From the NCBI RefSeq assembly GCF_027257155.1, contig NZ_JAPWDU010000005.1, positions 310,001-374,000 on the forward strand: a stretch of 64,000 nucleotides of DNA, read 5' to 3'. This stretch comes from Cerasicoccus sp. TK19100 (GTDB lineage Bacteria > Verrucomicrobiota > Verrucomicrobiia > Opitutales > Cerasicoccaceae). A program made the position numbers and the translations under genes. The notes below the pieces were generated by a model. That model saw only the letters and a list, made by a program, of their open reading frames with translations. It was not told the origin of the DNA and did not search any database. How positions within the stretch are numbered: the first letter of the stretch is position 1; every line of letters begins with the position of its first letter. Shown here one piece after another: positions 1 to 64,000 of this stretch.

Positions 1-2
1 CT

Positions 3-800
3 CGCCTTACCTCCGAAGAGGTTGATCACTACAAGCGGGAGGGCTACGTCATTCCGAAACTCAAGGTCTTTTCGGATGAAAAGTTTTCCGCTCTATCGGC
101 TTATTTTGATGATAAACTCGCTGACTGGCCGAAAGATGAACGCCCGGAGCAAATGGATACGCCGCATTTTGCTGACCCAAAGCTAAACGAGTGGGCGCTG
201 GCTCCTGAAGTGGTTGACTTGGTTGAGCCGTTGCTCGGGCCAGATATCATTCTCTTTTCCACCCATTTTATTTGTAAGCCACAAGGGGATGGTCGGCGAG
301 TGCCATGGCATGAAGACAGCGCATACTGGCGGCGTATGTTGAACCCGATGGAGGTCGCGACAGTTTGGTTGGCCATAGATCCCTCCACAGTGAAAAACGG
401 GTGTATGTATGTAATACCGCAAACGCACAACACCGGACAAAAGGGTTTCTCGGAATATGAGGGCGTCGATACGAGTAAGAGCGTCTTTGATTCTGAAATC
501 GTGAAGCGCCACCGAAAAGACGAGCTGGCTGTGCCATGCGAGTTGGAGCGTAATCAGTGCTCACTTCATGATGCACGGACACAACATGGCAGCCCACCAA
601 ACACTTCTGATATGCGCCGATGTGGTTGGACGCTGCGATTCATCCCCGCAGCGACCAAGCTAAGCGAAGATTATCATGACCGGCACCTTATGTACCTTGC
701 CCGAGGTAAGAATGTGCTGAACCAGCCTCTGGCCGATCCAACCAAGAGCTATTCGCACATTAATGAACTTCGTCGCAAGCTTGGCGTGAAGGCACACTGA
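3..800 (+). CDS. Phytanoyl-CoA dioxygenase family protein (5' end cut by window)
   Basis: The frame is open from the first complete codon at base 3, so the gene starts before the window; the visible part is 265 residues. It begins with LTSEEVDHYKREGYVIPK, the usual N-terminal helix of the phytanoyl-CoA dioxygenase family. The Fe(II) facial triad is visible as the HxD of PWHEDSAYW and the later His of TQHGSPPN, and the Arg of GWTLRF is a candidate 2-oxoglutarate anchor. The family hydroxylates small molecules using Fe(II), O2 and 2-oxoglutarate in the cytoplasm. The substrate cannot be read from sequence. Its stop overlaps the start of the next gene by one base (TGATG), so the two are probably translated together. 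Confidence 0.85.
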   Translation, partial: RLTSEEVDHYKREGYVIPKLKVFSDEKFSALSAYFDDKLADWPKDERPEQMDTPHFADPKLNEWALAPEVVDLVEPLLGPDIILFSTHFICKPQGDGRRVPWHEDSAYWRRMLNPMEVATVWLAIDPSTVKNGCMYVIPQTHNTGQKGFSEYEGVDTSKSVFDSEIVKRHRKDELAVPCELERNQCSLHDARTQHGSPPNTSDMRRCGWTLRFIPAATKLSEDYHDRHLMYLARGKNVLNQPLADPTKSYSHINELRRKLGVKAH

Positions 801-1627
801 TGGATCTAATCTTCGCTAAATCCAAGTGGGAAATGTGGGATGCCCCCTTGGATGATTTCCTGCGGCGGGCGAAGGCGGATGCCTTTGATGCAGTGGAAAT
901 TTTCTTGCCAGCCCAGCCAGAGTCAGCATCGGAAATCGCCCAGCAAGTGGCCGACGAAGGGTTGCTGTTGATCGCCCAGATAACAACTGAAGGAAACTCT
1001 GTTTCGGAACATTTGGATACATTACGCGAGCGTTTTTCCTTTGCGATTGAAACTAGCCCACTCTTCGTAAACAGCCATTCCGGATGTGACGTCTTTAGCT
1101 TCGATGAAAACTGCGAAATATTTCAACTTGCCAGTTCTTTGGCTGAGGAGGCTAATGTCTTAATTACGCATGAAACGCATCGTGGCCGCCCATTAAACAA
1201 TGGCCCGGAAACGAGACGCTACCTCGAAACCATCCCGCAGCTGAGGCTTAATGCGGATTTTTCACACTGGTTCTGCGTTCACGAGAGTGATTTGCGCAAT
1301 CAAGAAGAGAATGTTGAAATGGCAGTTCAGCGATCTTCGCACGTTCATGCGCGCGTCGGATTTTCAGAGGGGCCTCAGGTTCCAGACCCATTGTCTCCTT
1401 TGTATGCTGAGTGGACTGATCGACATGTTGAGCTTTGGAAAAGAATATTGCGTGCACGACATATGGCCGGCGATGCTTATATAACAATAACGCCGGAGTT
1501 TGGCCCGCCTCCGTATATGCCTGTTGAGCCTTTGTCTGGGCGGCCAATCGCCGATGCATGGGAAGTGAATGTAAGGTTTAAGGACTATTTGAAATCTGTA
1601 TTACGTGTCATCGATATTGTAGTATGA
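800..1627 (+). CDS. Sugar phosphate isomerase/epimerase family TIM-barrel protein
   Basis: 275 residues, typical length for the xylose-isomerase-like/AP-endonuclease-2 TIM-barrel family. Candidate metal ligands are placed as in that fold: Glu in AVEIFLPA, His-Glu in THETHRG, Asp-x-x-His in NADFSHWF, the His of HVHARVGF and Glu in ITPEFGPP near the C-terminus. There is no signal peptide, so it should be cytoplasmic. The ATG shares one base with the stop of the upstream dioxygenase-like gene, and a GAAGG lies about 10 nt before it, one of the few Shine-Dalgarno-like sequences here. Family members epimerise or isomerise sugars, inositols or hydroxypyruvate. The coupling suggests two steps acting on the same compound, which is inference. 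Confidence 0.8.
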   Translation: MDLIFAKSKWEMWDAPLDDFLRRAKADAFDAVEIFLPAQPESASEIAQQVADEGLLLIAQITTEGNSVSEHLDTLRERFSFAIETSPLFVNSHSGCDVFSFDENCEIFQLASSLAEEANVLITHETHRGRPLNNGPETRRYLETIPQLRLNADFSHWFCVHESDLRNQEENVEMAVQRSSHVHARVGFSEGPQVPDPLSPLYAEWTDRHVELWKRILRARHMAGDAYITITPEFGPPPYMPVEPLSGRPIADAWEVNVRFKDYLKSVLRVIDIVV

Positions 1628-2113
1628 TGCTAAATGAAGATTAGTGCTAATATTTACAAGCGCTGATCATGAGTTGAATAATCAGTTAATCATTGGGGTG
1701 TGGTTGGAAGATGCCTTTGCTGCCTGTGCCTTCTGTGTTAACCATACTAGATTCGGATTGATTGGGTCTTTAGTTTTATAAAGTGCTTTTGTTCAGTTTG
1801 ATGGCAAATTTACTTTTGCTGGATTAGCTGAGGATTTTTGTACTCATTATGCACCTGGTGCTTTGGATTCATGGTCAAATTGATTGTCTATTCAAAGCAA
1901 TGGCCACAGATATTTAGAGAGATGAAGATAGTTTATTGCTCCAAATCATCAGAATCTATTCTCTGTGTGTAATCCCAACTGTATTGATTCGATATCTATA
2001 GGTCAGATGCGATAAGGTAGCTATTGCTAATTGCTATAAGATAGGCTTAGCGGATATCGACGCAATCTCATCGCGAATGCTTTGTATGCATTCAATACTA
2101 ACCCCCAATATTA
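1628..2113. other. 486-base intergenic region, no gene seen
   Basis: AT-rich stretch between the epimerase-like gene and the secreted hydrolase. No open frame with recognisable protein features is present on either strand. The only clear structure is a short inverted repeat close to the next start, listed separately. It presumably holds the promoter of the downstream gene. Confidence 0.6.
2075..2093. promoter_or_regulatory. Inverted repeat GAATGC-N7-GCATTC, candidate operator
   Basis: Perfect 6-base arms (2075-2080 and 2088-2093) separated by 7 bases, ending about 20 bases before the start codon of the secreted hydrolase. Size and position fit a repressor site or a small hairpin in the 5' leader. 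No second copy was noticed in the window. Confidence 0.35.
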
Positions 2114-5100
2114 ATGAAACACTTGTATTTAAGAACAAGCGCCTCGTTGCTGTCTGCCCTGCTTTGTTTCTGCGGCAGTGCTATGGCAGTAGATTTCGTT
2201 GTGGACAATCTAGATTCTGCAGATGTCTCAACTACTGGCAGTTGGTCTAATTCAGGCTCCACTCCCGGCTACTATGGCGTGAATTATGCCCATGATAATA
2301 ATTCCGCTAAAGGGCAGAAAACTTTTACTTTTACACCGGACATTCCGGCAACTGGCGATTATGAAATATCCCTTCGATGGACTTCATTCACGAATCGAGC
2401 CAGCAATGTTCCGGTTACCGTGACGCACGCGACCGGAGCGGACTCATTCATGGTTGATCAAACTGTTGCCGGCGGGCAGTGGGTTCCCCTGGGCACTTAT
2501 TCATTTAATGCTGGAAGCACCGGTAGCGTCCTCATCGAAAACACTGGGACCAACGGCTACGTGATCGCTGATGCAATTCGTGTTTCCACGGCAGTTGCGC
2601 CTCCGGCCGGATTGGTCGCGAAGTGGGATTTCAATGAAGATGCTGGTGTTGTGGCATTTGATTCGGCAGGTATGCACGATGCGATGCTCAACGGAGACGC
2701 AGCATTTTCACCACGCGGCAAGCACTATGGAGCCGCAGTTTTAGACGGCGACGGAGATTGGATCGATGCTCTCGATAGCGATGATTTCGACGGTGCTGAG
2801 GCTACGCTTTCTTGTTGGTTCAGCCCCCGTGTGCTGGACGGGCAACCAAGAGGGATTCTTTCCAAGCGCCACAGTCACTCGCAGCAGCGGGCGGTGAGTG
2901 TTTTTATTTGGCAGAACAATGAACTGTTCATTGACATCGGCTCCGAACGCTTTGCGACGGGCTACATCGTAACCGAGGTGAATGTATGGCGTCACTTAGC
3001 AGTGGTATTCGACGGCTCTGCGCCAGAGGGGAGGTTGAAGCTTTACGTGGACGGCATGCTTGAATACGAGGGGCAGCCAATTGGTTCTGAGATTCCCGAC
3101 ACAACCGCCAACTTTCATATCGGCACGCTCAATGCGAACTATGGTGTATCATTTGATGGGTACATTGACGACGTTCGCATCTACAGTGAACCACTGGATG
3201 CCACTGAAATCGGTGAGATGATCGCCGAAACTTCCGTGCATACCAAGGTTCACCTCGATGCCAGTATGATCATTGACGAAACGTCGGCAACGAACATGGA
3301 GGCCATCGTCGATGAGCAAGCTTTGGTCGGCGATCCCGTATTTGATCTGCCCAATGCGAATGCTCCCTCTTCGGTGTATGAGGCGGTGGCCAATTGGTAT
3401 TTTCCGCTGCATGCCATTATCGATCTAGGTGCAGAGTATGACATCAGTTATATTGCTTTTTATGACAGCAATAATTCCGGCGAAATTAAGATTTCCCATG
3501 GCGAGCCATTCAATTGGACTGAGCTTATCGTGGATAACCTGACCGCTTATCAACAGTGGAAAATATATCCCGTAAATATTACGACCCGATTTTTGCGCTA
3601 CAGTGATTTTGTTGGAGTTGCGACGCCGGAGATCGTGGTTTATGGAACCCCGCATGGGACGGTGGAAAAGATCCCTGAACCTGTCTCGTACAGTCCACCT
3701 CCCTTTGAGGAATTCTTAGGCGTCAATGTCCACGGGTGGGATCCGTTGCACCGTTTGGAAGCATTTGGATTTATTCGTCAATATCGTGACTGGGAGTATT
3801 GCGAGGGGCATAATGGCTTTGCAAATTATCCCGGCTATCCGAATAACGAAAACTCATTTGCTCCGGCTTATACCGGCGTCAACTACGACAATATGTATAA
3901 GAACTATGTCACCGTCGGGTTGGACACAGTCATGACTGTGCAGGACTCGGTGCGCTGGTTGAACGCGAAACCTGGAGCGGTGAAGCCTATTCCAGATAAT
4001 TCCGGCCGCCCGAGTGAAGTTGCATCATCCTACGTGGAGCATGCCGACCATATGTTTCAAACGGTTGCCCGTTATGGCAGCCAAGCGGTTGACGACAGCT
4101 TGTTGAAGCTCCGGTCGGACAATGTCCGCCACACTGGCTTGGACTACATCCGATATTATGAGAATTGGAACGAGCAAAACCAGTGGTGGAAAACCCGCCA
4201 AGAGTATTTCACACCTTACGAATACGCCGCGATGTCCAGCGCCGATGCGGACGGCCACCAGGGAACGATGGGCAACCATCTGGGTGTTTGGAATGCCGAC
4301 CCGAATGCCCGGCATGTCATGGGCGGCATTGTAAAGATGGATATTGGTTACATCAAAGCCATGAAGCTGTGGTGTGATTACAATCGCATTGGCGGAGAGC
4401 TAGCCTGGGATGTTATCAACATTCACCACTACAGCAACGACCGCGAAGGTGAGCAGCATGTAAACGCGCAGGGTATTAGCCCGGAAGAGGACAACCTAGC
4501 TGAAAAGCTTCGTGTGTTCCGCGATTACTGTGACCGCTATATGCCCGGGGTTGAGCTATGGGTTTCAGAGTTCGGTTATGATACCGCGCAAACGTCACCA
4601 CAGCATGCGCCGATCATCGGTACTTTCTCCGCCCAGGAAGTTCAGGCTCAGTGGAATGTACGCGCATTTCTCGCAATTGCTGCAGGGGGCGTCGACCGCG
4701 CCATGATTTACAGCCTATCTGATGTGAACTCTGCATCGACCGGACTGTATGGAACAACAGGATTAACGTCCGATCGCTGGTCTGGCTTTGTTCCTAAAAT
4801 CTCATGGTGGTACCTCTACACGATGAAGAACCGTTTAAAGGGGCTTTATTTCGAAGCGGAGCAAGATTCCGGGAATGACGATGTGCGTATCTATCGCTTT
4901 AAGGACGGTAACGGCGTTACCAAAGCCTATGCGGTTTGGTGCCCGACTACGGATCAGGTCGAGGTCAATGGCTATTCTCTGGCGCTTCAGGGGACGCCCA
5001 ATACCGCGCATTTGATCGAACTGCAGGAGGGAGACCCAGATGGCATCAAGACCCAGTTGAACATTAATAGCGGCAGTGTCACGTTAGACGTTTCTGAGCG

Positions 5101-5554
5101 TCCGGTATTCGTTATGATCGACTACGATGAGCCTGAGTTCGAGATGACTCAAAAGCTGGCTTTGACGCCCTCCATGGTCACTAATGAATCCGGCCTTGGC
5201 GATGCAACGCTTATGGTAGACGAGCAGGCGCTGTCTGGTGATCCGCGCGAGCGGGAAGATACCGACCCTGTCACGGGTTGGTCACCCGGTAGCAGTGCCG
5301 CAAGTGCTTACATCGACCTGGGGCAAGTCTACAGCATCGATCGTATTTATCTATACGATACTCAGAACACCGGATCGCTGAGCATTGAGATTGGTTCGCC
5401 GGGTAATTGGACAACCCTGACCCAATCCGAAATGAAAAGTTATAACTCCTGGAGTGAGTTCGTGTATGACGTCGATATTACGCAATCCCAGTACATTCGC
5501 ATCACAAGAATCGGAGGCGCAAACTTCAATGAAATCGTGATTTACGGTAAGTAA
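2114..5554 (+). CDS. Secreted multidomain clan GH-A glycoside hydrolase
   Basis: 1146 residues with a signal peptide (1-25, ending SAMA). Domains in order: a golvesin/Xly-type carbohydrate-binding beta-sandwich at about 27-158; a LamG/concanavalin-like domain at about 165-370 (begins VAKWDFNEDAGV, contains DGYIDDVRIY); a discoidin-like segment at about 378-520; a TIM-barrel-like catalytic region at about 535-960; and a second discoidin-like domain at about 1020-1146. The catalytic region has NWNE (acid/base candidate E687) and VSEFGYDT (nucleophile candidate E819), the beta-strand 4 and 7 arrangement of clan GH-A. The exact family was not identified; GH39- or agarase/porphyranase-like are options. 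It should act outside the inner membrane on a polysaccharide. No Shine-Dalgarno precedes the ATG. Confidence 0.75.
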   Translation: MKHLYLRTSASLLSALLCFCGSAMAVDFVVDNLDSADVSTTGSWSNSGSTPGYYGVNYAHDNNSAKGQKTFTFTPDIPATGDYEISLRWTSFTNRASNVPVTVTHATGADSFMVDQTVAGGQWVPLGTYSFNAGSTGSVLIENTGTNGYVIADAIRVSTAVAPPAGLVAKWDFNEDAGVVAFDSAGMHDAMLNGDAAFSPRGKHYGAAVLDGDGDWIDALDSDDFDGAEATLSCWFSPRVLDGQPRGILSKRHSHSQQRAVSVFIWQNNELFIDIGSERFATGYIVTEVNVWRHLAVVFDGSAPEGRLKLYVDGMLEYEGQPIGSEIPDTTANFHIGTLNANYGVSFDGYIDDVRIYSEPLDATEIGEMIAETSVHTKVHLDASMIIDETSATNMEAIVDEQALVGDPVFDLPNANAPSSVYEAVANWYFPLHAIIDLGAEYDISYIAFYDSNNSGEIKISHGEPFNWTELIVDNLTAYQQWKIYPVNITTRFLRYSDFVGVATPEIVVYGTPHGTVEKIPEPVSYSPPPFEEFLGVNVHGWDPLHRLEAFGFIRQYRDWEYCEGHNGFANYPGYPNNENSFAPAYTGVNYDNMYKNYVTVGLDTVMTVQDSVRWLNAKPGAVKPIPDNSGRPSEVASSYVEHADHMFQTVARYGSQAVDDSLLKLRSDNVRHTGLDYIRYYENWNEQNQWWKTRQEYFTPYEYAAMSSADADGHQGTMGNHLGVWNADPNARHVMGGIVKMDIGYIKAMKLWCDYNRIGGELAWDVINIHHYSNDREGEQHVNAQGISPEEDNLAEKLRVFRDYCDRYMPGVELWVSEFGYDTAQTSPQHAPIIGTFSAQEVQAQWNVRAFLAIAAGGVDRAMIYSLSDVNSASTGLYGTTGLTSDRWSGFVPKISWWYLYTMKNRLKGLYFEAEQDSGNDDVRIYRFKDGNGVTKAYAVWCPTTDQVEVNGYSLALQGTPNTAHLIELQEGDPDGIKTQLNINSGSVTLDVSERPVFVMIDYDEPEFEMTQKLALTPSMVTNESGLGDATLMVDEQALSGDPREREDTDPVTGWSPGSSAASAYIDLGQVYSIDRIYLYDTQNTGSLSIEIGSPGNWTTLTQSEMKSYNSWSEFVYDVDITQSQYIRITRIGGANFNEIVIYGK

Positions 5555-5862
5555 TCAATGACATCGTTTGCTTACTAAATTTCCTTGGCGGAATCTCTAT
5601 CGGCGGAGGTTCCGCCATGCATTTCGATAGATTGCTCAAGCTCATGCTGGTTGATTACGACAGCTGTCCAGAGCTTGTTTTTGCATTTTTTTCTGGTCAT
5701 TATAAATTTTAACTATAACGTTTTACTTGATTTGTCCTGAGTTTCTCGCTACGGCTCTCATCAGGAGAAATTAGAACCCTAGATGTCGAGAATCCTGGCT
5801 TAGCATGCGCGGTATACTCCGAGATGCTTTAAGGTCTGAATACTCGCATGCTTTTCTGAATT
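5555..5862. other. 308-base intergenic region with hairpin and operator-like site
   Basis: Contains a hairpin with arms TGGCGGAA (5586-5593) and TTCCGCCA (5610-5617), without a clear T-tract, just after the upstream gene. It also holds the AACGTT element at 5711-5730. No coding potential was seen. Confidence 0.5.
5711..5730. promoter_or_regulatory. AACGTT-type element, copy 1
   Basis: AACTATAACGTTTTACTTGA lies about 130 bases before the start at 5863. It matches the elements upstream of 31289, 34241 and 35709 in the core AACGTT followed closely by ACTT; this copy has two bases between them instead of one. LacI-family operators often have a central CG inside an AACGTT-like palindrome, so it may be a repressor site. 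Confidence 0.5.
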
Positions 5863-8130
5863 ATGAAACATACCCAACTCTTATCCCTCGTTGCCAGTTG
5901 CTTAGGCTACATATCGCTAAGCGTCGCAGCGCCTGTTAATCCCAATCTTGAGCTCATTCAGGAGATTGATGTTTCGCAGTCTCCTGATTCTCCGGACCTT
6001 TTCAGGGAGTATCCGCAAGGTATCAGTGAGGTTGAGACTATCTTGGGGGAGCCTGTCCGCACGCTTCCCAGCGACGAGCCGGGAGTAAAATACTTCGGCT
6101 ACCTGATCGGGGAGGGAAAAGGCCTGGAGGCAAATGGTAACTACATTCTTGAGGTAGTTTATCCGGAGGATGCACCGCGTTCTGCCATTCTGCTTAATCG
6201 CGGGAATGGTACGATGCGTGGGTTTTACACAGGCAACACTGTCGGGGACGCCATGTATCCTCGCTATGTTTACCAGTCCCCCGAGTCTTTAGAGATTCCG
6301 CTTTCCGGAAAGTTCGAGTCCGTGCAGATGCTCATGCGCTTGCAGGATCGGACCTCTGTGACGGGAGGCATTCGCAAGGCAGAGGTGCCGAATGTGGCGG
6401 ACACCAAGCGCACCATGAAACCTGAAGATGGTTTCTGGGTTTATATTGCGCAGTTTGAGCCCGAGCAGGATCCACTTTCTCAAGGTGCTGCTGTTTCAAA
6501 AATTCGCTTATACAAAGCACCCGATTTTGAGAAGTTCGACTTGAAAATTAACTATCCTCCAGAGGATTTGCCACGACGGCATTTGTTTTTCCGCGAAGAA
6601 ATGGCCGATGGCGTCATTGGCGGCCCACGTGAAGAATGGGGCTGGGTGGATGAAAAAGATTATTACCGTGGCAAAGCCGAGCTGATGCGTTTTCTGGGTA
6701 TGAACACCATGGCAAAGGACCTTCTGGAATTCGGTGCGAATCAAGGCTGGGATTCTGCAAAATACGGTGGTGATGAATGGGTTTACCAAAACAAGTCTCC
6801 CAACCGATGGGTTGGCATACTCGAAATCGCGGATGAATATGACTTAAGCGTTCTGCCTTACTATGAGTATGCGGGTAGTAAAGGCATTAAGGGGCTTGGT
6901 TTTGAGCGTCGGGCCGAACCGCTTAAGGGCGACAATTACACGCACATTAAATTCACGGAAACGGCGCGGGCAGACCTGACAGATCCCGATACCTACGAAG
7001 ACTTCCGCAAGATGCTGGAGCTGACCATTGTTGATCAAAAGGATAAAGCGGAAATTATCGGAGCTTGGTTGCGCCCGCGCTCCAGCCAGCTTCCCATCGG
7101 GTTTGCAGACTCGACCCGTAAGCGTTTTGCCGAAGAAACGGGTCGCGGTGAGGTGACCAGAGAAGAGCTCAGCAAGCGTGGTGAAACCTACGATGCCTAC
7201 ATCGAATGGTGGTATGGCAAGCGCGAGGAGTTCTTGTTGAAATTACGGGATTACCTCCGCAGTGAGGGAGTAAAAGGTGCTGATATTTTTTATACGGCAG
7301 ACCCGACTGAGCCAGGTTGGATTCATCCCGAGGGTGGTGTCGCCGGCTTGGTCGCGGAAGACCCATCGGCTTGGGAAGGTGTCGATTTAAAGAAACCGCC
7401 CGTTCCCTTGCAAAAGACAATTGATGACCATTGGTCATACAAGGCGCTCACCAATGTGCGTAAAACCTGGGGCGAGTGGGAGCATGAGCATGCTAAGCCA
7501 GTCTACGATCCAGAGCGCTACAAGGACACGAATGGTGTTTACCCGACTTATTCGTTTAACCGCTTGTCATCAGTTTCGGATCCGATGGCACTTGAGGCTT
7601 TCGAGACGGAGTCAGGAATGGTCATGATTCGCCACTATGGCCTCAACGAAGATATGTTGCGGGTGCCAAAGGGCAAGGATGGGAAAGACTTGGATCCGGT
7701 GGGTTACTTTGCTGGTGATATGGAACGCGTAGGACCGCACATTATGCTACCGGAAGTGAATGCCATGGCTAATGGAAACCCTACAGCCATCGGCTATCTA
7801 ACATCGAATAACTTCAATCGTTTATCGCCGGCTTATGTCCGTCGTTTCAATGCAGCCTATCTTGCGTTGCCGGCGCTTCCTTCAAAGGTGGTTCCCGGCG
7901 CTGCTTCGAATGAGCAGGTCGTAGTTCGCCGAATTGATGCTGGAAAGCATGGTGCCTATTATGCCGTCGTGAACCCGGGCTACACTGCGGTTGGCGAGGT
8001 CACGGTCACGCTGCCCGATCAAGGCCGAGTCACGAATGCGGCGACTGGTGAAGTCCTGCAGCCATCCGCGACAGGCGACATTCGGCTTAATCTGGATGCA
8101 TGCCAATTGGTCGCCCTGAGGGTCGAGTAA
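5863..8130 (+). CDS. Secreted protein of an unrecognised family, paralogue of the 35709 gene
   Basis: 755 residues with a signal peptide (about 1-23, ending SVAA). I do not recognise the family. It shares long stretches with the product at 35709: RHLFFREEMAD, FLGMNT-AKDLLEFG, LPYYEYAGS, GAWLRPRSSQLP, EWWYGKREEFL, RHYGLNED, ERVGPHIMLPE and YVRRFNAAYLALPALPS. Alternating hydrophobic strands and conserved acidic and aromatic residues (YYEYAG, the Arg-Ser-Ser-Gln segment, EWW) resemble a TIM-barrel glycosidase followed by a beta-sandwich tail. That is inference from pattern, not from a known signature. Compared with its paralogue it lacks the N-terminal discoidin-like extension. It lies between a GH-A hydrolase and GH130/sulfatase genes. 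Confidence 0.7.
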   Translation: MKHTQLLSLVASCLGYISLSVAAPVNPNLELIQEIDVSQSPDSPDLFREYPQGISEVETILGEPVRTLPSDEPGVKYFGYLIGEGKGLEANGNYILEVVYPEDAPRSAILLNRGNGTMRGFYTGNTVGDAMYPRYVYQSPESLEIPLSGKFESVQMLMRLQDRTSVTGGIRKAEVPNVADTKRTMKPEDGFWVYIAQFEPEQDPLSQGAAVSKIRLYKAPDFEKFDLKINYPPEDLPRRHLFFREEMADGVIGGPREEWGWVDEKDYYRGKAELMRFLGMNTMAKDLLEFGANQGWDSAKYGGDEWVYQNKSPNRWVGILEIADEYDLSVLPYYEYAGSKGIKGLGFERRAEPLKGDNYTHIKFTETARADLTDPDTYEDFRKMLELTIVDQKDKAEIIGAWLRPRSSQLPIGFADSTRKRFAEETGRGEVTREELSKRGETYDAYIEWWYGKREEFLLKLRDYLRSEGVKGADIFYTADPTEPGWIHPEGGVAGLVAEDPSAWEGVDLKKPPVPLQKTIDDHWSYKALTNVRKTWGEWEHEHAKPVYDPERYKDTNGVYPTYSFNRLSSVSDPMALEAFETESGMVMIRHYGLNEDMLRVPKGKDGKDLDPVGYFAGDMERVGPHIMLPEVNAMANGNPTAIGYLTSNNFNRLSPAYVRRFNAAYLALPALPSKVVPGAASNEQVVVRRIDAGKHGAYYAVVNPGYTAVGEVTVTLPDQGRVTNAATGEVLQPSATGDIRLNLDACQLVALRVE

Positions 8131-8160
8131 GAGGCGTCTACATCACTCATATTAGTTATT

Positions 8161-8191
8161 AAAAAGCCCCGCAGAATATGCGGGGCTTTTT
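8161..8191. terminator. Bidirectional intrinsic terminator
   Basis: Perfect 13-base arms (8161-8173 and 8179-8191), AAAAAGCCCCGCA around the loop GAATA, with A- and T-tracts on the two sides. It sits between the convergent genes ending at 8130 (+) and 8258 (-) and can serve both. Confidence 0.92.
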
Positions 8192-8257
8192 GATAAATAC
8201 ACTTTGCCGATCAGTCCTTTGAAATTGTCAATCGGACTAGATCGCGTGCTTGGATGT

Positions 8258-9283
8258 CTAAACGGGCTTGATCAAGGAGAGCAAGTCTTCGAGCTTTCCT
8301 TCGGCCAAAGCCACGACGGTATCTGCTGCGCCGTAATACATCTTTACCATGCCATTTTCTTCAGCGATGAAGCCGCCGGGGAAAATGACTGAACCGCGGA
8401 AACCTTCAGTTTCATACGGTGCTTCTGAAGCTAGTAACGGCTGCTCGCTGATACCGATTACCTTCGATGGGTTCTTGAGGTCGAGTAACATGAGACCCGC
8501 GACATATTCCTTATGCCAGGTGCGGTTGGTGGCCCAGGTCCCGAGGTCTTTGTCCGGGTGGCTTAGGACGGCGTGAAAGGTGGTTAGCCAGCCTTTCTCG
8601 GTTTTAATCGGCGGTGCGCCGGGGCCGATCTTGGCGTTGCCAAAAGAAACTTCTTCAGCGCGAAGGAGGAGCTTATGGTTGCCCCAGTACTTGCCATCTT
8701 CGGAATCGCTGATCCAGATATCGAACGACTCGCGCCCTCCGCGAAGGTAGAGCGGGAATGGTCGGTCTAGGCGCACTAGCTTTCCGTTTACGCGCTCGGG
8801 GAACATCACCATATTGCGGTTTTCCGGCAGGGAGATGTGCAGTAGTTCCCAATCGCGCAAGTTTTCGCTGCGGGCAATGCCGCCACGGATGCCGTGCTTG
8901 GTGTCGAGGGCGAAGCATAGATAGGCCATGTCTTCGATGACCGTGATTCGCGGGTCATATATTCTGGCCAGCTCGTCTTCATCCATACGCTCATCGTATT
9001 CGGCTTTCAGCCATTCGCGCATTTTTGCCATGTTGAAGACTGGCTCTTTATCGACTGTCCAGTTGACGCCGTCGGCGCTACGAGCAAGGCCGACTCGGGT
9101 TTGATAGCAATCAGGGGCTTCTTTGGCTCCGCTGTCCGTGCGGAAAAGCATGGCGTAGCCATCCTGCCATTTGCAGACGCCGGCATTAAACACAGACATA
9201 CAGTCCCAGGGGATGTCAGGCGTATCCAAAACGGGATTCGATGCGTGGCGGGTGAGGGCTTGTTGGGTGGAGGTAATGCTCAT
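8258..9283 (-). CDS. GH130 family beta-mannoside phosphorylase-like protein
   Basis: 341 residues, usual GH130 size, no signal peptide, hence cytoplasmic. The five-bladed propeller family is indicated by the N-terminal NPVLDTP, VFNAGVCKWQDGYAMLFR, the YDPRIT segment whose Asp (about D110) matches the family's general acid, and the late FPGGFIAEENGMVKMYYGAAD. Known members phosphorolyse or hydrolyse beta-mannosides such as mannosyl-glucose, mannobiose or mannosyl-GlcNAc. The start lies 24 bases after the stop of the upstream sulfatase, so the two form an operon. A beta-mannosidase at 31289 supports mannose-containing substrates. The exact acceptor is unknown. Confidence 0.85.
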   Translation of the reverse strand: MSITSTQQALTRHASNPVLDTPDIPWDCMSVFNAGVCKWQDGYAMLFRTDSGAKEAPDCYQTRVGLARSADGVNWTVDKEPVFNMAKMREWLKAEYDERMDEDELARIYDPRITVIEDMAYLCFALDTKHGIRGGIARSENLRDWELLHISLPENRNMVMFPERVNGKLVRLDRPFPLYLRGGRESFDIWISDSEDGKYWGNHKLLLRAEEVSFGNAKIGPGAPPIKTEKGWLTTFHAVLSHPDKDLGTWATNRTWHKEYVAGLMLLDLKNPSKVIGISEQPLLASEAPYETEGFRGSVIFPGGFIAEENGMVKMYYGAADTVVALAEGKLEDLLSLIKPV

Positions 9284-9307
9284 GATGTTTACTTTGGTTC
9301 TAAAAAT

Positions 9308-10735
9308 TTAATAGCCGTCACCGCCATACATCGGGCCGCGACAGGCTGCTGGGTTGACCTGCCTGAGGTGTTGGTAGTCGACATTGATGGGTAGCGTTAC
9401 CAACTCACCGTTTTCTACCATGGGGCTTTCGTTTTGCCTCAGGTAGGTTGTCAGTTCTTGGCGAAGCTGTTTCTTGATTGGCTGCAAGTCGGCAACTTGC
9501 GCAAGGTTCTGGCGATCATCGAAATCGTCCGTGACGTTAAATAGGTGCTCAATGCCGCCTGCTGGGTAGTAAATGTATTTATAGCCTTGGCTGATGCTCA
9601 TAGCACTCTCTGGCGTTTCGCCAAAGATGGTTTCGCGATTAATGGCATGTAATAGCGATTGGCCCTCTGCGTCGGCGTCTCTGTCGAGTCCGGCAAGCTC
9701 CAGGAACGTCGGGCAAATGTCGGCAGTGAGCGTTGGTGTGTCGTGACCGGCCATTGTTGTCCCCTCGCGCATCGACGGAGGCAGGCGCAGAATCAGAGGT
9801 ACGCGGGCCGCGGATTCGAGGAAGCAATGTTTGGCGAAAATGCCATGGTCTCCGAGGCATTCTCCGTGGTCGGAGGTAAATGCGATAGCGGTGTCGCGAT
9901 ACAGGTTTTTGCTCTGCAGTGTGCCAATCAGTCGGCCAAGTTGGTAATCGATCTGAGATATCTGCCCGTAGTAGCGTCGCCTCGCCTCGAGGATCGCTTC
10001 GGGCTGCATGTAGTCGTATTTGCCACGAATGCGGCGCGCCTCAAAAGTGGCCGGATATTCAGACTCCCGCCAGTCTCCTTCAACGGGCGAGGGGATAGTG
10101 AAGTTATCATACATCCGGTCATAGGGAGGTGGCGGGTCGAACGGACTGTGCGGTGCTTCGAATATGATGAACAACATGAAGGGGCATTCCGGGTCTCTTT
10201 GGTCAAGAAATCGAATCGCCTGATCCATGATCCATGTCGTGTGGTAATAGCGTTCCTCGGTGGTCGCAGCGGTAGGGTAAACTTCATTGCCCCCCAAGCC
10301 ATGGCTGCGGAACGTGCCTCGCTGCCCTTGCTCGTCCAGCCACCAGAGATAGTCGTCGGGATGGAGTGAGACGTGTTCGAATCCGTAGCGCGCGCGATGA
10401 TTCGCGAAATGCATTTTGCCGATGGCTTTTGTCTGGTAGCCGGCCTCGCGTGTCAGTCGCGCAGGCAAGGTTTGGGCAGGATCAATTTCCGGCGCATTGT
10501 CTGGCTTAAAGTTTTTAACACAACGCAGTTGGGAGCCCGTCTTGCCGGTAAGCATGGTCATGCGCTGCGGCATGCAGAGCGGGCAATCGGCATAGGCATG
10601 GCGATAACTAACCCCCTCGCTGGCGAGTTGATTCAGGTGCGGGGTCATGACCGGATGCTGGTTCCGGTATAGGCCAAGGCAGTCGCCGCGCCATTGATCA
10701 GCGACCAGGTAAATCAAATTGGGTGTTTGAGGCAT
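9308..10735 (-). CDS. Type I sulfatase, cytoplasmic
   Basis: 475 residues from the ATG at 10735; an upstream in-frame TTG (10774) is less likely because the family begins at PNLIYLVADQWRGD. The metal-binding Asp of VADQ opens the chain, and the formylglycine motif CMPQR is at C54-R58 (C-x-P-x-R), so it needs maturation by an FGE or anSME not encoded here. HSPFDPPPPY and AFTSDHGECLGDHG are further alkaline-phosphatase-fold sulfatase motifs. No signal peptide is present, so it should desulfate imported oligosaccharides in the cytoplasm. It precedes the GH130 gene in an operon and is divergent from the AraC gene at 10864. Confidence 0.93.
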   Translation of the reverse strand: MPQTPNLIYLVADQWRGDCLGLYRNQHPVMTPHLNQLASEGVSYRHAYADCPLCMPQRMTMLTGKTGSQLRCVKNFKPDNAPEIDPAQTLPARLTREAGYQTKAIGKMHFANHRARYGFEHVSLHPDDYLWWLDEQGQRGTFRSHGLGGNEVYPTAATTEERYYHTTWIMDQAIRFLDQRDPECPFMLFIIFEAPHSPFDPPPPYDRMYDNFTIPSPVEGDWRESEYPATFEARRIRGKYDYMQPEAILEARRRYYGQISQIDYQLGRLIGTLQSKNLYRDTAIAFTSDHGECLGDHGIFAKHCFLESAARVPLILRLPPSMREGTTMAGHDTPTLTADICPTFLELAGLDRDADAEGQSLLHAINRETIFGETPESAMSISQGYKYIYYPAGGIEHLFNVTDDFDDRQNLAQVADLQPIKKQLRQELTTYLRQNESPMVENGELVTLPINVDYQHLRQVNPAACRGPMYGGDGY

Positions 10736-10863
10736 ACGAGTATTCTCTGGTGATCTTAAAATGGCCACATTCAAAGCTGAATTAAATGCTAATGGATTGT
10801 TTGAAAGCTGGATAAACCTGTTGAAAATGAAGATTAATTAGGTATAAAAATAACAGTATTGAG

Positions 10864-11718
10864 ATGGCCGATAATGCGACAGATTTATTTTTTTCCAATT
10901 GGCGCGAGTTGAATTCGCACCTGATCTGGGTTTATCGAGGACGACCGATTCGGAGTGTGGGACGGTTTGACGCCAAGCAACTCTCAGCATGGCTGATCAT
11001 GCGGGGGACGTTGTCCATCGGTGAGAAGATACCTGAGACGATCGGTTCGGGAAATTGGGTTTTCGCTTCGCATAAAAATGTGTCCCGGGAGTTTTCCGAC
11101 GACGCCGAAATTTTATCCGTGAAATTCGACATGCAGTGGCCGGATGGGTTGACCATGTTTGAGCATGAGCACGTGCTAACGGTTGCCTCATCCAAGTTTC
11201 CTGACCTCGAACGTGCGGCGCTTGCCATGCTTCGTTCCTCAAAACGGTGGCACTTGTCGGAGGGTAACATGATGCAGTTTCAGTCATTGTCGTTGCGCCA
11301 GTTCTTGCGTATGAACCAACTTTTCCAGGCGTGGCTGCTGGCATATGTGGGCTTTATGGAGCATGTCGGGCAACAACCGCGCTATTCGCGTCACGAGGAT
11401 GCGCGAATGATGAAAGCGAAGGAACTGATCGACGCGCACCCACTTTCGGTGAGGCTTTCGCTGACGGGGCTGGCTAGCCGAATTGGCCTTAGCTTTGGGC
11501 ATGCGGATACGCTCTTTCATGCAACCTTTGGTCAAACGATGCGTAGCTATTTCGATCTGCGGCGATACCTTGCGGCCCAGCATTGGTTGGAGCATTCGGG
11601 TAAGCCCATTAAGGAAATCGCTTATGAACTTGGCTTCAACGACTCGACAGCGTTCACGCATTGGTTTCGGAAAAAGTCGGGCTTTTCTCCCACGGCTTAC
11701 CGGCGTGCAAAGGCTTAA
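10864..11718 (+). CDS. AraC family transcriptional regulator
   Basis: 284 residues. The N-terminal cupin-like sensing part (about 15-170) is followed by two helix-turn-helix motifs: LTGLASRIGLSFGHADTLF and IKEIAYELGFNDSTAFTHWF, then KKSGFSPTAYRR, the classic AraC C-terminus. It is divergent from the sulfatase-GH130 operon and upstream of the GH2-symporter operon, so it probably activates one or both in response to a sugar. The start follows no Shine-Dalgarno. Confidence 0.92.
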   Translation: MADNATDLFFSNWRELNSHLIWVYRGRPIRSVGRFDAKQLSAWLIMRGTLSIGEKIPETIGSGNWVFASHKNVSREFSDDAEILSVKFDMQWPDGLTMFEHEHVLTVASSKFPDLERAALAMLRSSKRWHLSEGNMMQFQSLSLRQFLRMNQLFQAWLLAYVGFMEHVGQQPRYSRHEDARMMKAKELIDAHPLSVRLSLTGLASRIGLSFGHADTLFHATFGQTMRSYFDLRRYLAAQHWLEHSGKPIKEIAYELGFNDSTAFTHWFRKKSGFSPTAYRRAKA

Positions 11719-11729
11719 TTTAATATACT

Positions 11730-11749
11730 GTTTAATAGATTAACAGCTC
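11730..11749. promoter_or_regulatory. TTTAATAGATTAA element, copy 1
   Basis: GTTTAATAGATTAACAGCTC lies about 110 bases before the GH2 start at 11860. The core TTAAT-AG-ATTAA is a near-palindrome. Identical cores occur at 17568 and 21562 before two other carbohydrate genes, so it is a candidate shared operator. Confidence 0.6.
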
Positions 11750-11859
11750 GTGGCTTTGTCTTTTGCGAGAAGGTGAATCGGTATATTTCGATGCGGTAGT
11801 GAGTGACCACTCTGCTCTTTGCGGAGACTTGCTGCACGATACGTTGACCCTTTTACCCG

Positions 11860-13686
11860 ATGAATTCTGAACAAGATAAGTCCTCTGGCATCGCTGCCTA
11901 TTTGCAATTAAACGACCGGCAAAGTCTGTCACTGGATGGCCAGTGGGGCTTTTATGCTGACAACATGGGCGCATTCGGACTCAAGCGTAGTCGCAATATT
12001 TTCGAAGGGCTCAATCCTGTGGAAGAGGATCGCGCGGTCGAGTACGATGTGGATGCATTTGAGCAAATTAGTGTGCCGGGTGACTGGAATACGCAGAAGA
12101 AAGAATGGCTGCTTTTTGAAGGCTTCGGCTGGTATGCCCGACGACTGAAGTTTAATCAAAGAGAGCTCGAGGAGCTCAAAGGTCTGGGCCGCATTTTCCT
12201 GCGATTGGATGGCGTAAACTACGCAACGGAAGTTTGGTGGAACGGGGAGAAAGTGGGTGAGGTGGAGCTGCCGTTTCTACCGCTGTCCTTCGAGATCGAG
12301 CCGGATGCCTGCCAGGCTGAGAATCTGTTGGTTATACGTGTCGATGCCCGCCGCTTGCCACATCGCATCCCTTCTGAAAAGTATGACTGGTTTAACTACG
12401 GTGGCCTGATTCGCAGCGTACGGCTAGTCTCGACACCGCATGAATTTATCGCGCATGCCGGTTATCACGGCACGCGTATTCTCAGCCAGCAATCAGGTGA
12501 AGCCAGCGTTAACGGCACTTACGCCCTGCAATTTCAAGGCATCGCGAATGGCACGGATTACGAAGCTCGGATTACTCTGCCGGAGCTTAGTTATACTCAG
12601 ACCGTTTCCCTGACTGGAGATGAACTGAACGTTGCGCTAGAGGGAATTGACGTGCAGCTTTGGCAGCCCGGGAAAGCACGGTTGTATGCTGCGGAAATCG
12701 AGTTGGTGAAGAATGGGACGGTCGTGGATAAGATCACCCAGCGCATCGGCTTCAAGGAGGTTACCTGGCGCGATGCAGAGCTATTCGTTAACGGCGATCC
12801 CATTTATTTAAAGGGCATTGCGCTGCACGAAGAGCGACTGGGCGAAGAGGGCGGCAAGCCGCGAGGCCTGGAAGATGTTCGCGCGTTAATCGACTTGGCG
12901 CAGGAAACCGGTTGTAACTACTTGCGGTTGGCGCATTACCCTTACGGTGAAGAATGGCTGCGCGAATGCGATGAGCGGGGCCTTTTGGTGTGGGATGAAA
13001 TTCCGGTTTATTGGGAGATTACTTATGCCGATGCCCGCACTGAGGAAATCATTTACAACAGCGCGGTTCGCATGGTGGAGCTCAGCCGGGGGCACCCTTG
13101 CATTTTGTGTCATGCAATGGCGAATGAGACGTGGGAGCTACCAGAACGAAAACGGGTCATGGGGCGGGCATTTGATGCCATCAAAAAGCTCGATCCATCA
13201 ATCCCAGCCACCGCAGCTTTCAATGCGCCTTACCGCGACAATGCATATGACGTTGAGTCGGTTGGTCATTCGATTTATGAGTTCGTGGATATCGTTGGGT
13301 TAAACGAATACGGTGGCTGGTATAACCCGCCCGTGAAGGAACTTCCCGATGCGCGTATCGTTGTTGGTAACAAGCCACTTCTGATCACCGAATTCGGTGC
13401 TGCGGGACCGGTTGGTGCAGATTACAATGCTGAGAAGCTGTGGAATTGCGAGAGTCAGAAGCGCATTTACGAAGAGCAACTTGCGCTGTTTGAGCGGACG
13501 GAAAAGCTTTCGGGGTGGACGCCTTGGGCGCTCAAAGACTTCCGTAGCACATTGCGCGCAAACGGTTTTCAAAGAGGATGGAATCGCAAAGGATTGGTTA
13601 GCCAATCGGGTGAGAAGAAGCCGGTTTTTGAAACGGTCAAAGCCGCTTTCGCCAAAGCTGAGGCAGCCCTAGCGAATCGCGGGTAA
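11860..13686 (+). CDS. GH2 beta-glucuronidase-like enzyme
   Basis: 608 residues, close to E. coli GusA length, with no signal peptide (cytoplasmic). The N-terminal sugar-binding domain starts at about 25 (LDGQWGFYAD), followed by an immunoglobulin-like domain and the TIM barrel from about 290. Acid/base candidate E423 is in MANETW and nucleophile candidate E511 in LITEFGAAG. LRLAHYPY, WDEIPVY and GLNEYGGWY are GH2 glucuronidase-type motifs. N575-R-K577 (WNRKGL) matches the N-x-K motif that binds the uronate carboxylate in beta-glucuronidases, which argues for this specificity over beta-galactosidase. The symporter follows after 41 bases. A TTTAATAGATTAA element lies upstream. Confidence 0.88.
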   Translation: MNSEQDKSSGIAAYLQLNDRQSLSLDGQWGFYADNMGAFGLKRSRNIFEGLNPVEEDRAVEYDVDAFEQISVPGDWNTQKKEWLLFEGFGWYARRLKFNQRELEELKGLGRIFLRLDGVNYATEVWWNGEKVGEVELPFLPLSFEIEPDACQAENLLVIRVDARRLPHRIPSEKYDWFNYGGLIRSVRLVSTPHEFIAHAGYHGTRILSQQSGEASVNGTYALQFQGIANGTDYEARITLPELSYTQTVSLTGDELNVALEGIDVQLWQPGKARLYAAEIELVKNGTVVDKITQRIGFKEVTWRDAELFVNGDPIYLKGIALHEERLGEEGGKPRGLEDVRALIDLAQETGCNYLRLAHYPYGEEWLRECDERGLLVWDEIPVYWEITYADARTEEIIYNSAVRMVELSRGHPCILCHAMANETWELPERKRVMGRAFDAIKKLDPSIPATAAFNAPYRDNAYDVESVGHSIYEFVDIVGLNEYGGWYNPPVKELPDARIVVGNKPLLITEFGAAGPVGADYNAEKLWNCESQKRIYEEQLALFERTEKLSGWTPWALKDFRSTLRANGFQRGWNRKGLVSQSGEKKPVFETVKAAFAKAEAALANRG

Positions 13687-13727
13687 TTGCTTTCTTTGCC
13701 GCGTTAAAAAAACGTCTGGTTACGCCC

Positions 13728-16025
13728 ATGCATATCATTGACTGGCTGATTGTATTGATACCGCTTGTTGCGATTCTCGCATTATCGGTTTATTCGCGCA
13801 GGTATATCCGCGGTGTGGTTGATTTTCTGGCTGCTGGTCGTGTAGCTGGTCGCTACGTGATCTCGGTGGGGGATATGACGAGCACCCTGAGTATCGTGAC
13901 GCTGGTGGCGCTCGTGGAAATGAAATACCAGACCGGCTATGGAATGGCCTTTTGGTATATCATGATCATGCCGGTTAGCATCATCATGGGCTTAACCGGC
14001 TATTGCGTTTATCGGTTTCGGGAAACCAAATCGTTGTCCATCGGGCAGTTTTTGGAAATGCGCTACAGCCGACGCTTGCGGGTGATTGCTGCCACGATCC
14101 GCACAGGCTCCGAGATGATGGCCAATGCCATTGGCCCGGCGATTGCGGCTAACTTTTTTATCTACTACCTCGGCCTGCCGCATGAGGTGACTATCCTCGG
14201 TATTCCGCTGCCGTGCTATGGAATCATTGTGACGCTGGTCCTGATCATGGCGATGATTGTAATCTGGCCGGGAGGGCGTGTTTCACTGCTGCTGACAGAC
14301 TGTTTTCAAGGGCTGATTTGTTACCCGGTCTTTGTCATCATTACCGGTTATCTCTTGCTCAATGTCTCGTGGGGTAATGAAATTTCGCCAACGATGCTGG
14401 ACCGTGTCGATGGGCAGAGTTTTCTGAATCCCATGGATGTTTCGGGCTTACGCGACTTTAACATCTTCGCCTTGTTTGTCCACGTGGTCAGTATGGTCCT
14501 AAACCGCGCTAGTTGGATTGGCAACGACACCTCTGGCTCTGGACGCACGCCGCACGAACAAAAAATGGCGGGTTTGCTGGGGTCGTGGCGTGCGGGTTTG
14601 TCGACATTTATGGGGATCGCGATTGCGATCCTGATCATCACGGTGATGACGCATCGCAACTACGCGGAGCAAGCCCACGGCATTCGCACGAAGCTTTCCG
14701 AGACCATTGTGGGCGAAGTGGTGACCGATGAGGCCAAGCGTGCCGAGCTCAATGAGCGCATTGCCGCAATACCGGTGCAGCGCCATGTCATCGGTGAGGA
14801 TCCGCCACTGTCGCAAAAGGAAAATCTCGATACCATTTACTTCGATACAGCGCAAGAAGTCCTGGGTGATAGCCCGGAGGCTAATCACCAGTTTCAGCGA
14901 TACCGGACGCTGTTCTTTCAGATGATGATGCCAGTTGCGTTGAAGGAAATTTTTCCGATCGGTCTCACGGGGCTTTTCTGCTTGTTGATGATCATGCTGA
15001 TGCTGTCGACGGATGACTCGCGCATCTTCAACTCTTCGTCGACTTTGGTGCAGGACATCATTTTACCGAATCTGAAAAAGGCTCCTAGCCCAAAGCAGCA
15101 CTTGTTGTTACTGCGGGTTACCTCACTCGGCATGGCCGCGATTTTCTGGTGCTTTTCAATGCTGTTCGTGAATCTGGACTTCCTGAACATGTTCATCACG
15201 ATCATGACCGCTATCTGGATGGGGGGCGCAGGCCCGATCATGGTCTTTGGTTTATATAGCCGTTTTGGCACAACTGCCGGTGCGTATGCGGCATTAATTT
15301 GTGGCAGCGGTTTTTCGATGTTTGGTCTCTTCCTGCAACGGAATTGGGCGGATTTGGTTTTCCCGTTTCTAGAGCAACAGGGCTGGGTTGATTCGCTTTC
15401 TTATTTCCTGGTGACGGTATCGACTCCATTGAATCCCTACATCAAATGGGAAATGAGCGCAGTGAAGCTGCCTATCAATTCCTATGAGCTTTATTTTATT
15501 TCCATCATCCTTGGCGTTAGCTCATACGTGATTGTTTCGATGCTTACTTGTCGCCAGCCCTACAATCTAGAGCGTTTGCTGCATCGCGGTAAATACAGCA
15601 TCGATGGTAAGAAGCATATCGAGGTTTCCTGGGCACCGCGAAACATCGTCAAGAATTTGGTGGGCATTAACCCGGACTACACGAAGGGCGACCGCATTAT
15701 TGCCTGGTCGGTTTTTTACTTCTCGATCGTTTACAAATTTGGCTTTTGCTTCCTGGTCGTCTTTGTCTGGAACCTGATTAGCCCCTGGCCGAACTCGTGG
15801 TGGAGCGCTTATTTCTTCATCACCTATATCCTTGTTGGCTTGCTAATTGGAGTGGTAACGACTGTCTGGTTTATGGTAGGCGGGATTATTGATGCCCGTC
15901 GCCTCTTCCGTGATTTGGCGAACCGCACGGATAACCCGCTGGACGATGGCCGTGTAGAGGGTGGTGTTTCTGTGATGGATAAGCAGGCGTTCGACGAGTC
16001 ATCCGAGCAGAAAGATAAAGAATAA
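13728..16025 (+). CDS. Na+/solute symporter, SSS family
   Basis: 765 residues with about 13-15 hydrophobic segments spread over the chain. It starts directly with a membrane helix (HIIDWLIVLIPLVAILALSVYSRRYIRG) and continues with VDFLAAGRVAGRYVISVGD, typical of the solute:sodium symporter family. It is longer than usual (about 500-600), with a soluble loop at about 315-390 and an extra C-terminal membrane region (about 660-735) ending in a charged cytoplasmic tail. It sits 41 bases after the glucuronidase in the same operon, so it probably imports a mono- or oligosaccharide or uronate released outside. Substrate inferred from context only. Confidence 0.9.
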   Translation: MHIIDWLIVLIPLVAILALSVYSRRYIRGVVDFLAAGRVAGRYVISVGDMTSTLSIVTLVALVEMKYQTGYGMAFWYIMIMPVSIIMGLTGYCVYRFRETKSLSIGQFLEMRYSRRLRVIAATIRTGSEMMANAIGPAIAANFFIYYLGLPHEVTILGIPLPCYGIIVTLVLIMAMIVIWPGGRVSLLLTDCFQGLICYPVFVIITGYLLLNVSWGNEISPTMLDRVDGQSFLNPMDVSGLRDFNIFALFVHVVSMVLNRASWIGNDTSGSGRTPHEQKMAGLLGSWRAGLSTFMGIAIAILIITVMTHRNYAEQAHGIRTKLSETIVGEVVTDEAKRAELNERIAAIPVQRHVIGEDPPLSQKENLDTIYFDTAQEVLGDSPEANHQFQRYRTLFFQMMMPVALKEIFPIGLTGLFCLLMIMLMLSTDDSRIFNSSSTLVQDIILPNLKKAPSPKQHLLLLRVTSLGMAAIFWCFSMLFVNLDFLNMFITIMTAIWMGGAGPIMVFGLYSRFGTTAGAYAALICGSGFSMFGLFLQRNWADLVFPFLEQQGWVDSLSYFLVTVSTPLNPYIKWEMSAVKLPINSYELYFISIILGVSSYVIVSMLTCRQPYNLERLLHRGKYSIDGKKHIEVSWAPRNIVKNLVGINPDYTKGDRIIAWSVFYFSIVYKFGFCFLVVFVWNLISPWPNSWWSAYFFITYILVGLLIGVVTTVWFMVGGIIDARRLFRDLANRTDNPLDDGRVEGGVSVMDKQAFDESSEQKDKE

Positions 16026-16029
16026 GGCC

Positions 16030-16059
16030 GGCATACCCGGAAATTAATTACCGGTAGCC
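16030..16059. terminator. Imperfect hairpin between convergent genes
   Basis: GGCATACCCGG (16030-16040) and CCGGTAGCC (16051-16059) can pair with bulges around an AT loop, between genes ending at 16025 (+) and 16100 (-). There is no clear T-tract, so function as a terminator is uncertain. Confidence 0.3.
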
Positions 16060-16099
16060 AGCCTGATACTCGGCGTTGCGAGTCACTCGGTTTTAAGAA

Positions 16100-17455
16100 T
16101 CACGCAGGCCTGGGCTCCCCGGAGGGAGAGTAGGTATCGGATGGAGTGATGATTTTTCCAGTCACGTCGAGCGGTCCGTTTAGAATTGGGTCGTTGGTGT
16201 CACGCATCCATTTGTCGAGGCGCTCGCGCATGTCGGCAAGAATCTCCTGGTGATCCGGCTCGGCAGCTAGGTTTCGAGCTTCCATTGGATCCAGGACCAA
16301 GTCGTATAGCTCCTCCGTCGCGGGTGGGTTTGCATCCCAATCATGGTCGCACAGGTAGCTTTTGCTCAGGCCATTATCGCAATTTGGCAGAATGACGTGA
16401 CTTTGCGGATTCATGTGGCGAATATATTTCCAGCGCGACGTGCGCACCGAGCGCATGGGCTCGTAGGCCGCGTGAACATTGACCTCGGTAAATATCTGCT
16501 CATGGAGGGTGGCCTTCGGGTCTTGGGCTAATTTCTGCAATGGCTGACCACTGGTCCACTCCGGCGCTGCGAGGCCCAAGGCTTCACAAACGGTGGGAAA
16601 GATGTCCAAATGCGAGACCATGGCGTCGGTTACCTTGCCATCAGCAAATCCACCTGGGCCGCGAATAATGAGCATGACTTTGATACCGTGGTCGGTGAGG
16701 CGGCACTTCATGCCGGGGAAGGGGATGCCGTGATCGGTTGTTGCGATTAGCAGCGTGTTCTCGGCGAGGCCATTGCGGTCGATTGCCTCGATTACACGGC
16801 CGACGTAGGCATCAAAGGTGCGCACGCTAGCCATGTAATTGGCGTAGTCTTGCCGGGTTTCCTCGGTATCGGGCAAGTGGGCCGGTGGGCGGACATAGGC
16901 AGGGTTCGGGACTTCGAAGTCGGAGGGGAAGTCACCTTCACCAATTCGATGTGGAGGGAAATAGCCGATATCGAGAAAGAAGGGCTTGTCGTGCTCGCGG
17001 GCCAGAAAGTCTTCCGCAGCTTGGGTGACGCCATGGGAGTCATTGGAATATCGGCGGCGCGACTCGTTCGACTCATTGATCATAACTTGGTCAAGAATCT
17101 CATCATAGCCTATTTCATCGACCGAAGCGTAGGGCTCGTGGGCAATGTGCTGGACGCCGGAAAGGGCGGTGCGCCAGCCTTTTTCGCGCAGGAAATTGGG
17201 CAAGGTTCGGCTATAGTCATCGAGCCGAAAACCGCGATGTGCCAGGCCGAGCATTCCGTTCTCGTGTGCGGTTTGCCCGGTAAGGAGGCATGCGCGACTG
17301 GGGGAGCAGGTTGGGTTTACGCAAAAGGATTGGCGGAACATCATGCCGGACTCGGCCAGGCTCTGTAGATGTGGGGTTTGCACGGCATGGCCGTAAGGCT
17401 GAACGTAGGTTCCCGCGTCGTGGGCGTGGAGGTAGATCACGTTGAGATTTTTCAT
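16100..17455 (-). CDS. Type I sulfatase, cytoplasmic, second copy
   Basis: 451 residues from the ATG at 17455; an in-frame TTG at 17491 would add 12 residues before the fold and is not preferred. The formylglycine motif CSPSRACLLTGQ begins at C50, and LIATTDHGIPFPGMKCRLTDHGIKVMLIIRGP is split by the metal-binding and Lys motifs of the family. There is no signal peptide. It differs strongly from the sulfatase at 9308, so it probably removes a different sulfate position or acts on another residue. Divergently placed to the GH57-like gene, with a TTTAATAGATTAA element in the shared spacer. Confidence 0.92.
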   Translation of the reverse strand: MKNLNVIYLHAHDAGTYVQPYGHAVQTPHLQSLAESGMMFRQSFCVNPTCSPSRACLLTGQTAHENGMLGLAHRGFRLDDYSRTLPNFLREKGWRTALSGVQHIAHEPYASVDEIGYDEILDQVMINESNESRRRYSNDSHGVTQAAEDFLAREHDKPFFLDIGYFPPHRIGEGDFPSDFEVPNPAYVRPPAHLPDTEETRQDYANYMASVRTFDAYVGRVIEAIDRNGLAENTLLIATTDHGIPFPGMKCRLTDHGIKVMLIIRGPGGFADGKVTDAMVSHLDIFPTVCEALGLAAPEWTSGQPLQKLAQDPKATLHEQIFTEVNVHAAYEPMRSVRTSRWKYIRHMNPQSHVILPNCDNGLSKSYLCDHDWDANPPATEELYDLVLDPMEARNLAAEPDHQEILADMRERLDKWMRDTNDPILNGPLDVTGKIITPSDTYSPSGEPRPA

Positions 17456-17527
17456 GCTTTTACAGGTTGGGGGCGGTTGGATTTTGCGCAACGAAACACG
17501 GATAGGCTGCGAATTTAAGCTATTATT

Positions 17528-17550
17528 CGCTTTCGCGGATTGGCAAAGCG
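17528..17550. promoter_or_regulatory. Inverted repeat CGCTTT-N11-AAAGCG
   Basis: Perfect 6-base arms in the divergent spacer between the sulfatase and the GH57-like gene, about 20 bases from the TTTAATAGATTAA element. It may be a second regulator site or part of the sulfatase promoter. Confidence 0.3.
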
Positions 17551-17567
17551 TTTGTGTTGGATTTCTC

Positions 17568-17585
17568 GTTTAATAGATTAAGCTC
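17568..17585. promoter_or_regulatory. TTTAATAGATTAA element, copy 2
   Basis: CGTTTAATAGATTAAGCTC region, about 140 bases before the GH57-like start at 17727 and about 110 before the sulfatase start at 17455. The 14-base core GTTTAATAGATTAA is identical to the copies at 11730 and 21562. Confidence 0.6.
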
Positions 17586-17726
17586 TCTGGTGTTTGAGAA
17601 AGGGGGGTGATCAATGCAGGCTCATTTGGAAAGTCAGGTGGCTATCCTGGATAGATATTTTGCGCGCATTCAACCAATAAGGCAACTGCTGCGCATTTCG
17701 TTTAATCAATACGCTAATCATATATT

Positions 17727-19157
17727 ATGAAACCTCGCATCTTGTTTCTGCCCCACGGTAATTTGCAATACAGCCAGCTGGATCCGGCTCGTCGCCCATG
17801 GGTCATTGATCAATCCTACGAACCGCTTTTTGATCTCGTCGAGAAAACCGGTGCCAAGATCGGCTTTGAGGCCTCGGGTGAAACGCTCAAGGTGATGGCG
17901 GATACACGCCCCAAAGTGCTAGCCAAGCTGAAGGCGTTGATGGATGCAGGTCTGGTTGAGGGGGTGGGTTCGCCTTTCACTCATATCATGCTGGCCAACC
18001 TCCCGCCCGAGATCGGTTTGGGTAGCTTAAAGGACGGTCTCAATGCCTGGGAAAAATATACCGGTCACCGTCCTCGCCTTGGTTGGAATCCCGAGTGTAG
18101 CTGGGCTGACTTTTTGCCAGACATTTTTCAAGAGGCTGGTTTTGACTCTCTGGTCATGGACGGCGATTCGTTCTTCCTGGGCTTCCCTGAAATTCGTGAA
18201 GCGACCGGCTTAGACTACGACGTACGCGGACACAGCAACAAGAGCAAGCTGTTCCGCATTGAGGATTTCATCAAGGACAAGCCGCAGTATCAGCGCTACC
18301 TGACGAATGTTTCGCAAACATCCTCCGGTCTGAAGCTCCTGTTCCGCGTGGATTTCTTTGCCAACCCCATGCTTTGGTATCTGATGGGCGCGACCGAGGG
18401 CAACCGCACCGAGCCAGTCTCTTTGGATGAGATTACCGGTTTGTTGGGACGCTGGAAAGACCGTGCTGAAGCCACAGGCAGCTTCGTGATTCCTTATGCG
18501 GAAGATGCCGAATACATTGGCACGAGCGCTTACTTTTACGTGAAGCAGTTCGGGCATGCGCGTTTCTTTGAGCACGAGCCCGAAAGTGTTGACCGTTTTG
18601 CAAGTCTGCTGGAGACCGCTACTGCCTGCGGTTATGAGTTTGCGACACCGTCGGAGCTAATCGACCAGAGCGAAGTCATTCAGCTGGATGACAAGCACTT
18701 TAAGTCAATTGAGCGGGGCAGTGCCTGGCATGGTGGTACCGCGCGCGCTTGGTTGAACACGCCACAAGCTCGAATTCTTGACCCCGTTTGTCATGCCGTA
18801 TTCGAGGGCGTCGAGCGTTTGCGCGAGGCTGTTTCACACAACGAGGCTGCCGCAGAGTTTATTGAAAAGGCGCGCAAAGCCGTTACTTCGGCATTTGTGT
18901 CGGATTCGCGTTGGCCTCCCGCGCCAACTTCGCCTGGTCGTTTTAATGTTCGCGAAAGCATTGAAGACTTGAAGAAGGCCAACATCTATTTGGAAAAGGC
19001 CATGATTGCGGAAAGAATCGCAGATCAGCGTTCTCTTTATTCACCGAACATCATGCACACGCAAATCCTGTCCATTGAGGAAGAATTGATGGCGATGGAA
19101 TATTTCGGCGAAGTGCCTGAGGAGATCGCGAGCAAGGAACCGACCGCGGTTTCGTAA
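17727..19157 (+). CDS. GH57-like glycoside hydrolase
   Basis: 476 residues, no signal peptide. Weak but ordered resemblance to GH57: LPHGNLQYS at the N-terminus, GSPFTHIMLANLPPE as the second motif, LGWNPECSW with a candidate nucleophile at E123 as the third, and IPYAEDAEYIG with D260/E262 as the fourth. GH57 enzymes are retaining hydrolases or transferases of alpha-linked glycans with a (beta/alpha)7 barrel. The C-terminal part (about 330-476) is mostly helical, as in the family. Related deacetylase-like barrels are the alternative. The start has no Shine-Dalgarno. A terminator follows. Confidence 0.6.
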   Translation: MKPRILFLPHGNLQYSQLDPARRPWVIDQSYEPLFDLVEKTGAKIGFEASGETLKVMADTRPKVLAKLKALMDAGLVEGVGSPFTHIMLANLPPEIGLGSLKDGLNAWEKYTGHRPRLGWNPECSWADFLPDIFQEAGFDSLVMDGDSFFLGFPEIREATGLDYDVRGHSNKSKLFRIEDFIKDKPQYQRYLTNVSQTSSGLKLLFRVDFFANPMLWYLMGATEGNRTEPVSLDEITGLLGRWKDRAEATGSFVIPYAEDAEYIGTSAYFYVKQFGHARFFEHEPESVDRFASLLETATACGYEFATPSELIDQSEVIQLDDKHFKSIERGSAWHGGTARAWLNTPQARILDPVCHAVFEGVERLREAVSHNEAAAEFIEKARKAVTSAFVSDSRWPPAPTSPGRFNVRESIEDLKKANIYLEKAMIAERIADQRSLYSPNIMHTQILSIEEELMAMEYFGEVPEEIASKEPTAVS

Positions 19158-19173
19158 ATACTCATTTTGGGGG

Positions 19174-19229
19174 AACTCCGCAGTGGCTGGCTTTTCTTGT
19201 TAGAAGCTTGTCGCTGCGGGGTTATTTTT
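19174..19229 (+). terminator. Intrinsic terminator of the GH57-like gene
   Basis: AACTCCGCAG (19174-19183) pairs with CTGCGGGGTT (19214-19223) with one G-U pair, across a 30-base loop, followed by ATTTTTT. It overlaps the last codons of the convergent LacI gene. Confidence 0.6.
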
Positions 19230-20241
19230 TAGCCGGGCGCGTGGTTTTTCCTGGCTGCCATTGGCCGTCGACCAAGATTAGATTACCTTCGCTGCTGAGG
19301 TCCACATGATCGTTGTAATGCAGCTTGCCGGCAATGGTATCGGCGAGAACTTGGCCGAGTTCATCGTTCATGATCAGGCAGCTTTCGGTAGTGGAGCGCA
19401 CATCATCGACTTCGATGACGGCGTAATTTGCGTCTTTGGGGAAGCTTAAGCCCGCGTCGGAAAAGAATTTTAGGTCAATAATTCGGTGGGATAGCAGTCC
19501 GTCGGGGTGGTAAGTCTCGAACCACTTTTTAAAGCGCTCAGTCGATTCACCCATAGAGTAAAAGTAGGGCGGTATTTCTGCGGTGCAACCTTCGTCCTGG
19601 TGGTGGTTCATGAGGTAGGCACCGACAATGTTTTTCTTCACGCGTATGGGGAGGTCGTCGTAGCAAATAAGGCCGATGCGCGAAGCTCCTGCGATGCGCA
19701 GGCGCTCGAAAGCTTCGTCAGTTGCGCTAAAGTGATTCATGCTAACGCGATCGATCGATGGGTGTATTTCGTTTCGCTCGGCGGAAACAACCACGAACTC
19801 ATTCCAGGGAAAATTTTCCAAGCGCGAACCCCAGTCACCCCAGGCAAGAACGATGCCGCGAATGCCCTGATCATGCAGGGTAGGGGCCAGCTTGTCCGCG
19901 CTCAATTGGCAGTCATTGAGATGAAACTCCTTGAGCACATAGCCATACTGGCCGAGGCGCTGCCGCAGGATTTCCAAGTGCGGCTTGAAGAGGATGCTGC
20001 GTCGTGAGGTGGCAGGGTTACTGTAGAGAACTGCCACGGTTTGCTGAATCGGCTTGGCCCCAACGCCTTGCCGGTAGGCAACCAGCGAGGCGCTCAGCGG
20101 GTTGTTGCGGTAGCCAAGCTCCTGGGCTTTTTGTTGAATGCGCTTGCGCACCGTTTCGGTGATACGCGGATCATCGCGGAGGGCGTAGGAAACTGTGGCG
20201 GTGCTTACACCACAGTGTTCGGCCAGCGTTTTCATATTCAT
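19222..20241 (-). CDS. LacI family transcriptional regulator (downstream member of a tandem pair)
   Basis: 339 residues. The N-terminal helix-turn-helix reads MKTLAEHCGVSTATVSYALRDDPR, followed by a hinge helix (NPLSASLVAYRQ) and a periplasmic-binding-protein-like effector domain. The ATG overlaps the stop of the upstream LacI gene by four bases (ATGA), indicating translational coupling. The two proteins are clear paralogues: AEHCGVSTATVSYALR, FPWNEFAVIS/VVS, DKVSMNHF versus DRVSMNHF, and SHRIIDL are shared. Located inside the catabolic cluster, so local repression is likely. Confidence 0.92.
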   Translation of the reverse strand: MNMKTLAEHCGVSTATVSYALRDDPRITETVRKRIQQKAQELGYRNNPLSASLVAYRQGVGAKPIQQTVAVLYSNPATSRRSILFKPHLEILRQRLGQYGYVLKEFHLNDCQLSADKLAPTLHDQGIRGIVLAWGDWGSRLENFPWNEFVVVSAERNEIHPSIDRVSMNHFSATDEAFERLRIAGASRIGLICYDDLPIRVKKNIVGAYLMNHHQDEGCTAEIPPYFYSMGESTERFKKWFETYHPDGLLSHRIIDLKFFSDAGLSFPKDANYAVIEVDDVRSTTESCLIMNDELGQVLADTIAGKLHYNDHVDLSSEGNLILVDGQWQPGKTTRPAKK

Positions 20242-21269
20242 TGCCGACCTCCTTTTCGGCAGGTGGAGCCTTCGTGCAGGACACCGTTAACGAAAGTCAG
20301 CTTACCGTTTGAGCGCGTAGCGTTGATTTCCTCGTTCCGGATTTTACGCGCCAGTGAAACGGCAATGGTGCGTCCCATTTCGGCACCCGAATAAACCCCT
20401 GAGAAATCCACTGAGCTTTCTTCATCAATCTCCAGAATGACGAGGCCGGTTTCATCGGGGATGTTTATTCCGGCACGCGCAAAGTAGTTTAAATCGATGA
20501 TACGATGGCTGATGATGAGATCGGGCTTCAGCCGCTCATACCACTGTTTGAGGCGGTCGGGTTCTTCGCCCAAATGATAGCGAAACGGCTCAATTCCTAC
20601 CAGACTTGGGCGTTCGTAAAGATTGGCATAGTAGGCACCCAGGATGTGCTTGACGGTGTTGTTGGGGCAGTCGTCGTGCAGTATCATCCCATAGCGCTTA
20701 TATGATGAGCCTTCTAGGTGTTGGAAAATATCATCCAGCGCATGGAAGTGGTTCATGCTTACTTTATCAATGCTTGAGGCTAGATCTGTGCGCTCTGTGG
20801 AGATCACGGCAAACTCATTCCAGGGAAAGCGTTTCATGCTTTCGGGCCATTGGCCCCAGCCGAGCAGGATGCCTTTCATGCCCCGGGTGCGCAGGATTTG
20901 GGCAAGCCTCTCGGGGCGGTAGCGGTCATGATCGATGTGGAAATCTGTGACCAGGCAGCCGAGTTCGCTCATGCGTTTTTTGAAATGCCGGGAGTGATAC
21001 TCGAACAGTTTACTGGGGCGAGAGTCCTTCGCGTTGGGGTGAACAATGGCGACAGACGACGTAAGCGGGACGTTGCCGCGCGTGCTGCGACGAGATGCCA
21101 GCGAAGCCAGCCCCGGGTCCGGCTGATAGCCGAGATCTTTGGCGACCGCTAGAATGCGGTTGCGCGTTGCCATTGGGATTCGCGAGCTGTTGCGGAGGGC
21201 GTAAGATACCGTAGCGGTGCTTACACCGCAGTGTTCGGCGATACTTTTTTGCGTCACGCGAGGGCCCAT
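20238..21269 (-). CDS. LacI family transcriptional regulator (upstream member of a tandem pair)
   Basis: 343 residues, with the helix-turn-helix QKSIAEHCGVSTATVSYALR at about 8-27 and a sugar-binding-type effector domain. It shares blocks with its neighbour at 19222 over the full length, so they arose by duplication. The recognition helices are nearly the same (VSTATVSYALR), which suggests similar operator sequences but different effectors. The ATG at 21269 is unambiguous. It is the first gene of a two-gene operon. Confidence 0.92.
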   Translation of the reverse strand: MGPRVTQKSIAEHCGVSTATVSYALRNSSRIPMATRNRILAVAKDLGYQPDPGLASLASRRSTRGNVPLTSSVAIVHPNAKDSRPSKLFEYHSRHFKKRMSELGCLVTDFHIDHDRYRPERLAQILRTRGMKGILLGWGQWPESMKRFPWNEFAVISTERTDLASSIDKVSMNHFHALDDIFQHLEGSSYKRYGMILHDDCPNNTVKHILGAYYANLYERPSLVGIEPFRYHLGEEPDRLKQWYERLKPDLIISHRIIDLNYFARAGINIPDETGLVILEIDEESSVDFSGVYSGAEMGRTIAVSLARKIRNEEINATRSNGKLTFVNGVLHEGSTCRKGGRQ

Positions 21270-21674
21270 GGGGATGATACGGTTAATCGGCTTATAAAGC
21301 GGTTGAGATAAGGATAGTTAGCTTTGTCGTTGGTTCACGAGTGCCGCGTTAGAAACTCGTCTCTGCTACAGGTCCGCGGTGTTCAGGGCTGCATCGCGGG
21401 CTGCAACTGGGGGGGGATTGGGGGATGTCAGTTGAATCGAGGGAGGGGGTTACAACGAAAGAAATAAGCTAGGGTAGTGTTGGCAGTTGATCGAAAACGT
21501 GGTTGTTTAACGTATTCAATACACTCGGTCAAAGCTTTTGGGGCGTATTGGCAACTTAGTAGTTTAATAGATTAACAGCGCCGATGCTCGGTGGGAGGCG
21601 GTGATTGCGTAAAATTATTAATTTCTAGAAAATACCACCGTGATACCTTTGTGGTATCCAAATATTCCCGTTGT
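21270..21674. other. Divergent intergenic region of about 400 bases
   Basis: Separates the LacI pair from the beta-helix gene. It holds the third TTTAATAGATTAA element and a G-rich stretch (around 21406-21425) but no recognisable gene. A GTG-initiated extension of the beta-helix frame from 21591 is possible but would put 28 charged residues before the signal peptide, so it is treated as leader. Confidence 0.5.
21562..21579. promoter_or_regulatory. TTTAATAGATTAA element, copy 3
   Basis: GTTTAATAGATTAACAGC, about 95 bases before the ATG at 21675. It is identical over 18 bases to the copy at 11730. Confidence 0.6.
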
Positions 21675-23855
21675 ATGAAAACCCGATCTCTTAACTTTTT
21701 ATTGCTCCTGGCGTGCTTTGCTTGGTCAGGGCTTAGCGCGGATAACCTTATCAAGAATAGTGACTACTCTCAATGGCAAGAGGATAAGAAACCCGCCGAT
21801 TGGACGATACGTTCTAAGCAAACAATTACCAAAGCGGCCGGCGAAGGCGGACTGAAGGTAGAGGTGATCAAAGCGGAACGGGGCTTTGGCGAGATTTTGC
21901 AGCGCATCGATGTCCAGAAAAATACCCGCTATCAACTGACTGGCGAAATCAAGGCAAGCACCGGAAATCTGGCATTTCTTCAAATTAAACGATACGCCAA
22001 TGGGCGCGAAATGGACCGCAATAGCACCTCGCGCAACAAGACCACCGATTGGGAAAGCGTTGAAAAGATTTTTAACTCCGATGGTGCCGAGTATGTGGAA
22101 ATCCTATTGCGCTGGCAGCAAAAGGAAGAATTTGTCGGCGAGAGTGCCACTTTTAACGATATTTCGCTAAAAGTCCTGCCGCCCTATTCATATAAAGGGG
22201 AGGAGGTCGCTCCGTATGCCGTGCCGACCTTTGAATCTGTTGGATTGTATTGGAAGCCAAATGGCGGTGCTGCTGACCGCACCGTTTCCGTAGCATACCG
22301 CAAGCAGGGGGCCAGCGAGTGGCGCGAGGCCTTGCCGCTTTGGTTTGATGCTACCGAACACATAAAGCAGGCTGCCATCCACCAAGGGGAGTATCGCGGC
22401 AGCATCGTTTATCTCGAGCCAGGGACGAAGTATGAAGCGCGGCTTCAGTTGGAAGACGGTCCAGAGCGGATCGTTCCGTTCGCAACGTGGTCTGACGATT
22501 TTAAAATTGCGCGTACCGTCAAGGCACCGGCTAATCAGGACGGCACGTATATAATCACCGAAGGCGGCAGCGCAGAAGAAGGTTACGTATTATATGAACC
22601 GGCTGAAAAAGGTGCCGTCTGGGACGTCAAAGGGGACTTTCGTTCCAACATGGAGGTCAACGCATCGTGGGTGATTGTTCGCGGCTTCACGCTGAAAGGT
22701 GGTGCGACCCATGGCATCATGCTTGGTGACGTCAACAACGTCGTGATCGAAGACTGCGACATCAGTGGCTGGGGTGATCAGTATGATAGCGGACAGGCCA
22801 AGAATTTATGTTCGGCCATTTACAGTCAGTCTGAGCAATTGGAGCGAATCGTTATTCAGAATTGTGAACTGCACCACCCGCGGACAGACAGCAATTCATG
22901 GGCAGAGAAGCGCCCTGGCACCAATAGCAAACACCCGGAAGGACCACAGGGCATCACCTTCAAAAAGGGGAAGGGGCAGTTCGTGATCCGGTTTAATCGA
23001 ATCTACTCCGATATTGACCACATGTTTAACGATGGCATGGGCGAGACGGCAAATTTCGGCTATGGCGGCTTCCCGAATCGCGATAGCGACATTCACGACA
23101 ACTTTGTTTCCCATTGTTGGGACGACGCGTTGGAGATCGAGGGCGCAGATATGAATGTGCGTGTTTGGAGTAACTACATGGACATGACTTATGGCGCTAT
23201 TGGTGCGGCCTCGCCTTCGCTGGGGCCGCTCTATCTATTCCGCAACGTTTACGCCGAGTCGCGTAAGCACTCGGGAACGAGCCAAAACGATCTGCGCGGA
23301 CACTACCTGGTGAAGTTGGGTAACGAGCGAGAGCAATTTACTCGCGGAAAAATGTATATTTTCCACAATACAGCCCTGCAGCCACCGCCATTCGAAGGTA
23401 GCACGGAACCCGCTAGTGGCGCTCAGTCGGGGATAGTTTTTACCTCTAAATCAAAGCTCCAGGAAAACATCACCAGCCGAAATAATGTCCTGCAGATGCG
23501 AAGTGAACGTGATTGGGCGATTGCTGACCGCCAACGGACCTACAGCAATGACTTTGATTACGACATGTTTGATGGCCGCCTGGAAACCCGGGAGGGCGCT
23601 CAAGTGAACGGTGTTCAAGCTTCACCTATTTATGAGCGCGCACCGGATGGTCGCCTTTGGCTTGCGCCTGGAACGCCCGGGCATGATGCCGGTGAACGGA
23701 TCCCGAATTTCAATGACTATTACACCGGCGATGCGCCAGACATGGGTGCCGTCGAAACGAATAGCAAGCTTCCGAAGCCCAAGCACTGGCCGAAGTTTCC
23801 GGAAAATTATAATCCAGCCAGCGCTTCCGAACCAGCGCCCAGCGAACAAGGGTGA
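21675..23855 (+). CDS. Secreted right-handed beta-helix protein, candidate polysaccharide lyase or hydrolase
   Basis: 726 residues from the ATG at 21675, which opens a clean signal peptide (MKTRSLNFLLLLACFAWSGLSA). A carbohydrate-binding-module-like beta-sandwich follows at about 25-165 (NLIKNSDYSQW, DWTIRSKQ, IDVQKNTRYQLTGEI). A fibronectin-like linker leads to a parallel beta-helix at about 290-640, with repeats such as WVIVRGFTLKGGATHGIMLGD and NVVIEDCDISGWG. Such folds are common in polysaccharide lyases and some hydrolases; I cannot assign a family. A TTTAATAGATTAA element upstream places it with the GH2 and GH57-like genes. The last residues are Pro/Ser/Glu-rich. Confidence 0.75.
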   Translation: MKTRSLNFLLLLACFAWSGLSADNLIKNSDYSQWQEDKKPADWTIRSKQTITKAAGEGGLKVEVIKAERGFGEILQRIDVQKNTRYQLTGEIKASTGNLAFLQIKRYANGREMDRNSTSRNKTTDWESVEKIFNSDGAEYVEILLRWQQKEEFVGESATFNDISLKVLPPYSYKGEEVAPYAVPTFESVGLYWKPNGGAADRTVSVAYRKQGASEWREALPLWFDATEHIKQAAIHQGEYRGSIVYLEPGTKYEARLQLEDGPERIVPFATWSDDFKIARTVKAPANQDGTYIITEGGSAEEGYVLYEPAEKGAVWDVKGDFRSNMEVNASWVIVRGFTLKGGATHGIMLGDVNNVVIEDCDISGWGDQYDSGQAKNLCSAIYSQSEQLERIVIQNCELHHPRTDSNSWAEKRPGTNSKHPEGPQGITFKKGKGQFVIRFNRIYSDIDHMFNDGMGETANFGYGGFPNRDSDIHDNFVSHCWDDALEIEGADMNVRVWSNYMDMTYGAIGAASPSLGPLYLFRNVYAESRKHSGTSQNDLRGHYLVKLGNEREQFTRGKMYIFHNTALQPPPFEGSTEPASGAQSGIVFTSKSKLQENITSRNNVLQMRSERDWAIADRQRTYSNDFDYDMFDGRLETREGAQVNGVQASPIYERAPDGRLWLAPGTPGHDAGERIPNFNDYYTGDAPDMGAVETNSKLPKPKHWPKFPENYNPASASEPAPSEQG

Positions 23856-24007
23856 GGCCAGCGGAGATGTTTGCACTATCGCATTATTTAGGAGCGTTTC
23901 TGGGGGCAGCTTTGTACTTTAAACAGTATCTTCAAATTCGATTCAGTACTATGGTTCGCTAAAAAAGAGCCGTTTAAGTAAATGTCCCTTTGGGAGCTCG
24001 TATCTTT

Positions 24008-27000
24008 ATGTCCCCGCTCAGCCCAACTCCAGCAAGCCGCAATGGCGACGCGTTTGTATTGAAAAGCCGTCGTCGTTCTGGTTTTGCGCTGGTGATTGCG
24101 TTGAGTCTGATGGGGTTCATGTTCCTGCTTATTCTGGGGCTGGCTACAATGACGCAAATTGAGCTCGCCTCTACATCGAACGAATCAGATCAAAACCGTG
24201 CCAGGCAAAATGCCTATCTGGGGCTGATGATGGCGATAGGCGAACTAAAGCGTATTGCCGGACCGGATGCCCGTGTCACTGCCCGTGCTGACATCTTGAC
24301 CGGAGAGAATGGGTTTGATGAGGATACGATGGCGAACCCTTATTGGCTCGGGGTGTGGAATAGCCAGTTGGAGAATTGGGATACACTGAATGCGGCAGAG
24401 CGCGCCTCGCTCGCCTATTGGGTTGTCAGTGGCAATGAAAACCTGAATCCAACCGATGCCGATTACCTTTCACCACTTGCTTCGGTTGGCGAGGATTGGG
24501 TTACCATTGCGTCTGCATCCGACGAATACGAGGTGCCAGCTGTCAGCGTGAAAATGACGGATGTTGTAACCGATGGGGTGCAGTCGGGCGGCTACGCATT
24601 CTGGGTAACGGGTGACAATTCGAAAGCGCTTGTCAGTATCGCTGACCGCAATGCCGCCAGTAGTGATGTTGATGAGTTAAACCGCTCTTTTCAGGTATCG
24701 CAGCGCAGCGCAGTGGAATATGTTGATGGGCTGGATCAGTTTCCGGTCAATGATACTTCCCTGCCGATGGTATTTGACCAAAGTATTCGCACACCCGATT
24801 GGGTTTCCGATGGTGTCTCAGATATCGATAGCTTGAGGCGCGCACGTTTGCATGATTTGACGACTTACTCGAAGGGTCTCCTTGTTGACGTGAAGGATGG
24901 CGCTCTGAAACGGGACTTAACGAAGGCATTCGAGGTGGATGCCGCATTTTCAGCCATGTTTTCTGAAAGCGTAATCGGCGATGATAGCGCGGCTGATCCT
25001 TTGACTGCCGAGCCCTATTTTTTCGTCAATGACCCTTTGATTAAAAGCGGTGGTCCCAACTGGGGCATCCTGCGGGATTATTATCAACACTATCGTCCCT
25101 CATCCAACGGTCGTGATAGCAACGAGACGATCCACTTAAGTGCCAAGGAAATGAATTCTGAAGGCCGCGAGGTGGACAAATACACGCCTCATCGGGCGAC
25201 TCATGGCTACAAGCCGACATCGCCTCGGAACAGCAGCTTGATGCCCTATGAATCTGAGTACGATCCTGTTTCTCCAGGGGCAGGTCTCGACCTGTATCAA
25301 GAGAGCAGCTGGGCTTTGCCGGTGATTTCTCAGATACGGATTTCCCATGCGCTCAGCACTCGCACCAAGAACGGACACGTCGTGCCCGCTCTCAGACTCA
25401 TGCCGGTTATTTCATTGTACAATCCATATAACTCGAAGTTAAGAGCGCCGAATTTGGGTATGGTTTGGACGCTGAATCCAAAGATAACCTTAACCTTTCC
25501 ACTGACGGACGAAGAAACGGGTGCGATTACCAATGAGTCAGTCGCGTTTTATCAGGCTGAAGTTTACCAAGAGGATAATCGTGGGCGATACAGCTCGCGT
25601 TTTAAGGAAGAAAACTTCCAGCCAGGGGATACGGTTCATTTTGCATTTATCGGGAATGACGAAGCGGTTGACCGGAAAAAAGAAGAGGATGGGAAAATCA
25701 AGGATAATAACGAAAGTAACCAGCTCTCACAAAAATGGCCTGCCGTTGGTTCCATTGAATTTGTTCTGAATAATAAGGACGAGGATGGTAATGTAAAAGA
25801 GTTCGGTGGTCCGCCGATTGCCAATGAAACCGGGGCAATTTCTATTGAAGAAGCGGAAGAGGAGTTATCGCCCGGTGTATTGGCAGACTATGGGGTTGGA
25901 GCTCATCCGCAGTGGGGGTTATCGCGGGAAGAGCGCGACATCCTTGACCGGGCATTGGCGCAGGATGCTCCCACCAGTATCAGTATTGATTACGAAGAAT
26001 TTGGTGAGCTGTTTTTCTTTTTCAACGCCTTCAACAATGACCAGGTCATTCAGAAAATCCAAGACCTATGGGCACCGGGTAGCGGCGATCAGCCGTCCAG
26101 TTTTGCAAGTGCTTATTCCTCATTTACGGCCGCAACATATCAGGATAGTTTTGAAACGATTGCCGTTGCGCTGAGAACCAGTGACCCGCTCAATGGAGCG
26201 TCTCCCACTGACTCAATCCGCAATCTGATTGACGCAAACATTCGGGCCATTCACAGCAAAATTGACTGGGATGGAGAAAGCGGTCGCTCCGAATACATCA
26301 GCCTATATTACACGGGGGCGTTAGGCGGAAATCAGGCAGAGCCGGAGACCTTCACGGACTCCAACGACCGGCAACTCGGCTTTTGGGGCAACAGTATCAG
26401 CAGTGCCGAAGGGCAAACGAATGTGATTTTATTCGAACGCCCTCGCCAGCCACTGCTTTCGCTCGGGCAACTGCAACACGCGAATATGAGCCGATATCAT
26501 TTCGATCCGACTTACATGGTCGGTAATTCCTATGCGAGCCTACGCATACCCTTGGACGACACAAGGGTTGAAGGTTTCGGTGATGCTACCGGGCTGAAGC
26601 ACTTCGATTTCTCTTACTTGGTGAATGAGCGGCTGTGGGATGGGTTCTTCTTCTCCTCGCTTGATATTCCCGCCGGTGAGACTGATCGTGAGGACATACA
26701 AGCGCTGCTTGCGAGTGGTGGGCTAGGTTTGGACGATGTTGTAAAAAACCCGCGCATGGAGTTTATTCCGTCCAGTAAAACGGATGGCGAACGGTATGCA
26801 GAGTTTGTGGAAGTCAGTGAAGATGAGGAAGAGCGTGCACTAACCGGCTATTCGACTGCTGCGGAAATGTGGGTTAATGGTGCGTTCAACGTTAACTCGA
26901 CATCGGTTGAAGCCTGGAAGGCGATACTCGCAAGCGTATCCGAATTGCGTGTTCCGATTTATGATCCAACGGGCAGTAGTAGTATCGTGACAGAAAAGGA

Positions 27001-27664
27001 TGCGCTGGTATCTCGCTTTTCGCGGCCATACAATCGTGGCTATCAGCGGGAAGAAGAGGATTCTGTGTCAGAGTTTTGGAAGGGATATCGCCGCCTGAAT
27101 GAAGAAGAAATTGGTTGGTTGGCTGAAGCGATTGTAAAGCAAGTTAAGGATCGTGGCCCTTTTCTTTCTCTGGCTTCATTCGTGAATCGCAAACTAGAGA
27201 ACAGTGAGCTCGGCAAGAAGGGAGCCTTGCAAGCTGCCTTGGATTCGGGTGTGGATGGCTCCAATGCGACTAATGAATTAACTGGCCTGGTCGAAGGTGA
27301 GGAGGTCGAGACTTTCAGTCAGATGACAAATCTGTTGAGTGGTAACCTATCGGAGACTGATCGCACCAACATGGGGTTTCCGGGGTTTGTTTTGCAGGGG
27401 GATATACTGCAGCAAATAGGACCGCAGCTAACGGTTCGGTCTGACACATTTACGATCCGGGCTTACGGCCAAGCGGTTGATCCATTGACTCAGCAAGTCG
27501 TCGGGCGCGCTTGGTGTGAGGCCAAAATACAGCGTATTCCCGAACCTGATGCGTCTTCGGGAGCAGATACGACGTCCATGCGCGAGCTAGTAAAGCCATC
27601 CAGCGATTTCGGAAGAAAGTTTAAAATCGTGTCATTCTCTTGGCTGAGTGAAGACGACATTTAG
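24008..27664 (+). CDS. Large pseudopilin-like protein, Verru_Chthon cassette type
   Basis: 1218 residues from ATG 24008, which has GGGAG about 12 bases upstream; a TTG six codons earlier is less likely. The N-terminus has a basic stretch and then RRSGFALVIALSLMGFMFLL, a prepilin-like cleavage site (after Gly, before Phe) and hydrophobic helix, followed by LASTSNESDQNRARQNAYLGLMMAIGEL, as in PilX-like proteins. The remaining 1100 residues are a soluble domain. This layout matches the Verru_Chthon cassette protein A family known from Verrucomicrobia. The protein is presumably handled by a type II secretion or type IV pilus-like machine. The next gene follows 7 bases after the stop. Confidence 0.7.
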   Translation: MSPLSPTPASRNGDAFVLKSRRRSGFALVIALSLMGFMFLLILGLATMTQIELASTSNESDQNRARQNAYLGLMMAIGELKRIAGPDARVTARADILTGENGFDEDTMANPYWLGVWNSQLENWDTLNAAERASLAYWVVSGNENLNPTDADYLSPLASVGEDWVTIASASDEYEVPAVSVKMTDVVTDGVQSGGYAFWVTGDNSKALVSIADRNAASSDVDELNRSFQVSQRSAVEYVDGLDQFPVNDTSLPMVFDQSIRTPDWVSDGVSDIDSLRRARLHDLTTYSKGLLVDVKDGALKRDLTKAFEVDAAFSAMFSESVIGDDSAADPLTAEPYFFVNDPLIKSGGPNWGILRDYYQHYRPSSNGRDSNETIHLSAKEMNSEGREVDKYTPHRATHGYKPTSPRNSSLMPYESEYDPVSPGAGLDLYQESSWALPVISQIRISHALSTRTKNGHVVPALRLMPVISLYNPYNSKLRAPNLGMVWTLNPKITLTFPLTDEETGAITNESVAFYQAEVYQEDNRGRYSSRFKEENFQPGDTVHFAFIGNDEAVDRKKEEDGKIKDNNESNQLSQKWPAVGSIEFVLNNKDEDGNVKEFGGPPIANETGAISIEEAEEELSPGVLADYGVGAHPQWGLSREERDILDRALAQDAPTSISIDYEEFGELFFFFNAFNNDQVIQKIQDLWAPGSGDQPSSFASAYSSFTAATYQDSFETIAVALRTSDPLNGASPTDSIRNLIDANIRAIHSKIDWDGESGRSEYISLYYTGALGGNQAEPETFTDSNDRQLGFWGNSISSAEGQTNVILFERPRQPLLSLGQLQHANMSRYHFDPTYMVGNSYASLRIPLDDTRVEGFGDATGLKHFDFSYLVNERLWDGFFFSSLDIPAGETDREDIQALLASGGLGLDDVVKNPRMEFIPSSKTDGERYAEFVEVSEDEEERALTGYSTAAEMWVNGAFNVNSTSVEAWKAILASVSELRVPIYDPTGSSSIVTEKDALVSRFSRPYNRGYQREEEDSVSEFWKGYRRLNEEEIGWLAEAIVKQVKDRGPFLSLASFVNRKLENSELGKKGALQAALDSGVDGSNATNELTGLVEGEEVETFSQMTNLLSGNLSETDRTNMGFPGFVLQGDILQQIGPQLTVRSDTFTIRAYGQAVDPLTQQVVGRAWCEAKIQRIPEPDASSGADTTSMRELVKPSSDFGRKFKIVSFSWLSEDDI

Positions 27665-27671
27665 TTTACCA

Positions 27672-28349
27672 ATGAAGAAATTATTTTTATTTGCTATCGC
27701 ACTTTTATCATTCGCTCCGGCGTCCATGATGGCGCAGAACGATGGAACGAGCCGGGTGCGCTTCAGTGCGCTTAGTTGGACGCAGTTGATCAGCGATGTT
27801 TACGTGAGGGATGCGCAAGGTGAAAAGATTCCTCTCTGGATTCCCAATGGTAGTCCTTCCAAGGAATATAGCTTCATGGGCTCAAAGACTGTTCAATTCC
27901 TGAGGGAAGCTGGAAAGGATGAAGAAGGTAATCCGATCGAGAAAGTCGTTGCGACCTATACGCCGAATCCCAATCAACAGAAACTGCTAATATTCGTCGA
28001 AAACGGGAATACTGGCGAGTATCGTATATTGCCTATCAATTTTTCTCCAGCCGATGGCGGCACCAACCAGTATCGTTTTTTTAACCTATCGAGTTTCCCG
28101 GTCTACGTAAAATTTGGTGATGAGCGGTTCCAGATTCCGACTAATGGAGAGAAAGATGTCGACGTATCATTGAATGCCGAAGGCGGCATGAGTATCGCCA
28201 TGGCTATTCAAGTCAGTGAAAAGCCCGGTGATGCCAAGATCGCTTATTCCAGCGTATGGACGGTTCGCAATGGGCGTTCAGCACTCATCTTTGTGACCAC
28301 TGATCTCAATCAAGATGAGCGGATCGACGTCAAGAAGATGTATTTTTAG
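27672..28349 (+). CDS. Secreted protein of unknown function, partner of the pseudopilin-like gene
   Basis: 225 residues from the ATG at 27672, which opens a signal peptide (MKKLFLFAIALLSFAPASMMAQ). A GTG at 27648 would overlap the upstream gene and add eight residues. No known domain is recognised. The mature part is beta-rich (for example NQQKLLIFVENG, YRFFNLSSFPVYVKF, RSALIFVTTDLNQD). It lies immediately downstream of the large pseudopilin-like gene, so the two are probably co-transcribed and may work together at the cell surface. Confidence 0.7.
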   Translation: MKKLFLFAIALLSFAPASMMAQNDGTSRVRFSALSWTQLISDVYVRDAQGEKIPLWIPNGSPSKEYSFMGSKTVQFLREAGKDEEGNPIEKVVATYTPNPNQQKLLIFVENGNTGEYRILPINFSPADGGTNQYRFFNLSSFPVYVKFGDERFQIPTNGEKDVDVSLNAEGGMSIAMAIQVSEKPGDAKIAYSSVWTVRNGRSALIFVTTDLNQDERIDVKKMYF

Positions 28350-28447
28350 GAAGCGCCATGTGTGAGCCCGCTAACAAGCCGATTGCTTTTGGTTGTATTG
28401 GTTCCCTCACCGAAAGTTGCTAACATAGACAAGGTCGGTTATGAAAC

Positions 28448-29293
28448 TTAGCTATGATTGGGGGATGTGATATCTGCTTGGCGGTGAGCGATACGAAATT
28501 CTATCGGAGTTTGTCCGGTTACTTTTTTAAAAAGGCGCGCCATGTAGTTCGGATCACTAAAACCGACATCATGTGATACTGCCTTAATTGGCAGATCGGT
28601 TTGCTTTAGTAGATCCATGGCTCGGTGAAGTCGGCGGTTCTGTAGATAGTGAGATGGTAGCATCGAGTAATGCTGGCGGAAACTGCGAAACAGTGTCGTG
28701 CGATGGACGCCGCAATCTTGAGCTAGTTGCGAAATGTTTAGTTGGCTATCTGCAAAGTCTTGATCAATGCGCTGGCGACACTCTTCCAGCCATGTGCTTT
28801 TCGCGAGGTTGGCGGTTCTTCGCAAATCTCGAGTCGTAAGTAGGATCTCGTGTGCCATTTGCGCGGCTTCGGTATCGCTGGTTAGCGCGGCTGAGTCGAT
28901 TATCTTATACAATGACTTGAACAGATGTACCGGGCAGTCTGACATCGGCACAATTCGCTCAGACATACCAAATCCTTGGAGCCAGCGCGCGCTATCGGGG
29001 TGATCCAAGGTTAGCCAATGGTAAGTCCAATGGTCGCTGATGGGGCGGATGTGGTGAGTTTCTCCGGGAAGCAGGAAGAAAACAGCAGTGCCATCGACCT
29101 TGAGCCATCTGCCATCCAATTCGAATTCGCCGCAACCTTCCTGGCTCCAGAAGAGCTCGCTAAACCATTTTTTTCGAGGCGCTTCGACGCTGCTTTGTGC
29201 AGTCAGCGAATACGATCCGCATGAGCGTACCGTGAGCGGAAGATCGTCAGGTGGCTGATTATTAAATCGGTAGGTGCTGAATTTTGCGTGCAT
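28448..29293 (-). CDS. AraC family transcriptional regulator
   Basis: 281 residues from the ATG at 29293 (a TTG one codon earlier is not needed). The N-terminal cupin half contains LPGETHHIRPISDHWTYHW. The C-terminal half has the two helix-turn-helix motifs ISQLAQDCGVHRTTLFRSF and IKAVSHDVGFSDPNYMARLF, followed by KKVTGQTPIEFR. It is divergent from the GH4 gene at 29374 across about 80 bases that contain an inverted repeat, so it is probably that gene's regulator. Confidence 0.92.
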   Translation of the reverse strand: MHAKFSTYRFNNQPPDDLPLTVRSCGSYSLTAQSSVEAPRKKWFSELFWSQEGCGEFELDGRWLKVDGTAVFFLLPGETHHIRPISDHWTYHWLTLDHPDSARWLQGFGMSERIVPMSDCPVHLFKSLYKIIDSAALTSDTEAAQMAHEILLTTRDLRRTANLAKSTWLEECRQRIDQDFADSQLNISQLAQDCGVHRTTLFRSFRQHYSMLPSHYLQNRRLHRAMDLLKQTDLPIKAVSHDVGFSDPNYMARLFKKVTGQTPIEFRIAHRQADITSPNHS

Positions 29294-29316
29294 CAATTGT
29301 CCTGTCTTAGCATCAT

Positions 29317-29339
29317 CTATCCTCTAGTAAAAGGGATAG
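29317..29339. promoter_or_regulatory. Inverted repeat CTATCC-N10-GGGATAG in the AraC/GH4 spacer
   Basis: Near-perfect arms at 29317-29322 and 29333-29339 centred in the divergent spacer, about 35 bases before the GH4 start. A reasonable place for AraC-family binding, although such sites are more often direct repeats. Confidence 0.35.
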
Positions 29340-29373
29340 CAGTCTTCTATAATGATGGAAATTTAGCAACATT

Positions 29374-30804
29374 ATGACGCACACCCCTAAAATTGTAATT
29401 ATCGGCGCGGGCAGCCTCTTTTTCGGACGGCAAGCAATTTGGGCCGTTTCCCACTTACCTGGATTCAGCAACTGCACGCTCAGCTTGGTGGATATTGAAA
29501 CGAATAATCTTGAGCGAATGGAGAAGCTCGCGCGGTTGGCGATCAACTCTAAGGATATTAATATCGAGTGCACGACAGATTTCCGCGAAGCATTACCCGG
29601 TGCGGATTTCGTGGTGCTTAGTTTTTCGAAAAAGAACACCTACTATCGTCGCATCGAATGCGAGGTAGGTGCCAAGTACGGTGTTCGTTCGTGCTCAGGC
29701 GATACGATTGGGCCGGCTGGAATCTTTCACACGCTTCGTGAGTTTCCAGCAATTTTGGAGATCGCACATGCCATGGAAGAACTCTGCCCGGAAGCGTGGT
29801 TGATCAACTATGTCAACCCGTCAGCGACGATGGGTATCGGTCTGATGCGACATTCGAAGATTAAAAGCTTTGCCCTCTGTGATACACACCACATGCCGAA
29901 CAAAAAGCGAAGCTACCTTGAACTGATTGGCGAAGACGTTGCCAAAATCGACCGTTTCGATATGCGTATTGCTGGTGTGAATCATTTCACGTTTATGCTC
30001 AAGGCAGAGTTGGATGGCCGTGACATCTTGCCGGATATTCGCGATGCATTTCACCGCAACTCATTGACAGAAGTTGACGCAGGATACGCAAAAGGTCGCT
30101 TCAACAATTTCATCACAGCGCAGCTCTATGATCTCTTTGGCGCAGTTCCTACCTGCACGGGACATACGAAAGAATACCTCCCATTCTATCAAGGCAAGGG
30201 GGCGATTCAGGAAAAAATTCCGCCGCTTGCTGTTTTCAATTGCGATGAGCGGGATAAGACGACGGATGCGATGTGGAATGAGATCGAGGATTATATTTCG
30301 GGTGCCAAGCCTATTGCAGATTTCCATGAATCAATGCGATCTGATCACGCCACGGATGTAATCCATAGTATGGTCGTTCAAGATGGGCGCACTTATTTCA
30401 TCAACCGCACTAATTCAGAATGCGTGGAAGATGGAGGGCTCGCAGTCGATAATCTTCCGGCCGATGCCTTTCTGGAGCTACATTGTGCAATCGGCGAATC
30501 CGGGCCGCGTCCGTTTAAGGTTGGGCCATTTCCTCATGGATTGCGGGGGCAGCAATTCCACATCCTTGATATACACGAGCTCACAATCGAGGCGATCATG
30601 AAGCAGGATCGCGATTTGCTAGTTCGGGCGTTGTCTATGGACCCGATCGTGAATTCTATCGCGACCGCACGCGTGCTCATTGATGAAATCACTGAACTGG
30701 AGTCAGAGGTATTACCGGATTGGTTAACCGCCGACGCAGGAGGTTCTTCGTCAACGAAAGTTGATGCGCCGGAACTTGTGACGGTGGACGTAAAGAATTA
30801 CTGA
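29374..30804 (+). CDS. GH4 family NAD-dependent glycosidase
   Basis: 476 residues, cytoplasmic. The N-terminal dinucleotide-binding loop is KIVIIGAGSLFFGRQ, with D40 ending the second strand. SGDTIGPAGIFHTLREFP, the NPSA motif of NYVNPSATMG, C169 in ALCDTHH and H204 in GVNHF match the GH4 positions for Mn2+ and catalysis. GH4 enzymes oxidise C3 of the sugar with NAD+, cleave by elimination, and act on alpha-glucosides, alpha-galactosides, alpha-glucuronides or phospho-sugars. CDTHH differs from the common Cys-His pair, so the substrate is not assigned. The divergent AraC gene is the likely regulator. Confidence 0.87.
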   Translation: MTHTPKIVIIGAGSLFFGRQAIWAVSHLPGFSNCTLSLVDIETNNLERMEKLARLAINSKDINIECTTDFREALPGADFVVLSFSKKNTYYRRIECEVGAKYGVRSCSGDTIGPAGIFHTLREFPAILEIAHAMEELCPEAWLINYVNPSATMGIGLMRHSKIKSFALCDTHHMPNKKRSYLELIGEDVAKIDRFDMRIAGVNHFTFMLKAELDGRDILPDIRDAFHRNSLTEVDAGYAKGRFNNFITAQLYDLFGAVPTCTGHTKEYLPFYQGKGAIQEKIPPLAVFNCDERDKTTDAMWNEIEDYISGAKPIADFHESMRSDHATDVIHSMVVQDGRTYFINRTNSECVEDGGLAVDNLPADAFLELHCAIGESGPRPFKVGPFPHGLRGQQFHILDIHELTIEAIMKQDRDLLVRALSMDPIVNSIATARVLIDEITELESEVLPDWLTADAGGSSSTKVDAPELVTVDVKNY

Positions 30805-31288
30805 GTAAGGCTGCTTGAGTTGTATGGTTGGGCGTGATTTAAGTACAGGTCGCGTTGCAGCCTAAGAATTATTCGGCAAAGTTTTGCCAAATCGATGTCA
30901 GTTTTGCCCCTCAAGGTCAGCGCCTACGTGTCGGCTGGCCAAGAGGGGACACGACTCCGTGAGCTGCTGGCACTGATGACCAATCTACTTTGTCGATCGC
31001 ATCAGTTGACCGACATGCGCTCTGTTTGGGGTTTCTACTGAGCGAAGGGGTGTCGGGGCTGGACGTTGCGACGAATGATCCGGAAATCGCTTACTCACTG
31101 CGTGATTGTATCGTTGTATCCTTCCAGAGCTTGTGGTGATGGCCAAAATAGAGAACAGAGTATAACGTTTACTTGACTTCTTAGGTGAGTAAGTGATCGA
31201 GTCGCCTACTCTATGATCGTGTGACATGTTGTTTGCATGACTTCGATTTCTATAACCCAATAATTAGCCATCCAATTTTAGATACCTC
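30805..31288. other. 484-base intergenic region with operator-like elements
   Basis: No gene recognised. It holds a small palindrome GGCAAA-GT-TTTGCC at 30875-30888 and the AACGTT element at 31161-31179. The region presumably carries the promoter of the beta-mannosidase gene. Confidence 0.5.
31161..31179. promoter_or_regulatory. AACGTT-type element, copy 2
   Basis: TATAACGTTTACTTGACTT, about 110 bases before the beta-mannosidase start. It shares TATAACGTT and ACTT with the copies at 5711 and 35681. Confidence 0.5.
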
Positions 31289-33775
31289 ATGCAAAATCTA
31301 TCCTTAGCTTCTGCCGATTGGCGCTTTCGTGATTGCTCGCAAGATGACTGGTACAAGGCAACAGTTCCTGGCTGTGTGCATACTGACCTCTTGGCCTTGG
31401 GGAAAATTCCTGATCCGTACTACGGAACGAATGAACTGGACTTGCAGTGGATCGAGGAGCGCGATTGGGAGTACGAGACAAATTTCGACGTTAGTGAGGA
31501 AATGTTGGCGGAAAGCCGGGTAGAGCTATGCGCTGACGGTTTGGATACGGTTGCCACGATTTGGGTCAACGACCAGAAGGTTGCGGCAACGGAAAATATG
31601 TTTATCGCATATCGGTGGAACGTTAAAAAACATCTCAAGGTCGGTGCTAATTCTTTACGGGTCCGCTTTGATAGTGCGATGGACTACATTCGTAGTAACC
31701 GGACGAGCTTTACGCCACCGGTAGACCATCTCGATCCGGTCGGAAACTCAGTGCGAATCCGGAAAGAGCCATGTCAATTTGGCTGGGACTGGGGGCCGCG
31801 TTTGGTCACTGCAGGTATCTGGAGAGATATCCGCCTGGAGGCCTGGTCAGTTGCTAAGCTGAACAGTTTTCGCGTGGATCAGCACCATGAAGGTAAGACC
31901 GTTGAGCTTTCCGTTATTCCTGACTTTGATGGACGAACCAAAGGGGTGACATGCCGGGTCGAAATTGACTTGGAAGGCGAGCACGTGATTGCTGCAGAGT
32001 TCCAGCCGGAAGACGGCGCGCAATTGGAAATTTCAGACCCCAAGCTTTGGTGGCCGGTTGGTCAGGGTGAGCAGCCTCTCTACACCGTTAAGTTGACGGC
32101 CTTTGATTCAAATGGAGTGGTTCTCGACGAAAAGCAAAAACGCATTGGTTTGCGTACTGTCCGGCTGGATCGGTCAGCGGATGAGTGGGGGGAGTCATTT
32201 CAATTCGTAGTGAACGAGCGACCGGTGTTCGCTAAGGGCGCTAACTGGATTCCCGCTGATTGCTTTGTTGCCCGCTTGTCGCGAGCTGACTATGCGCGTG
32301 ATTTAAACGCCGCCGTTCAAGCCAACATGAACTGCGTTCGCGTTTGGGGTGGGGGGATCTATGAGAGTGAGGATTTCTACGATCTCTGTGATGAACTGGG
32401 GCTCATGGTTTGGCAAGATTTTATGTTTTCCTGCATTCTCGTTCCAGCCGATCGTAGTTTCTTGAAGAGTGTCAAGGTCGAGGCGGAGCAGCAGGTTATC
32501 CGCCTGCGTGACCGCGCCTGCCTAGCTCTTTGGTGTGGCAATAATGAGCTGCCGCAGCTCAATCAAAAATTCTTCGGAGATCGCCCCAAACTGAAGCGCG
32601 ATTACGAAAAGCTGTTTCACGAACTGCTGCCGCCGATAGTTGAGTCTCTCAGTGCAGGCACCGATTACTGGCCAAGCTCGGAGTGGCGCGGCGTTTTTGA
32701 GAGTGGACATGAGTTGGGAGAGAAATCTGGCGACACGCACTACTGGGATGTGTGGCACGCACGTCATCCGGTTAAGGATTATGAAAAGTGGAAATTCCGC
32801 TTTTGTTCGGAGTTCGGAATGCAGAGCTACTCCTCGCCGGAGACCAATGCCACTTTCGCACCGGAGGGCTCCAACGTCTTTGGCCCGATCATGGAGAACC
32901 ACCAGAAGAATACCGCGGGCAATCAGGTGATTCTGCATTACGTGGCTCAACGGTATCGCTTTCCGAAATCTCAGGATGATCTGATCTGGCTTTCGCAGCT
33001 TAACCAAGCCTACTGCATGCAAGTTGGCGTTGAGCATTATCGCCGTTTAATGCCACGCTGCATGGGGGCAATGTACTGGCAGCTTAATGACTGCTGGCCT
33101 GTCGCATCTTGGTCGTCGATTGAATATACAGGCCGTTGGAAGGCGCTGCACTATGCTGCAAAGCGCTTCTTTGCGCCGGCACTGGTCAGTGCATTTGTGC
33201 CCGGTGATGAGCAGGTGGGCATTGGCAACTATCGCAAGACAACGGTCGATGAGGTTAATCTCTTTACGGTTTATGATTCGCCGAAAACGGCTAAGGGATT
33301 TTTGCGTTGGGATCTGTTTCACTTGGACGGTCGCAAGCTTTTGGATGGCTCGAAAAAGGTGACACTCCGCTATGGTGAAAGCCGACAGCAAAAGAAGCTC
33401 AAGCTCGGTAAGGCAATGGAGGAGCATGGTCGCGACAATCTCTATCTGCGTATCGCGCTTGATATCGACAGTGTGACTGTGAGTCAGCAAACGGTGCTTC
33501 TCGCGCCACCTCGCTTTATTGAGCTGCCTAAGGCTCAGGCCAAAGTCACCCTGAAGAAGGCGACGAAAAGTTCGGTCGTGTTGAGTGTTGTCTCAGCGCA
33601 ATACCTGCATGCGTTCACCTTCGATTTCAAGGGAATGCCATACGTCGCGTCAGATAATGGTTTTGATCTGTATCCTGACGAACCGCGCGAGATCATCGTC
33701 GAGTTCAATCAGGATACAACTCGTAAAGACGCGTTGGCTGCGCTGAGTTATCGCTCGCTGGTAGATAGCTATTAA
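31289..33775 (+). CDS. GH2 beta-mannosidase
   Basis: 828 residues, no signal peptide, cytoplasmic. The N-terminus ([28 protein letters not shown]) is characteristic of GH2 beta-mannosidases. [15 protein letters not shown] and [31 protein letters not shown] are family motifs. Acid/base candidate E420 lies in [10 protein letters not shown] and nucleophile candidate E508 in [10 protein letters not shown]. It releases mannose from the non-reducing end of beta-mannosides. Together with GH130 at 8258 it points to beta-mannose-containing oligosaccharides. The AACGTT element upstream groups it with the genes at 5863, 34241 and 35709. Confidence 0.95.
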
Positions 33776-34001
33776 AAGAACTGCGCTTGCCGGTCAGTGG
33801 TTTGCAGTGGCCGGCATTTGCGGATCGACTATTCGCATGATGTCCTTGCTCGGTTGCAAGTGCCATGTAGGTACGGCTGCCCAGGGGTGGCAGCGTTTGT
33901 CCTTGGGGCTGCCTTCGAAAGTTGTCCCACCAATTCACCAATTCGGCGATTCTGGGAGTCTAATGGCGTCGAGTGCGTCAAAAAAAAACATGTGATTGCT
34001 A

Positions 34002-34048
34002 GGCCATGGGAGCGGGCAAGCGGTAAGCCAGCTGCTTGCCATTTGGCC
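34002..34048. repeat. Nested inverted repeats GGCCA/TGGCC and GGCAAGC/GCTTGCC
   Basis: Outer arms are at 34002-34006 and 34044-34048, inner arms at 34015-34021 and 34034-34040. They can form one stem with an internal loop about 190 bases before the lipoprotein gene. Could be a terminator without T-tract, a leader structure or a protein site. Confidence 0.4.
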
Positions 34049-34073
34049 TTGTGTTTATTCCTGGAGATCTTGC

Positions 34074-34090
34074 GAGAACGTTAACTTTTT
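34074..34090. promoter_or_regulatory. AACGTT-type element, copy 3
   Basis: GAGAACGTTAACTTTTT, about 150 bases before 34241. It shares AACGTTAACTTTTTGT with the copy at 35681. Confidence 0.5.
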
Positions 34091-34240
34091 GTTTCGCATG
34101 CCTGGTTCTTTCGAAGCGAAGTCGCACTTTGGAAGTGTTAAGCAGGCGATTGTGCAGTGCGCTTGTGAGAGCATCGATTCGCACGATTTAGAATAACAGA
34201 GGGTTGCTATAAAGTTATTCTTATTTGATGCTGTACGCGT

Positions 34241-35230
34241 ATGACGAAGTTTGAAATTTGTTTTGTATTTTCTTTGTTTGCTTGGCTACTGGGCGGCTGT
34301 CAGTCGGCCTCGAAGGATGATGCCCAGTTTGGCGTTCAAGTTTTGGAAAATGACACTTGGAGCGTGGGAATTGCACCAGAGCTCGGTGGGAAAATTTATT
34401 CGCTCCAAGACAAAATTTCTGGTCGTGAATGGATGTGGTCTCGGAGTGAGGGCAGGGAGCTGCTCGCCCCGAAGGATGGAGAAGGCTTTGGGTACGGTAA
34501 CCTGATTGGTGCCGATGAGTTGCTTCCAACTTTGGCGAGTGGTCAGTGGAACGGGCGACAGCTGCCGCCACATGGTGAGCTTTGGCGTTCGCCGGTGCGG
34601 GTCGTTGCGCGCACGAGCGACTCTTTGGAGACACAGATTGATCTGGTTAGCCTGCCATTGCGTTATACGCGTAGCGTTTCACTCGAGGGACGTGATGTTG
34701 CTTTGCGGTATCAGTTGGAAAACATAGGCGATGAACCTCTTCCCTACTTGTGGGCATGGCATCCGCTTTTTACGGTGCTGTCGGGAGATCAGCTTGAGCT
34801 TGATCCTGTCAGTTCTCTAGAGGTCATGGTTGCGCCCGGCGTAGTGGATGTCGATGCGGGGGATACGATTTCTTGGCCTGGTGATGAGGTGGGAATGGAT
34901 CTGAATGCCTTGTATTTTGGCGAAGTGCCGAAGGCGGGAATGAAGTGGTTTATGGATTCGCCGGTAGACGGAAAGTTGCGACTTCGCAATGTAGATAGCG
35001 GAGCCACAATTGCTTTGCGATACAAAGTAGAGTCGCTTCCATATTTAGCTTTTTGGTTAGCGCGCGGCGTTTGGGGTGGTGCGCATCACCTCGCTATCGA
35101 GCCCACGAATCGACCAAATGAAGGTATCTCGCCCCTTGCTCCTGCTGAGGACCCGGATGGATGGTTGCAGCCCGGCGAAGTGCGTGAGTGGTGGCTGATC
35201 TTGACGAATGAAAGTTCGCCTCTTAGCTAG
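34241..35230 (+). CDS. Galactose-mutarotase-like lipoprotein
   Basis: 329 residues with a lipoprotein signal: a hydrophobic stretch followed by the lipobox LGGC with C20. The mature part resembles the aldose 1-epimerase superfamily, a beta-sandwich sugar-binding fold. APELGGKIYSLQD is the usual opening. Candidate catalytic residues are H111 (PPHGELW), H174 (YLWAWHPLF) and the Glu of HLAIEPTNRPNEG. It would be anchored on the periplasmic side or in the outer membrane and may equilibrate anomers before uptake or sense sugars. It shares an upstream element with the beta-mannosidase and the 35709 gene. Confidence 0.8.
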   Translation: MTKFEICFVFSLFAWLLGGCQSASKDDAQFGVQVLENDTWSVGIAPELGGKIYSLQDKISGREWMWSRSEGRELLAPKDGEGFGYGNLIGADELLPTLASGQWNGRQLPPHGELWRSPVRVVARTSDSLETQIDLVSLPLRYTRSVSLEGRDVALRYQLENIGDEPLPYLWAWHPLFTVLSGDQLELDPVSSLEVMVAPGVVDVDAGDTISWPGDEVGMDLNALYFGEVPKAGMKWFMDSPVDGKLRLRNVDSGATIALRYKVESLPYLAFWLARGVWGGAHHLAIEPTNRPNEGISPLAPAEDPDGWLQPGEVREWWLILTNESSPLS

Positions 35231-35708
35231 CTTGCGGAGTCCGCGCGGTGCTTGCTGACGGTCTACCGGGTAATGTCTTGAAGGTATTCGGCCTTTGAAT
35301 TGTTGTCTATGATGATGCCTTGGATCTTTGCTAATGCATTCAAGGAAAGTTTCGCGGTTGCTATGGTCGCCGCTGTCGGCAGTGGTTGGCAGGGTGCTGA
35401 ACTCTTGCAGGATCACGCTGGTCCACATTTTTTTGATGTGAAAATTCCACTTACACGCATCGTTTATGTGGTCTTTGAGTGAGTAGCTAGTATCAGTGCA
35501 TTTCTCAACATAGGGCTTGGTGTGTGCGGATGCTTCGACGAGTAGTGCAGGACGACTGATTGCGGGCACTTCGTTTACTATGGCTTGTTTCGAACAATAG
35601 GCAGTTCGACCGGCGCATGATGTTAGACTGTGCGCTTTTTACCCTTTCTTAATTATTCAACTTAATGGTTGCGATTTTTTACTATAACGTTAACTTTTTG
35701 TCTGTCTT
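35231..35708. other. 478-base intergenic region
   Basis: No convincing gene. Short open frames on both strands (one of 170 codons on the minus strand extends into the lipoprotein gene) show no family motif. The right end carries the AACGTT element at 35681-35699, immediately before the start at 35709. Confidence 0.5.
35681..35699. promoter_or_regulatory. AACGTT-type element, copy 4
   Basis: ACTATAACGTTAACTTTTT, only 9 bases before the start codon at 35709. At this place a bound protein would block initiation of transcription or overlap the start site. Confidence 0.5.
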
Positions 35709-38477
35709 ATGAGCATATTATCCAAAATCCTACCCCAAGGGTTTAATCAATTTTGTATGGCTGCTTTAGTCATTGCCTCATCCTCAGTCGCTTTGGGGAA
35801 TTCACTTAAGGAGCCGCCCACGGTGCAAGTTGTGATCAAGCCTGGAATGATTCAGGCCGAAATCCAGCCGACGAATTTGTTCGACGAACAGTCGGTCGGC
35901 AAAAACCCGTTGATGAGCTCCGCGAACACCATGTGGAAAGGCCCATCGGAGTTCGTTATCGATCTCGGAAAGGAACGCCATATTGGTAAGATCATGTTCT
36001 GGGATTTGAATGGCCACGCCGATGTATTTGTCTCGGCCGGTACACCCGGTAACTGGCAGGAGATCGTCCAGGAAGACGGCGTGGGCATGAAGATTTGGAA
36101 GGTGCATGACGGCCTGGATGTTAAGGCGCGCTACCTGCAGGTGATGGCACCAAGCCCGGCGGGTTCCTATGGCGAAATGCTGGTCTTTGAATACACACCG
36201 GAGGGCTCGGCGCAGGTAATGGAGGAGCGTCGCCAAGCCGAGCTGCTGGCACAGCGCGTTGCTCGGGCCAAAGAAGAGATCGGCAAGCGTCCGCTGGTGG
36301 AGTCGGGCACGTTGTTTGGCAAGCTGCCGTTGGTAGATGAAATCCTGACCGGCGAAACGCCGCCAGAGACTTTTAAGGAAATGCCGAAGGGTGTCTCGAG
36401 GGTGGAAAACATTCTGGGCCAGAAGGCGCGTGTACTGCCTAATGAGGGCGAGGAAGCGAAATATTTTGCCTATCGAATGGGTGAAGGCCACTACATCGAG
36501 CCTGGCAAAGCATACCTGCTGACCGTGGATTTCCCTGACGACAAGCCGCGTACGTTTTACGTGACTAATCGTGGCGCTGAGATGACGCGCGGCATCCAAA
36601 CTGGCCAAGCTCTCGGCGACGTTATTTTCACCTACACGAACACGAACCTTGAGTCGTTGGACATTCCACAGACGCAGGAATACATGACGTTTCAGCAGCT
36701 CTTTTGGCTGAACGACCGCTTCGACGAATTGAAGCAAAACCGCACGCCGGAAGAGCGTAAATTTTCGCCCATCGGTGGCTTTTTTGTGATAATTGGTCAG
36801 GCTGGTGAGAAGCAGGCCCCGCTCTCACATGGTGCGGCCGTTTCGCGGATTCGTTTGTTTGAGGTGCCGGATCCGCAAAAATTTAATGCCGAGCTGCGAC
36901 TGCCCGAGGGCCTGCCTCACCGCCATCTATTCTACCGTGAAGAAATGGCAGACCTGGTCATTAACTCGGTTAAAGAAAACGAACGTATGGTCAGCAACCC
37001 GACCGATTGGTATGTATACCACATGCGGCTGATGCAGTTTCTCGGTATGAATACTTTTGCCAAGGACTTGCTCGAGTTCGGCCACCCGCAGCATTGGGAT
37101 GTCGAGAACCCGTCTTGGTATAACAGCCACAAGTTCCCCAATGTGTGGGGCGAAATTGTTGACGAGGCCACCAAGCACGGGCTGAGTCTGCTGCCGTACT
37201 ATGAGTATGCGGGTAGCACGGGTCGCCAAGGCCGTGGCCAGCTCGGCAAGCTGGAAAAGCGCGTCATGCCGTTGAGCGACGAATACTACACGCACGTGCG
37301 CTGGGCAGAGAAAAACCAAGTGGACATCACCGATCCAGACACGCTTACGGAGTTCAAGCGCGTGCTCGATCTAACCATTATAAAATACAAGGATAAGGGC
37401 GAGATTCTGGGCGCGTGGATTCGCTCCCGCACTTCGCAAATGCCGATGAGTTTTTCGGAATACACCTTGGCTCGGTTCGCGGAAGAGACTGGCTGCAAGC
37501 CAATGGTGCGTGAGGATGTCGAGGCTGACAAAGCCTTGCTCGAGGACTACTACGAGTGGTGGTTCGGTAAGCGCAAAGACTTCCTCAATGCAATCTATGA
37601 ATACTTGAAGGAAAATGGCGTGGGCGAAGACGGCGACCCGGTGGTTATCTTTATGCCGGTTCATCAGGAGCCCGTGCCCAAGCTACCCATTCCTGGTGCG
37701 AAGAAATCCATCGTTACTGATAAAAAGGAGCAGTGGGAAGATATCGTAAAGTCGCGCGAGGATTATTCACACTTACTTGTGCTTTCGGAAGATGAAGTGC
37801 TGGATAAGCAAATGTATCTCACCGGTATTACTTCGCCGTTGCCAACATGGAGTGCATGGGAGTGGCACCACGCGACTCCGCAGGCCGATCCGCAGCGCTA
37901 CAAGGACTCTGACGGCATCATGCTCGCCTATCCTTTCAACCGCAAATACACGGTAACTGATCCCAAAGCGATGGAGGCTTATCGGACCAAAGCCGGTTTG
38001 GCGATGGTGCGCCATTTCCCGCTGAATGAAGACACAATGGAGGGCATCACCGGTTACTTTGTTACCGATTTTGAACGCGTTGGCCCGTATGTAATGCTAC
38101 CAGAGGCGCTGGCCGTAGCGAACGGCGATCCGTGGTATATTGGCTATACCAGTGGCTACATCTTTAATCGTGGATTCCCGGAATACGTGCGCCGCTTTAA
38201 CGCCAATTACCTGGCACTGCCAGCGCTGCCGAGCGAAGTCTTTGATGATGCGACCAAGGAAGAAGGCGTCGTGGTGCGGACGATTCGCACGTCGGGACAA
38301 GGCACCTATGTGGCCATCGTCAATACCGGCTTGGAGTCTTTGAAAGACGTCCGCATCGAGATGCCAAAGTCCGGCGATGTTTATGCCGCAGTTTCGGGCA
38401 ATCTTATCGTCTCAGGGGCGAATTCAATCCGAGTGGATTTGGACCCAGCTGAGCTGAAGACGGTCCTCGTCCGCTAG
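35709..38477 (+). CDS. Secreted protein of an unrecognised family with discoidin-like extension, paralogue of the 5863 gene
   Basis: 922 residues with a signal peptide (about 1-30, ending VALG). An N-terminal discoidin-like domain covers about 60-160 (PSEFVIDLGKERHIGKIMFWD, RYLQVMAPS), followed by a short helical linker. From about 205 to the end it aligns by eye with the 755-residue product at 5863: RHLFYREEMAD, FLGMNTFAKDLLEFG, LLPYYEYAGS, GAWIRSRTSQMP, EWWFGKRKDFL, VRHFPLNED, ERVGPYVMLPE and YVRRFNANYLALPALPS. A glycosidase role is inferred from domain company and context only. A terminator follows directly. Confidence 0.7.
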   Translation: MSILSKILPQGFNQFCMAALVIASSSVALGNSLKEPPTVQVVIKPGMIQAEIQPTNLFDEQSVGKNPLMSSANTMWKGPSEFVIDLGKERHIGKIMFWDLNGHADVFVSAGTPGNWQEIVQEDGVGMKIWKVHDGLDVKARYLQVMAPSPAGSYGEMLVFEYTPEGSAQVMEERRQAELLAQRVARAKEEIGKRPLVESGTLFGKLPLVDEILTGETPPETFKEMPKGVSRVENILGQKARVLPNEGEEAKYFAYRMGEGHYIEPGKAYLLTVDFPDDKPRTFYVTNRGAEMTRGIQTGQALGDVIFTYTNTNLESLDIPQTQEYMTFQQLFWLNDRFDELKQNRTPEERKFSPIGGFFVIIGQAGEKQAPLSHGAAVSRIRLFEVPDPQKFNAELRLPEGLPHRHLFYREEMADLVINSVKENERMVSNPTDWYVYHMRLMQFLGMNTFAKDLLEFGHPQHWDVENPSWYNSHKFPNVWGEIVDEATKHGLSLLPYYEYAGSTGRQGRGQLGKLEKRVMPLSDEYYTHVRWAEKNQVDITDPDTLTEFKRVLDLTIIKYKDKGEILGAWIRSRTSQMPMSFSEYTLARFAEETGCKPMVREDVEADKALLEDYYEWWFGKRKDFLNAIYEYLKENGVGEDGDPVVIFMPVHQEPVPKLPIPGAKKSIVTDKKEQWEDIVKSREDYSHLLVLSEDEVLDKQMYLTGITSPLPTWSAWEWHHATPQADPQRYKDSDGIMLAYPFNRKYTVTDPKAMEAYRTKAGLAMVRHFPLNEDTMEGITGYFVTDFERVGPYVMLPEALAVANGDPWYIGYTSGYIFNRGFPEYVRRFNANYLALPALPSEVFDDATKEEGVVVRTIRTSGQGTYVAIVNTGLESLKDVRIEMPKSGDVYAAVSGNLIVSGANSIRVDLDPAELKTVLVR

Positions 38478-38501
38478 ATTTGTAAATCAAGTATTATGGG
38501 G

Positions 38502-38540
38502 TAAGGGCCTCGCTTTGCATTGCAGAGCGGGGCCCTTATT
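38502..38540. terminator. Bidirectional intrinsic terminator
   Basis: A 17-base stem (38503-38519 with 38521-38537) containing G-U pairs, AAGGGCC at its base, followed by TTATT. It lies between the convergent genes ending at 38477 (+) and 38568 (-). Confidence 0.8.
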
Positions 38541-38567
38541 CAAAGCCTACTTTGTGCTAATAGTGAA

Positions 38568-39314
38568 CTAGGAAGCCCTTTGCATAATCGGTAACGAGCC
38601 GGGGAACCCGCGCTCCGCGGCCTCATCGAGCATGGTCTTGGTCGCGGTGGCACCGATGCGCGTTACGCCAATCTCGCGTACGGCGAGGAGGTCGTCCAGC
38701 GTGCGCACGCCGCCAGCGGCCTTGATCTGAATATGGTCGGCGGTGTGCTTACGCATCAGCTTCAGGTGTTCCATCGTCGCTCCTTGGTAGCTGTATTTAC
38801 CATCGTCGCCCTTCACGAAACCATAGCCTGAGGAAGTCTTCACAAAGGCCACATCGACCTCATTGCAAATTTCGCAGAGGCGGATGATTTCATCGTTGGT
38901 CAGAAAGTCGTTTTCAAAAATCACTTTCAAGATCGAGCCCGCAGCGACTACGGCTTGGTTGATCAAGTCGATCTCGCGTTGAACGTAGGCCCAGTCACCG
39001 CCCTTCACTTTGCCGTTGTTGACGACCATGTCGATTTCCTTGGCACCGGCGAGCGCGGCAGATTCCGCTTCGATCACCTTGATGCCGGTCGTACTGTTGC
39101 CGTGAGGGAAGCCGATGACGGCGCAGGCCATCACGTCGGTGCCTGCAAAAATATCCAGTGCCTGTCGGATCGAGTAGGGCTTCACGCAAGCGGTCGCCAC
39201 ATTGTAATCGCGGGAGAGTTCGCAGCCTGCCTGTACGTCGGCATCGGTCATGGTCGGATGCAACAGGGAGTGGTCAATCATCTTGGCCAGTTCGTTTAGT
39301 GTCGGTTGGGACAT
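38568..39314 (-). CDS. deoC: Deoxyribose-phosphate aldolase
   Basis: 248 residues from the ATG at 39314, matching DeoC length; an upstream in-frame ATG (39374) would run into the preceding gene and adds 20 unrelated residues. IDHSLLHPTMT, the Schiff-base lysine in VAFVKTSSGYG, and the second lysine in IKAAGGVRTLDD are diagnostic. The enzyme splits 2-deoxyribose 5-phosphate into acetaldehyde and glyceraldehyde 3-phosphate in the cytoplasm. It sits 31 bases after a GntR gene, so it is probably induced by a nucleoside or sugar signal. With the neighbouring isomerase it might serve deoxysugar breakdown. Confidence 0.95.
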   Translation of the reverse strand: MSQPTLNELAKMIDHSLLHPTMTDADVQAGCELSRDYNVATACVKPYSIRQALDIFAGTDVMACAVIGFPHGNSTTGIKVIEAESAALAGAKEIDMVVNNGKVKGGDWAYVQREIDLINQAVVAAGSILKVIFENDFLTNDEIIRLCEICNEVDVAFVKTSSGYGFVKGDDGKYSYQGATMEHLKLMRKHTADHIQIKAAGGVRTLDDLLAVREIGVTRIGATATKTMLDEAAERGFPGSLPIMQRAS

Positions 39315-39345
39315 GGTATGTTTGGAGGGGTGGTGTGGGTTAAAA

Positions 39346-40110
39346 TTAGCGGGATAGCTGATCCTGGAAATCATCCCGCAGGCGCAGTGTCAGACGGGGA
39401 AATGTCGCGACATTATCAGACGCGTGATATACCTCGAAACATGCACCATGGTAATGCAGATGCTGAATCCAAAGGGGGACGTCATCCGCGTCATAAGCAG
39501 CACCATTGAGGCAAAGTGTAGGGCCGAGTATGCCGGACTTCTTCGGGGCCATCGCGGCGCGCAAGGTGGCGTCCTCCCGAGCGGCATGTAGGCTGTAACG
39601 CTCGCGACAGACTGCATAAAATGACGCCGCGAGATCCTTGGCTTTGAGCCTCGGGTAAAGCTTGCCCGGGAGCCAGCGCTCCTCGTGGATGACGACTACG
39701 CCATTGAGCAAGCGCTGTCGTTCCAGAAAAATGACGCGTTCGTTGGCCTTTACCTGAAGAGAATCGCGGACTGCTCCGGATACATCAGCGGGGGAGTCAA
39801 ATGCAACGACTTCGGTCGATGGGCTAAGCCCGTTGGCGCGCGCAAAATCCGTAAAACTGTCCATTTGGCGCAGCTTGGAAAAAAGGGTCGGGCGCTCGGC
39901 GACGAAGCAGCCAGCACCGCGCCGGATTTCCAACCAGCCCTCGCTAACGAGCTTGGATAAAACCTTGTTCGCCGTTGCTCTGCTAACGCCATGTTCAACT
40001 GATAATTCGCGCTCCGAGGGAAAGCGATCGCCAACCGACCATTGTCCTTCGGCCAACTGCTGCTGGCAGAGTTCAATCAACTGAACGTAAACGTTTCGCG
40101 TTTCAATCAT
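39346..40110 (-). CDS. GntR family transcriptional regulator, HutC-type
   Basis: 254 residues from the ATG at 40110; a GTG at 40140 would place ten extra residues before the fold. The winged helix reads QLIELCQQQLAEGQWSVGDRFPSERELSVEHGVSRATANKVLSKLVSEGWL, with the signature SERELSVEHGVSRATANK. The C-terminal half resembles the UTRA ligand-binding domain (VIFLERQRLLNGVVVIHEERWLP). It lies upstream of deoC in the same direction and is probably its regulator. An exact inverted repeat just upstream of the start suits autoregulation. Confidence 0.92.
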   Translation of the reverse strand: MIETRNVYVQLIELCQQQLAEGQWSVGDRFPSERELSVEHGVSRATANKVLSKLVSEGWLEIRRGAGCFVAERPTLFSKLRQMDSFTDFARANGLSPSTEVVAFDSPADVSGAVRDSLQVKANERVIFLERQRLLNGVVVIHEERWLPGKLYPRLKAKDLAASFYAVCRERYSLHAAREDATLRAAMAPKKSGILGPTLCLNGAAYDADDVPLWIQHLHYHGACFEVYHASDNVATFPRLTLRLRDDFQDQLSR

Positions 40111-40120
40111 GTTTGGTAAA

Positions 40121-40140
40121 GTGGCTAGTGGCCTAGCCAC
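40121..40140. promoter_or_regulatory. Inverted repeat GTGGCTAG-TGGC-CTAGCCAC, candidate GntR operator
   Basis: Perfect 8-base arms 10 bases before the GntR ATG. Palindromes with GT...AC ends are usual for GntR-family operators. The position would give repression of the GntR-deoC operon by its own first product. Confidence 0.6.
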
Positions 40141-40150
40141 ATGTCAACGC

Positions 40151-40182
40151 AAAAAAATGACGGCTTCGTTGCCGAAGCCGCC
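40151..40182 (-). terminator. Intrinsic terminator of the 837-residue protein gene
   Basis: On the minus strand, a 10-base stem GGCGGCTTCG-GCAA-CGAAGCCGTC is followed by ATTTTTTT. It lies 10 bases after the stop of the 40193 gene and separates it from the GntR-deoC operon. Confidence 0.92.
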
Positions 40183-40192
40183 ATGGTGGAAA

Positions 40193-42706
40193 TTACCACT
40201 CGAAAAGAATGGAGCCACTTACGCCGGACACGGTGATGGCATCTCCGTAGGGTGTGGATACAATCTCTGGCTCGATGAACTCGCCAACGAAGTAGGGGAA
40301 GACCGGATCGAGCAGGATACGGATTTTATCCGTGTGGCCAGGCTCAACCAGGAAGCTGAGCGTCGCCTCCTCACAGCCGGAAATCACCATGCGCCGATGC
40401 ACGCCATGCATTAGCTGCGGTACCTCTAGGCACTTGATGACACCGAATTCCACATCGGCGAACACGCGAACTTCGCTGGTCCAGGCAATCTCACCGGTTA
40501 TCTCGGCCAGACCTTCAGCGATGACCGTCGTTTGGTTCATACGCAGTGGTGCACCAAGCGGATGGCGCACGGAAAGCATGGCGTTTTCATCGCGGCTATG
40601 GCCGGAGAGGATAAACGCATTCTTCCAACGGTGAACGGTCAGGTAAGGAGGGCGTGTTTCGTTGAGCGTTTCGTCGCTGTCGATCAGCCAACCGAATGCG
40701 CCGAGGCAATTGCGCAGCAAGCGTCCGGTAGGGTAAAACATCGCTCGATCCATGGGCTTGAGGATAGGCCCCTTGATTGGGCGTGGCTTATCAGGATTAT
40801 ATTCACCTGTGCTAAGTGAGGCGCGGGTCCACGCGATAACCCCGCCGTCGGTCTCTGCAATGACCATGGCAGCACGGCTGGCTTTGCCTTGGGTAGCTTC
40901 GGCGGCGTCGACATCTGCTTTGCCGCGCAAAGTTTCCGTCCAAGGGCCACCGGAAAGGAACGTTGTGTGCCGGATGATGTTGCCACCCTCGGCGGGTTCC
41001 ATGGGCGAACTTTGCAATACAAAGTCACCTTCCAGCGGTTCGCTTAGTTCCAGGTCGAGCAGTTCCAGAAATGCGCTGCCGGGCAGCACCGGACCATAGA
41101 GCTGCATGTCTATGCCGTCGCTCAGCAGCTTGATCAAATCATCTTCCAGCTTTGATCCGGGCTGTGGAACCGGTGTTACCAGAATTGCGTCTTGTTGTCC
41201 GCTGGCGGTCAGGGCGGCGGTTAATTCTTTGGCGTCGACCACGGTGTTGAGCGGAAGGCCTTCATTGATGGCTACGCCGATGTAGGCATCCGCATGGAGT
41301 GTGATGTCCGGACGGGTTTTTGCGATTTCGTGGAAATCGTCAAAGGGGTATACCCACAAGAACGGTGCTGGTGCATCGGGTGCTTTTTCGCGCGCTTTCA
41401 GGATGAATGCGGTTACTTCATTGGGTACCGAGAGTGGCATATGGCCGTGTGAGTCATCAATGGTGAGCAGCGCCAGATCACGCGGAATTTCCACCTTGCC
41501 GTCTGCTGTGAGTCGGCTCACCGAAACTGGCAAAAAGATGTCATGTGGCTGGCGTGAATAGCGGTCGAGCCATGGGCTGTTGAGCCACCACGGGTCGTGG
41601 ATATAAAAGCGGAAGCGAAAGGTATCACCCGGGTGGCGCGCGACATGGCTCATCCACCCGGAAAGCTCCAAGCCGAAGTCACCATCGAGCGCGGCCCAAG
41701 GGGAATTGACCGGCGCATCAAGCCCGAAGTCGCCTTCAAAAATGTGCTTTAGTGGGGAGGCGTCGGAGCCCAAATCGATCCCCGTGGCGAGGTTTGTGCC
41801 GCGCGTGCGGATGTGGTACTTCTTGGGGAAAACTTCGCGCAGGTCTTTCCAGAATTGGAGCACGCGCTGTTGTATACCATCGTGCCGATCAGCGTGGTAT
41901 TCGGCACCGTCAAAGACTTCGCCAACGAGGGCCCAGGGCTCTAGGGAAAAGCCGAAGCCATTGGAGAACCACAGGAAGTCGAAGCCCATATCCTCGAAAA
42001 ATTGGTTGGCCTGCTTACCTAGAAATGTGCCAATCCGCGTGCCTTGTGGAATGCCCTTAGGGAAGGCGGCGTAAGCGCGGTCGTCGGCGTCGAGCACGGC
42101 TTCGCAGGAAATAAACTCGTCCTTGAAAACGGGGCCATCCCCCAGGATCTCGCGGTGCCATTCAAACTTGAAACGGGACTTGGCAAACTCCGGTCCAATG
42201 TCGAAGGTCTCACCGACATAGATGGGTTTGCCGGTCATTTCGCGGCCGATGCGCTTTAGGTCCGCGACCAGTCCGCGTAGCCACTCAAAGGTGAAAGTGG
42301 CGGGATCTTCGCGGTAAAGATACGAACGCGCATGAATGCCGATGCGGTCTGGATCTCCGGCAAAAACATTGCCGCCAATGCCAGCGTGATCCGGGTCTTT
42401 TTTGGCGTTGTCTGCCTCGACCATTTCGAAGCCCCGGTGCCGGTTGGGCGCGCCATGATATTTGGCCCATTCGAACTCGTCTTCTAGCTTGCCACTGTAT
42501 TCGAGGATCTCCGAGCCTTCGGCAATCCATAGCATGATGGAGATGCTCTCGGCGTGGCGGGTGAGCGCTGCCCATTGGATGAAAATTTCTCGGATGACGC
42601 CTTCACGCGTTTCAGTCGAATTGTCGACGAATGGCTTGAGAGACATCTCCAACTGGATGTCGCGCCAGTGGTAGCCGTCGGGATAGGGGAATGGTTGGTG
42701 GGACAT
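40193..42706 (-). CDS. Large cytoplasmic protein of unknown function
   Basis: 837 residues, no signal peptide or membrane segment. I do not recognise the family. The N-terminal about 480 residues contain barrel-like alternation with acidic motifs (IYVGETFDIGPEF, DLGSDASPLKHIFEGDFGLD, HDPWWLNSPWLDRYSRQPHDIF, FLWVYPFDDFHEIA). The C-terminal about 350 residues look like beta-sandwich domains (AFILSGHSRDENAMLSVRHPLG). This suggests a carbohydrate-active enzyme, but no catalytic signature can be named. The transcript ends at its own terminator, and a long inverted repeat precedes the gene. Upstream in the same direction is the fucose-isomerase-like gene. Confidence 0.75.
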   Translation of the reverse strand: MSHQPFPYPDGYHWRDIQLEMSLKPFVDNSTETREGVIREIFIQWAALTRHAESISIMLWIAEGSEILEYSGKLEDEFEWAKYHGAPNRHRGFEMVEADNAKKDPDHAGIGGNVFAGDPDRIGIHARSYLYREDPATFTFEWLRGLVADLKRIGREMTGKPIYVGETFDIGPEFAKSRFKFEWHREILGDGPVFKDEFISCEAVLDADDRAYAAFPKGIPQGTRIGTFLGKQANQFFEDMGFDFLWFSNGFGFSLEPWALVGEVFDGAEYHADRHDGIQQRVLQFWKDLREVFPKKYHIRTRGTNLATGIDLGSDASPLKHIFEGDFGLDAPVNSPWAALDGDFGLELSGWMSHVARHPGDTFRFRFYIHDPWWLNSPWLDRYSRQPHDIFLPVSVSRLTADGKVEIPRDLALLTIDDSHGHMPLSVPNEVTAFILKAREKAPDAPAPFLWVYPFDDFHEIAKTRPDITLHADAYIGVAINEGLPLNTVVDAKELTAALTASGQQDAILVTPVPQPGSKLEDDLIKLLSDGIDMQLYGPVLPGSAFLELLDLELSEPLEGDFVLQSSPMEPAEGGNIIRHTTFLSGGPWTETLRGKADVDAAEATQGKASRAAMVIAETDGGVIAWTRASLSTGEYNPDKPRPIKGPILKPMDRAMFYPTGRLLRNCLGAFGWLIDSDETLNETRPPYLTVHRWKNAFILSGHSRDENAMLSVRHPLGAPLRMNQTTVIAEGLAEITGEIAWTSEVRVFADVEFGVIKCLEVPQLMHGVHRRMVISGCEEATLSFLVEPGHTDKIRILLDPVFPYFVGEFIEPEIVSTPYGDAITVSGVSGSILFEW

Positions 42707-42753
42707 ATGCTTTGCCTTAGAAAGTTACTTTGCGGTAGCGAGCTGGTGGATTC

Positions 42754-42833
42754 GGTAGCGCGGATCGTCTCGATCCGCATTACGTTGGATGGCTAATTGA
42801 TTGAAACTGCGGATCGAGGCGATCCGCGCTACC
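42754..42833. repeat. REP-like 26-base inverted repeat
   Basis: Arms 42754-42779 and 42808-42833 are complementary at 25 of 26 positions around a 28-base spacer. Each arm contains its own small palindrome (GCGGATCG...CGATCCGC), as in bacterial REP/BIME elements. A T7 run follows the right arm. Located between the terminator of the upstream isomerase-like gene and the promoter of the 837-residue protein. Confidence 0.7.
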
Positions 42834-42853
42834 TTTTTTTAAAAGTCGTATTC

Positions 42854-42888
42854 AAAAAGAAGCGCGCAGCCGATGTCGACTGCGCGCT
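42854..42888 (-). terminator. Intrinsic terminator of the isomerase-like gene
   Basis: On the minus strand AGCGCGCAG pairs with CTGCGCGCT (42861-42869 and 42880-42888) and is followed by TCTTTTTG. It lies 8 bases after the stop at 42897. Confidence 0.88.
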
Positions 42889-42896
42889 GAAAAGTC

Positions 42897-44351
42897 CTAA
42901 GCCTTGCGGACGACGACGGCTTCGATGCCGAGTGTTTTGGCCAGCAGGACGAGGGTGTTGGCATGGTGGCCAATACCGAGCGCGAAGTGGTGCGTGGGGC
43001 CTTCCATCACCCAGTCGATCAGGAACTGGCGGACGTTTTCGCCAAAACGGCCATGGGTGTTCGTGTTGCCGGTGGGGGGAATTGGACGGTTTTCGGACTC
43101 ACCTTCGGCGATGACGAATTTAAAAGTGCCGTCGGCTTTCTGACCAATGCTCATCATGGTGATCGGGCCTTCCTTGATCTGGAATTCCACGCCGGCACCG
43201 CTGCCAGGCTTGCCATGGTATTTCTTCAAGCTGCGCAGCACGGGTTTGCCCTCGGCGATGTTAATGTGGTGCGGGCCATCGTGGCCGACGAGTACGGTGT
43301 CCTGCTCGAAGTCGACAGGGTGGAACTCGGCAAAGCTGCCGCCTATGTCCAGGCGGTCAAAGATCAGCATGGCGATGCAGTTCTTGATATCGAACTCGCC
43401 GCACATCGGGAAGCCTGCGCCTTGAAGCAAAGAGTTGCCGACAATGAGATTCGTGACCATGCGGCGGAGGTCGGAACCGGCTTCGCCTTCGTAATAATAA
43501 GCCAGGCCGGTGAGGTCATACTCCTCAATGAGCCCATCGAGCGCGACGGCGCATTTGGCGGCTTCGTGGAGGTCGGCATCGGTGAGCTTTTCGGTCAATG
43601 GGTCACTCTTGGGATCGGGCGTGTCGAAGAAGCCAAGGATCACTTTCTTCTTCGCTGCGATTTTGGCGTCATCGGCGGCCTTGTAGTGTTTGTAAAGGTC
43701 GTGTGGCTCGATCAGCGGCACGTGGCAGCCGAATGCGGAGGTGATGGCGGTGGGGTCGGCATGCATGTCGAGCATGGACTCCAACACGTGGCCCATCAGG
43801 CCGACGCGGCCCTTGCGCAAGTCGTGGCGCGCTTTGGCGATGCCGCACCAGCGGGCCAGTTCCGCATCGACGATTGGGTCATCATTTTCGTGGCCGAGAA
43901 TGACATAAGGGACGGGTTTGCCGAAGCGAACGGCGACGCCGGTAAACTCCGGCACCGAGCAATAGTCGTCATTGCAAAGCTGCATGTAGGTGGTGCCGTT
44001 GGGGTAGTCCATGGCGGACATCGGTTGTATGGCCACAAGGACGATCGGGCAGTCGATTTCGCGCACTATGCAGCCGAAGGTCGATGAGGTCGCGTAGGTA
44101 ACCATGTCGACAAAGAGCACGTCGAGGTCAGCGGCCTTGAGCTTTGGCACGGCGGCGTAGGAAGTCTTGGCGTTATCGACAAGACCGAAGTCTTCCACTT
44201 CGACGCCGTTGCGTTGCAGACGCTGGACAAGCACGTCCTGCTTGCGGCGCATTTCGTCAAGCAGGCCATCGAACTGAGGCCAGTAGGTGTGGTGGCCGAC
44301 GCCGATGACGCCGACTTTTGCGGTGAGGGGTTTGATGCGTTGGATGCTCAT
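42897..44351 (-). CDS. L-fucose/L-arabinose isomerase family protein
   Basis: 484 residues from the ATG at 44351, where the fold begins (KVGVIGVGHHTYWPQFDGL). The frame is open further upstream but inside the IclR gene. DVLFVDMVTYATSST, PIVLVAIQP, LMGHVLESMLDMHADPT and the late HPVDFEQDTVLVGHDGPHH fit the FucI/AraA superfamily, which interconverts aldoses and ketoses using Mn2+ (candidate ligands Glu of YYYEGEAGSD, the Asp and His of VGHDGPHH). It starts 13 bases after the IclR stop, so both are one operon. Sugar identity is open: fucose, arabinose or a related deoxysugar. Confidence 0.82.
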   Translation of the reverse strand: MSIQRIKPLTAKVGVIGVGHHTYWPQFDGLLDEMRRKQDVLVQRLQRNGVEVEDFGLVDNAKTSYAAVPKLKAADLDVLFVDMVTYATSSTFGCIVREIDCPIVLVAIQPMSAMDYPNGTTYMQLCNDDYCSVPEFTGVAVRFGKPVPYVILGHENDDPIVDAELARWCGIAKARHDLRKGRVGLMGHVLESMLDMHADPTAITSAFGCHVPLIEPHDLYKHYKAADDAKIAAKKKVILGFFDTPDPKSDPLTEKLTDADLHEAAKCAVALDGLIEEYDLTGLAYYYEGEAGSDLRRMVTNLIVGNSLLQGAGFPMCGEFDIKNCIAMLIFDRLDIGGSFAEFHPVDFEQDTVLVGHDGPHHINIAEGKPVLRSLKKYHGKPGSGAGVEFQIKEGPITMMSIGQKADGTFKFVIAEGESENRPIPPTGNTNTHGRFGENVRQFLIDWVMEGPTHHFALGIGHHANTLVLLAKTLGIEAVVVRKA

Positions 44352-44364
44352 ATTGGATTGGGTA

Positions 44365-45096
44365 TTAAAGTTGGTCGCGAATTTCGTTGGCCAGATTGGC
44401 GAGGCCTTCAGTGAGTTGCTTGCGCTGGGCGTCGTCCCATCGGGTGACCGGGACGCTGCCGCCCACGGCGCAAACGAAGTCACCCTGGCGGTCGAACACC
44501 GGTGCCCCTACGGCCGCCACGCCGCTGTTGGCGACGTTGACCATCTCGGCCAAGCCGCGCTCACGAATGCCCATAAGCAGCTCACGGTAGGCTTGGGATT
44601 CTTCGGTATTCCAGTTTCGCGCGGCGATGTATTGATCGAGGTAAGCTGGGCTTTGCCACGCCAGCACCACGCTGCCCGAGGCCCACAAGTGCGGATCATC
44701 AATGACGACTTCGCCATGGCGAACGGTGAGGGGCTGGTTGCCGGCGAACTCGAGCAAAATGCGGGCCTCGCCGTTGACCATCGTCTGTGCAATCAACGTT
44801 TCGCCGAGCGCGGCATGAAACGCTTGCAGCGGGGCGCGAAGTGACTCGCGCAAGGTCGCAAGCGGGTCAATTTGCTGGCAGAGCTTTGCCAATGATTGGC
44901 CTGCATGATACTGGCGCGAATCGGGATTAAAATGCAGATAGCCTCGCGCTTGGAGAGTCTTCAATAGCTGCTGCGCGGTAGGTGCTTTCAAGTCGGCTTC
45001 GCGGGCCAGCTCGCGCACGCCAACGCCTTGCGGTCGTCCGACGACTAACTCCAATAATGTTAGGGCTCTTTCAACTGATTGCACGGTGTTCGCCAT
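44365..45096 (-). CDS. IclR family transcriptional regulator
   Basis: 243 residues from the ATG at 45096 (an earlier TTG at 45126 lies in the operator-like palindrome and is not preferred). The N-terminal winged helix TVQSVERALTLLELVVGRPQGVGVRELAREADLKAPTAQQLLKTLQARGYL is classic IclR. The C-terminal GAF-like effector domain contains GVAAVGAPVFDRQGDFVCAVGGSVP. First gene of an operon with the isomerase-like gene, and so probably its sugar-responsive regulator. Confidence 0.92.
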   Translation of the reverse strand: MANTVQSVERALTLLELVVGRPQGVGVRELAREADLKAPTAQQLLKTLQARGYLHFNPDSRQYHAGQSLAKLCQQIDPLATLRESLRAPLQAFHAALGETLIAQTMVNGEARILLEFAGNQPLTVRHGEVVIDDPHLWASGSVVLAWQSPAYLDQYIAARNWNTEESQAYRELLMGIRERGLAEMVNVANSGVAAVGAPVFDRQGDFVCAVGGSVPVTRWDDAQRKQLTEGLANLANEIRDQL

Positions 45097-45116
45097 TGAT
45101 GAACAGTGTTTATGAA

Positions 45117-45133
45117 TTGATATCAAACGTTTG
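45117..45133. promoter_or_regulatory. Two overlapping palindromes upstream of IclR
   Basis: TTGATATCAA (45117-45126) and CAAACGTTTG (45124-45133) are both perfect and share three bases, about 20-37 bases before the IclR ATG. The first resembles a simple repressor site, and the second has the central-CG form common in LacI-family operators. They may place two regulators on one promoter. Confidence 0.5.
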
Positions 45134-45333
45134 CAAGCCTAAAGATTTAGGTTGGAACAATTGGGCGTTTTTCGGGGTTCCATTTCATGTGAATGTTGGG
45201 AATCAATCAGGCCACTGGCGTCTCATATGCTCATGAACCTCAAGTGCTTTCCCATCTGCCGAAAATTTTATTCCCATTGATGACGATTGGCTTGCGCCCG
45301 TCTGAAAGCATGATAGCCTAAACTTAATTTCCC

Positions 45334-46095
45334 ATGAGTGAGCCTACCCAGCGATTCAGTCAGCGGGTCGAAGATTATAACAAATATCGACCCAGCTACC
45401 CAAGTGCCGCCGCGGCGATTTTACGCGATGAATGTGGGCTCCAGCCGGGTGCGCCAATCGCTGACATCGGATCGGGCACGGGCATATTTTCGCGGCTTTT
45501 GCTGCGCCAGGGTTTTCGTGTTATCGGTGTGGAGCCCAACCGCGAAATGCGGGAAGCCGGCGCGCGCCAACTCCGTTGCTACCCGCTTTATCAAAGCTGG
45601 GATGGGCGCGCCGAGGAAACAGGTTTGCCGGACCGCACACTGGAGGCGATCAGCGTAGCTCAGGCCTTTCACTGGTTTGACCACAGCGCCACTCGCCGCG
45701 AGTTTCGCCGCATCCTGAAGCCGGGAGCCTGGGTTTACATTATTTGGAATCATCGCCGTATGGAGGGCTCTGCCTTTCAGCGTGCTTACGAATGCCTGCT
45801 GGAAGAGTTTGGCACCGATTACCACGCGGTCGACCATCACGGGCCTTCTCGGTCGGATTTCTCGGAGTTTTTGGGCGATAGCCCGGTCGAGTCACGGATT
45901 TTCCCGAATCGCCAAGAGTGCAACTGGGAGCAATTGCGCGGACGCCTGTTGTCTTGCTCTTATGTGCCAGCACCGGGTGACCCAGACTGCTTGCCGATGC
46001 TGCGTCGCCTGGAGCAAATTTTCCTCAAGCACCAACTGGGCAACCGCGTTACCCTGGAATACGATACACGCGTTTTCTGGGGCCGGATCAGCTAA
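45334..46095 (+). CDS. Class I SAM-dependent methyltransferase
   Basis: 253 residues. Motif I is APIADIGSGTGIFSRLLL with the acidic end of strand 2 in VIGVEPNREM; ISVAQAFHWFDHSATRREFRRILKPGAWVYI covers the Methyltransf_11-type motifs III and IV. It is cytoplasmic; the methyl acceptor cannot be read. It is followed after 72 bases by the efflux pair, possibly in the same transcript. Confidence 0.9.
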   Translation: MSEPTQRFSQRVEDYNKYRPSYPSAAAAILRDECGLQPGAPIADIGSGTGIFSRLLLRQGFRVIGVEPNREMREAGARQLRCYPLYQSWDGRAEETGLPDRTLEAISVAQAFHWFDHSATRREFRRILKPGAWVYIIWNHRRMEGSAFQRAYECLLEEFGTDYHAVDHHGPSRSDFSEFLGDSPVESRIFPNRQECNWEQLRGRLLSCSYVPAPGDPDCLPMLRRLEQIFLKHQLGNRVTLEYDTRVFWGRIS

Positions 46096-46167
46096 GTGCA
46101 CGCGAGGAATTGTCCGACGAGGTAATTGAAACCTTGCCCGCGTGTGGGATTCTGGCAGCGTGGTGGC

Positions 46168-47421
46168 ATGGCGGAAAATTCGGAAGAGAAAACCGCGGCT
46201 ACACCTGCTCGCAGCAAGTTTAATTGGTTAATTTGGCCAGTGGCGATACTGGGCCTGATCGGCGCTGGTATTTATGCCTACCAACGCTACCAGTTTGACC
46301 AGGCGCATATCGTCACCGACAACGCGCAAGTCGAAGGGAAGATGATCAAAATACTCGCGCCCGAGCGTGGTTGGCTGACGACGGTGACGGTTATCGAAAA
46401 CCAGCCCGTCGCAGTCGGCGATACGCTGGCGACCTTGGAGAATCGCTATTATCAACTGGAGGTGCAGCGGGCGCAGGCAAAGGTCAATGCGCTCATTGCT
46501 CAGAAGGGGACCGAGGCTAGCAGTCAGGGCAGCGCAAGTGAAACCACTGGCGGTAGCGGTCTGTCTCAGGCCAAGCTCGCCACCGCGCGCGCAAACCTGG
46601 GCGTGATTCAGGCCGAACTCGCCGAAGCGCAGTCCACCGCTGACGATGCCAACAGCCAATTGCAGCGCATCAAAAGCAGCAAAAACAGCCCATCGTTTGT
46701 CCAGTCGCAGTTGACCATGGCGCAGGCCAGCGCAGATCAGGCTAACGCCCGGCTGCTTACATTACAAAAAGAAGCCTACGCCGCCGAGCAGCAGGTGCAG
46801 GAGGCAATGGCCAACGCCCAACTGCTCGATTACAATATTGAGGAGGCCAAGGCCGAGCTCGCGCAGGCGCAGGTTAATCTCGCCTCGACGATTATTAAGT
46901 CACCCATCAGCGGGCACGTGGCCCAACTCAAGGTCAACGAAGGCACGACGGTCGAGCAGGGCCAGTATTTGATGACGGTGGTCTCCGATGACGACAAATG
47001 GCTCGTGGCCAATATCAAGGAAACGCTGTTTGAGCGCATCTTTATCGGCGATCTCGTGGACATCACCATCGATGCCTTTCCGGGGACGCCTTTTAAGGGC
47101 GTGGTCGAGAGTGTGGCCCCTGCGGCGGGAAATCAGTTCAGCATTATTCCGCGCAACGCCGCCAGTGGTAACTTCATTAAGGTCGAGGCCTTGATCCCGG
47201 TGCAGGTCCGATTCACCGAGCCAGTGAATCAGGTGGATAAACTGGTGCCTGGCATGAGCGCGGAAGTGACCATTTCCGTGGAGCCTATTCATAAACTGAA
47301 GCAGACGGATGATCCGAAAAAGCACGACGTAGTTCCAAATACCGAGGGCGAGACCACCTCGCCACAAGACGACCCGGAGAAGGAAAAAAAGGAAAAGCCG
47401 GACGACCAAGCCAATGGCTAG
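46168..47421 (+). CDS. HlyD/EmrA-type membrane fusion protein
   Basis: 417 residues from the ATG at 46168, which has GGTGG just upstream; a TTG at 46126 is less likely. One membrane helix lies at about 19-40 (NWLIWPVAILGLIGAGIYAY), then the first half of a lipoyl-like domain (VTDNAQVEGKM), a long Ala/Gln-rich coiled coil at about 90-245, the second lipoyl half (IKSPISGHVAQLKVNEGTTVEQGQ), a beta-barrel and a Lys/Glu/Pro-rich tail. It links an inner-membrane pump to an outer-membrane channel. It overlaps the next gene by 8 bases. Confidence 0.92.
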   Translation: MAENSEEKTAATPARSKFNWLIWPVAILGLIGAGIYAYQRYQFDQAHIVTDNAQVEGKMIKILAPERGWLTTVTVIENQPVAVGDTLATLENRYYQLEVQRAQAKVNALIAQKGTEASSQGSASETTGGSGLSQAKLATARANLGVIQAELAEAQSTADDANSQLQRIKSSKNSPSFVQSQLTMAQASADQANARLLTLQKEAYAAEQQVQEAMANAQLLDYNIEEAKAELAQAQVNLASTIIKSPISGHVAQLKVNEGTTVEQGQYLMTVVSDDDKWLVANIKETLFERIFIGDLVDITIDAFPGTPFKGVVESVAPAAGNQFSIIPRNAASGNFIKVEALIPVQVRFTEPVNQVDKLVPGMSAEVTISVEPIHKLKQTDDPKKHDVVPNTEGETTSPQDDPEKEKKEKPDDQANG

Positions 47422-48973
47422 CACGGAACAGACCGGCCATCCGCAGCGCTACCTGATCGCGCTCGCGGTCACGCTGTCGTCCCTTGTGGAGGGGCTGGAC
47501 ACGTCGGTGGTCAATGTCTCGATCCCGCAGATGATGGGCAGTCTCGGTGTGTCTCTCGATGCGATCGCGTGGGTGTCCACGGGCTATATTTTGTCCAATG
47601 TGATCATCATCCCATTAACGGGATGGCTCGCCTCGTTGTTTGGCCGAAAGCGGTATTTTACCGGATCGCTGGTGCTGTTTACAGTGGCGAGTTTCATGTG
47701 CGGGCACGCGACGACGCTGGAGTCGCTGGTGTTTTGGCGTATCGTGCAGGGCATTGGTGGCGGGGCTTTGGTGGCGACTTCTCAGGCAATTCTCTACGAG
47801 GTATTTCCGCCCAAAGAACACTCGCGCGCAATGGCGGTATGGGGGATGGGCATCATGGTCGGCCCGGCGATGGGGCCGGTGCTTGGTGGCTGGCTCACGG
47901 AGAAACTTTCCTGGCCTTGGATCTTCTATATAAACATCCCCATTTGCATCCTCGCGCTGGTGATGGTCGTCTTTCTCGTGCCCGATTCGAAATACCGGGA
48001 GAAGGTGCGCAAGGTCGATTTCCTTGGGCTGGTCTTACTGGCGGTGGGCATCGGTGCCTGCCAACTGCTGCTCGAAGACGGCAATAAGATTGGCTGGTTC
48101 AGCTCGATGACGGGCCTGGAACTCGGCGCGCTGGTGGTTTTTTGCCTCGGGTTATTTGTCTGGCGGGAGTTGACCTTCGACAGCCCGGTGGTCGACCTGC
48201 GTATCGTTGGCAATTTGCAATTTACGGCTTGTTGCCTGTTCACTTTCGTTCAGGCGCTTTGCACGCTGGCCATCGTGTTTGTCACGCCGCTGCTTTTGCT
48301 GGACCTGATGGGCTACACCGCATTGGAAACCGGTATGATTATGCTGCCAGTGGCGGTGGGGACGAGTCTGGTGATGTTTGTGGTGGGGCGGATTTCTCAC
48401 CGCTGCAATCCCTATGCACTGATCTTCATTGGCGTGAGCATTTTTCTCTACGCGATGTGGCGCTACAGCTATTTTGACGCGCAAACGCCACGCGAAGATT
48501 TCACCTGGCCGCTGTTATTGCGAGGTATTGGGCTGGGGATGATTTTCGTGCCGCTCAACGCCTTGGCGGTGGCGGATCTGCCGCCGGAGAAGCACGCGGC
48601 GGCGACCGGCTTGCTCAACCTGACCCGCCAATTCGGTGCCAGTGTGGGGGTTGCCGTAGCGGCGGCGGTGCTGGGCGCGATGCAGGGGCAATTTGAGTCG
48701 GTGTTGGTCGATGCCGCGAGCAGTGATTCGCCGCAGCTGACTTACATTGGGCAGCGCGTGACTGCGCTACTGGCGGGGCAGGGCATTCTGGACCCGACAG
48801 CGCACTACATCTCGCTTACCATGCTTGATGACTACACCACGCAGCAAGCGACGAGTACCGCGTTTCAGCGCATCTTCACCATCTTTGGTCTGGCGTTATT
48901 GGCGGCCCTGCCACTGGTCGCCTTTATGCGGAAAAATCCTGACCGCAGCGCGCCAACGCCTTCCGGGCATTGA
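47414..48973 (+). CDS. MFS efflux transporter, DHA2 (EmrB/QacA) family
   Basis: 519 residues with about 14 membrane helices. LVEGLDTSVVNVSIPQMMGSLGVSLDAIAWVSTGYIL is the typical first helix and motif D1 of DHA2 drug/H+ antiporters. GWLASLFGRKRYF is motif A and VWGMGIMVGPAMGPVLGGWL is motif C. It exports amphipathic compounds using the proton gradient, together with the upstream EmrA-type protein. Its start lies inside the upstream reading frame, indicating coupling. Confidence 0.94.
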   Translation: MASTEQTGHPQRYLIALAVTLSSLVEGLDTSVVNVSIPQMMGSLGVSLDAIAWVSTGYILSNVIIIPLTGWLASLFGRKRYFTGSLVLFTVASFMCGHATTLESLVFWRIVQGIGGGALVATSQAILYEVFPPKEHSRAMAVWGMGIMVGPAMGPVLGGWLTEKLSWPWIFYINIPICILALVMVVFLVPDSKYREKVRKVDFLGLVLLAVGIGACQLLLEDGNKIGWFSSMTGLELGALVVFCLGLFVWRELTFDSPVVDLRIVGNLQFTACCLFTFVQALCTLAIVFVTPLLLLDLMGYTALETGMIMLPVAVGTSLVMFVVGRISHRCNPYALIFIGVSIFLYAMWRYSYFDAQTPREDFTWPLLLRGIGLGMIFVPLNALAVADLPPEKHAAATGLLNLTRQFGASVGVAVAAAVLGAMQGQFESVLVDAASSDSPQLTYIGQRVTALLAGQGILDPTAHYISLTMLDDYTTQQATSTAFQRIFTIFGLALLAALPLVAFMRKNPDRSAPTPSGH

Positions 48974-48979
48974 GGGAAA

Positions 48980-49462
48980 CTACTTTTTCCCGGCCTCGGC
49001 GGCTTCGGGTTCGGTTTTCATTTTCGGTCCAACCGGCATTGGCGGTTTGCTCTTGGGCTTCTCCGGTTTGGGGGCGCGTTCTTCGTCGATCTCTGCGGCT
49101 TCCGTTAGCGCGGACATAACTGCTAGCGTCAAATCGCCGGCTAATTTTTTTGCCAGGATGCGGATGCCGGGCAGGTTGGCTTGCTTCTGAGCGGCCACGG
49201 CGACGGCACCATCCCGGCCCCGGATCAAATGAATCGTGAGGCTGCCCCGGTTATGGGACTTTAGCTGGTCGGAGCCAATGCTATCGCGGTTGTCCTGGTA
49301 ATATTTCAGGACGTATTTACCGGCGTTTTCAGCCTCGTTGAGCCCTGGGTAGGTCATGCTGGCGAAGGTATCGCCCTCGACATCCATCACAAAGACGCCG
49401 ATCACATGGGATAGGTCAAACAGGGAGCGCACGCGACGCTCTACTTTGTCAATCGCAGACAC
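48980..49462 (-). CDS. Small Roadblock/LC7-like protein of unknown function
   Basis: 160 residues with a GTG start (GTG TCT GCG); no better in-frame ATG is present before residue 26. The first about 120 residues look like a profilin/Roadblock-type alpha-beta fold (VIGVFVMDVEGDTFASMTYP, GSLTIHLIRGRDGAVAVAAQ, ILAKKLAGDLTLAVMSAL). The tail is rich in Lys, Pro and Glu. Roadblock proteins usually partner with small GTPases, none of which is seen here. It lies 31 bases after the exosortase gene, so it may be part of that function. Family assignment is tentative. Confidence 0.6.
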   Translation of the reverse strand: MSAIDKVERRVRSLFDLSHVIGVFVMDVEGDTFASMTYPGLNEAENAGKYVLKYYQDNRDSIGSDQLKSHNRGSLTIHLIRGRDGAVAVAAQKQANLPGIRILAKKLAGDLTLAVMSALTEAAEIDEERAPKPEKPKSKPPMPVGPKMKTEPEAAEAGKK

Positions 49463-49493
49463 GGGAACACCCTAGCTAAAAGCATGCCATTCC

Positions 49494-51044
49494 CTAACCC
49501 TGCTGCAATTCAGGTTTAATCGTTTGAGAGAGTATTTCCTGGAGCGCGCTAAGGGCCTCCGTACGGTTGCGGGCGTTGGAGACGAATATCTCCAGCTTGA
49601 TCTTGCCGTCCTTGCGCTCGCCGTTCCAGGTATCCGTGAAGCGGTCCAGCTTGAAGCGTCCGGTCTTTTGGTGATAAGGGAAGTTTGTCTTATCCCACTG
49701 GCAGTAAAAGACATACATCTCGGCGTCGCCGTTCTGGAAAATGTAGGTATTAAAAACCAGTTCCAGTCCGTCGGGCCCTTGCCAATGGAAGTCATCCTCT
49801 CGCTTGACCATTTGAAAACCACTGGCGGGAAGGCAGGCCTCGGGGCGGTGAATACCCCCCAACTGCGCGGCGCGGGCGCTGTCCCAACGTAAAAAATACG
49901 CCATCCAGTGCATGTTGCCCGGGCCATCCCAAGTGGCCAGCTCGCCCTCGCTGTAGTGGAGCACCTCCTCAATGCGCGGGTTGATCGGCTGAAATTCGAC
50001 AGGCTTGGCCATCTTTTCCCATTGGAAATCCCAGCCGGCAAACTTTACCGGCTCAACGCGCCAAGCATACCATGCCCATACGGCCGGCACGGAGGCTAGC
50101 ATGAGCACCATTAGCGGGATGAGGGGCTTGGCCGGGAGCAGTCGCGGCTCGTAGTCCTCGGGGAGGGGGGCTCCGTCGATCGCTCCGTAGTGGTCGGATC
50201 GGAGCTTCTGCGCGAGCGCGGTTAGCATCAGCAGGCCAAACAGGCTCATCACGAAGACCATGTAGCCTGCCGGGTCGTGCCAGCGTTCCATGACTTCGCC
50301 GCCCTGGCGCGCGGTAACAATTGTCAGCACCAACGTGCGCACGTAGTTGAAGGATACCGCCAGCAGGCAGCCCGAGAGAATCAGCCCAAAGCGCACGCGC
50401 CACTGAAAGCGCAGCAGCTCGCCCAGAAAATAAGACGCCATGAGTGTGGACTGGAGAGAGCGCACGCCGCTACAGGCCTCTTCCACGCTGACCAGCCCCC
50501 GTGAGAGCTGGATGATGTTGCCACTACGCTCCGCAAAGACCCCCAGCAAATTTGCCGACTCGACCACCCAACTGGCGACCATGCTCATGAGCCCGACCAC
50601 GATGGATTTCTCGATCGTCATCGGCCAGGGGTTGGCGAAGAGCCAGAAAAAGACAGCCGGTGCAAAGTGCTTTATCCATGGCCGACCTCCCCAGTAGAGC
50701 AGGAAGCCCATGCTCACGACGAAGGTCAGCAGCGCCTGGACCCACGTCAGCACGCGCCAGTCGGCGTTGGCGTCGTAGATAATGCGAAACGGCGTCAGCA
50801 GGATCGTCAGCGAGATAAGCATTGCCCACAGCCCGATGGCCTTGCCCTGGGGCTCGGGCTCCGGGCGGTCACCCCAGCGCCGGAATAGCAGATAAGCACC
50901 CAGCAGCGGGACGAAGAGCCCGTAGCCATACTGGTCATTGAGCAGCCACTCCGCCGAGAGCTCGGACCAAAGCAGCAGCCACAATAGCAGCGGTGCGGCC
51001 AGGTTGATCCAGCCAGTCAGCTTCGGTTTTGAGGGGGCGTCCAT
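49494..51044 (-). CDS. Exosortase fused to an EpsI-type domain
   Basis: 516 residues. The first about 300 form a polytopic exosortase. Its transpeptidase-like triad is visible as C191 in VEEACSGVRSLQ, R236 in FNYVRTL and H256 in WHDPAGY. The C-terminal about 190 residues, after the last helix, match the EpsI/DUF3485 domain that accompanies many exosortases (FQPINPRIEEVLHYSEGELATW, HRPEACLPASGFQMV). The enzyme processes PEP-CTERM proteins at the inner membrane, and a PEP-CTERM protein is encoded at 57509. Start by ATG at 51044 without Shine-Dalgarno. Confidence 0.93.
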   Translation of the reverse strand: MDAPSKPKLTGWINLAAPLLLWLLLWSELSAEWLLNDQYGYGLFVPLLGAYLLFRRWGDRPEPEPQGKAIGLWAMLISLTILLTPFRIIYDANADWRVLTWVQALLTFVVSMGFLLYWGGRPWIKHFAPAVFFWLFANPWPMTIEKSIVVGLMSMVASWVVESANLLGVFAERSGNIIQLSRGLVSVEEACSGVRSLQSTLMASYFLGELLRFQWRVRFGLILSGCLLAVSFNYVRTLVLTIVTARQGGEVMERWHDPAGYMVFVMSLFGLLMLTALAQKLRSDHYGAIDGAPLPEDYEPRLLPAKPLIPLMVLMLASVPAVWAWYAWRVEPVKFAGWDFQWEKMAKPVEFQPINPRIEEVLHYSEGELATWDGPGNMHWMAYFLRWDSARAAQLGGIHRPEACLPASGFQMVKREDDFHWQGPDGLELVFNTYIFQNGDAEMYVFYCQWDKTNFPYHQKTGRFKLDRFTDTWNGERKDGKIKLEIFVSNARNRTEALSALQEILSQTIKPELQQG

Positions 51045-51176
51045 GGGTTAAGATGATTGATTTCCGTCTTGAGTGTTACTTAATTGTGACCCGTTTTCAA
51101 AAAAGATGTGGAAAATGCGTCATGACTCGCCTTAGTTTCCTACTTTCGACTCTGATTTGGCGGCAACGATAGAACT

Positions 51177-51977
51177 ATGGAACCAAAGAAAGCTCCCCTC
51201 AAGCAGAACCGCAGCACGTTTGATAAGGCATTCGACGCTCTGATTAATTGGGTCGAGGCTAAGAATATCCAGTACTCCACCGTCGGCAATCCACCAATTT
51301 ACAACAACAACGTTTTTCCGTGGGCGGCCGAGATCGAAAAAGACTGGGAGCTGATTCGTGAGGAGCTGGAGGACGTGCTGGAAGACCGCGAAAGCCTGCC
51401 GAGCTTTCACGAGATCACCAAGGAGGTGGAGACCATCACCACCGATAACAACTGGAAAACGTTCTTTCTCGCCGGCTACGGGATTGAGTGTGAGGAAAAC
51501 CGCCGCCGCTGCCCGAACACCGTCAAAGCGCTGGAGAAAATCCCCGGCATGAAGACGGCCATGTTCTCCATTTTGTCTGAGGGAAAGCACATCCCAGCGC
51601 ACCGCGGACCTTATAACGGCGTCCTACGCTACCATCTCGGTCTTCGCGTGCCGGAGCCCCGCGAGCAGTGCCGCATCCGTGTGCACGATCAGTTTTATTC
51701 CTGGTCCGAGGGCGAGGGCGTGATCTTCGACGACTCTTTCGACCATGAGGTTTGGAACGACACCGATGGCGTTCGTGTGGTGCTTTTCGTGGATTTCCAG
51801 CGCCCGATGCGCGGCTTTGGCAACTGGCTCAACAGCATGGTGATCAACCTCGCCAAGCACACGCCTTACCTCAAGGAAGCGAATAAGAATCAGAAGGAGT
51901 GGGAGAAGAAATTCTACGCCAAGAAAAGGTCCCAGAAGAAGGCCGAAAAGCGCGAAGAAGTCGGCGTGGGCAAGTGA
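51177..51977 (+). CDS. Aspartyl/asparaginyl beta-hydroxylase family dioxygenase (LpxO/OlsC-like candidate)
   Basis: 266 residues. AHRGPYNGVLRYHLGLRVP carries iron-ligand candidate H142 and the Arg of LRYHL. EGVIFDDSFDHEVWNDTDGVRVVLFVDFQRP carries H190 and the 2-oxoglutarate-binding R200. This is the Asp_Arg_Hydrox fold used by peptide hydroxylases and by the lipid hydroxylases LpxO, OlsC and OlsD. There is no signal peptide or obvious membrane helix, and the tail is Lys/Glu-rich. The nearby ornithine-lipid synthase-like gene at 54598 makes a lipid fatty-acid hydroxylase the better guess, but this is inference. Confidence 0.85.
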   Translation: MEPKKAPLKQNRSTFDKAFDALINWVEAKNIQYSTVGNPPIYNNNVFPWAAEIEKDWELIREELEDVLEDRESLPSFHEITKEVETITTDNNWKTFFLAGYGIECEENRRRCPNTVKALEKIPGMKTAMFSILSEGKHIPAHRGPYNGVLRYHLGLRVPEPREQCRIRVHDQFYSWSEGEGVIFDDSFDHEVWNDTDGVRVVLFVDFQRPMRGFGNWLNSMVINLAKHTPYLKEANKNQKEWEKKFYAKKRSQKKAEKREEVGVGK

Positions 51978-52072
51978 GGCCCTCTTTGCCCGTTAAGTTG
52001 TGCGAAGCCGTCCCTTACGATTGCATAATTCGTCATTGATCGGCGAAAGCTGAGCCTACATCGTATCGGGCA

Positions 52073-54451
52073 GTGGAAGAAGCTACCATATTGCGCGATT
52101 TGACTCTGGTCGTCGGCGTTGCTGCAGTCGTAACCGTTGTATTTCATTTACTGCGGCTACCGGTCATCCTGGGCTACCTGCTGGCGGGCTTGATCATCGG
52201 GCCGAGCTTGCCTGAGCTGCCAAATCTCAAGGACGCCTCAGTCATCAACCAGCTCAGTGAGCTGGGCGTAGTCTTCCTGATGTTTACCATCGGCCTCGGC
52301 TTCGATTTGGGGCGTGTGCAACGGGTCTTTTGGCCGGCTTTGCTGGCGGTGTCCCTGCAAACGGCGCTCGCGTTCTTCATCGGAATGCTTTGTGCGCCGC
52401 TGGTCGGCTATACGCAGATTGAAGGCATTTTCCTGGGCGCAGTGTTGACCAATTCCGCTTCCATGGTCTGCCTGCGGCTGCTGCGTGACCAAAACCGCCT
52501 TAACAGCGTGGAGGCGCAGCTCGCGATCGGCTTGCTCGTCTTTGAAGACATCGTGGCCGTGCTGCTGCTGGTGATTCTGGGCGGGGTCTCCGTATCCGGG
52601 CACATCGATTTCGGGCAGGCACCGTTTGTGATCATTGGCGTGGCGATCTTCGTGGTCGCGGTGTATTTCTTTGGGCGTATGGCGGCGGCCAAGCTGACCA
52701 CGGTGCTCAAGCGGGCGGGCAGCGTGGAGTTAATCACGCTGGTCTCCGTAGCGCTGGTGTTGGCCGTCGGCTGGCTGGCAAGCGAGCTCAAGCTCTCCGT
52801 GGCGCTGGGGGCGTTTTTGGCGGGGGCAATCCTCGCGCAGAGTAATCTCTCCAAGGAGATCGAGCGTGTCACCGAGCCGCTGCGTGATCTCTTCTGCGCC
52901 GTCTTCTTCGTGGCGATCGGTATGCTGATCAACCCCACGTGGATCTGGAACAACCTTTTTGCCGTGATCGGCATTGCGCTGCTGGTCGTGGTGGGAAAAT
53001 TACTGGCGTGCTGGCTGGGCTTTTTCCTGGGAGGCGCTCAGCCCGAGGTCGGTTTCCGCGCCTCGCTGCCCAAGGCTAGCGTCGGGGAATTCGGCTTCAT
53101 CCTCGCGGCAATGGGCTTTAGCCAGGGCATCACGGGTGACGGCCTGACTAGCATGACTGTTGGGCTGGCGATCACGACTTACCTGATCATGCCAGTGGTC
53201 AATGCCAAGCCCGACAAGCTTTTCCATGCGCTCGCCAACCGCTGTCCCGACGTGCTCAAGCGCGCGACGCGCATCTATGCGAGCATGCTCGACGCGGTGG
53301 GGCGCTACATTGGACGCAGCGCATTTGCCCGCCTGGCCCGGCGCCCATTGCTGCAGGTGGTCTTCTACTTTTTGGTGCTCAATTCCATCATCGCCAGCGC
53401 CTACATTGGCTCGCATTTGCTGGAAAATTGGGCCGAGATTCGCGGCTTCGAGGACATCACGCAGCTCGGCGTGTGGATTGTGGCTGCGGGGCTTTGTTTG
53501 CCGTTTTTGACCGCGATTCTACGCAATTTAGACGTGCTGATCCTGCTCGTGACCGATGCGGTGATTGGCGAATCCCGCGACCGCCAGACCTTGCTCGGCG
53601 GCATGAAAAACCTGTTCCACACGCTGCTGCTTTGCGTGGTGCTGGTGCTCTTCGGGGGGCTCTATTTATCGGCGGCGTCTTACTTTTTCCCCTCCGGCAT
53701 TACGCTGATTATCTTCCTGTTGTTGTGCGGAGTGGCTCTGGTCCTGTTCTGGCGATCAATCAACCAGGTAAACAGCCGCATCGAGTTCCTCTTCTACCAA
53801 AGCTTCCAGCAGCACTCGCGCGAGAGTGATGAGCAGGCCCGCGAGACCGCGCTCAAAGAAATCGCCGGGCGCAACCCATGGGAGGCGCAGATCACCGAGC
53901 ACGAGTTGTCCATCGACTCCGTCGCCTGCGGCAAAGAGCTCAAGCAGCTCAAACTGCGATCCGAAACCGGTGCTCAGGTAATTGCCATTTCGCGCGGCGG
54001 GATGACCCGCTTTGACCCGTCACCACACATCCCGCTCTTTCCCGGCGACCATGTGATTCTCTACGGCGAGAGTGAACAGGTAAGCGCGGCCATCCGCATG
54101 CTTGAAGCAAAGCGCAAGGTCGATCCCGCCAGCACCGACCCGCACGAATTCCGTATTGAAAAGACCTACATCGGCGGGCATTCCGACCTGGTCGGCCGGA
54201 CACTCGCCACCGCTCAATTACGCAAAGAATACAGCATCACGGTGCTCGGCATTCAGCGTGGCAAAAAGCGAATTGTCTCACCGCCAGCCGACGAGCTGAT
54301 CCAACTGGGGGATATCCTGCTGGTCGCTGGCCGCAGTGACGCCGTGGCGGCCTTCATGGCGACCCATCAGCCGGAAGACCTCGGCGAGGTCACGCCAGCT
54401 GAAGTCATCGTGGATCAGGAGCCGCCTCAGGATGAGCGATTTAAGCCATAG
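52073..54451 (+). CDS. Kef-type cation:proton antiporter with TrkA-C domains
   Basis: 792 residues with a GTG start (GTG GAA GAA) giving the usual ILRDLTLVVGVAAVVTVVFHLLRLPVILGYLLAG opening of the CPA2 family. About 12 helices cover 1-395, with ASMVCLRLLRDQNRLNS and LVFEDIVAVLLLVILGG as the conserved core. A second group of about 4 helices (430-570) is followed by two TrkA-C-like regulatory domains (about 605-690 and 705-780). It exchanges K+ or Na+ for protons. Unlike KefB/KefC it has no complete TrkA-N nucleotide-binding domain. It sits between the hydroxylase and OlsF-like genes. Confidence 0.9.
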   Translation: MEEATILRDLTLVVGVAAVVTVVFHLLRLPVILGYLLAGLIIGPSLPELPNLKDASVINQLSELGVVFLMFTIGLGFDLGRVQRVFWPALLAVSLQTALAFFIGMLCAPLVGYTQIEGIFLGAVLTNSASMVCLRLLRDQNRLNSVEAQLAIGLLVFEDIVAVLLLVILGGVSVSGHIDFGQAPFVIIGVAIFVVAVYFFGRMAAAKLTTVLKRAGSVELITLVSVALVLAVGWLASELKLSVALGAFLAGAILAQSNLSKEIERVTEPLRDLFCAVFFVAIGMLINPTWIWNNLFAVIGIALLVVVGKLLACWLGFFLGGAQPEVGFRASLPKASVGEFGFILAAMGFSQGITGDGLTSMTVGLAITTYLIMPVVNAKPDKLFHALANRCPDVLKRATRIYASMLDAVGRYIGRSAFARLARRPLLQVVFYFLVLNSIIASAYIGSHLLENWAEIRGFEDITQLGVWIVAAGLCLPFLTAILRNLDVLILLVTDAVIGESRDRQTLLGGMKNLFHTLLLCVVLVLFGGLYLSAASYFFPSGITLIIFLLLCGVALVLFWRSINQVNSRIEFLFYQSFQQHSRESDEQARETALKEIAGRNPWEAQITEHELSIDSVACGKELKQLKLRSETGAQVIAISRGGMTRFDPSPHIPLFPGDHVILYGESEQVSAAIRMLEAKRKVDPASTDPHEFRIEKTYIGGHSDLVGRTLATAQLRKEYSITVLGIQRGKKRIVSPPADELIQLGDILLVAGRSDAVAAFMATHQPEDLGEVTPAEVIVDQEPPQDERFKP

Positions 54452-54597
54452 TGGAACTCATCGGGTTTTTAATCTACCCGCTTTAAAACACTTTCGGCGC
54501 TAGCCGAGACGGGGTGGTTCTCCACGTCTGAGTGAGACTTCCCACCGTGCTTTTCTTGCTTGTGGCAGCATGGGGGATTAGTAGTGTTTAATGGTTT

Positions 54598-56421
54598 ATG
54601 CCGTCCGAATCGCCTAAACCGCTGATTGATGTCCGGGAGTCTCTTTCGGGCTGGCAGCTCAAGCTGTATGAGCTGGGTGGCAAACCGCTGAACGACTTTC
54701 TGGGCATTTCCGCGCTCAATATGTATTACCAGCGGGTGGTGGATGACCACTCGACGATCAACTTCTACGAGCGCGCCCTGCGGTCGCTGAATGTCGCCTA
54801 TGAAGTCAGCGAGGAAGACTTGGCCAAAATCCCCCGCGAGGGCCCCACGCTCGTCGTGAGTAACCATCCCTTCGGCATGGTTGATGGCGTCGTTTTTGGC
54901 GCGCTGCTGACGAGCCTGCGTGACGACGCCAAGCTGCTCGCGAATTACCTGCTCACCAAGATGAGCGAGATCCAGCCGTGGATGATCGCCGTGGACCCCT
55001 TTGGTGGTCCGGAGGCGGCGCGTAGTAATTTTGCCGCGCTTAAGGAGACGATGCGTCACATCAAGGACGGCGGCTGCATTGGCACGTTCCCCTCGGGCAC
55101 GGTGTCGCACTGGCAGTGGAAAACACGGCAGATCACCGACCCGCTCTGGCTGGACAATACCGCGCGCATCATCCACAAGTCGCAGCCGACCGTGGTGCCG
55201 CTTTACTTTGAGGGGCGAAACAGCCTCGCATTTCAAATCGCCGGCATGGTCCACCCGCTGCTGCGCACCGCTTCACTCACGCGTGAGTTGTCCCGCCAGG
55301 CCAACAGCGTCGTGCGCCTGCGTATTGGCCAGCCGCTGACCTACCGGCAGCTCAAGGACTTCCCCTCGCATCAAGCGCTGATGGATTTCCTGCGCTTAAA
55401 AACCTATTTACTGGCCAAGCGCGAGGGTGAAGAAAAGCCGCGCCGCTTCTCCTTCCCGCGTTTGCCCAAGCGCGAGACGCCAATGAAGGAGGTCGACCCA
55501 TCCACTGCACCCGAAGTGCTGGCGGCGGAGATTGACGGCCTGCCCGAAGATCGCTTGCTCACCGAGCACGGCGATTTCAAAGTTTATTGGGCGCACGCCG
55601 AGGAAATCCCTGAAGTGCTCGAAGAGCTCGGCCGTCTGCGCGAACGCACCTTCCGTGTGGTGGGCGAGGGGACTGGTGAGTCTACTGACCTCGACCGCTA
55701 CGATCTGCATTACCGTCACCTTTTTATGTGGGACGCCAAGGCGCAGGCCATCGTTGGTTCTTACCGCATCGGTTTGGTCGACGAGATATTGCTCACCCGT
55801 GGCCGACAGGGGCTTTACACAGCATCGCTGTTTAACTTCAAGCAGGAGTTCTTCGAAAAGCTGGGCCCGGCGCTGGAGGTGGGCCGCTCGTTCATTGCGG
55901 TGGACTACCAGAAAAAGCACGCCTCGCTCTCCATGATTTGGCGCGGTCTGGGCCTGTTTGTGGTTCGCCACCCGCAATATCGGACACTCTTTGGCCCGGT
56001 GAGTATCAGCCAGGAATACAACGCTGTTTCCAAGGACCTGATGGTGAAGTTTCTCAAGAAGAACAAACTCCACCACGAGCTGGCCAACTACGTATCCGCC
56101 AAGCATCCGCCGCGGGGTAAAAAACTCGGTGCCAGCGAGAATCAGGCCATGCTTTCCTCAGTGCGCAGCATCGACGACGTCTCCGCGCTAATCTCCGAAA
56201 TCGAAATTGACCAGAAGGGCGTCCCCGTTCTGCTCAAGCACTATCTGAAGCTCAACGGCACGCTGCTATCCTTTAACGTCGACCCCGACTTCGGCAACTG
56301 CCTGGACGGTCTGATCCTGGTCGACTTCACCAAGTCCGACCAGCGCCTCCTCAAGAACTATCTCACCCCCGAAGGCCTCCGCAGCTTCCTGGAATACCAT
56401 TCGGTCGAGGCGCTGATTTAG
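54598..56421 (+). CDS. olsF: Bifunctional acyltransferase, OlsF-like ornithine-lipid synthase
   Basis: 607 residues. The N-terminal half (about 55-290) is a PlsC-like acyltransferase with VVSNHPFGMVDGVVFG (H90 and D96, the H-x5-D variant), PFGGPEAARSN and IGTFPSGTVSHW. The C-terminal half (about 320-600) is a GNAT-type acyltransferase resembling OlsB: LGRLRERTFRVVGEGTG, GSYRIGL, ALEVGRSFIAVDYQKKHASL and FGPVSISQEYN. This order matches OlsF of Serratia, in which the C-terminal part N-acylates ornithine and the N-terminal part adds the ester-linked acyl chain. The product would be a phosphorus-free membrane lipid. The gene symbol rests on domain order only. Confidence 0.8.
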   Translation: MPSESPKPLIDVRESLSGWQLKLYELGGKPLNDFLGISALNMYYQRVVDDHSTINFYERALRSLNVAYEVSEEDLAKIPREGPTLVVSNHPFGMVDGVVFGALLTSLRDDAKLLANYLLTKMSEIQPWMIAVDPFGGPEAARSNFAALKETMRHIKDGGCIGTFPSGTVSHWQWKTRQITDPLWLDNTARIIHKSQPTVVPLYFEGRNSLAFQIAGMVHPLLRTASLTRELSRQANSVVRLRIGQPLTYRQLKDFPSHQALMDFLRLKTYLLAKREGEEKPRRFSFPRLPKRETPMKEVDPSTAPEVLAAEIDGLPEDRLLTEHGDFKVYWAHAEEIPEVLEELGRLRERTFRVVGEGTGESTDLDRYDLHYRHLFMWDAKAQAIVGSYRIGLVDEILLTRGRQGLYTASLFNFKQEFFEKLGPALEVGRSFIAVDYQKKHASLSMIWRGLGLFVVRHPQYRTLFGPVSISQEYNAVSKDLMVKFLKKNKLHHELANYVSAKHPPRGKKLGASENQAMLSSVRSIDDVSALISEIEIDQKGVPVLLKHYLKLNGTLLSFNVDPDFGNCLDGLILVDFTKSDQRLLKNYLTPEGLRSFLEYHSVEALI

Positions 56422-56679
56422 ACCAGGGGTGCCACTTTACCCGCGGGGCAACCTCATGGCTTCGATCGCTGATTGAACGCGGCATGAGCGTTGGTTCGCT
56501 GTTCGGATAAGGAATCGATTCCCATTTCTTGACCGACAAAAGCAGGCTTGGTTCGGGCGATTCTTGTCGAACGATTTCACTAACATCGTCTCCACTATCC
56601 GTTGAACAGGTATGCGGGTGGCCTATGCTCAGGTCTAATCATGGCCATACTTCAATGTCGCTTTCACGGCAGTGGACAT

Positions 56680-57405
56680 ATGCCCGAATACTTTATGACC
56701 AAGCAAAGCCAGCACCCAATAAGCATTCTATTCATTGGCGACAGCATCACTGATTGCGATCGGCGGACGCAGCACCAGCCATTGGGCAATGGATATGTGA
56801 AATTAATCGATGACATGTTCAAAGTCCATCACCCGGAATGCCAGGTTAAGATCATCAATCGTGGCTTGGGCGGCAACACCATGGACGACTTGCGATCACG
56901 CTGGACTGACCATGTGTTGTGCGAAGAGCCGGATTGGATTGTGTTGAAGGTTGGCATCAATGACTGCAACCGCCATGTGACGGACTCAGCGGCTAATCCA
57001 CTGCAAAGCCCGGAGCAATACGCCGAAATCCTGGATCATTTGATGGGGTATACGCGCCAGGCGCTACCCGATGCCAAGGTGCTGATCGTTTCTCCATTCT
57101 ACATCAGTCAGGACATGGATTTACCGGGATCATACCGGGCGAGAATTCGAAAAACGTTAGACGCGTACATTGAAGCCAATGAAGTTGCGGCGAAAAAATT
57201 TCACACAGAGTACTTAAATTTGAATGCGGCCTTCCTCACGCTTTCGAAATACTATAAGCCTTGTTACTTGGCGGAAGACGCGGTCCATCCGAATTCGACT
57301 GGGACTCTTTTTATTGCGACAAAATTATATAAAATACTGGAATCCGCTTTAGGTTTGGTTGAGCTAGAGCATCATTCCGTTGAGCTAAAAACCGTCGATC
57401 TTTGA
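56680..57405 (+). CDS. SGNH/GDSL hydrolase
   Basis: 241 residues from the ATG at 56680; ATGs at 56641 and 56695 are alternatives. Block I is ISILFIGDSITDCDRR with the nucleophile Ser, block II the Gly in INRGLGGNTMDDL, block III VLKVGINDCN, and block V the Asp-x-x-His of EDAVHPNSTGT. No signal peptide is evident, so it acts in the cytoplasm, or the start is misjudged. Such enzymes remove acetyl or other acyl groups from sugars, which would suit the glycan-degradation theme. Confidence 0.88.
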   Translation: MPEYFMTKQSQHPISILFIGDSITDCDRRTQHQPLGNGYVKLIDDMFKVHHPECQVKIINRGLGGNTMDDLRSRWTDHVLCEEPDWIVLKVGINDCNRHVTDSAANPLQSPEQYAEILDHLMGYTRQALPDAKVLIVSPFYISQDMDLPGSYRARIRKTLDAYIEANEVAAKKFHTEYLNLNAAFLTLSKYYKPCYLAEDAVHPNSTGTLFIATKLYKILESALGLVELEHHSVELKTVDL

Positions 57406-57455
57406 GCGTAAAGTGTGGGATAAGCGAACTTCACTTACGCCATAGAAGATAACAT

Positions 57456-57486
57456 AAAAAGGTCGGCCCTAAGCAGGACCGACCTT
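57456..57486. terminator. Intrinsic terminator between convergent genes
   Basis: An 11-base stem (57459-57469 with 57476-57486), loop of 6, with an A5 run on the left that gives a T-run for minus-strand transcripts. It fits best as the terminator of the PEP-CTERM gene and can also stop the esterase transcript. Confidence 0.85.
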
Positions 57487-57508
57487 CATTGTTCAGGCAA
57501 AGTTTCTA

Positions 57509-58408
57509 TTACGCTTGGCGTTTGCGACGGCGCAGCATCATTAAGCCAAGGGATACGGCTCCGAGCGCCATCGCAGTCGTGGACGGCTCTGGAACAGCAG
57601 CTACCGTAATGGAGCCCGATCCGCCATCCTGGAAGATCGAATCGTAGGTCGAGTTGAGCGTTGCATAAGAATACGTGCCTTCGCTCAACGTATCACCCGC
57701 AATCGTTAAGGCTGAGAAGGTCAGGCTTTGATCCAGAACAAAAGTCGTGCCAGAGGCGATATTCAGTCCACCCGCGGAGGTGAAATCATTATCGAAGTTC
57801 AAGCGGCCCAGATTTAGATTCACGTTTCCAGTATACGAGCTTGCATCCAGTGCGCTTAAGTTTGCCCGACTGCCGCTGCCGGCGCTGCCAGCGCCCACGA
57901 TAATGTCGGAGGAGCCCAAAAGTGTGTCCACATTCAGGCGCACACGACGGAAATCATTAGTGCCCAAATCGAGCGCTCCGTTGAGCGTCAAGGCCGTTAC
58001 ATTCAGACCACCACCCAGGGTGTTATCGAAATTATTGGTGCTCAGCGAAGAACCGCCGGCCTCGACATTGAGCGTGCCTACGGTTGAATCGATGGAGGCG
58101 TCGTGAAATGCAAGGAGGAGGGAGCCGCCGGATAGATTCAGGGAATTGCCGCCAAAGGTATCTTGCGTCGAAGGCGTGCGCAGAGTGAAGCCGTTGTTAA
58201 AGTAATCACCGTTAACATCAAAGCTGGTAAGCTGGCTGCCGCCTGCAGGGCTGTCATACCAGCTGTTGGTGCTGTTTACTGTCTCCCAATTATTAGGACT
58301 AAACTGGTTTTGCTGCAGAAAGTAATCAACGGCATTGGCGGAAGGGAAGCTGCTTGCCACTACGCCAAGGATCGCGAGGGATGGTATCTTTTGTAGCATC
58401 GTTTTCAT
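57509..58408 (-). CDS. PEP-CTERM sorting domain protein
   Basis: 299 residues from the ATG at 58408, which opens a signal peptide (ending SSFPSANA). The body is a Gly/Ser/Asn/Leu-rich repetitive beta-structure (NSLNLSGGSLLLAFHD, LNVTALTLNGALDLGTND, NLNLGRLNFDNDF) like autotransporter beta-helices. The C-terminus is VPEPSTTAMALGAVSLGLMMLRRRKRQA, a full PEP-CTERM signal with motif, hydrophobic helix and basic tail. The exosortase at 49494 is the likely processing enzyme. The protein would be exported and attached at or released from the cell surface. Confidence 0.93.
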   Translation of the reverse strand: MKTMLQKIPSLAILGVVASSFPSANAVDYFLQQNQFSPNNWETVNSTNSWYDSPAGGSQLTSFDVNGDYFNNGFTLRTPSTQDTFGGNSLNLSGGSLLLAFHDASIDSTVGTLNVEAGGSSLSTNNFDNTLGGGLNVTALTLNGALDLGTNDFRRVRLNVDTLLGSSDIIVGAGSAGSGSRANLSALDASSYTGNVNLNLGRLNFDNDFTSAGGLNIASGTTFVLDQSLTFSALTIAGDTLSEGTYSYATLNSTYDSIFQDGGSGSITVAAVPEPSTTAMALGAVSLGLMMLRRRKRQA

Positions 58409-58588
58409 GTTAGGGGGTCTGTTGAGTATGAGGTGAATATGGCGCTTCAAATTAGAGCTGAGCATCATATGTATGAATTGAAACCTATATTTTAGGGCCT
58501 CATTCAACAAGCATGCCAGTGGTGTAATCGTTCACCAACAAGTGGCAGCTATCGCTGCGTGACGTATGAGCGGAGAAGTCGTAACTTC

Positions 58589-61500
58589 TTATTGCGCGAT
58601 TGGCCCAACCAGCGTTAGAACCCCGAACTGAGAAGGCTCCCAGACGGGATCAAGGCCTCGGCCCCAGAGTATTCGCGCAGTGCGGCCGTCGCCGTCATTA
58701 TCGGCTAAGGATATGCTTAATCCCATGCGCGCGCCAAGCTGTGGCGTCAGTCCGCCTAATTCGGTCCACGGGAATTTAGCCTCGTATGTGGTGCGATTTC
58801 CTTCCCGCTTGATGGCGACTTCGTAGGCCGAAGAATCTTTTGCCAGATGACCGCTCATAAGCCCACCGGAAAATTGCTCTGGCCGATAAAGAGTGAACTT
58901 ACCGCTGCCGCCGCCGGGCGATGCCGCGCTCAAATAATAAGCAAAGGCGCGGTCGTTGCTTTTGACGCCCAGACGAGAAGGCTGAAACGCTAAAGTCAGG
59001 GAATCGCTATTGATGGTTTCATTGCCAGTGTTCGGAACCACAGACTGATCATCCACAATATCAGCCGCAAAATACAGCGCCTCATTATCCCACTGGAAAT
59101 ACGCCACCCCGCTCAAGTTTTCCGGGGTCCATTGATAATCGTCCGCATCGACCTTGAGTTGGTTCACTGCGAGCAAAGGGATAGGGTTACCCTGCGGCCA
59201 GTCATTCAATTTTCCATCCACCTGTGGCGCGCTGCTGGCTTCATGAGCTTCGGTTGCGTAGTCCGAGCCTTCATACAGCGTTACCCGAACATTATCAACG
59301 AGCATGGAGCCTCCTTCTTTGCTCGGATTCACGACAGGGCTAAAATCAACCTTGAGCGTATCCGCAGGCGCCTCGCCCTGATAGCTTAGCAACAGCCAGG
59401 AATCTGAGTCGGATGGCGTCTGGAAAACATGCGGTATGTATAGCGTCTTCTGTTTTCCGTCTGCCAGGTGGTAGGTGATATTCGACCCGCCTTGTTGAAC
59501 ATTTTTCGGGTGCGCCCACATCGTATAGAGGAATGGACGCCCCGACGGCAGATCGATGCTTTGGCTTGCCGTAAGCCAGCCTTCGTTAGCTGATTGTAAA
59601 TTTAACCACTGCTTACCAGTCCCCAATGAATCGTTGGATGGCGCCTTGCCGCCTTCGCCCAATACCGACCACCCCGCGCGGCCGACTTCAGCAGATTCGA
59701 AGCCTGAATCCGATAGCAGGTTGTCGAGCGATTCCGGTTCAATCCACGATACGATAAAGGGCTTCTCAACTGTCGGTAGCTGGGCGCCTGGAAAACGGAT
59801 CATTGCTTTCCACGCTTCCGAGCCGCTCTTTGGACGCTTATTGGAAGCCGCCACTTTCAGTTCCAATATTTGTTGCTCGCCCGCTGTCAGGTTTAGCTTC
59901 TTTGCCACAGTCTCCTTTGGTGCATCGTGTGCTTGAAGGACGAGCTCAATCGTGATTGATCGGTCATAGGGATTGTAGATCCGCAAGGGGACTAATAAAT
60001 CGCTTTGCGTTACAGCCGTTAGCTGAGGCAAAGGCTGGGGACGATCACCGCTGCCCACTTCCAGCACGATGTTTGCTTTAAGAGTATTTAAATTTCCGCC
60101 TTCGACGAATACCGGCATGTCACCCAGCGCCAGGGACAAGACGCCTTTCGTTGTGTTTATTTTCCGATCCCTGCCTTGATCGTCGGTCACTGTGACGACC
60201 GGCGCGCCGACCGGTAATTGGTATTGCCCCGGAATTCCGGGCGCAGACAGCACCAGAACCGCCTCTCCATCCTGATCAAACAGGTGGGCAACCGCGCCTT
60301 GACCGAAAAAGAACTGACCCAGTGGTTTCGACTGAGCCATCTTGGAAATAAAGACAGCTGCAGTCGTGGCATAGGGGCGCACCGTTGCCGAGTCCAACAG
60401 ATAGCTCCAATTGCCTGCGGGATCCGCATGTCCGCCAAACAAAGTAATTTGTTCGGCCCCGGCGCTCAGTTCGGCAGTCCAGCGGTCCATGATCCACTGC
60501 GACTGGCCGTCGTGTTGAATCATCTCAGTTAATGGCATTTGCCAAACGGAGTAGCCGAAGCTGGTTTCATTATCCCAGACTGCGACGCGGTCCTTTTCAC
60601 CGACTGCGGATAGATCGCTCTGCGCATCGCGAACGGCATCGTAATTCCCATAGTGCACGGGCAACACATCAATGTATTCCGCCACGCCTTGGTTGAGTAG
60701 GTCATTGCGAAAATTGCGCGGCCAGAGCCCACCCGCGAGCTGTATCTTCAATTTAGGATCCACGGCGTGCACGGCATTGGAGCCCGTCCGAACGAAGTCA
60801 ATATAGTTGCCGACAGGGTCTTCGACCAAGTCACCCGGAACAATTTCGTTCTGCCATTCCCAGCCCCAAATTTGTCCGCCCCAGCGTTGGCTGAGCGTTT
60901 GCACGGTTGTAGTCAAACCTTCATGGTCGAAGCCATAGGGGACATAGGGCACGTTACGCGCGTCGCCAGTCTGCACCCAGGCAGGCGGATACACCAGGCA
61001 AAGCCATGGCGTGATGTCATGCTCGACATTCGTTCGGAGGATTGCATCCCAACCATCAGTGTTCCAGCGATCGCGACCCGGGCGCACCTCGCTCCAGGAA
61101 AAGAAATGCCGCACCCAGCTAAAGCCCAAGCGACGCGCGATTTCGTTTTCCGCATCGGTCCGCACATTGGTTACGCCGAACTTTGTCTGGGTATCCGCAA
61201 TTTCTTTTACCAAATCTGGAATGCGCGCAAAAACCATCTCACGCTCACCCCAATCTTCGATCATGGTCTTCAAGACAAACGTGCCGCGTTCTTCAATCGG
61301 CAAAGTGATTGAAGTCGATTGCCCGATCGGCGCCGGACGGAACTCTACGACGCCAGACTGGGTGCGCCCATCCACATTGGTGATGGTATAGCTTAAGCGG
61401 CGGTCTTTCTCTGTCGTGGTGCCCTTTCGAGATTGGACTTCAATGATGACCGGCTCATCGTAGGTGAAAAGATTCCCTGCCTTGCTGGTGGTCAGGTCGT

Positions 61501-62353
61501 AGAAGTCATGAGTCTTCATGAGCGTCGGCCCGGAGGCGCGTAGGTACCATGGCCAGTTCTGCTTGCCGCCATCCATCTTAAAGCCACCGATAAAGAGCAG
61601 GTCGTTAAAAGCATGTAGCTTGGGCACGGTGTAGTGAAACTGTTTACTGCCCAGGCCAGGCTCAATACGTACGCTTTTCGAGCCAGTTAAACCGGGGATG
61701 TCGATATGCGTCCGGCTCGTGGTGTATTGGCCGTCCGGATTATCGATCCATGGGCCCAGCGCGCTTAGATAGAGCTCCGTGCCACCGCCCCAGCTTTCCG
61801 AAGGGTCCAAATAGTAATCAACCGTAACCGTGAAATCGTCGCCTTCGGTATACGAGCCCGCCGGCGATTGAATGGATAGCCAGCTTTTCTTGAAATCAAC
61901 TCCCTCCGGGCGCAGGGAATCGTTCTTCCCCGAACCTCCGCTGACAACCGGCACGACCGGCCCGCGCAACACTTCCTGTCGTGATTCCCAATCGCCATCC
62001 GGGCTCAGGAATGCCGTTACTTGCACCGCAGCCATATCGGGTTTTGGGCTAACGTTCAGGCGAACGGTTTGTGCTTCGCCCACGACGGCGTCTTTGCGGC
62101 TCCCGTAGGAAAGCATGCCGCCAAAGCCGCCATCAGCCTTCATCCAATACAAATCCGCCGCCAGCTTTGTGCCCACTGGCACGGGCTTGAGAATGGTTAA
62201 ACGGACATCAAAGGGTTCCCCCACGTGTACGCTTGACGGATACTCAATCGTGGCCCAATCCGACTCTTCGGTGACAGTCTCCTGGGCGCTTGCCGGCAAA
62301 GCAAAAAGAACGAGTCCAAGTTGAAGTGCAATGGTTTGAAAAACTTGCCGCAT
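58589..62353 (-). CDS. Large secreted glycoside-hydrolase-like protein with C-terminal CBM9-like domain
   Basis: 1254 residues from the ATG at 62353, which opens a signal peptide (MRQVFQTIALQLGLVLFALPASAQ). N-terminal beta-sandwich domains span about 25-380. A clan GH-A-like barrel covers about 390-700, with FSWVRHFFSWSEVRPGRDRW, candidate acid/base Glu in WEWQNEIVPG and candidate nucleophile Glu in VWDNETSFGYS; GH39 is the nearest kind I can suggest. Then come beta-sandwich domains, a CBM4/9-like region (NLLSDSGFESAEVGRAGW) and a CBM9-like tail (VDGKLNDWPQGNPI, VAYFQWDNEALYFAADIVDD). It is divergent from the LacI gene at 62586, which probably controls it. Confidence 0.75.
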   Translation of the reverse strand: MRQVFQTIALQLGLVLFALPASAQETVTEESDWATIEYPSSVHVGEPFDVRLTILKPVPVGTKLAADLYWMKADGGFGGMLSYGSRKDAVVGEAQTVRLNVSPKPDMAAVQVTAFLSPDGDWESRQEVLRGPVVPVVSGGSGKNDSLRPEGVDFKKSWLSIQSPAGSYTEGDDFTVTVDYYLDPSESWGGGTELYLSALGPWIDNPDGQYTTSRTHIDIPGLTGSKSVRIEPGLGSKQFHYTVPKLHAFNDLLFIGGFKMDGGKQNWPWYLRASGPTLMKTHDFYDLTTSKAGNLFTYDEPVIIEVQSRKGTTTEKDRRLSYTITNVDGRTQSGVVEFRPAPIGQSTSITLPIEERGTFVLKTMIEDWGEREMVFARIPDLVKEIADTQTKFGVTNVRTDAENEIARRLGFSWVRHFFSWSEVRPGRDRWNTDGWDAILRTNVEHDITPWLCLVYPPAWVQTGDARNVPYVPYGFDHEGLTTTVQTLSQRWGGQIWGWEWQNEIVPGDLVEDPVGNYIDFVRTGSNAVHAVDPKLKIQLAGGLWPRNFRNDLLNQGVAEYIDVLPVHYGNYDAVRDAQSDLSAVGEKDRVAVWDNETSFGYSVWQMPLTEMIQHDGQSQWIMDRWTAELSAGAEQITLFGGHADPAGNWSYLLDSATVRPYATTAAVFISKMAQSKPLGQFFFGQGAVAHLFDQDGEAVLVLSAPGIPGQYQLPVGAPVVTVTDDQGRDRKINTTKGVLSLALGDMPVFVEGGNLNTLKANIVLEVGSGDRPQPLPQLTAVTQSDLLVPLRIYNPYDRSITIELVLQAHDAPKETVAKKLNLTAGEQQILELKVAASNKRPKSGSEAWKAMIRFPGAQLPTVEKPFIVSWIEPESLDNLLSDSGFESAEVGRAGWSVLGEGGKAPSNDSLGTGKQWLNLQSANEGWLTASQSIDLPSGRPFLYTMWAHPKNVQQGGSNITYHLADGKQKTLYIPHVFQTPSDSDSWLLLSYQGEAPADTLKVDFSPVVNPSKEGGSMLVDNVRVTLYEGSDYATEAHEASSAPQVDGKLNDWPQGNPIPLLAVNQLKVDADDYQWTPENLSGVAYFQWDNEALYFAADIVDDQSVVPNTGNETINSDSLTLAFQPSRLGVKSNDRAFAYYLSAASPGGGSGKFTLYRPEQFSGGLMSGHLAKDSSAYEVAIKREGNRTTYEAKFPWTELGGLTPQLGARMGLSISLADNDGDGRTARILWGRGLDPVWEPSQFGVLTLVGPIAQ

Positions 62354-62585
62354 GCGGCGGTAATGCAGTCTTATCATAGGGGCTAAATTGGGTAAAAACG
62401 TATTATATTAGACTGCCAATGAGAACAAGCAATTCAGGCCCAAGTGATATCGTTCACAGACCGGTATGAGGCCCGCAGATCGATTATTGGCTGGATTTAA
62501 AGAGCCGGAATGAATAATTGTTTTATCTACACTGTCGTTACCCATTCCCGGCTTTGGCCGATGAAACCGAACTGCATTTGCGGAC

Positions 62586-63620
62586 ATGAATGACCACACA
62601 CCTCCGGTGACCATGAAGGACGTTGCCAAAGCGGCGGGCGTCGCTGTCAGCACGGTCAGCTATGCGCTGAAGAACAATCCAAAGATACCGGCCGCTACCC
62701 GTGAGCGAATACAAACGGTTGCAAAGCAAATTGGCTACAAGCCGGACGCCTATGTGTCCACCTTGATGGCGCGGCTGCACAACAAGCGCCTAAAATCGGA
62801 ACAAGCAGTCTTGGGCCTATTGGTTGAGCAAGGCATCATTGATTTGCTGGACATCGTTCCGTATCATCGGGACTGGCATCAGGGCATGCATGACCGGGCC
62901 AATGAATTGGGCTATAAAATTGACCGCTTTATTTGGGAGCCGGATACGCTGCCGGCCAAGAGCATGGTCACTTCGCTGGTTACCCGGGGCATTCGCGGCA
63001 TCCTCGTCGCGCCGTATTTACAAGGCGCGGCCAAGCTGGACTTTCCCTTTGAGAATTTCGCTTGTGCTAGCACCGGCGTTTCTTTGCGTAAACCAGAGCT
63101 CCACCGAGTGACGACGGACTACGCCTACAGTATGGAGCTCGCCTTCGAAAAACTCCTCCAATACGGCTACCGTCGGCCGGGACTTGTGGTCCCCAAACCA
63201 TTTAATTCGCATACTGGCTCGGCCATTCTCGGCTGCTATCTATCCATACAATTACTGAATCAAGAGGTGGAAGCGATACCAGCATGCCTGACTGAAAACT
63301 ATGAAGTCGATGCGGCTGAAGTGCTCCCGTGGTTTCGCCAATACCGGCCTGATGTATTGCTCGTCGTGCAACCCACTGAGGTTGAAGCCATCATCAGTCA
63401 GGAGTTTTCTATTCCTAAGGAGGTCGGCTTGATCGACCTCACGCGTGACATCCCGGAGAGGTATTCCGGAGTTCGGCAGTCTGGCTATCAGCTCGGGCGG
63501 ACGATCGTTGAAATGGTGGTGAACCAAATCCACCAAGGCGTCGTCGGCGTCCCCCAGTCCAGTAATACCACCTTAATTAAAGGTGAGTGGATCGAAGGGG
63601 AGTCATTGGTTACGCGCTAA
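62586..63620 (+). CDS. LacI family transcriptional regulator
   Basis: 344 residues. The helix-turn-helix is TMKDVAKAAGVAVSTVSYALKNNPKIP, with hinge helix region DAYVSTLMARLHNKR, followed by a sugar-binding effector domain (VTSLVTRGIRGILVAPYLQ, KEVGLIDLTRDIPERYSGVRQSGYQLGRTIVEMV). It is divergent from the large secreted hydrolase across about 230 bases and is the likely local repressor. It is less similar to the two tandem LacI proteins at 19-21 kb than they are to each other. Confidence 0.93.
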   Translation: MNDHTPPVTMKDVAKAAGVAVSTVSYALKNNPKIPAATRERIQTVAKQIGYKPDAYVSTLMARLHNKRLKSEQAVLGLLVEQGIIDLLDIVPYHRDWHQGMHDRANELGYKIDRFIWEPDTLPAKSMVTSLVTRGIRGILVAPYLQGAAKLDFPFENFACASTGVSLRKPELHRVTTDYAYSMELAFEKLLQYGYRRPGLVVPKPFNSHTGSAILGCYLSIQLLNQEVEAIPACLTENYEVDAAEVLPWFRQYRPDVLLVVQPTEVEAIISQEFSIPKEVGLIDLTRDIPERYSGVRQSGYQLGRTIVEMVVNQIHQGVVGVPQSSNTTLIKGEWIEGESLVTR

Positions 63621-63779
63621 AAATTGCTGACTAAAGCAAAATGTCACTGGAGTAACCTTGATCCTGATAACGTAGAATATTGGCTTTAATGGCCAGACTG
63701 AATGCTTTCGTTGGCATCTCAGAAATCGAAGCTGAAATTAGGTGGCAAGTGTTCACCTAGTAGATGGTTCCAGTAATTG

Positions 63780-64000
63780 CTACTGAACCGACAGCATTAG
63801 AAAGATCGAACGTTCACTTTCACGGTCTTCTAAGGATTGGCTACTCCGAACAGTGATGAGTTTCATCTCTTCGTCGATTATGTCTTCAGCAACAGTGACA
63901 CTTGCAATGGGAATAGGTGTCCAGGCGTTTAGATCATATGATTCATAAACTCTAAAGATGAGCCCGTCGGTTTCGTCGATCCGCCGACGAAATTCAAGCG
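63780..64000 (-). CDS. 3' end of a gene for a secreted-type protein (cut by window)
   Basis: On the minus strand an open frame runs from the window edge (first full codon at 63998) to a TAG at 63780-63782, giving the last 72 residues. It reads FRRRIDETDGLIFRVYESYDL then NAWTP and ends IFLMLSVQ. The arrangement FRR...Y-x-S-x-DL-x-x-W is, from my knowledge of the phylum, the recurring C-terminal module of large secreted and autotransporter-like proteins in Verrucomicrobia. The start and the rest of the protein lie outside the window. Confidence 0.65.
   Translation of the reverse strand, partial: LEFRRRIDETDGLIFRVYESYDLNAWTPIPIASVTVAEDIIDEEMKLITVRSSQSLEDRESERSIFLMLSVQ

Follow-up and report, generated by a model that had tools for sequence, protein, structure and literature searches.

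Does the verrucomicrobium Cerasicoccus sp. TK19100 carry the means both to make an ornithine lipid and to hydroxylate it? The question is raised by two genes, one for a putative lipid synthase and one for a putative lipid hydroxylase, that lie on the same strand 2.6 kb apart with an antiporter gene between them. They were found in a 64 kb stretch of DNA (hereafter, the window) from the 5.07-Mb genome of this member of the Verrucomicrobiota (family Cerasicoccaceae). Our reading is that the locus encodes enzymes that make an acyloxyacyl aminolipid, ornithine lipid being the likeliest, and then 2-hydroxylate it; on the sequence evidence set out below we put its probability at about 70%.

Organization of the locus

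As originally predicted, both open reading frames are present on the plus strand: an olsC-like gene for an Fe(II)/2-oxoglutarate dioxygenase of 266 aa (51177..51977) and an olsF-like gene for a bifunctional aminolipid synthase of 607 aa (54598..56421). They are not chance ORFs, because each is full-length and conserved in all ten genomes of the family. The intervening gene (52073..54451, plus strand) encodes a CPA2-type cation:proton antiporter with Pfam domains Na_H_Exchanger and TrkA_C, and is separated from olsC and olsF by 95 and 146 bp, respectively; we claim no part for it in the lipid pathway.

On the minus strand, an exosortase gene (49494-51044) diverges from olsC across 132 bp, and is one of five exosortase-family proteins encoded in the genome. 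Downstream of olsF, also on the minus strand, the product of a gene at 57509-58510 ends in a C-terminal PEP-CTERM motif scoring just under the Pfam cut-off, and is a likely exosortase substrate.

A scan for sigma-70 promoters was uninformative (none found against 1.8 expected). Using a Pho-box consensus that we take to be the E. coli one, and whose relevance to Verrucomicrobiota is uncertain, no Pho-box-like site was found near olsC or olsF; the whole window held three matches to that consensus against 4.5 expected. The originally suggested benefit at low phosphate thus gains no support from the sequence.

A synthase of the OlsF family

The published layout of OlsF combines an OlsB-like C-terminus with a PF19576 N-terminus unlike OlsA/PlsC (PMC11631085). 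The window protein has the same domain order, as had been predicted for it: an O-acyltransferase domain (PF19576, Acyltransf_2; residues 55-273, 54760..55416, plus strand) is fused ahead of an N-acyltransferase (GNAT) domain (PF13444, Acetyltransf_5; residues 347-447, 55636..55938, plus strand). At least 42 of 44 aligned rows retain the motif N89-H-P-x-G-x-x-(D/E)96 of the N-terminal domain, and many GNAT residues are kept in every aligned OlsF row.

The best NCBIfam match of the protein is likewise OlsF (386 bits, E 3e-115, residues 49-589), the other scores being 146 bits for GlsB, 91 for GlsA and 39 for OlsB. Because 386 bits falls below the equivalog cut-off (NF052615, 620 bits), we file the protein as OlsF-family and not as a curated equivalog. 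That cut-off looks narrow: the Aeromonas caviae protein passes (739 bits), but relatives from Photobacterium (431), Vibrio (428) and Flavobacterium (414), which do not score much higher than the window protein, all fail. Both V. cholerae homologues, which are 30-33% identical to the Serratia enzyme, are reported to have made ornithine lipid in E. coli (PMC12186959).

In a quick tree of OlsF proteins, from which the fragment L235 was left out, Bacteroidota and Vibrio rows were interspersed among those of Verrucomicrobiota. At two loci (L109 and L110, in genomes G219 and G291 of family f29, genus g68) OlsF is seemingly split into adjoining GNAT and acyltransferase ORFs.

A dioxygenase of the OlsC clade

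The 266-aa protein covers the whole Pfam PF05118 (Asp_Arg_Hydrox) profile (E 3e-54), and is the only PF05118 protein in the genome. This places it in the LpxO/OlsC superfamily, as first proposed, and scores, phylogeny and active site all put it on the OlsC side. Its best NCBIfam match is OlsC, at 348 bits (E 2e-104). The OlsC equivalog cut-off (NF052565) is 450 bits, so we file the protein as OlsC-like; none of 54 related genomes yields a protein that passes. For reference, three rhizobial OlsC proteins score 534-538 bits with the OlsC profile and 124-125 with LpxO, while the LpxO of a Salmonella record scores 107 and 513 bits, respectively.

In a 57-row tree the window protein falls inside a 46-row clade that includes Rhizobium tropici-type OlsC (support 94/95). 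AspH falls outside (99/97), as does an NRPS-linked row from Streptomyces, and a Mycobacterium row is also outside the OlsC clade. The dioxygenase thus did not cluster with peptide hydroxylases, the outcome that the original prediction had named as its refutation. Deep branches are long, and the tree does not settle the sister of the window family or its nearness to rhizobial OlsC within the clade. This tree leaves out the long row L100 and also L119, an ORF read in the wrong frame, which had a very long branch and probably comes from the same genome as G186, whose protein L098 stayed in; an earlier 59-row tree that included L119 gave the OlsC clade a support of 100/99. Of 80 named OlsC loci, 33 served as rows in the first tree, the remainder being left out as duplicates of family rows (L113-L117) or for size.

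It might be argued that the dioxygenase acts like LpxO, with lipid A as its substrate, its nearness to olsF being accidental. The two enzymes share a Pfam superfamily, olsC and olsF do not keep their adjacency, and lipid A is a plausible substrate given that LpxC is present in the genome; moreover, forcing the window family together with LpxO was only marginally rejected (p-AU 0.041). Against this, the protein scores just 144 bits with the LpxO profile (NF033391, cut-off 500), less than half of its OlsC score, it lies outside the separate LpxO clade (100/99), and it has no Asp at the position where all four LpxO rows complete an HxD motif. We give an LpxO-like role little credence. There is also precedent for confusion of the two names, since a Brucella/Ochrobactrum gene annotated lpxO was reportedly shown to be olsC, the gene for the hydroxylase of ornithine lipid (PMC5767591).

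Two MAG contigs titled Akkermansia muciniphila (L132 and L181, isolate AH-24oct19) carry olsC. Their genomes are of 5.2 and 7.9 Mb; both group with other Verrucomicrobia MAGs and are probably misnamed.

Active site and structure

The predicted iron and 2-oxoglutarate residues H142, R151, H190 and R200 are all present and align with AspH. The first predicted iron ligand, H142 of an H142-x-G144 motif (codon at 51600..51602, plus strand), and the second, H190 (51744..51746, plus strand), which coincides in the alignment with the second His of the AspH active site, are each invariant in 58 aligned rows. The spacing of H142/R151 and H190/R200 is that of H679/R688 and H725/R735 in AspH, which we take to be active-site residues. 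Of the 58 rows (L119 dropped), 54 carry Gly at position 144; the other four, with Asp, are precisely the LpxO rows. It therefore seems that the iron site of OlsC, like that of AspH, consists of two His and no carboxylate. A literature search returned no paper making this point; the search was too broad for that to count as evidence. With HxG in the OlsC clade and HxD in the four LpxO proteins compared, the iron site seems to come in two forms among lipid hydroxylases. The contrast sits at 51600-51608 of the window, and the LpxO/OlsC comparison rows are L064, L065, L066 and L068.

An AlphaFold model of the dioxygenase (pLDDT 87.1, pTM 0.84) finds AspH as its best PDB match in Foldseek (E 1e-15, TM 0.78 by target). 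Together with the shared HxG site, this might suggest that the enzyme is an AspH-type hydroxylase of peptides or amino acids, and a homologue on a Mycobacterium riyadhense plasmid (L067), 43% identical to the window protein, lies directly after an NRPS adenylation-domain gene. The structural match carries little surprise, because any member of the superfamily should resemble AspH, and no LpxO or OlsC structure was among the 50 Foldseek matches listed; AspH and both the NRPS-associated rows fall outside the OlsC clade. An AspH-type activity is accordingly very hard to credit. The neighborhood of L067 nonetheless means that close relatives of OlsC may act on other substrates.

Distribution and linkage

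Among 54 genomes searched, olsC occurs in all ten members of the family and in none of 44 other relatives. Full-length OlsF (above 280 bits) occurs in 29: the same ten, and 19 of the 44. The two genes are neighbors in only two of the ten family genomes, Cerasicoccus sp. TK19100 and C. frondis. The antiporter gene also adjoins olsC in C. frondis and in C. maritimus, in the latter without olsF; in C. arenae neither the antiporter gene nor olsF adjoins olsC, and in six further genomes (G004-G009) olsC and olsF are on separate contigs or hundreds of kb apart. Of the 80 named OlsC loci, searched by HMM with flanks of up to 6 kb (shorter where contigs end), only that of C. frondis contained an OlsF ORF. 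We therefore do not accept that the closeness of the two genes proves that they act together. The proposal of a locus for hydroxylated ornithine lipids keeps its enzyme assignments, drawn from domains, HMM scores, phylogeny and residues, and loses its argument from proximity.

The divergent olsC-exosortase pair is commoner than the olsC-olsF pair, being present in six of the ten family genomes (G000-G004 and G006) and in three genera. A link of lipid hydroxylation to protein sorting is conceivable.

In a sample of 288 genomes from the phylum, OlsC was found in six, and matches to the OlsF profile (E 1e-30), some of them partial, in 102. A strong PF13444 synthase is present in 9 of 11 distinct verrucomicrobial OlsC carriers outside the family, usually as a separate, OlsB-sized protein, and in 7 of 7 alphaproteobacterial carriers; six other carriers (G338-G343) comprise two with a strong match, three with a partial match and one with none. 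The co-occurrence is suggestive only, because 153 of the 288 phylum genomes also have a strong PF13444 protein.

OlsC homologues in genomes without a recognised OlsB or OlsF (G186/G328, taken as one genome, G333 and G338) raise the alternative that the dioxygenase hydroxylates some other membrane lipid, such as phosphatidylethanolamine, and acts on the aminolipid secondarily or not at all. Indeed, 2-hydroxylated phosphatidylethanolamine is reported from Burkholderia (PMC7814305). OlsF is nevertheless carried by every one of the ten family genomes, and the rhizobial and Brucella OlsC enzymes tested are described as acting on ornithine lipid (PMC5767591); we see only a slim chance that another lipid is the main substrate. 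A GH3 (OlsH-type) synthase is present in G186 and was considered as the partner of its OlsC. We rejected it as not specific, since GH3 occurs in 29 of the 288 phylum genomes, 17 of them in the family to which G186 belongs.

Predicted pathway and head group

From characterised relatives of the two enzymes we infer the two reactions, the head group and the position hydroxylated. The C-terminal GNAT domain of OlsF would acylate ornithine at its alpha-amino group with a 3-hydroxyacyl chain, to whose 3-hydroxyl the N-terminal acyltransferase domain would next attach another acyl chain in ester linkage. OlsC, a dioxygenase that depends on O2, Fe(II) and 2-oxoglutarate, would then hydroxylate carbon 2 of the ester-linked chain. 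An O2-using enzyme needs oxygen, which fits a family described as obligately aerobic, with marine and other sources (PMC10288369). The profile search found no second PF13444 protein in the Cerasicoccus sp. TK19100 genome, and no GH3 protein was found there.

The same enzymes could serve another head group, with OlsF making mainly a lysine or other amino-acid lipid and OlsC hydroxylating that. OlsF of F. johnsoniae expressed in E. coli is said to have given both ornithine and lysine lipids (PMC4484230, citing Vences-Guzman), and the GNAT domain of the window protein also resembles the glycine N-acyltransferase GlsB (its 146-bit match). Over its whole length the protein nonetheless matches OlsF best, and A. 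muciniphila, whose sole recognised synthase is of the OlsF family, makes ornithine lipids. Another principal head group is, in our judgment, unlikely.

A. muciniphila is reported to make ornithine lipids OL 29:0 to 32:0 that are immunomodulatory, and the genes for their synthesis were called unidentified in a paper of December 2025 (PMC12710885). A term search of a 2023 paper (PMC9981464) found no mention of OlsB, OlsF or an Amuc gene. Searches of the open literature, covering few subscription papers and no preprints, for OlsF or OlsB in Akkermansia and for OlsF in Verrucomicrobiota found no such assignment. The chromosome of A. muciniphila ATCC BAA-835, given as 2,664,102 bp (PMC3048395), contains a candidate OlsF ORF of 613 codons at about 702450-704291 (minus strand), the product of which (613 aa) scores 394 bits and is 41% identical to the window protein. 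It is the only PF13444 protein of that genome at E 1e-15, and no GH3 protein was found there. That this organism makes ornithine lipids with OlsF as its only PF13444 match lends in-phylum support to our reading of the window synthase.

In the phylum sample, OlsF occurs in 22 genomes of the Akkermansia genus (code g59), a count of carriers alone, and OlsC was found in none of the g59 genomes. The Akkermansia and window enzymes are not sisters in the OlsF tree, so the argument draws on their common family and on the absence of any other recognised candidate. We think it highly probable that the OlsF family of the window provides the ornithine-lipid synthase of A. muciniphila, with Akkermansia, lacking OlsC, making plain lipids and the aerobic Cerasicoccaceae, possessing it, making forms heavier by 16 Da.

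Comparison with known systems

Both window genes are new members of known families, OlsF and OlsC. Should our reading be right, the range of hydroxylated aminolipids would take in a marine family of Verrucomicrobiota, in which OlsC has OlsF as its partner and not OlsB/OlsA as in the classic rhizobial arrangement; there would also be one candidate gene behind the ornithine lipids of A. muciniphila.

With OlsF of Serratia proteamaculans, Vibrio cholerae and Flavobacterium johnsoniae the window synthase shares PF19576 followed by PF13444 in one chain of about 600 aa, and the conserved motifs. It differs in being verrucomicrobial, and is 37% identical to a Vibrio relative and 34% to a Flavobacterium one; it is below the NCBIfam cut-off, as those two relatives are. 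The GH3-dependent OlsH/OlsI pathway of planctomycetes (PMC12493201) shares the lipid class; the window genome has no GH3.

The dioxygenase resembles OlsC of Rhizobium tropici, Ochrobactrum and Brucella microti in identity (51-57% over most of its length), clade and HxG...H site. It differs from rhizobial OlsC in its lower profile score, in forming a sub-clade of its own and in having OlsF, not OlsB/OlsA, as its genomic partner. With LpxO it has superfamily and type of reaction in common, but not clade. With AspH it shares the fold and a two-His site with Gly; identity is about 30%, and AspH stands outside the clade that unites the window protein with OlsC.
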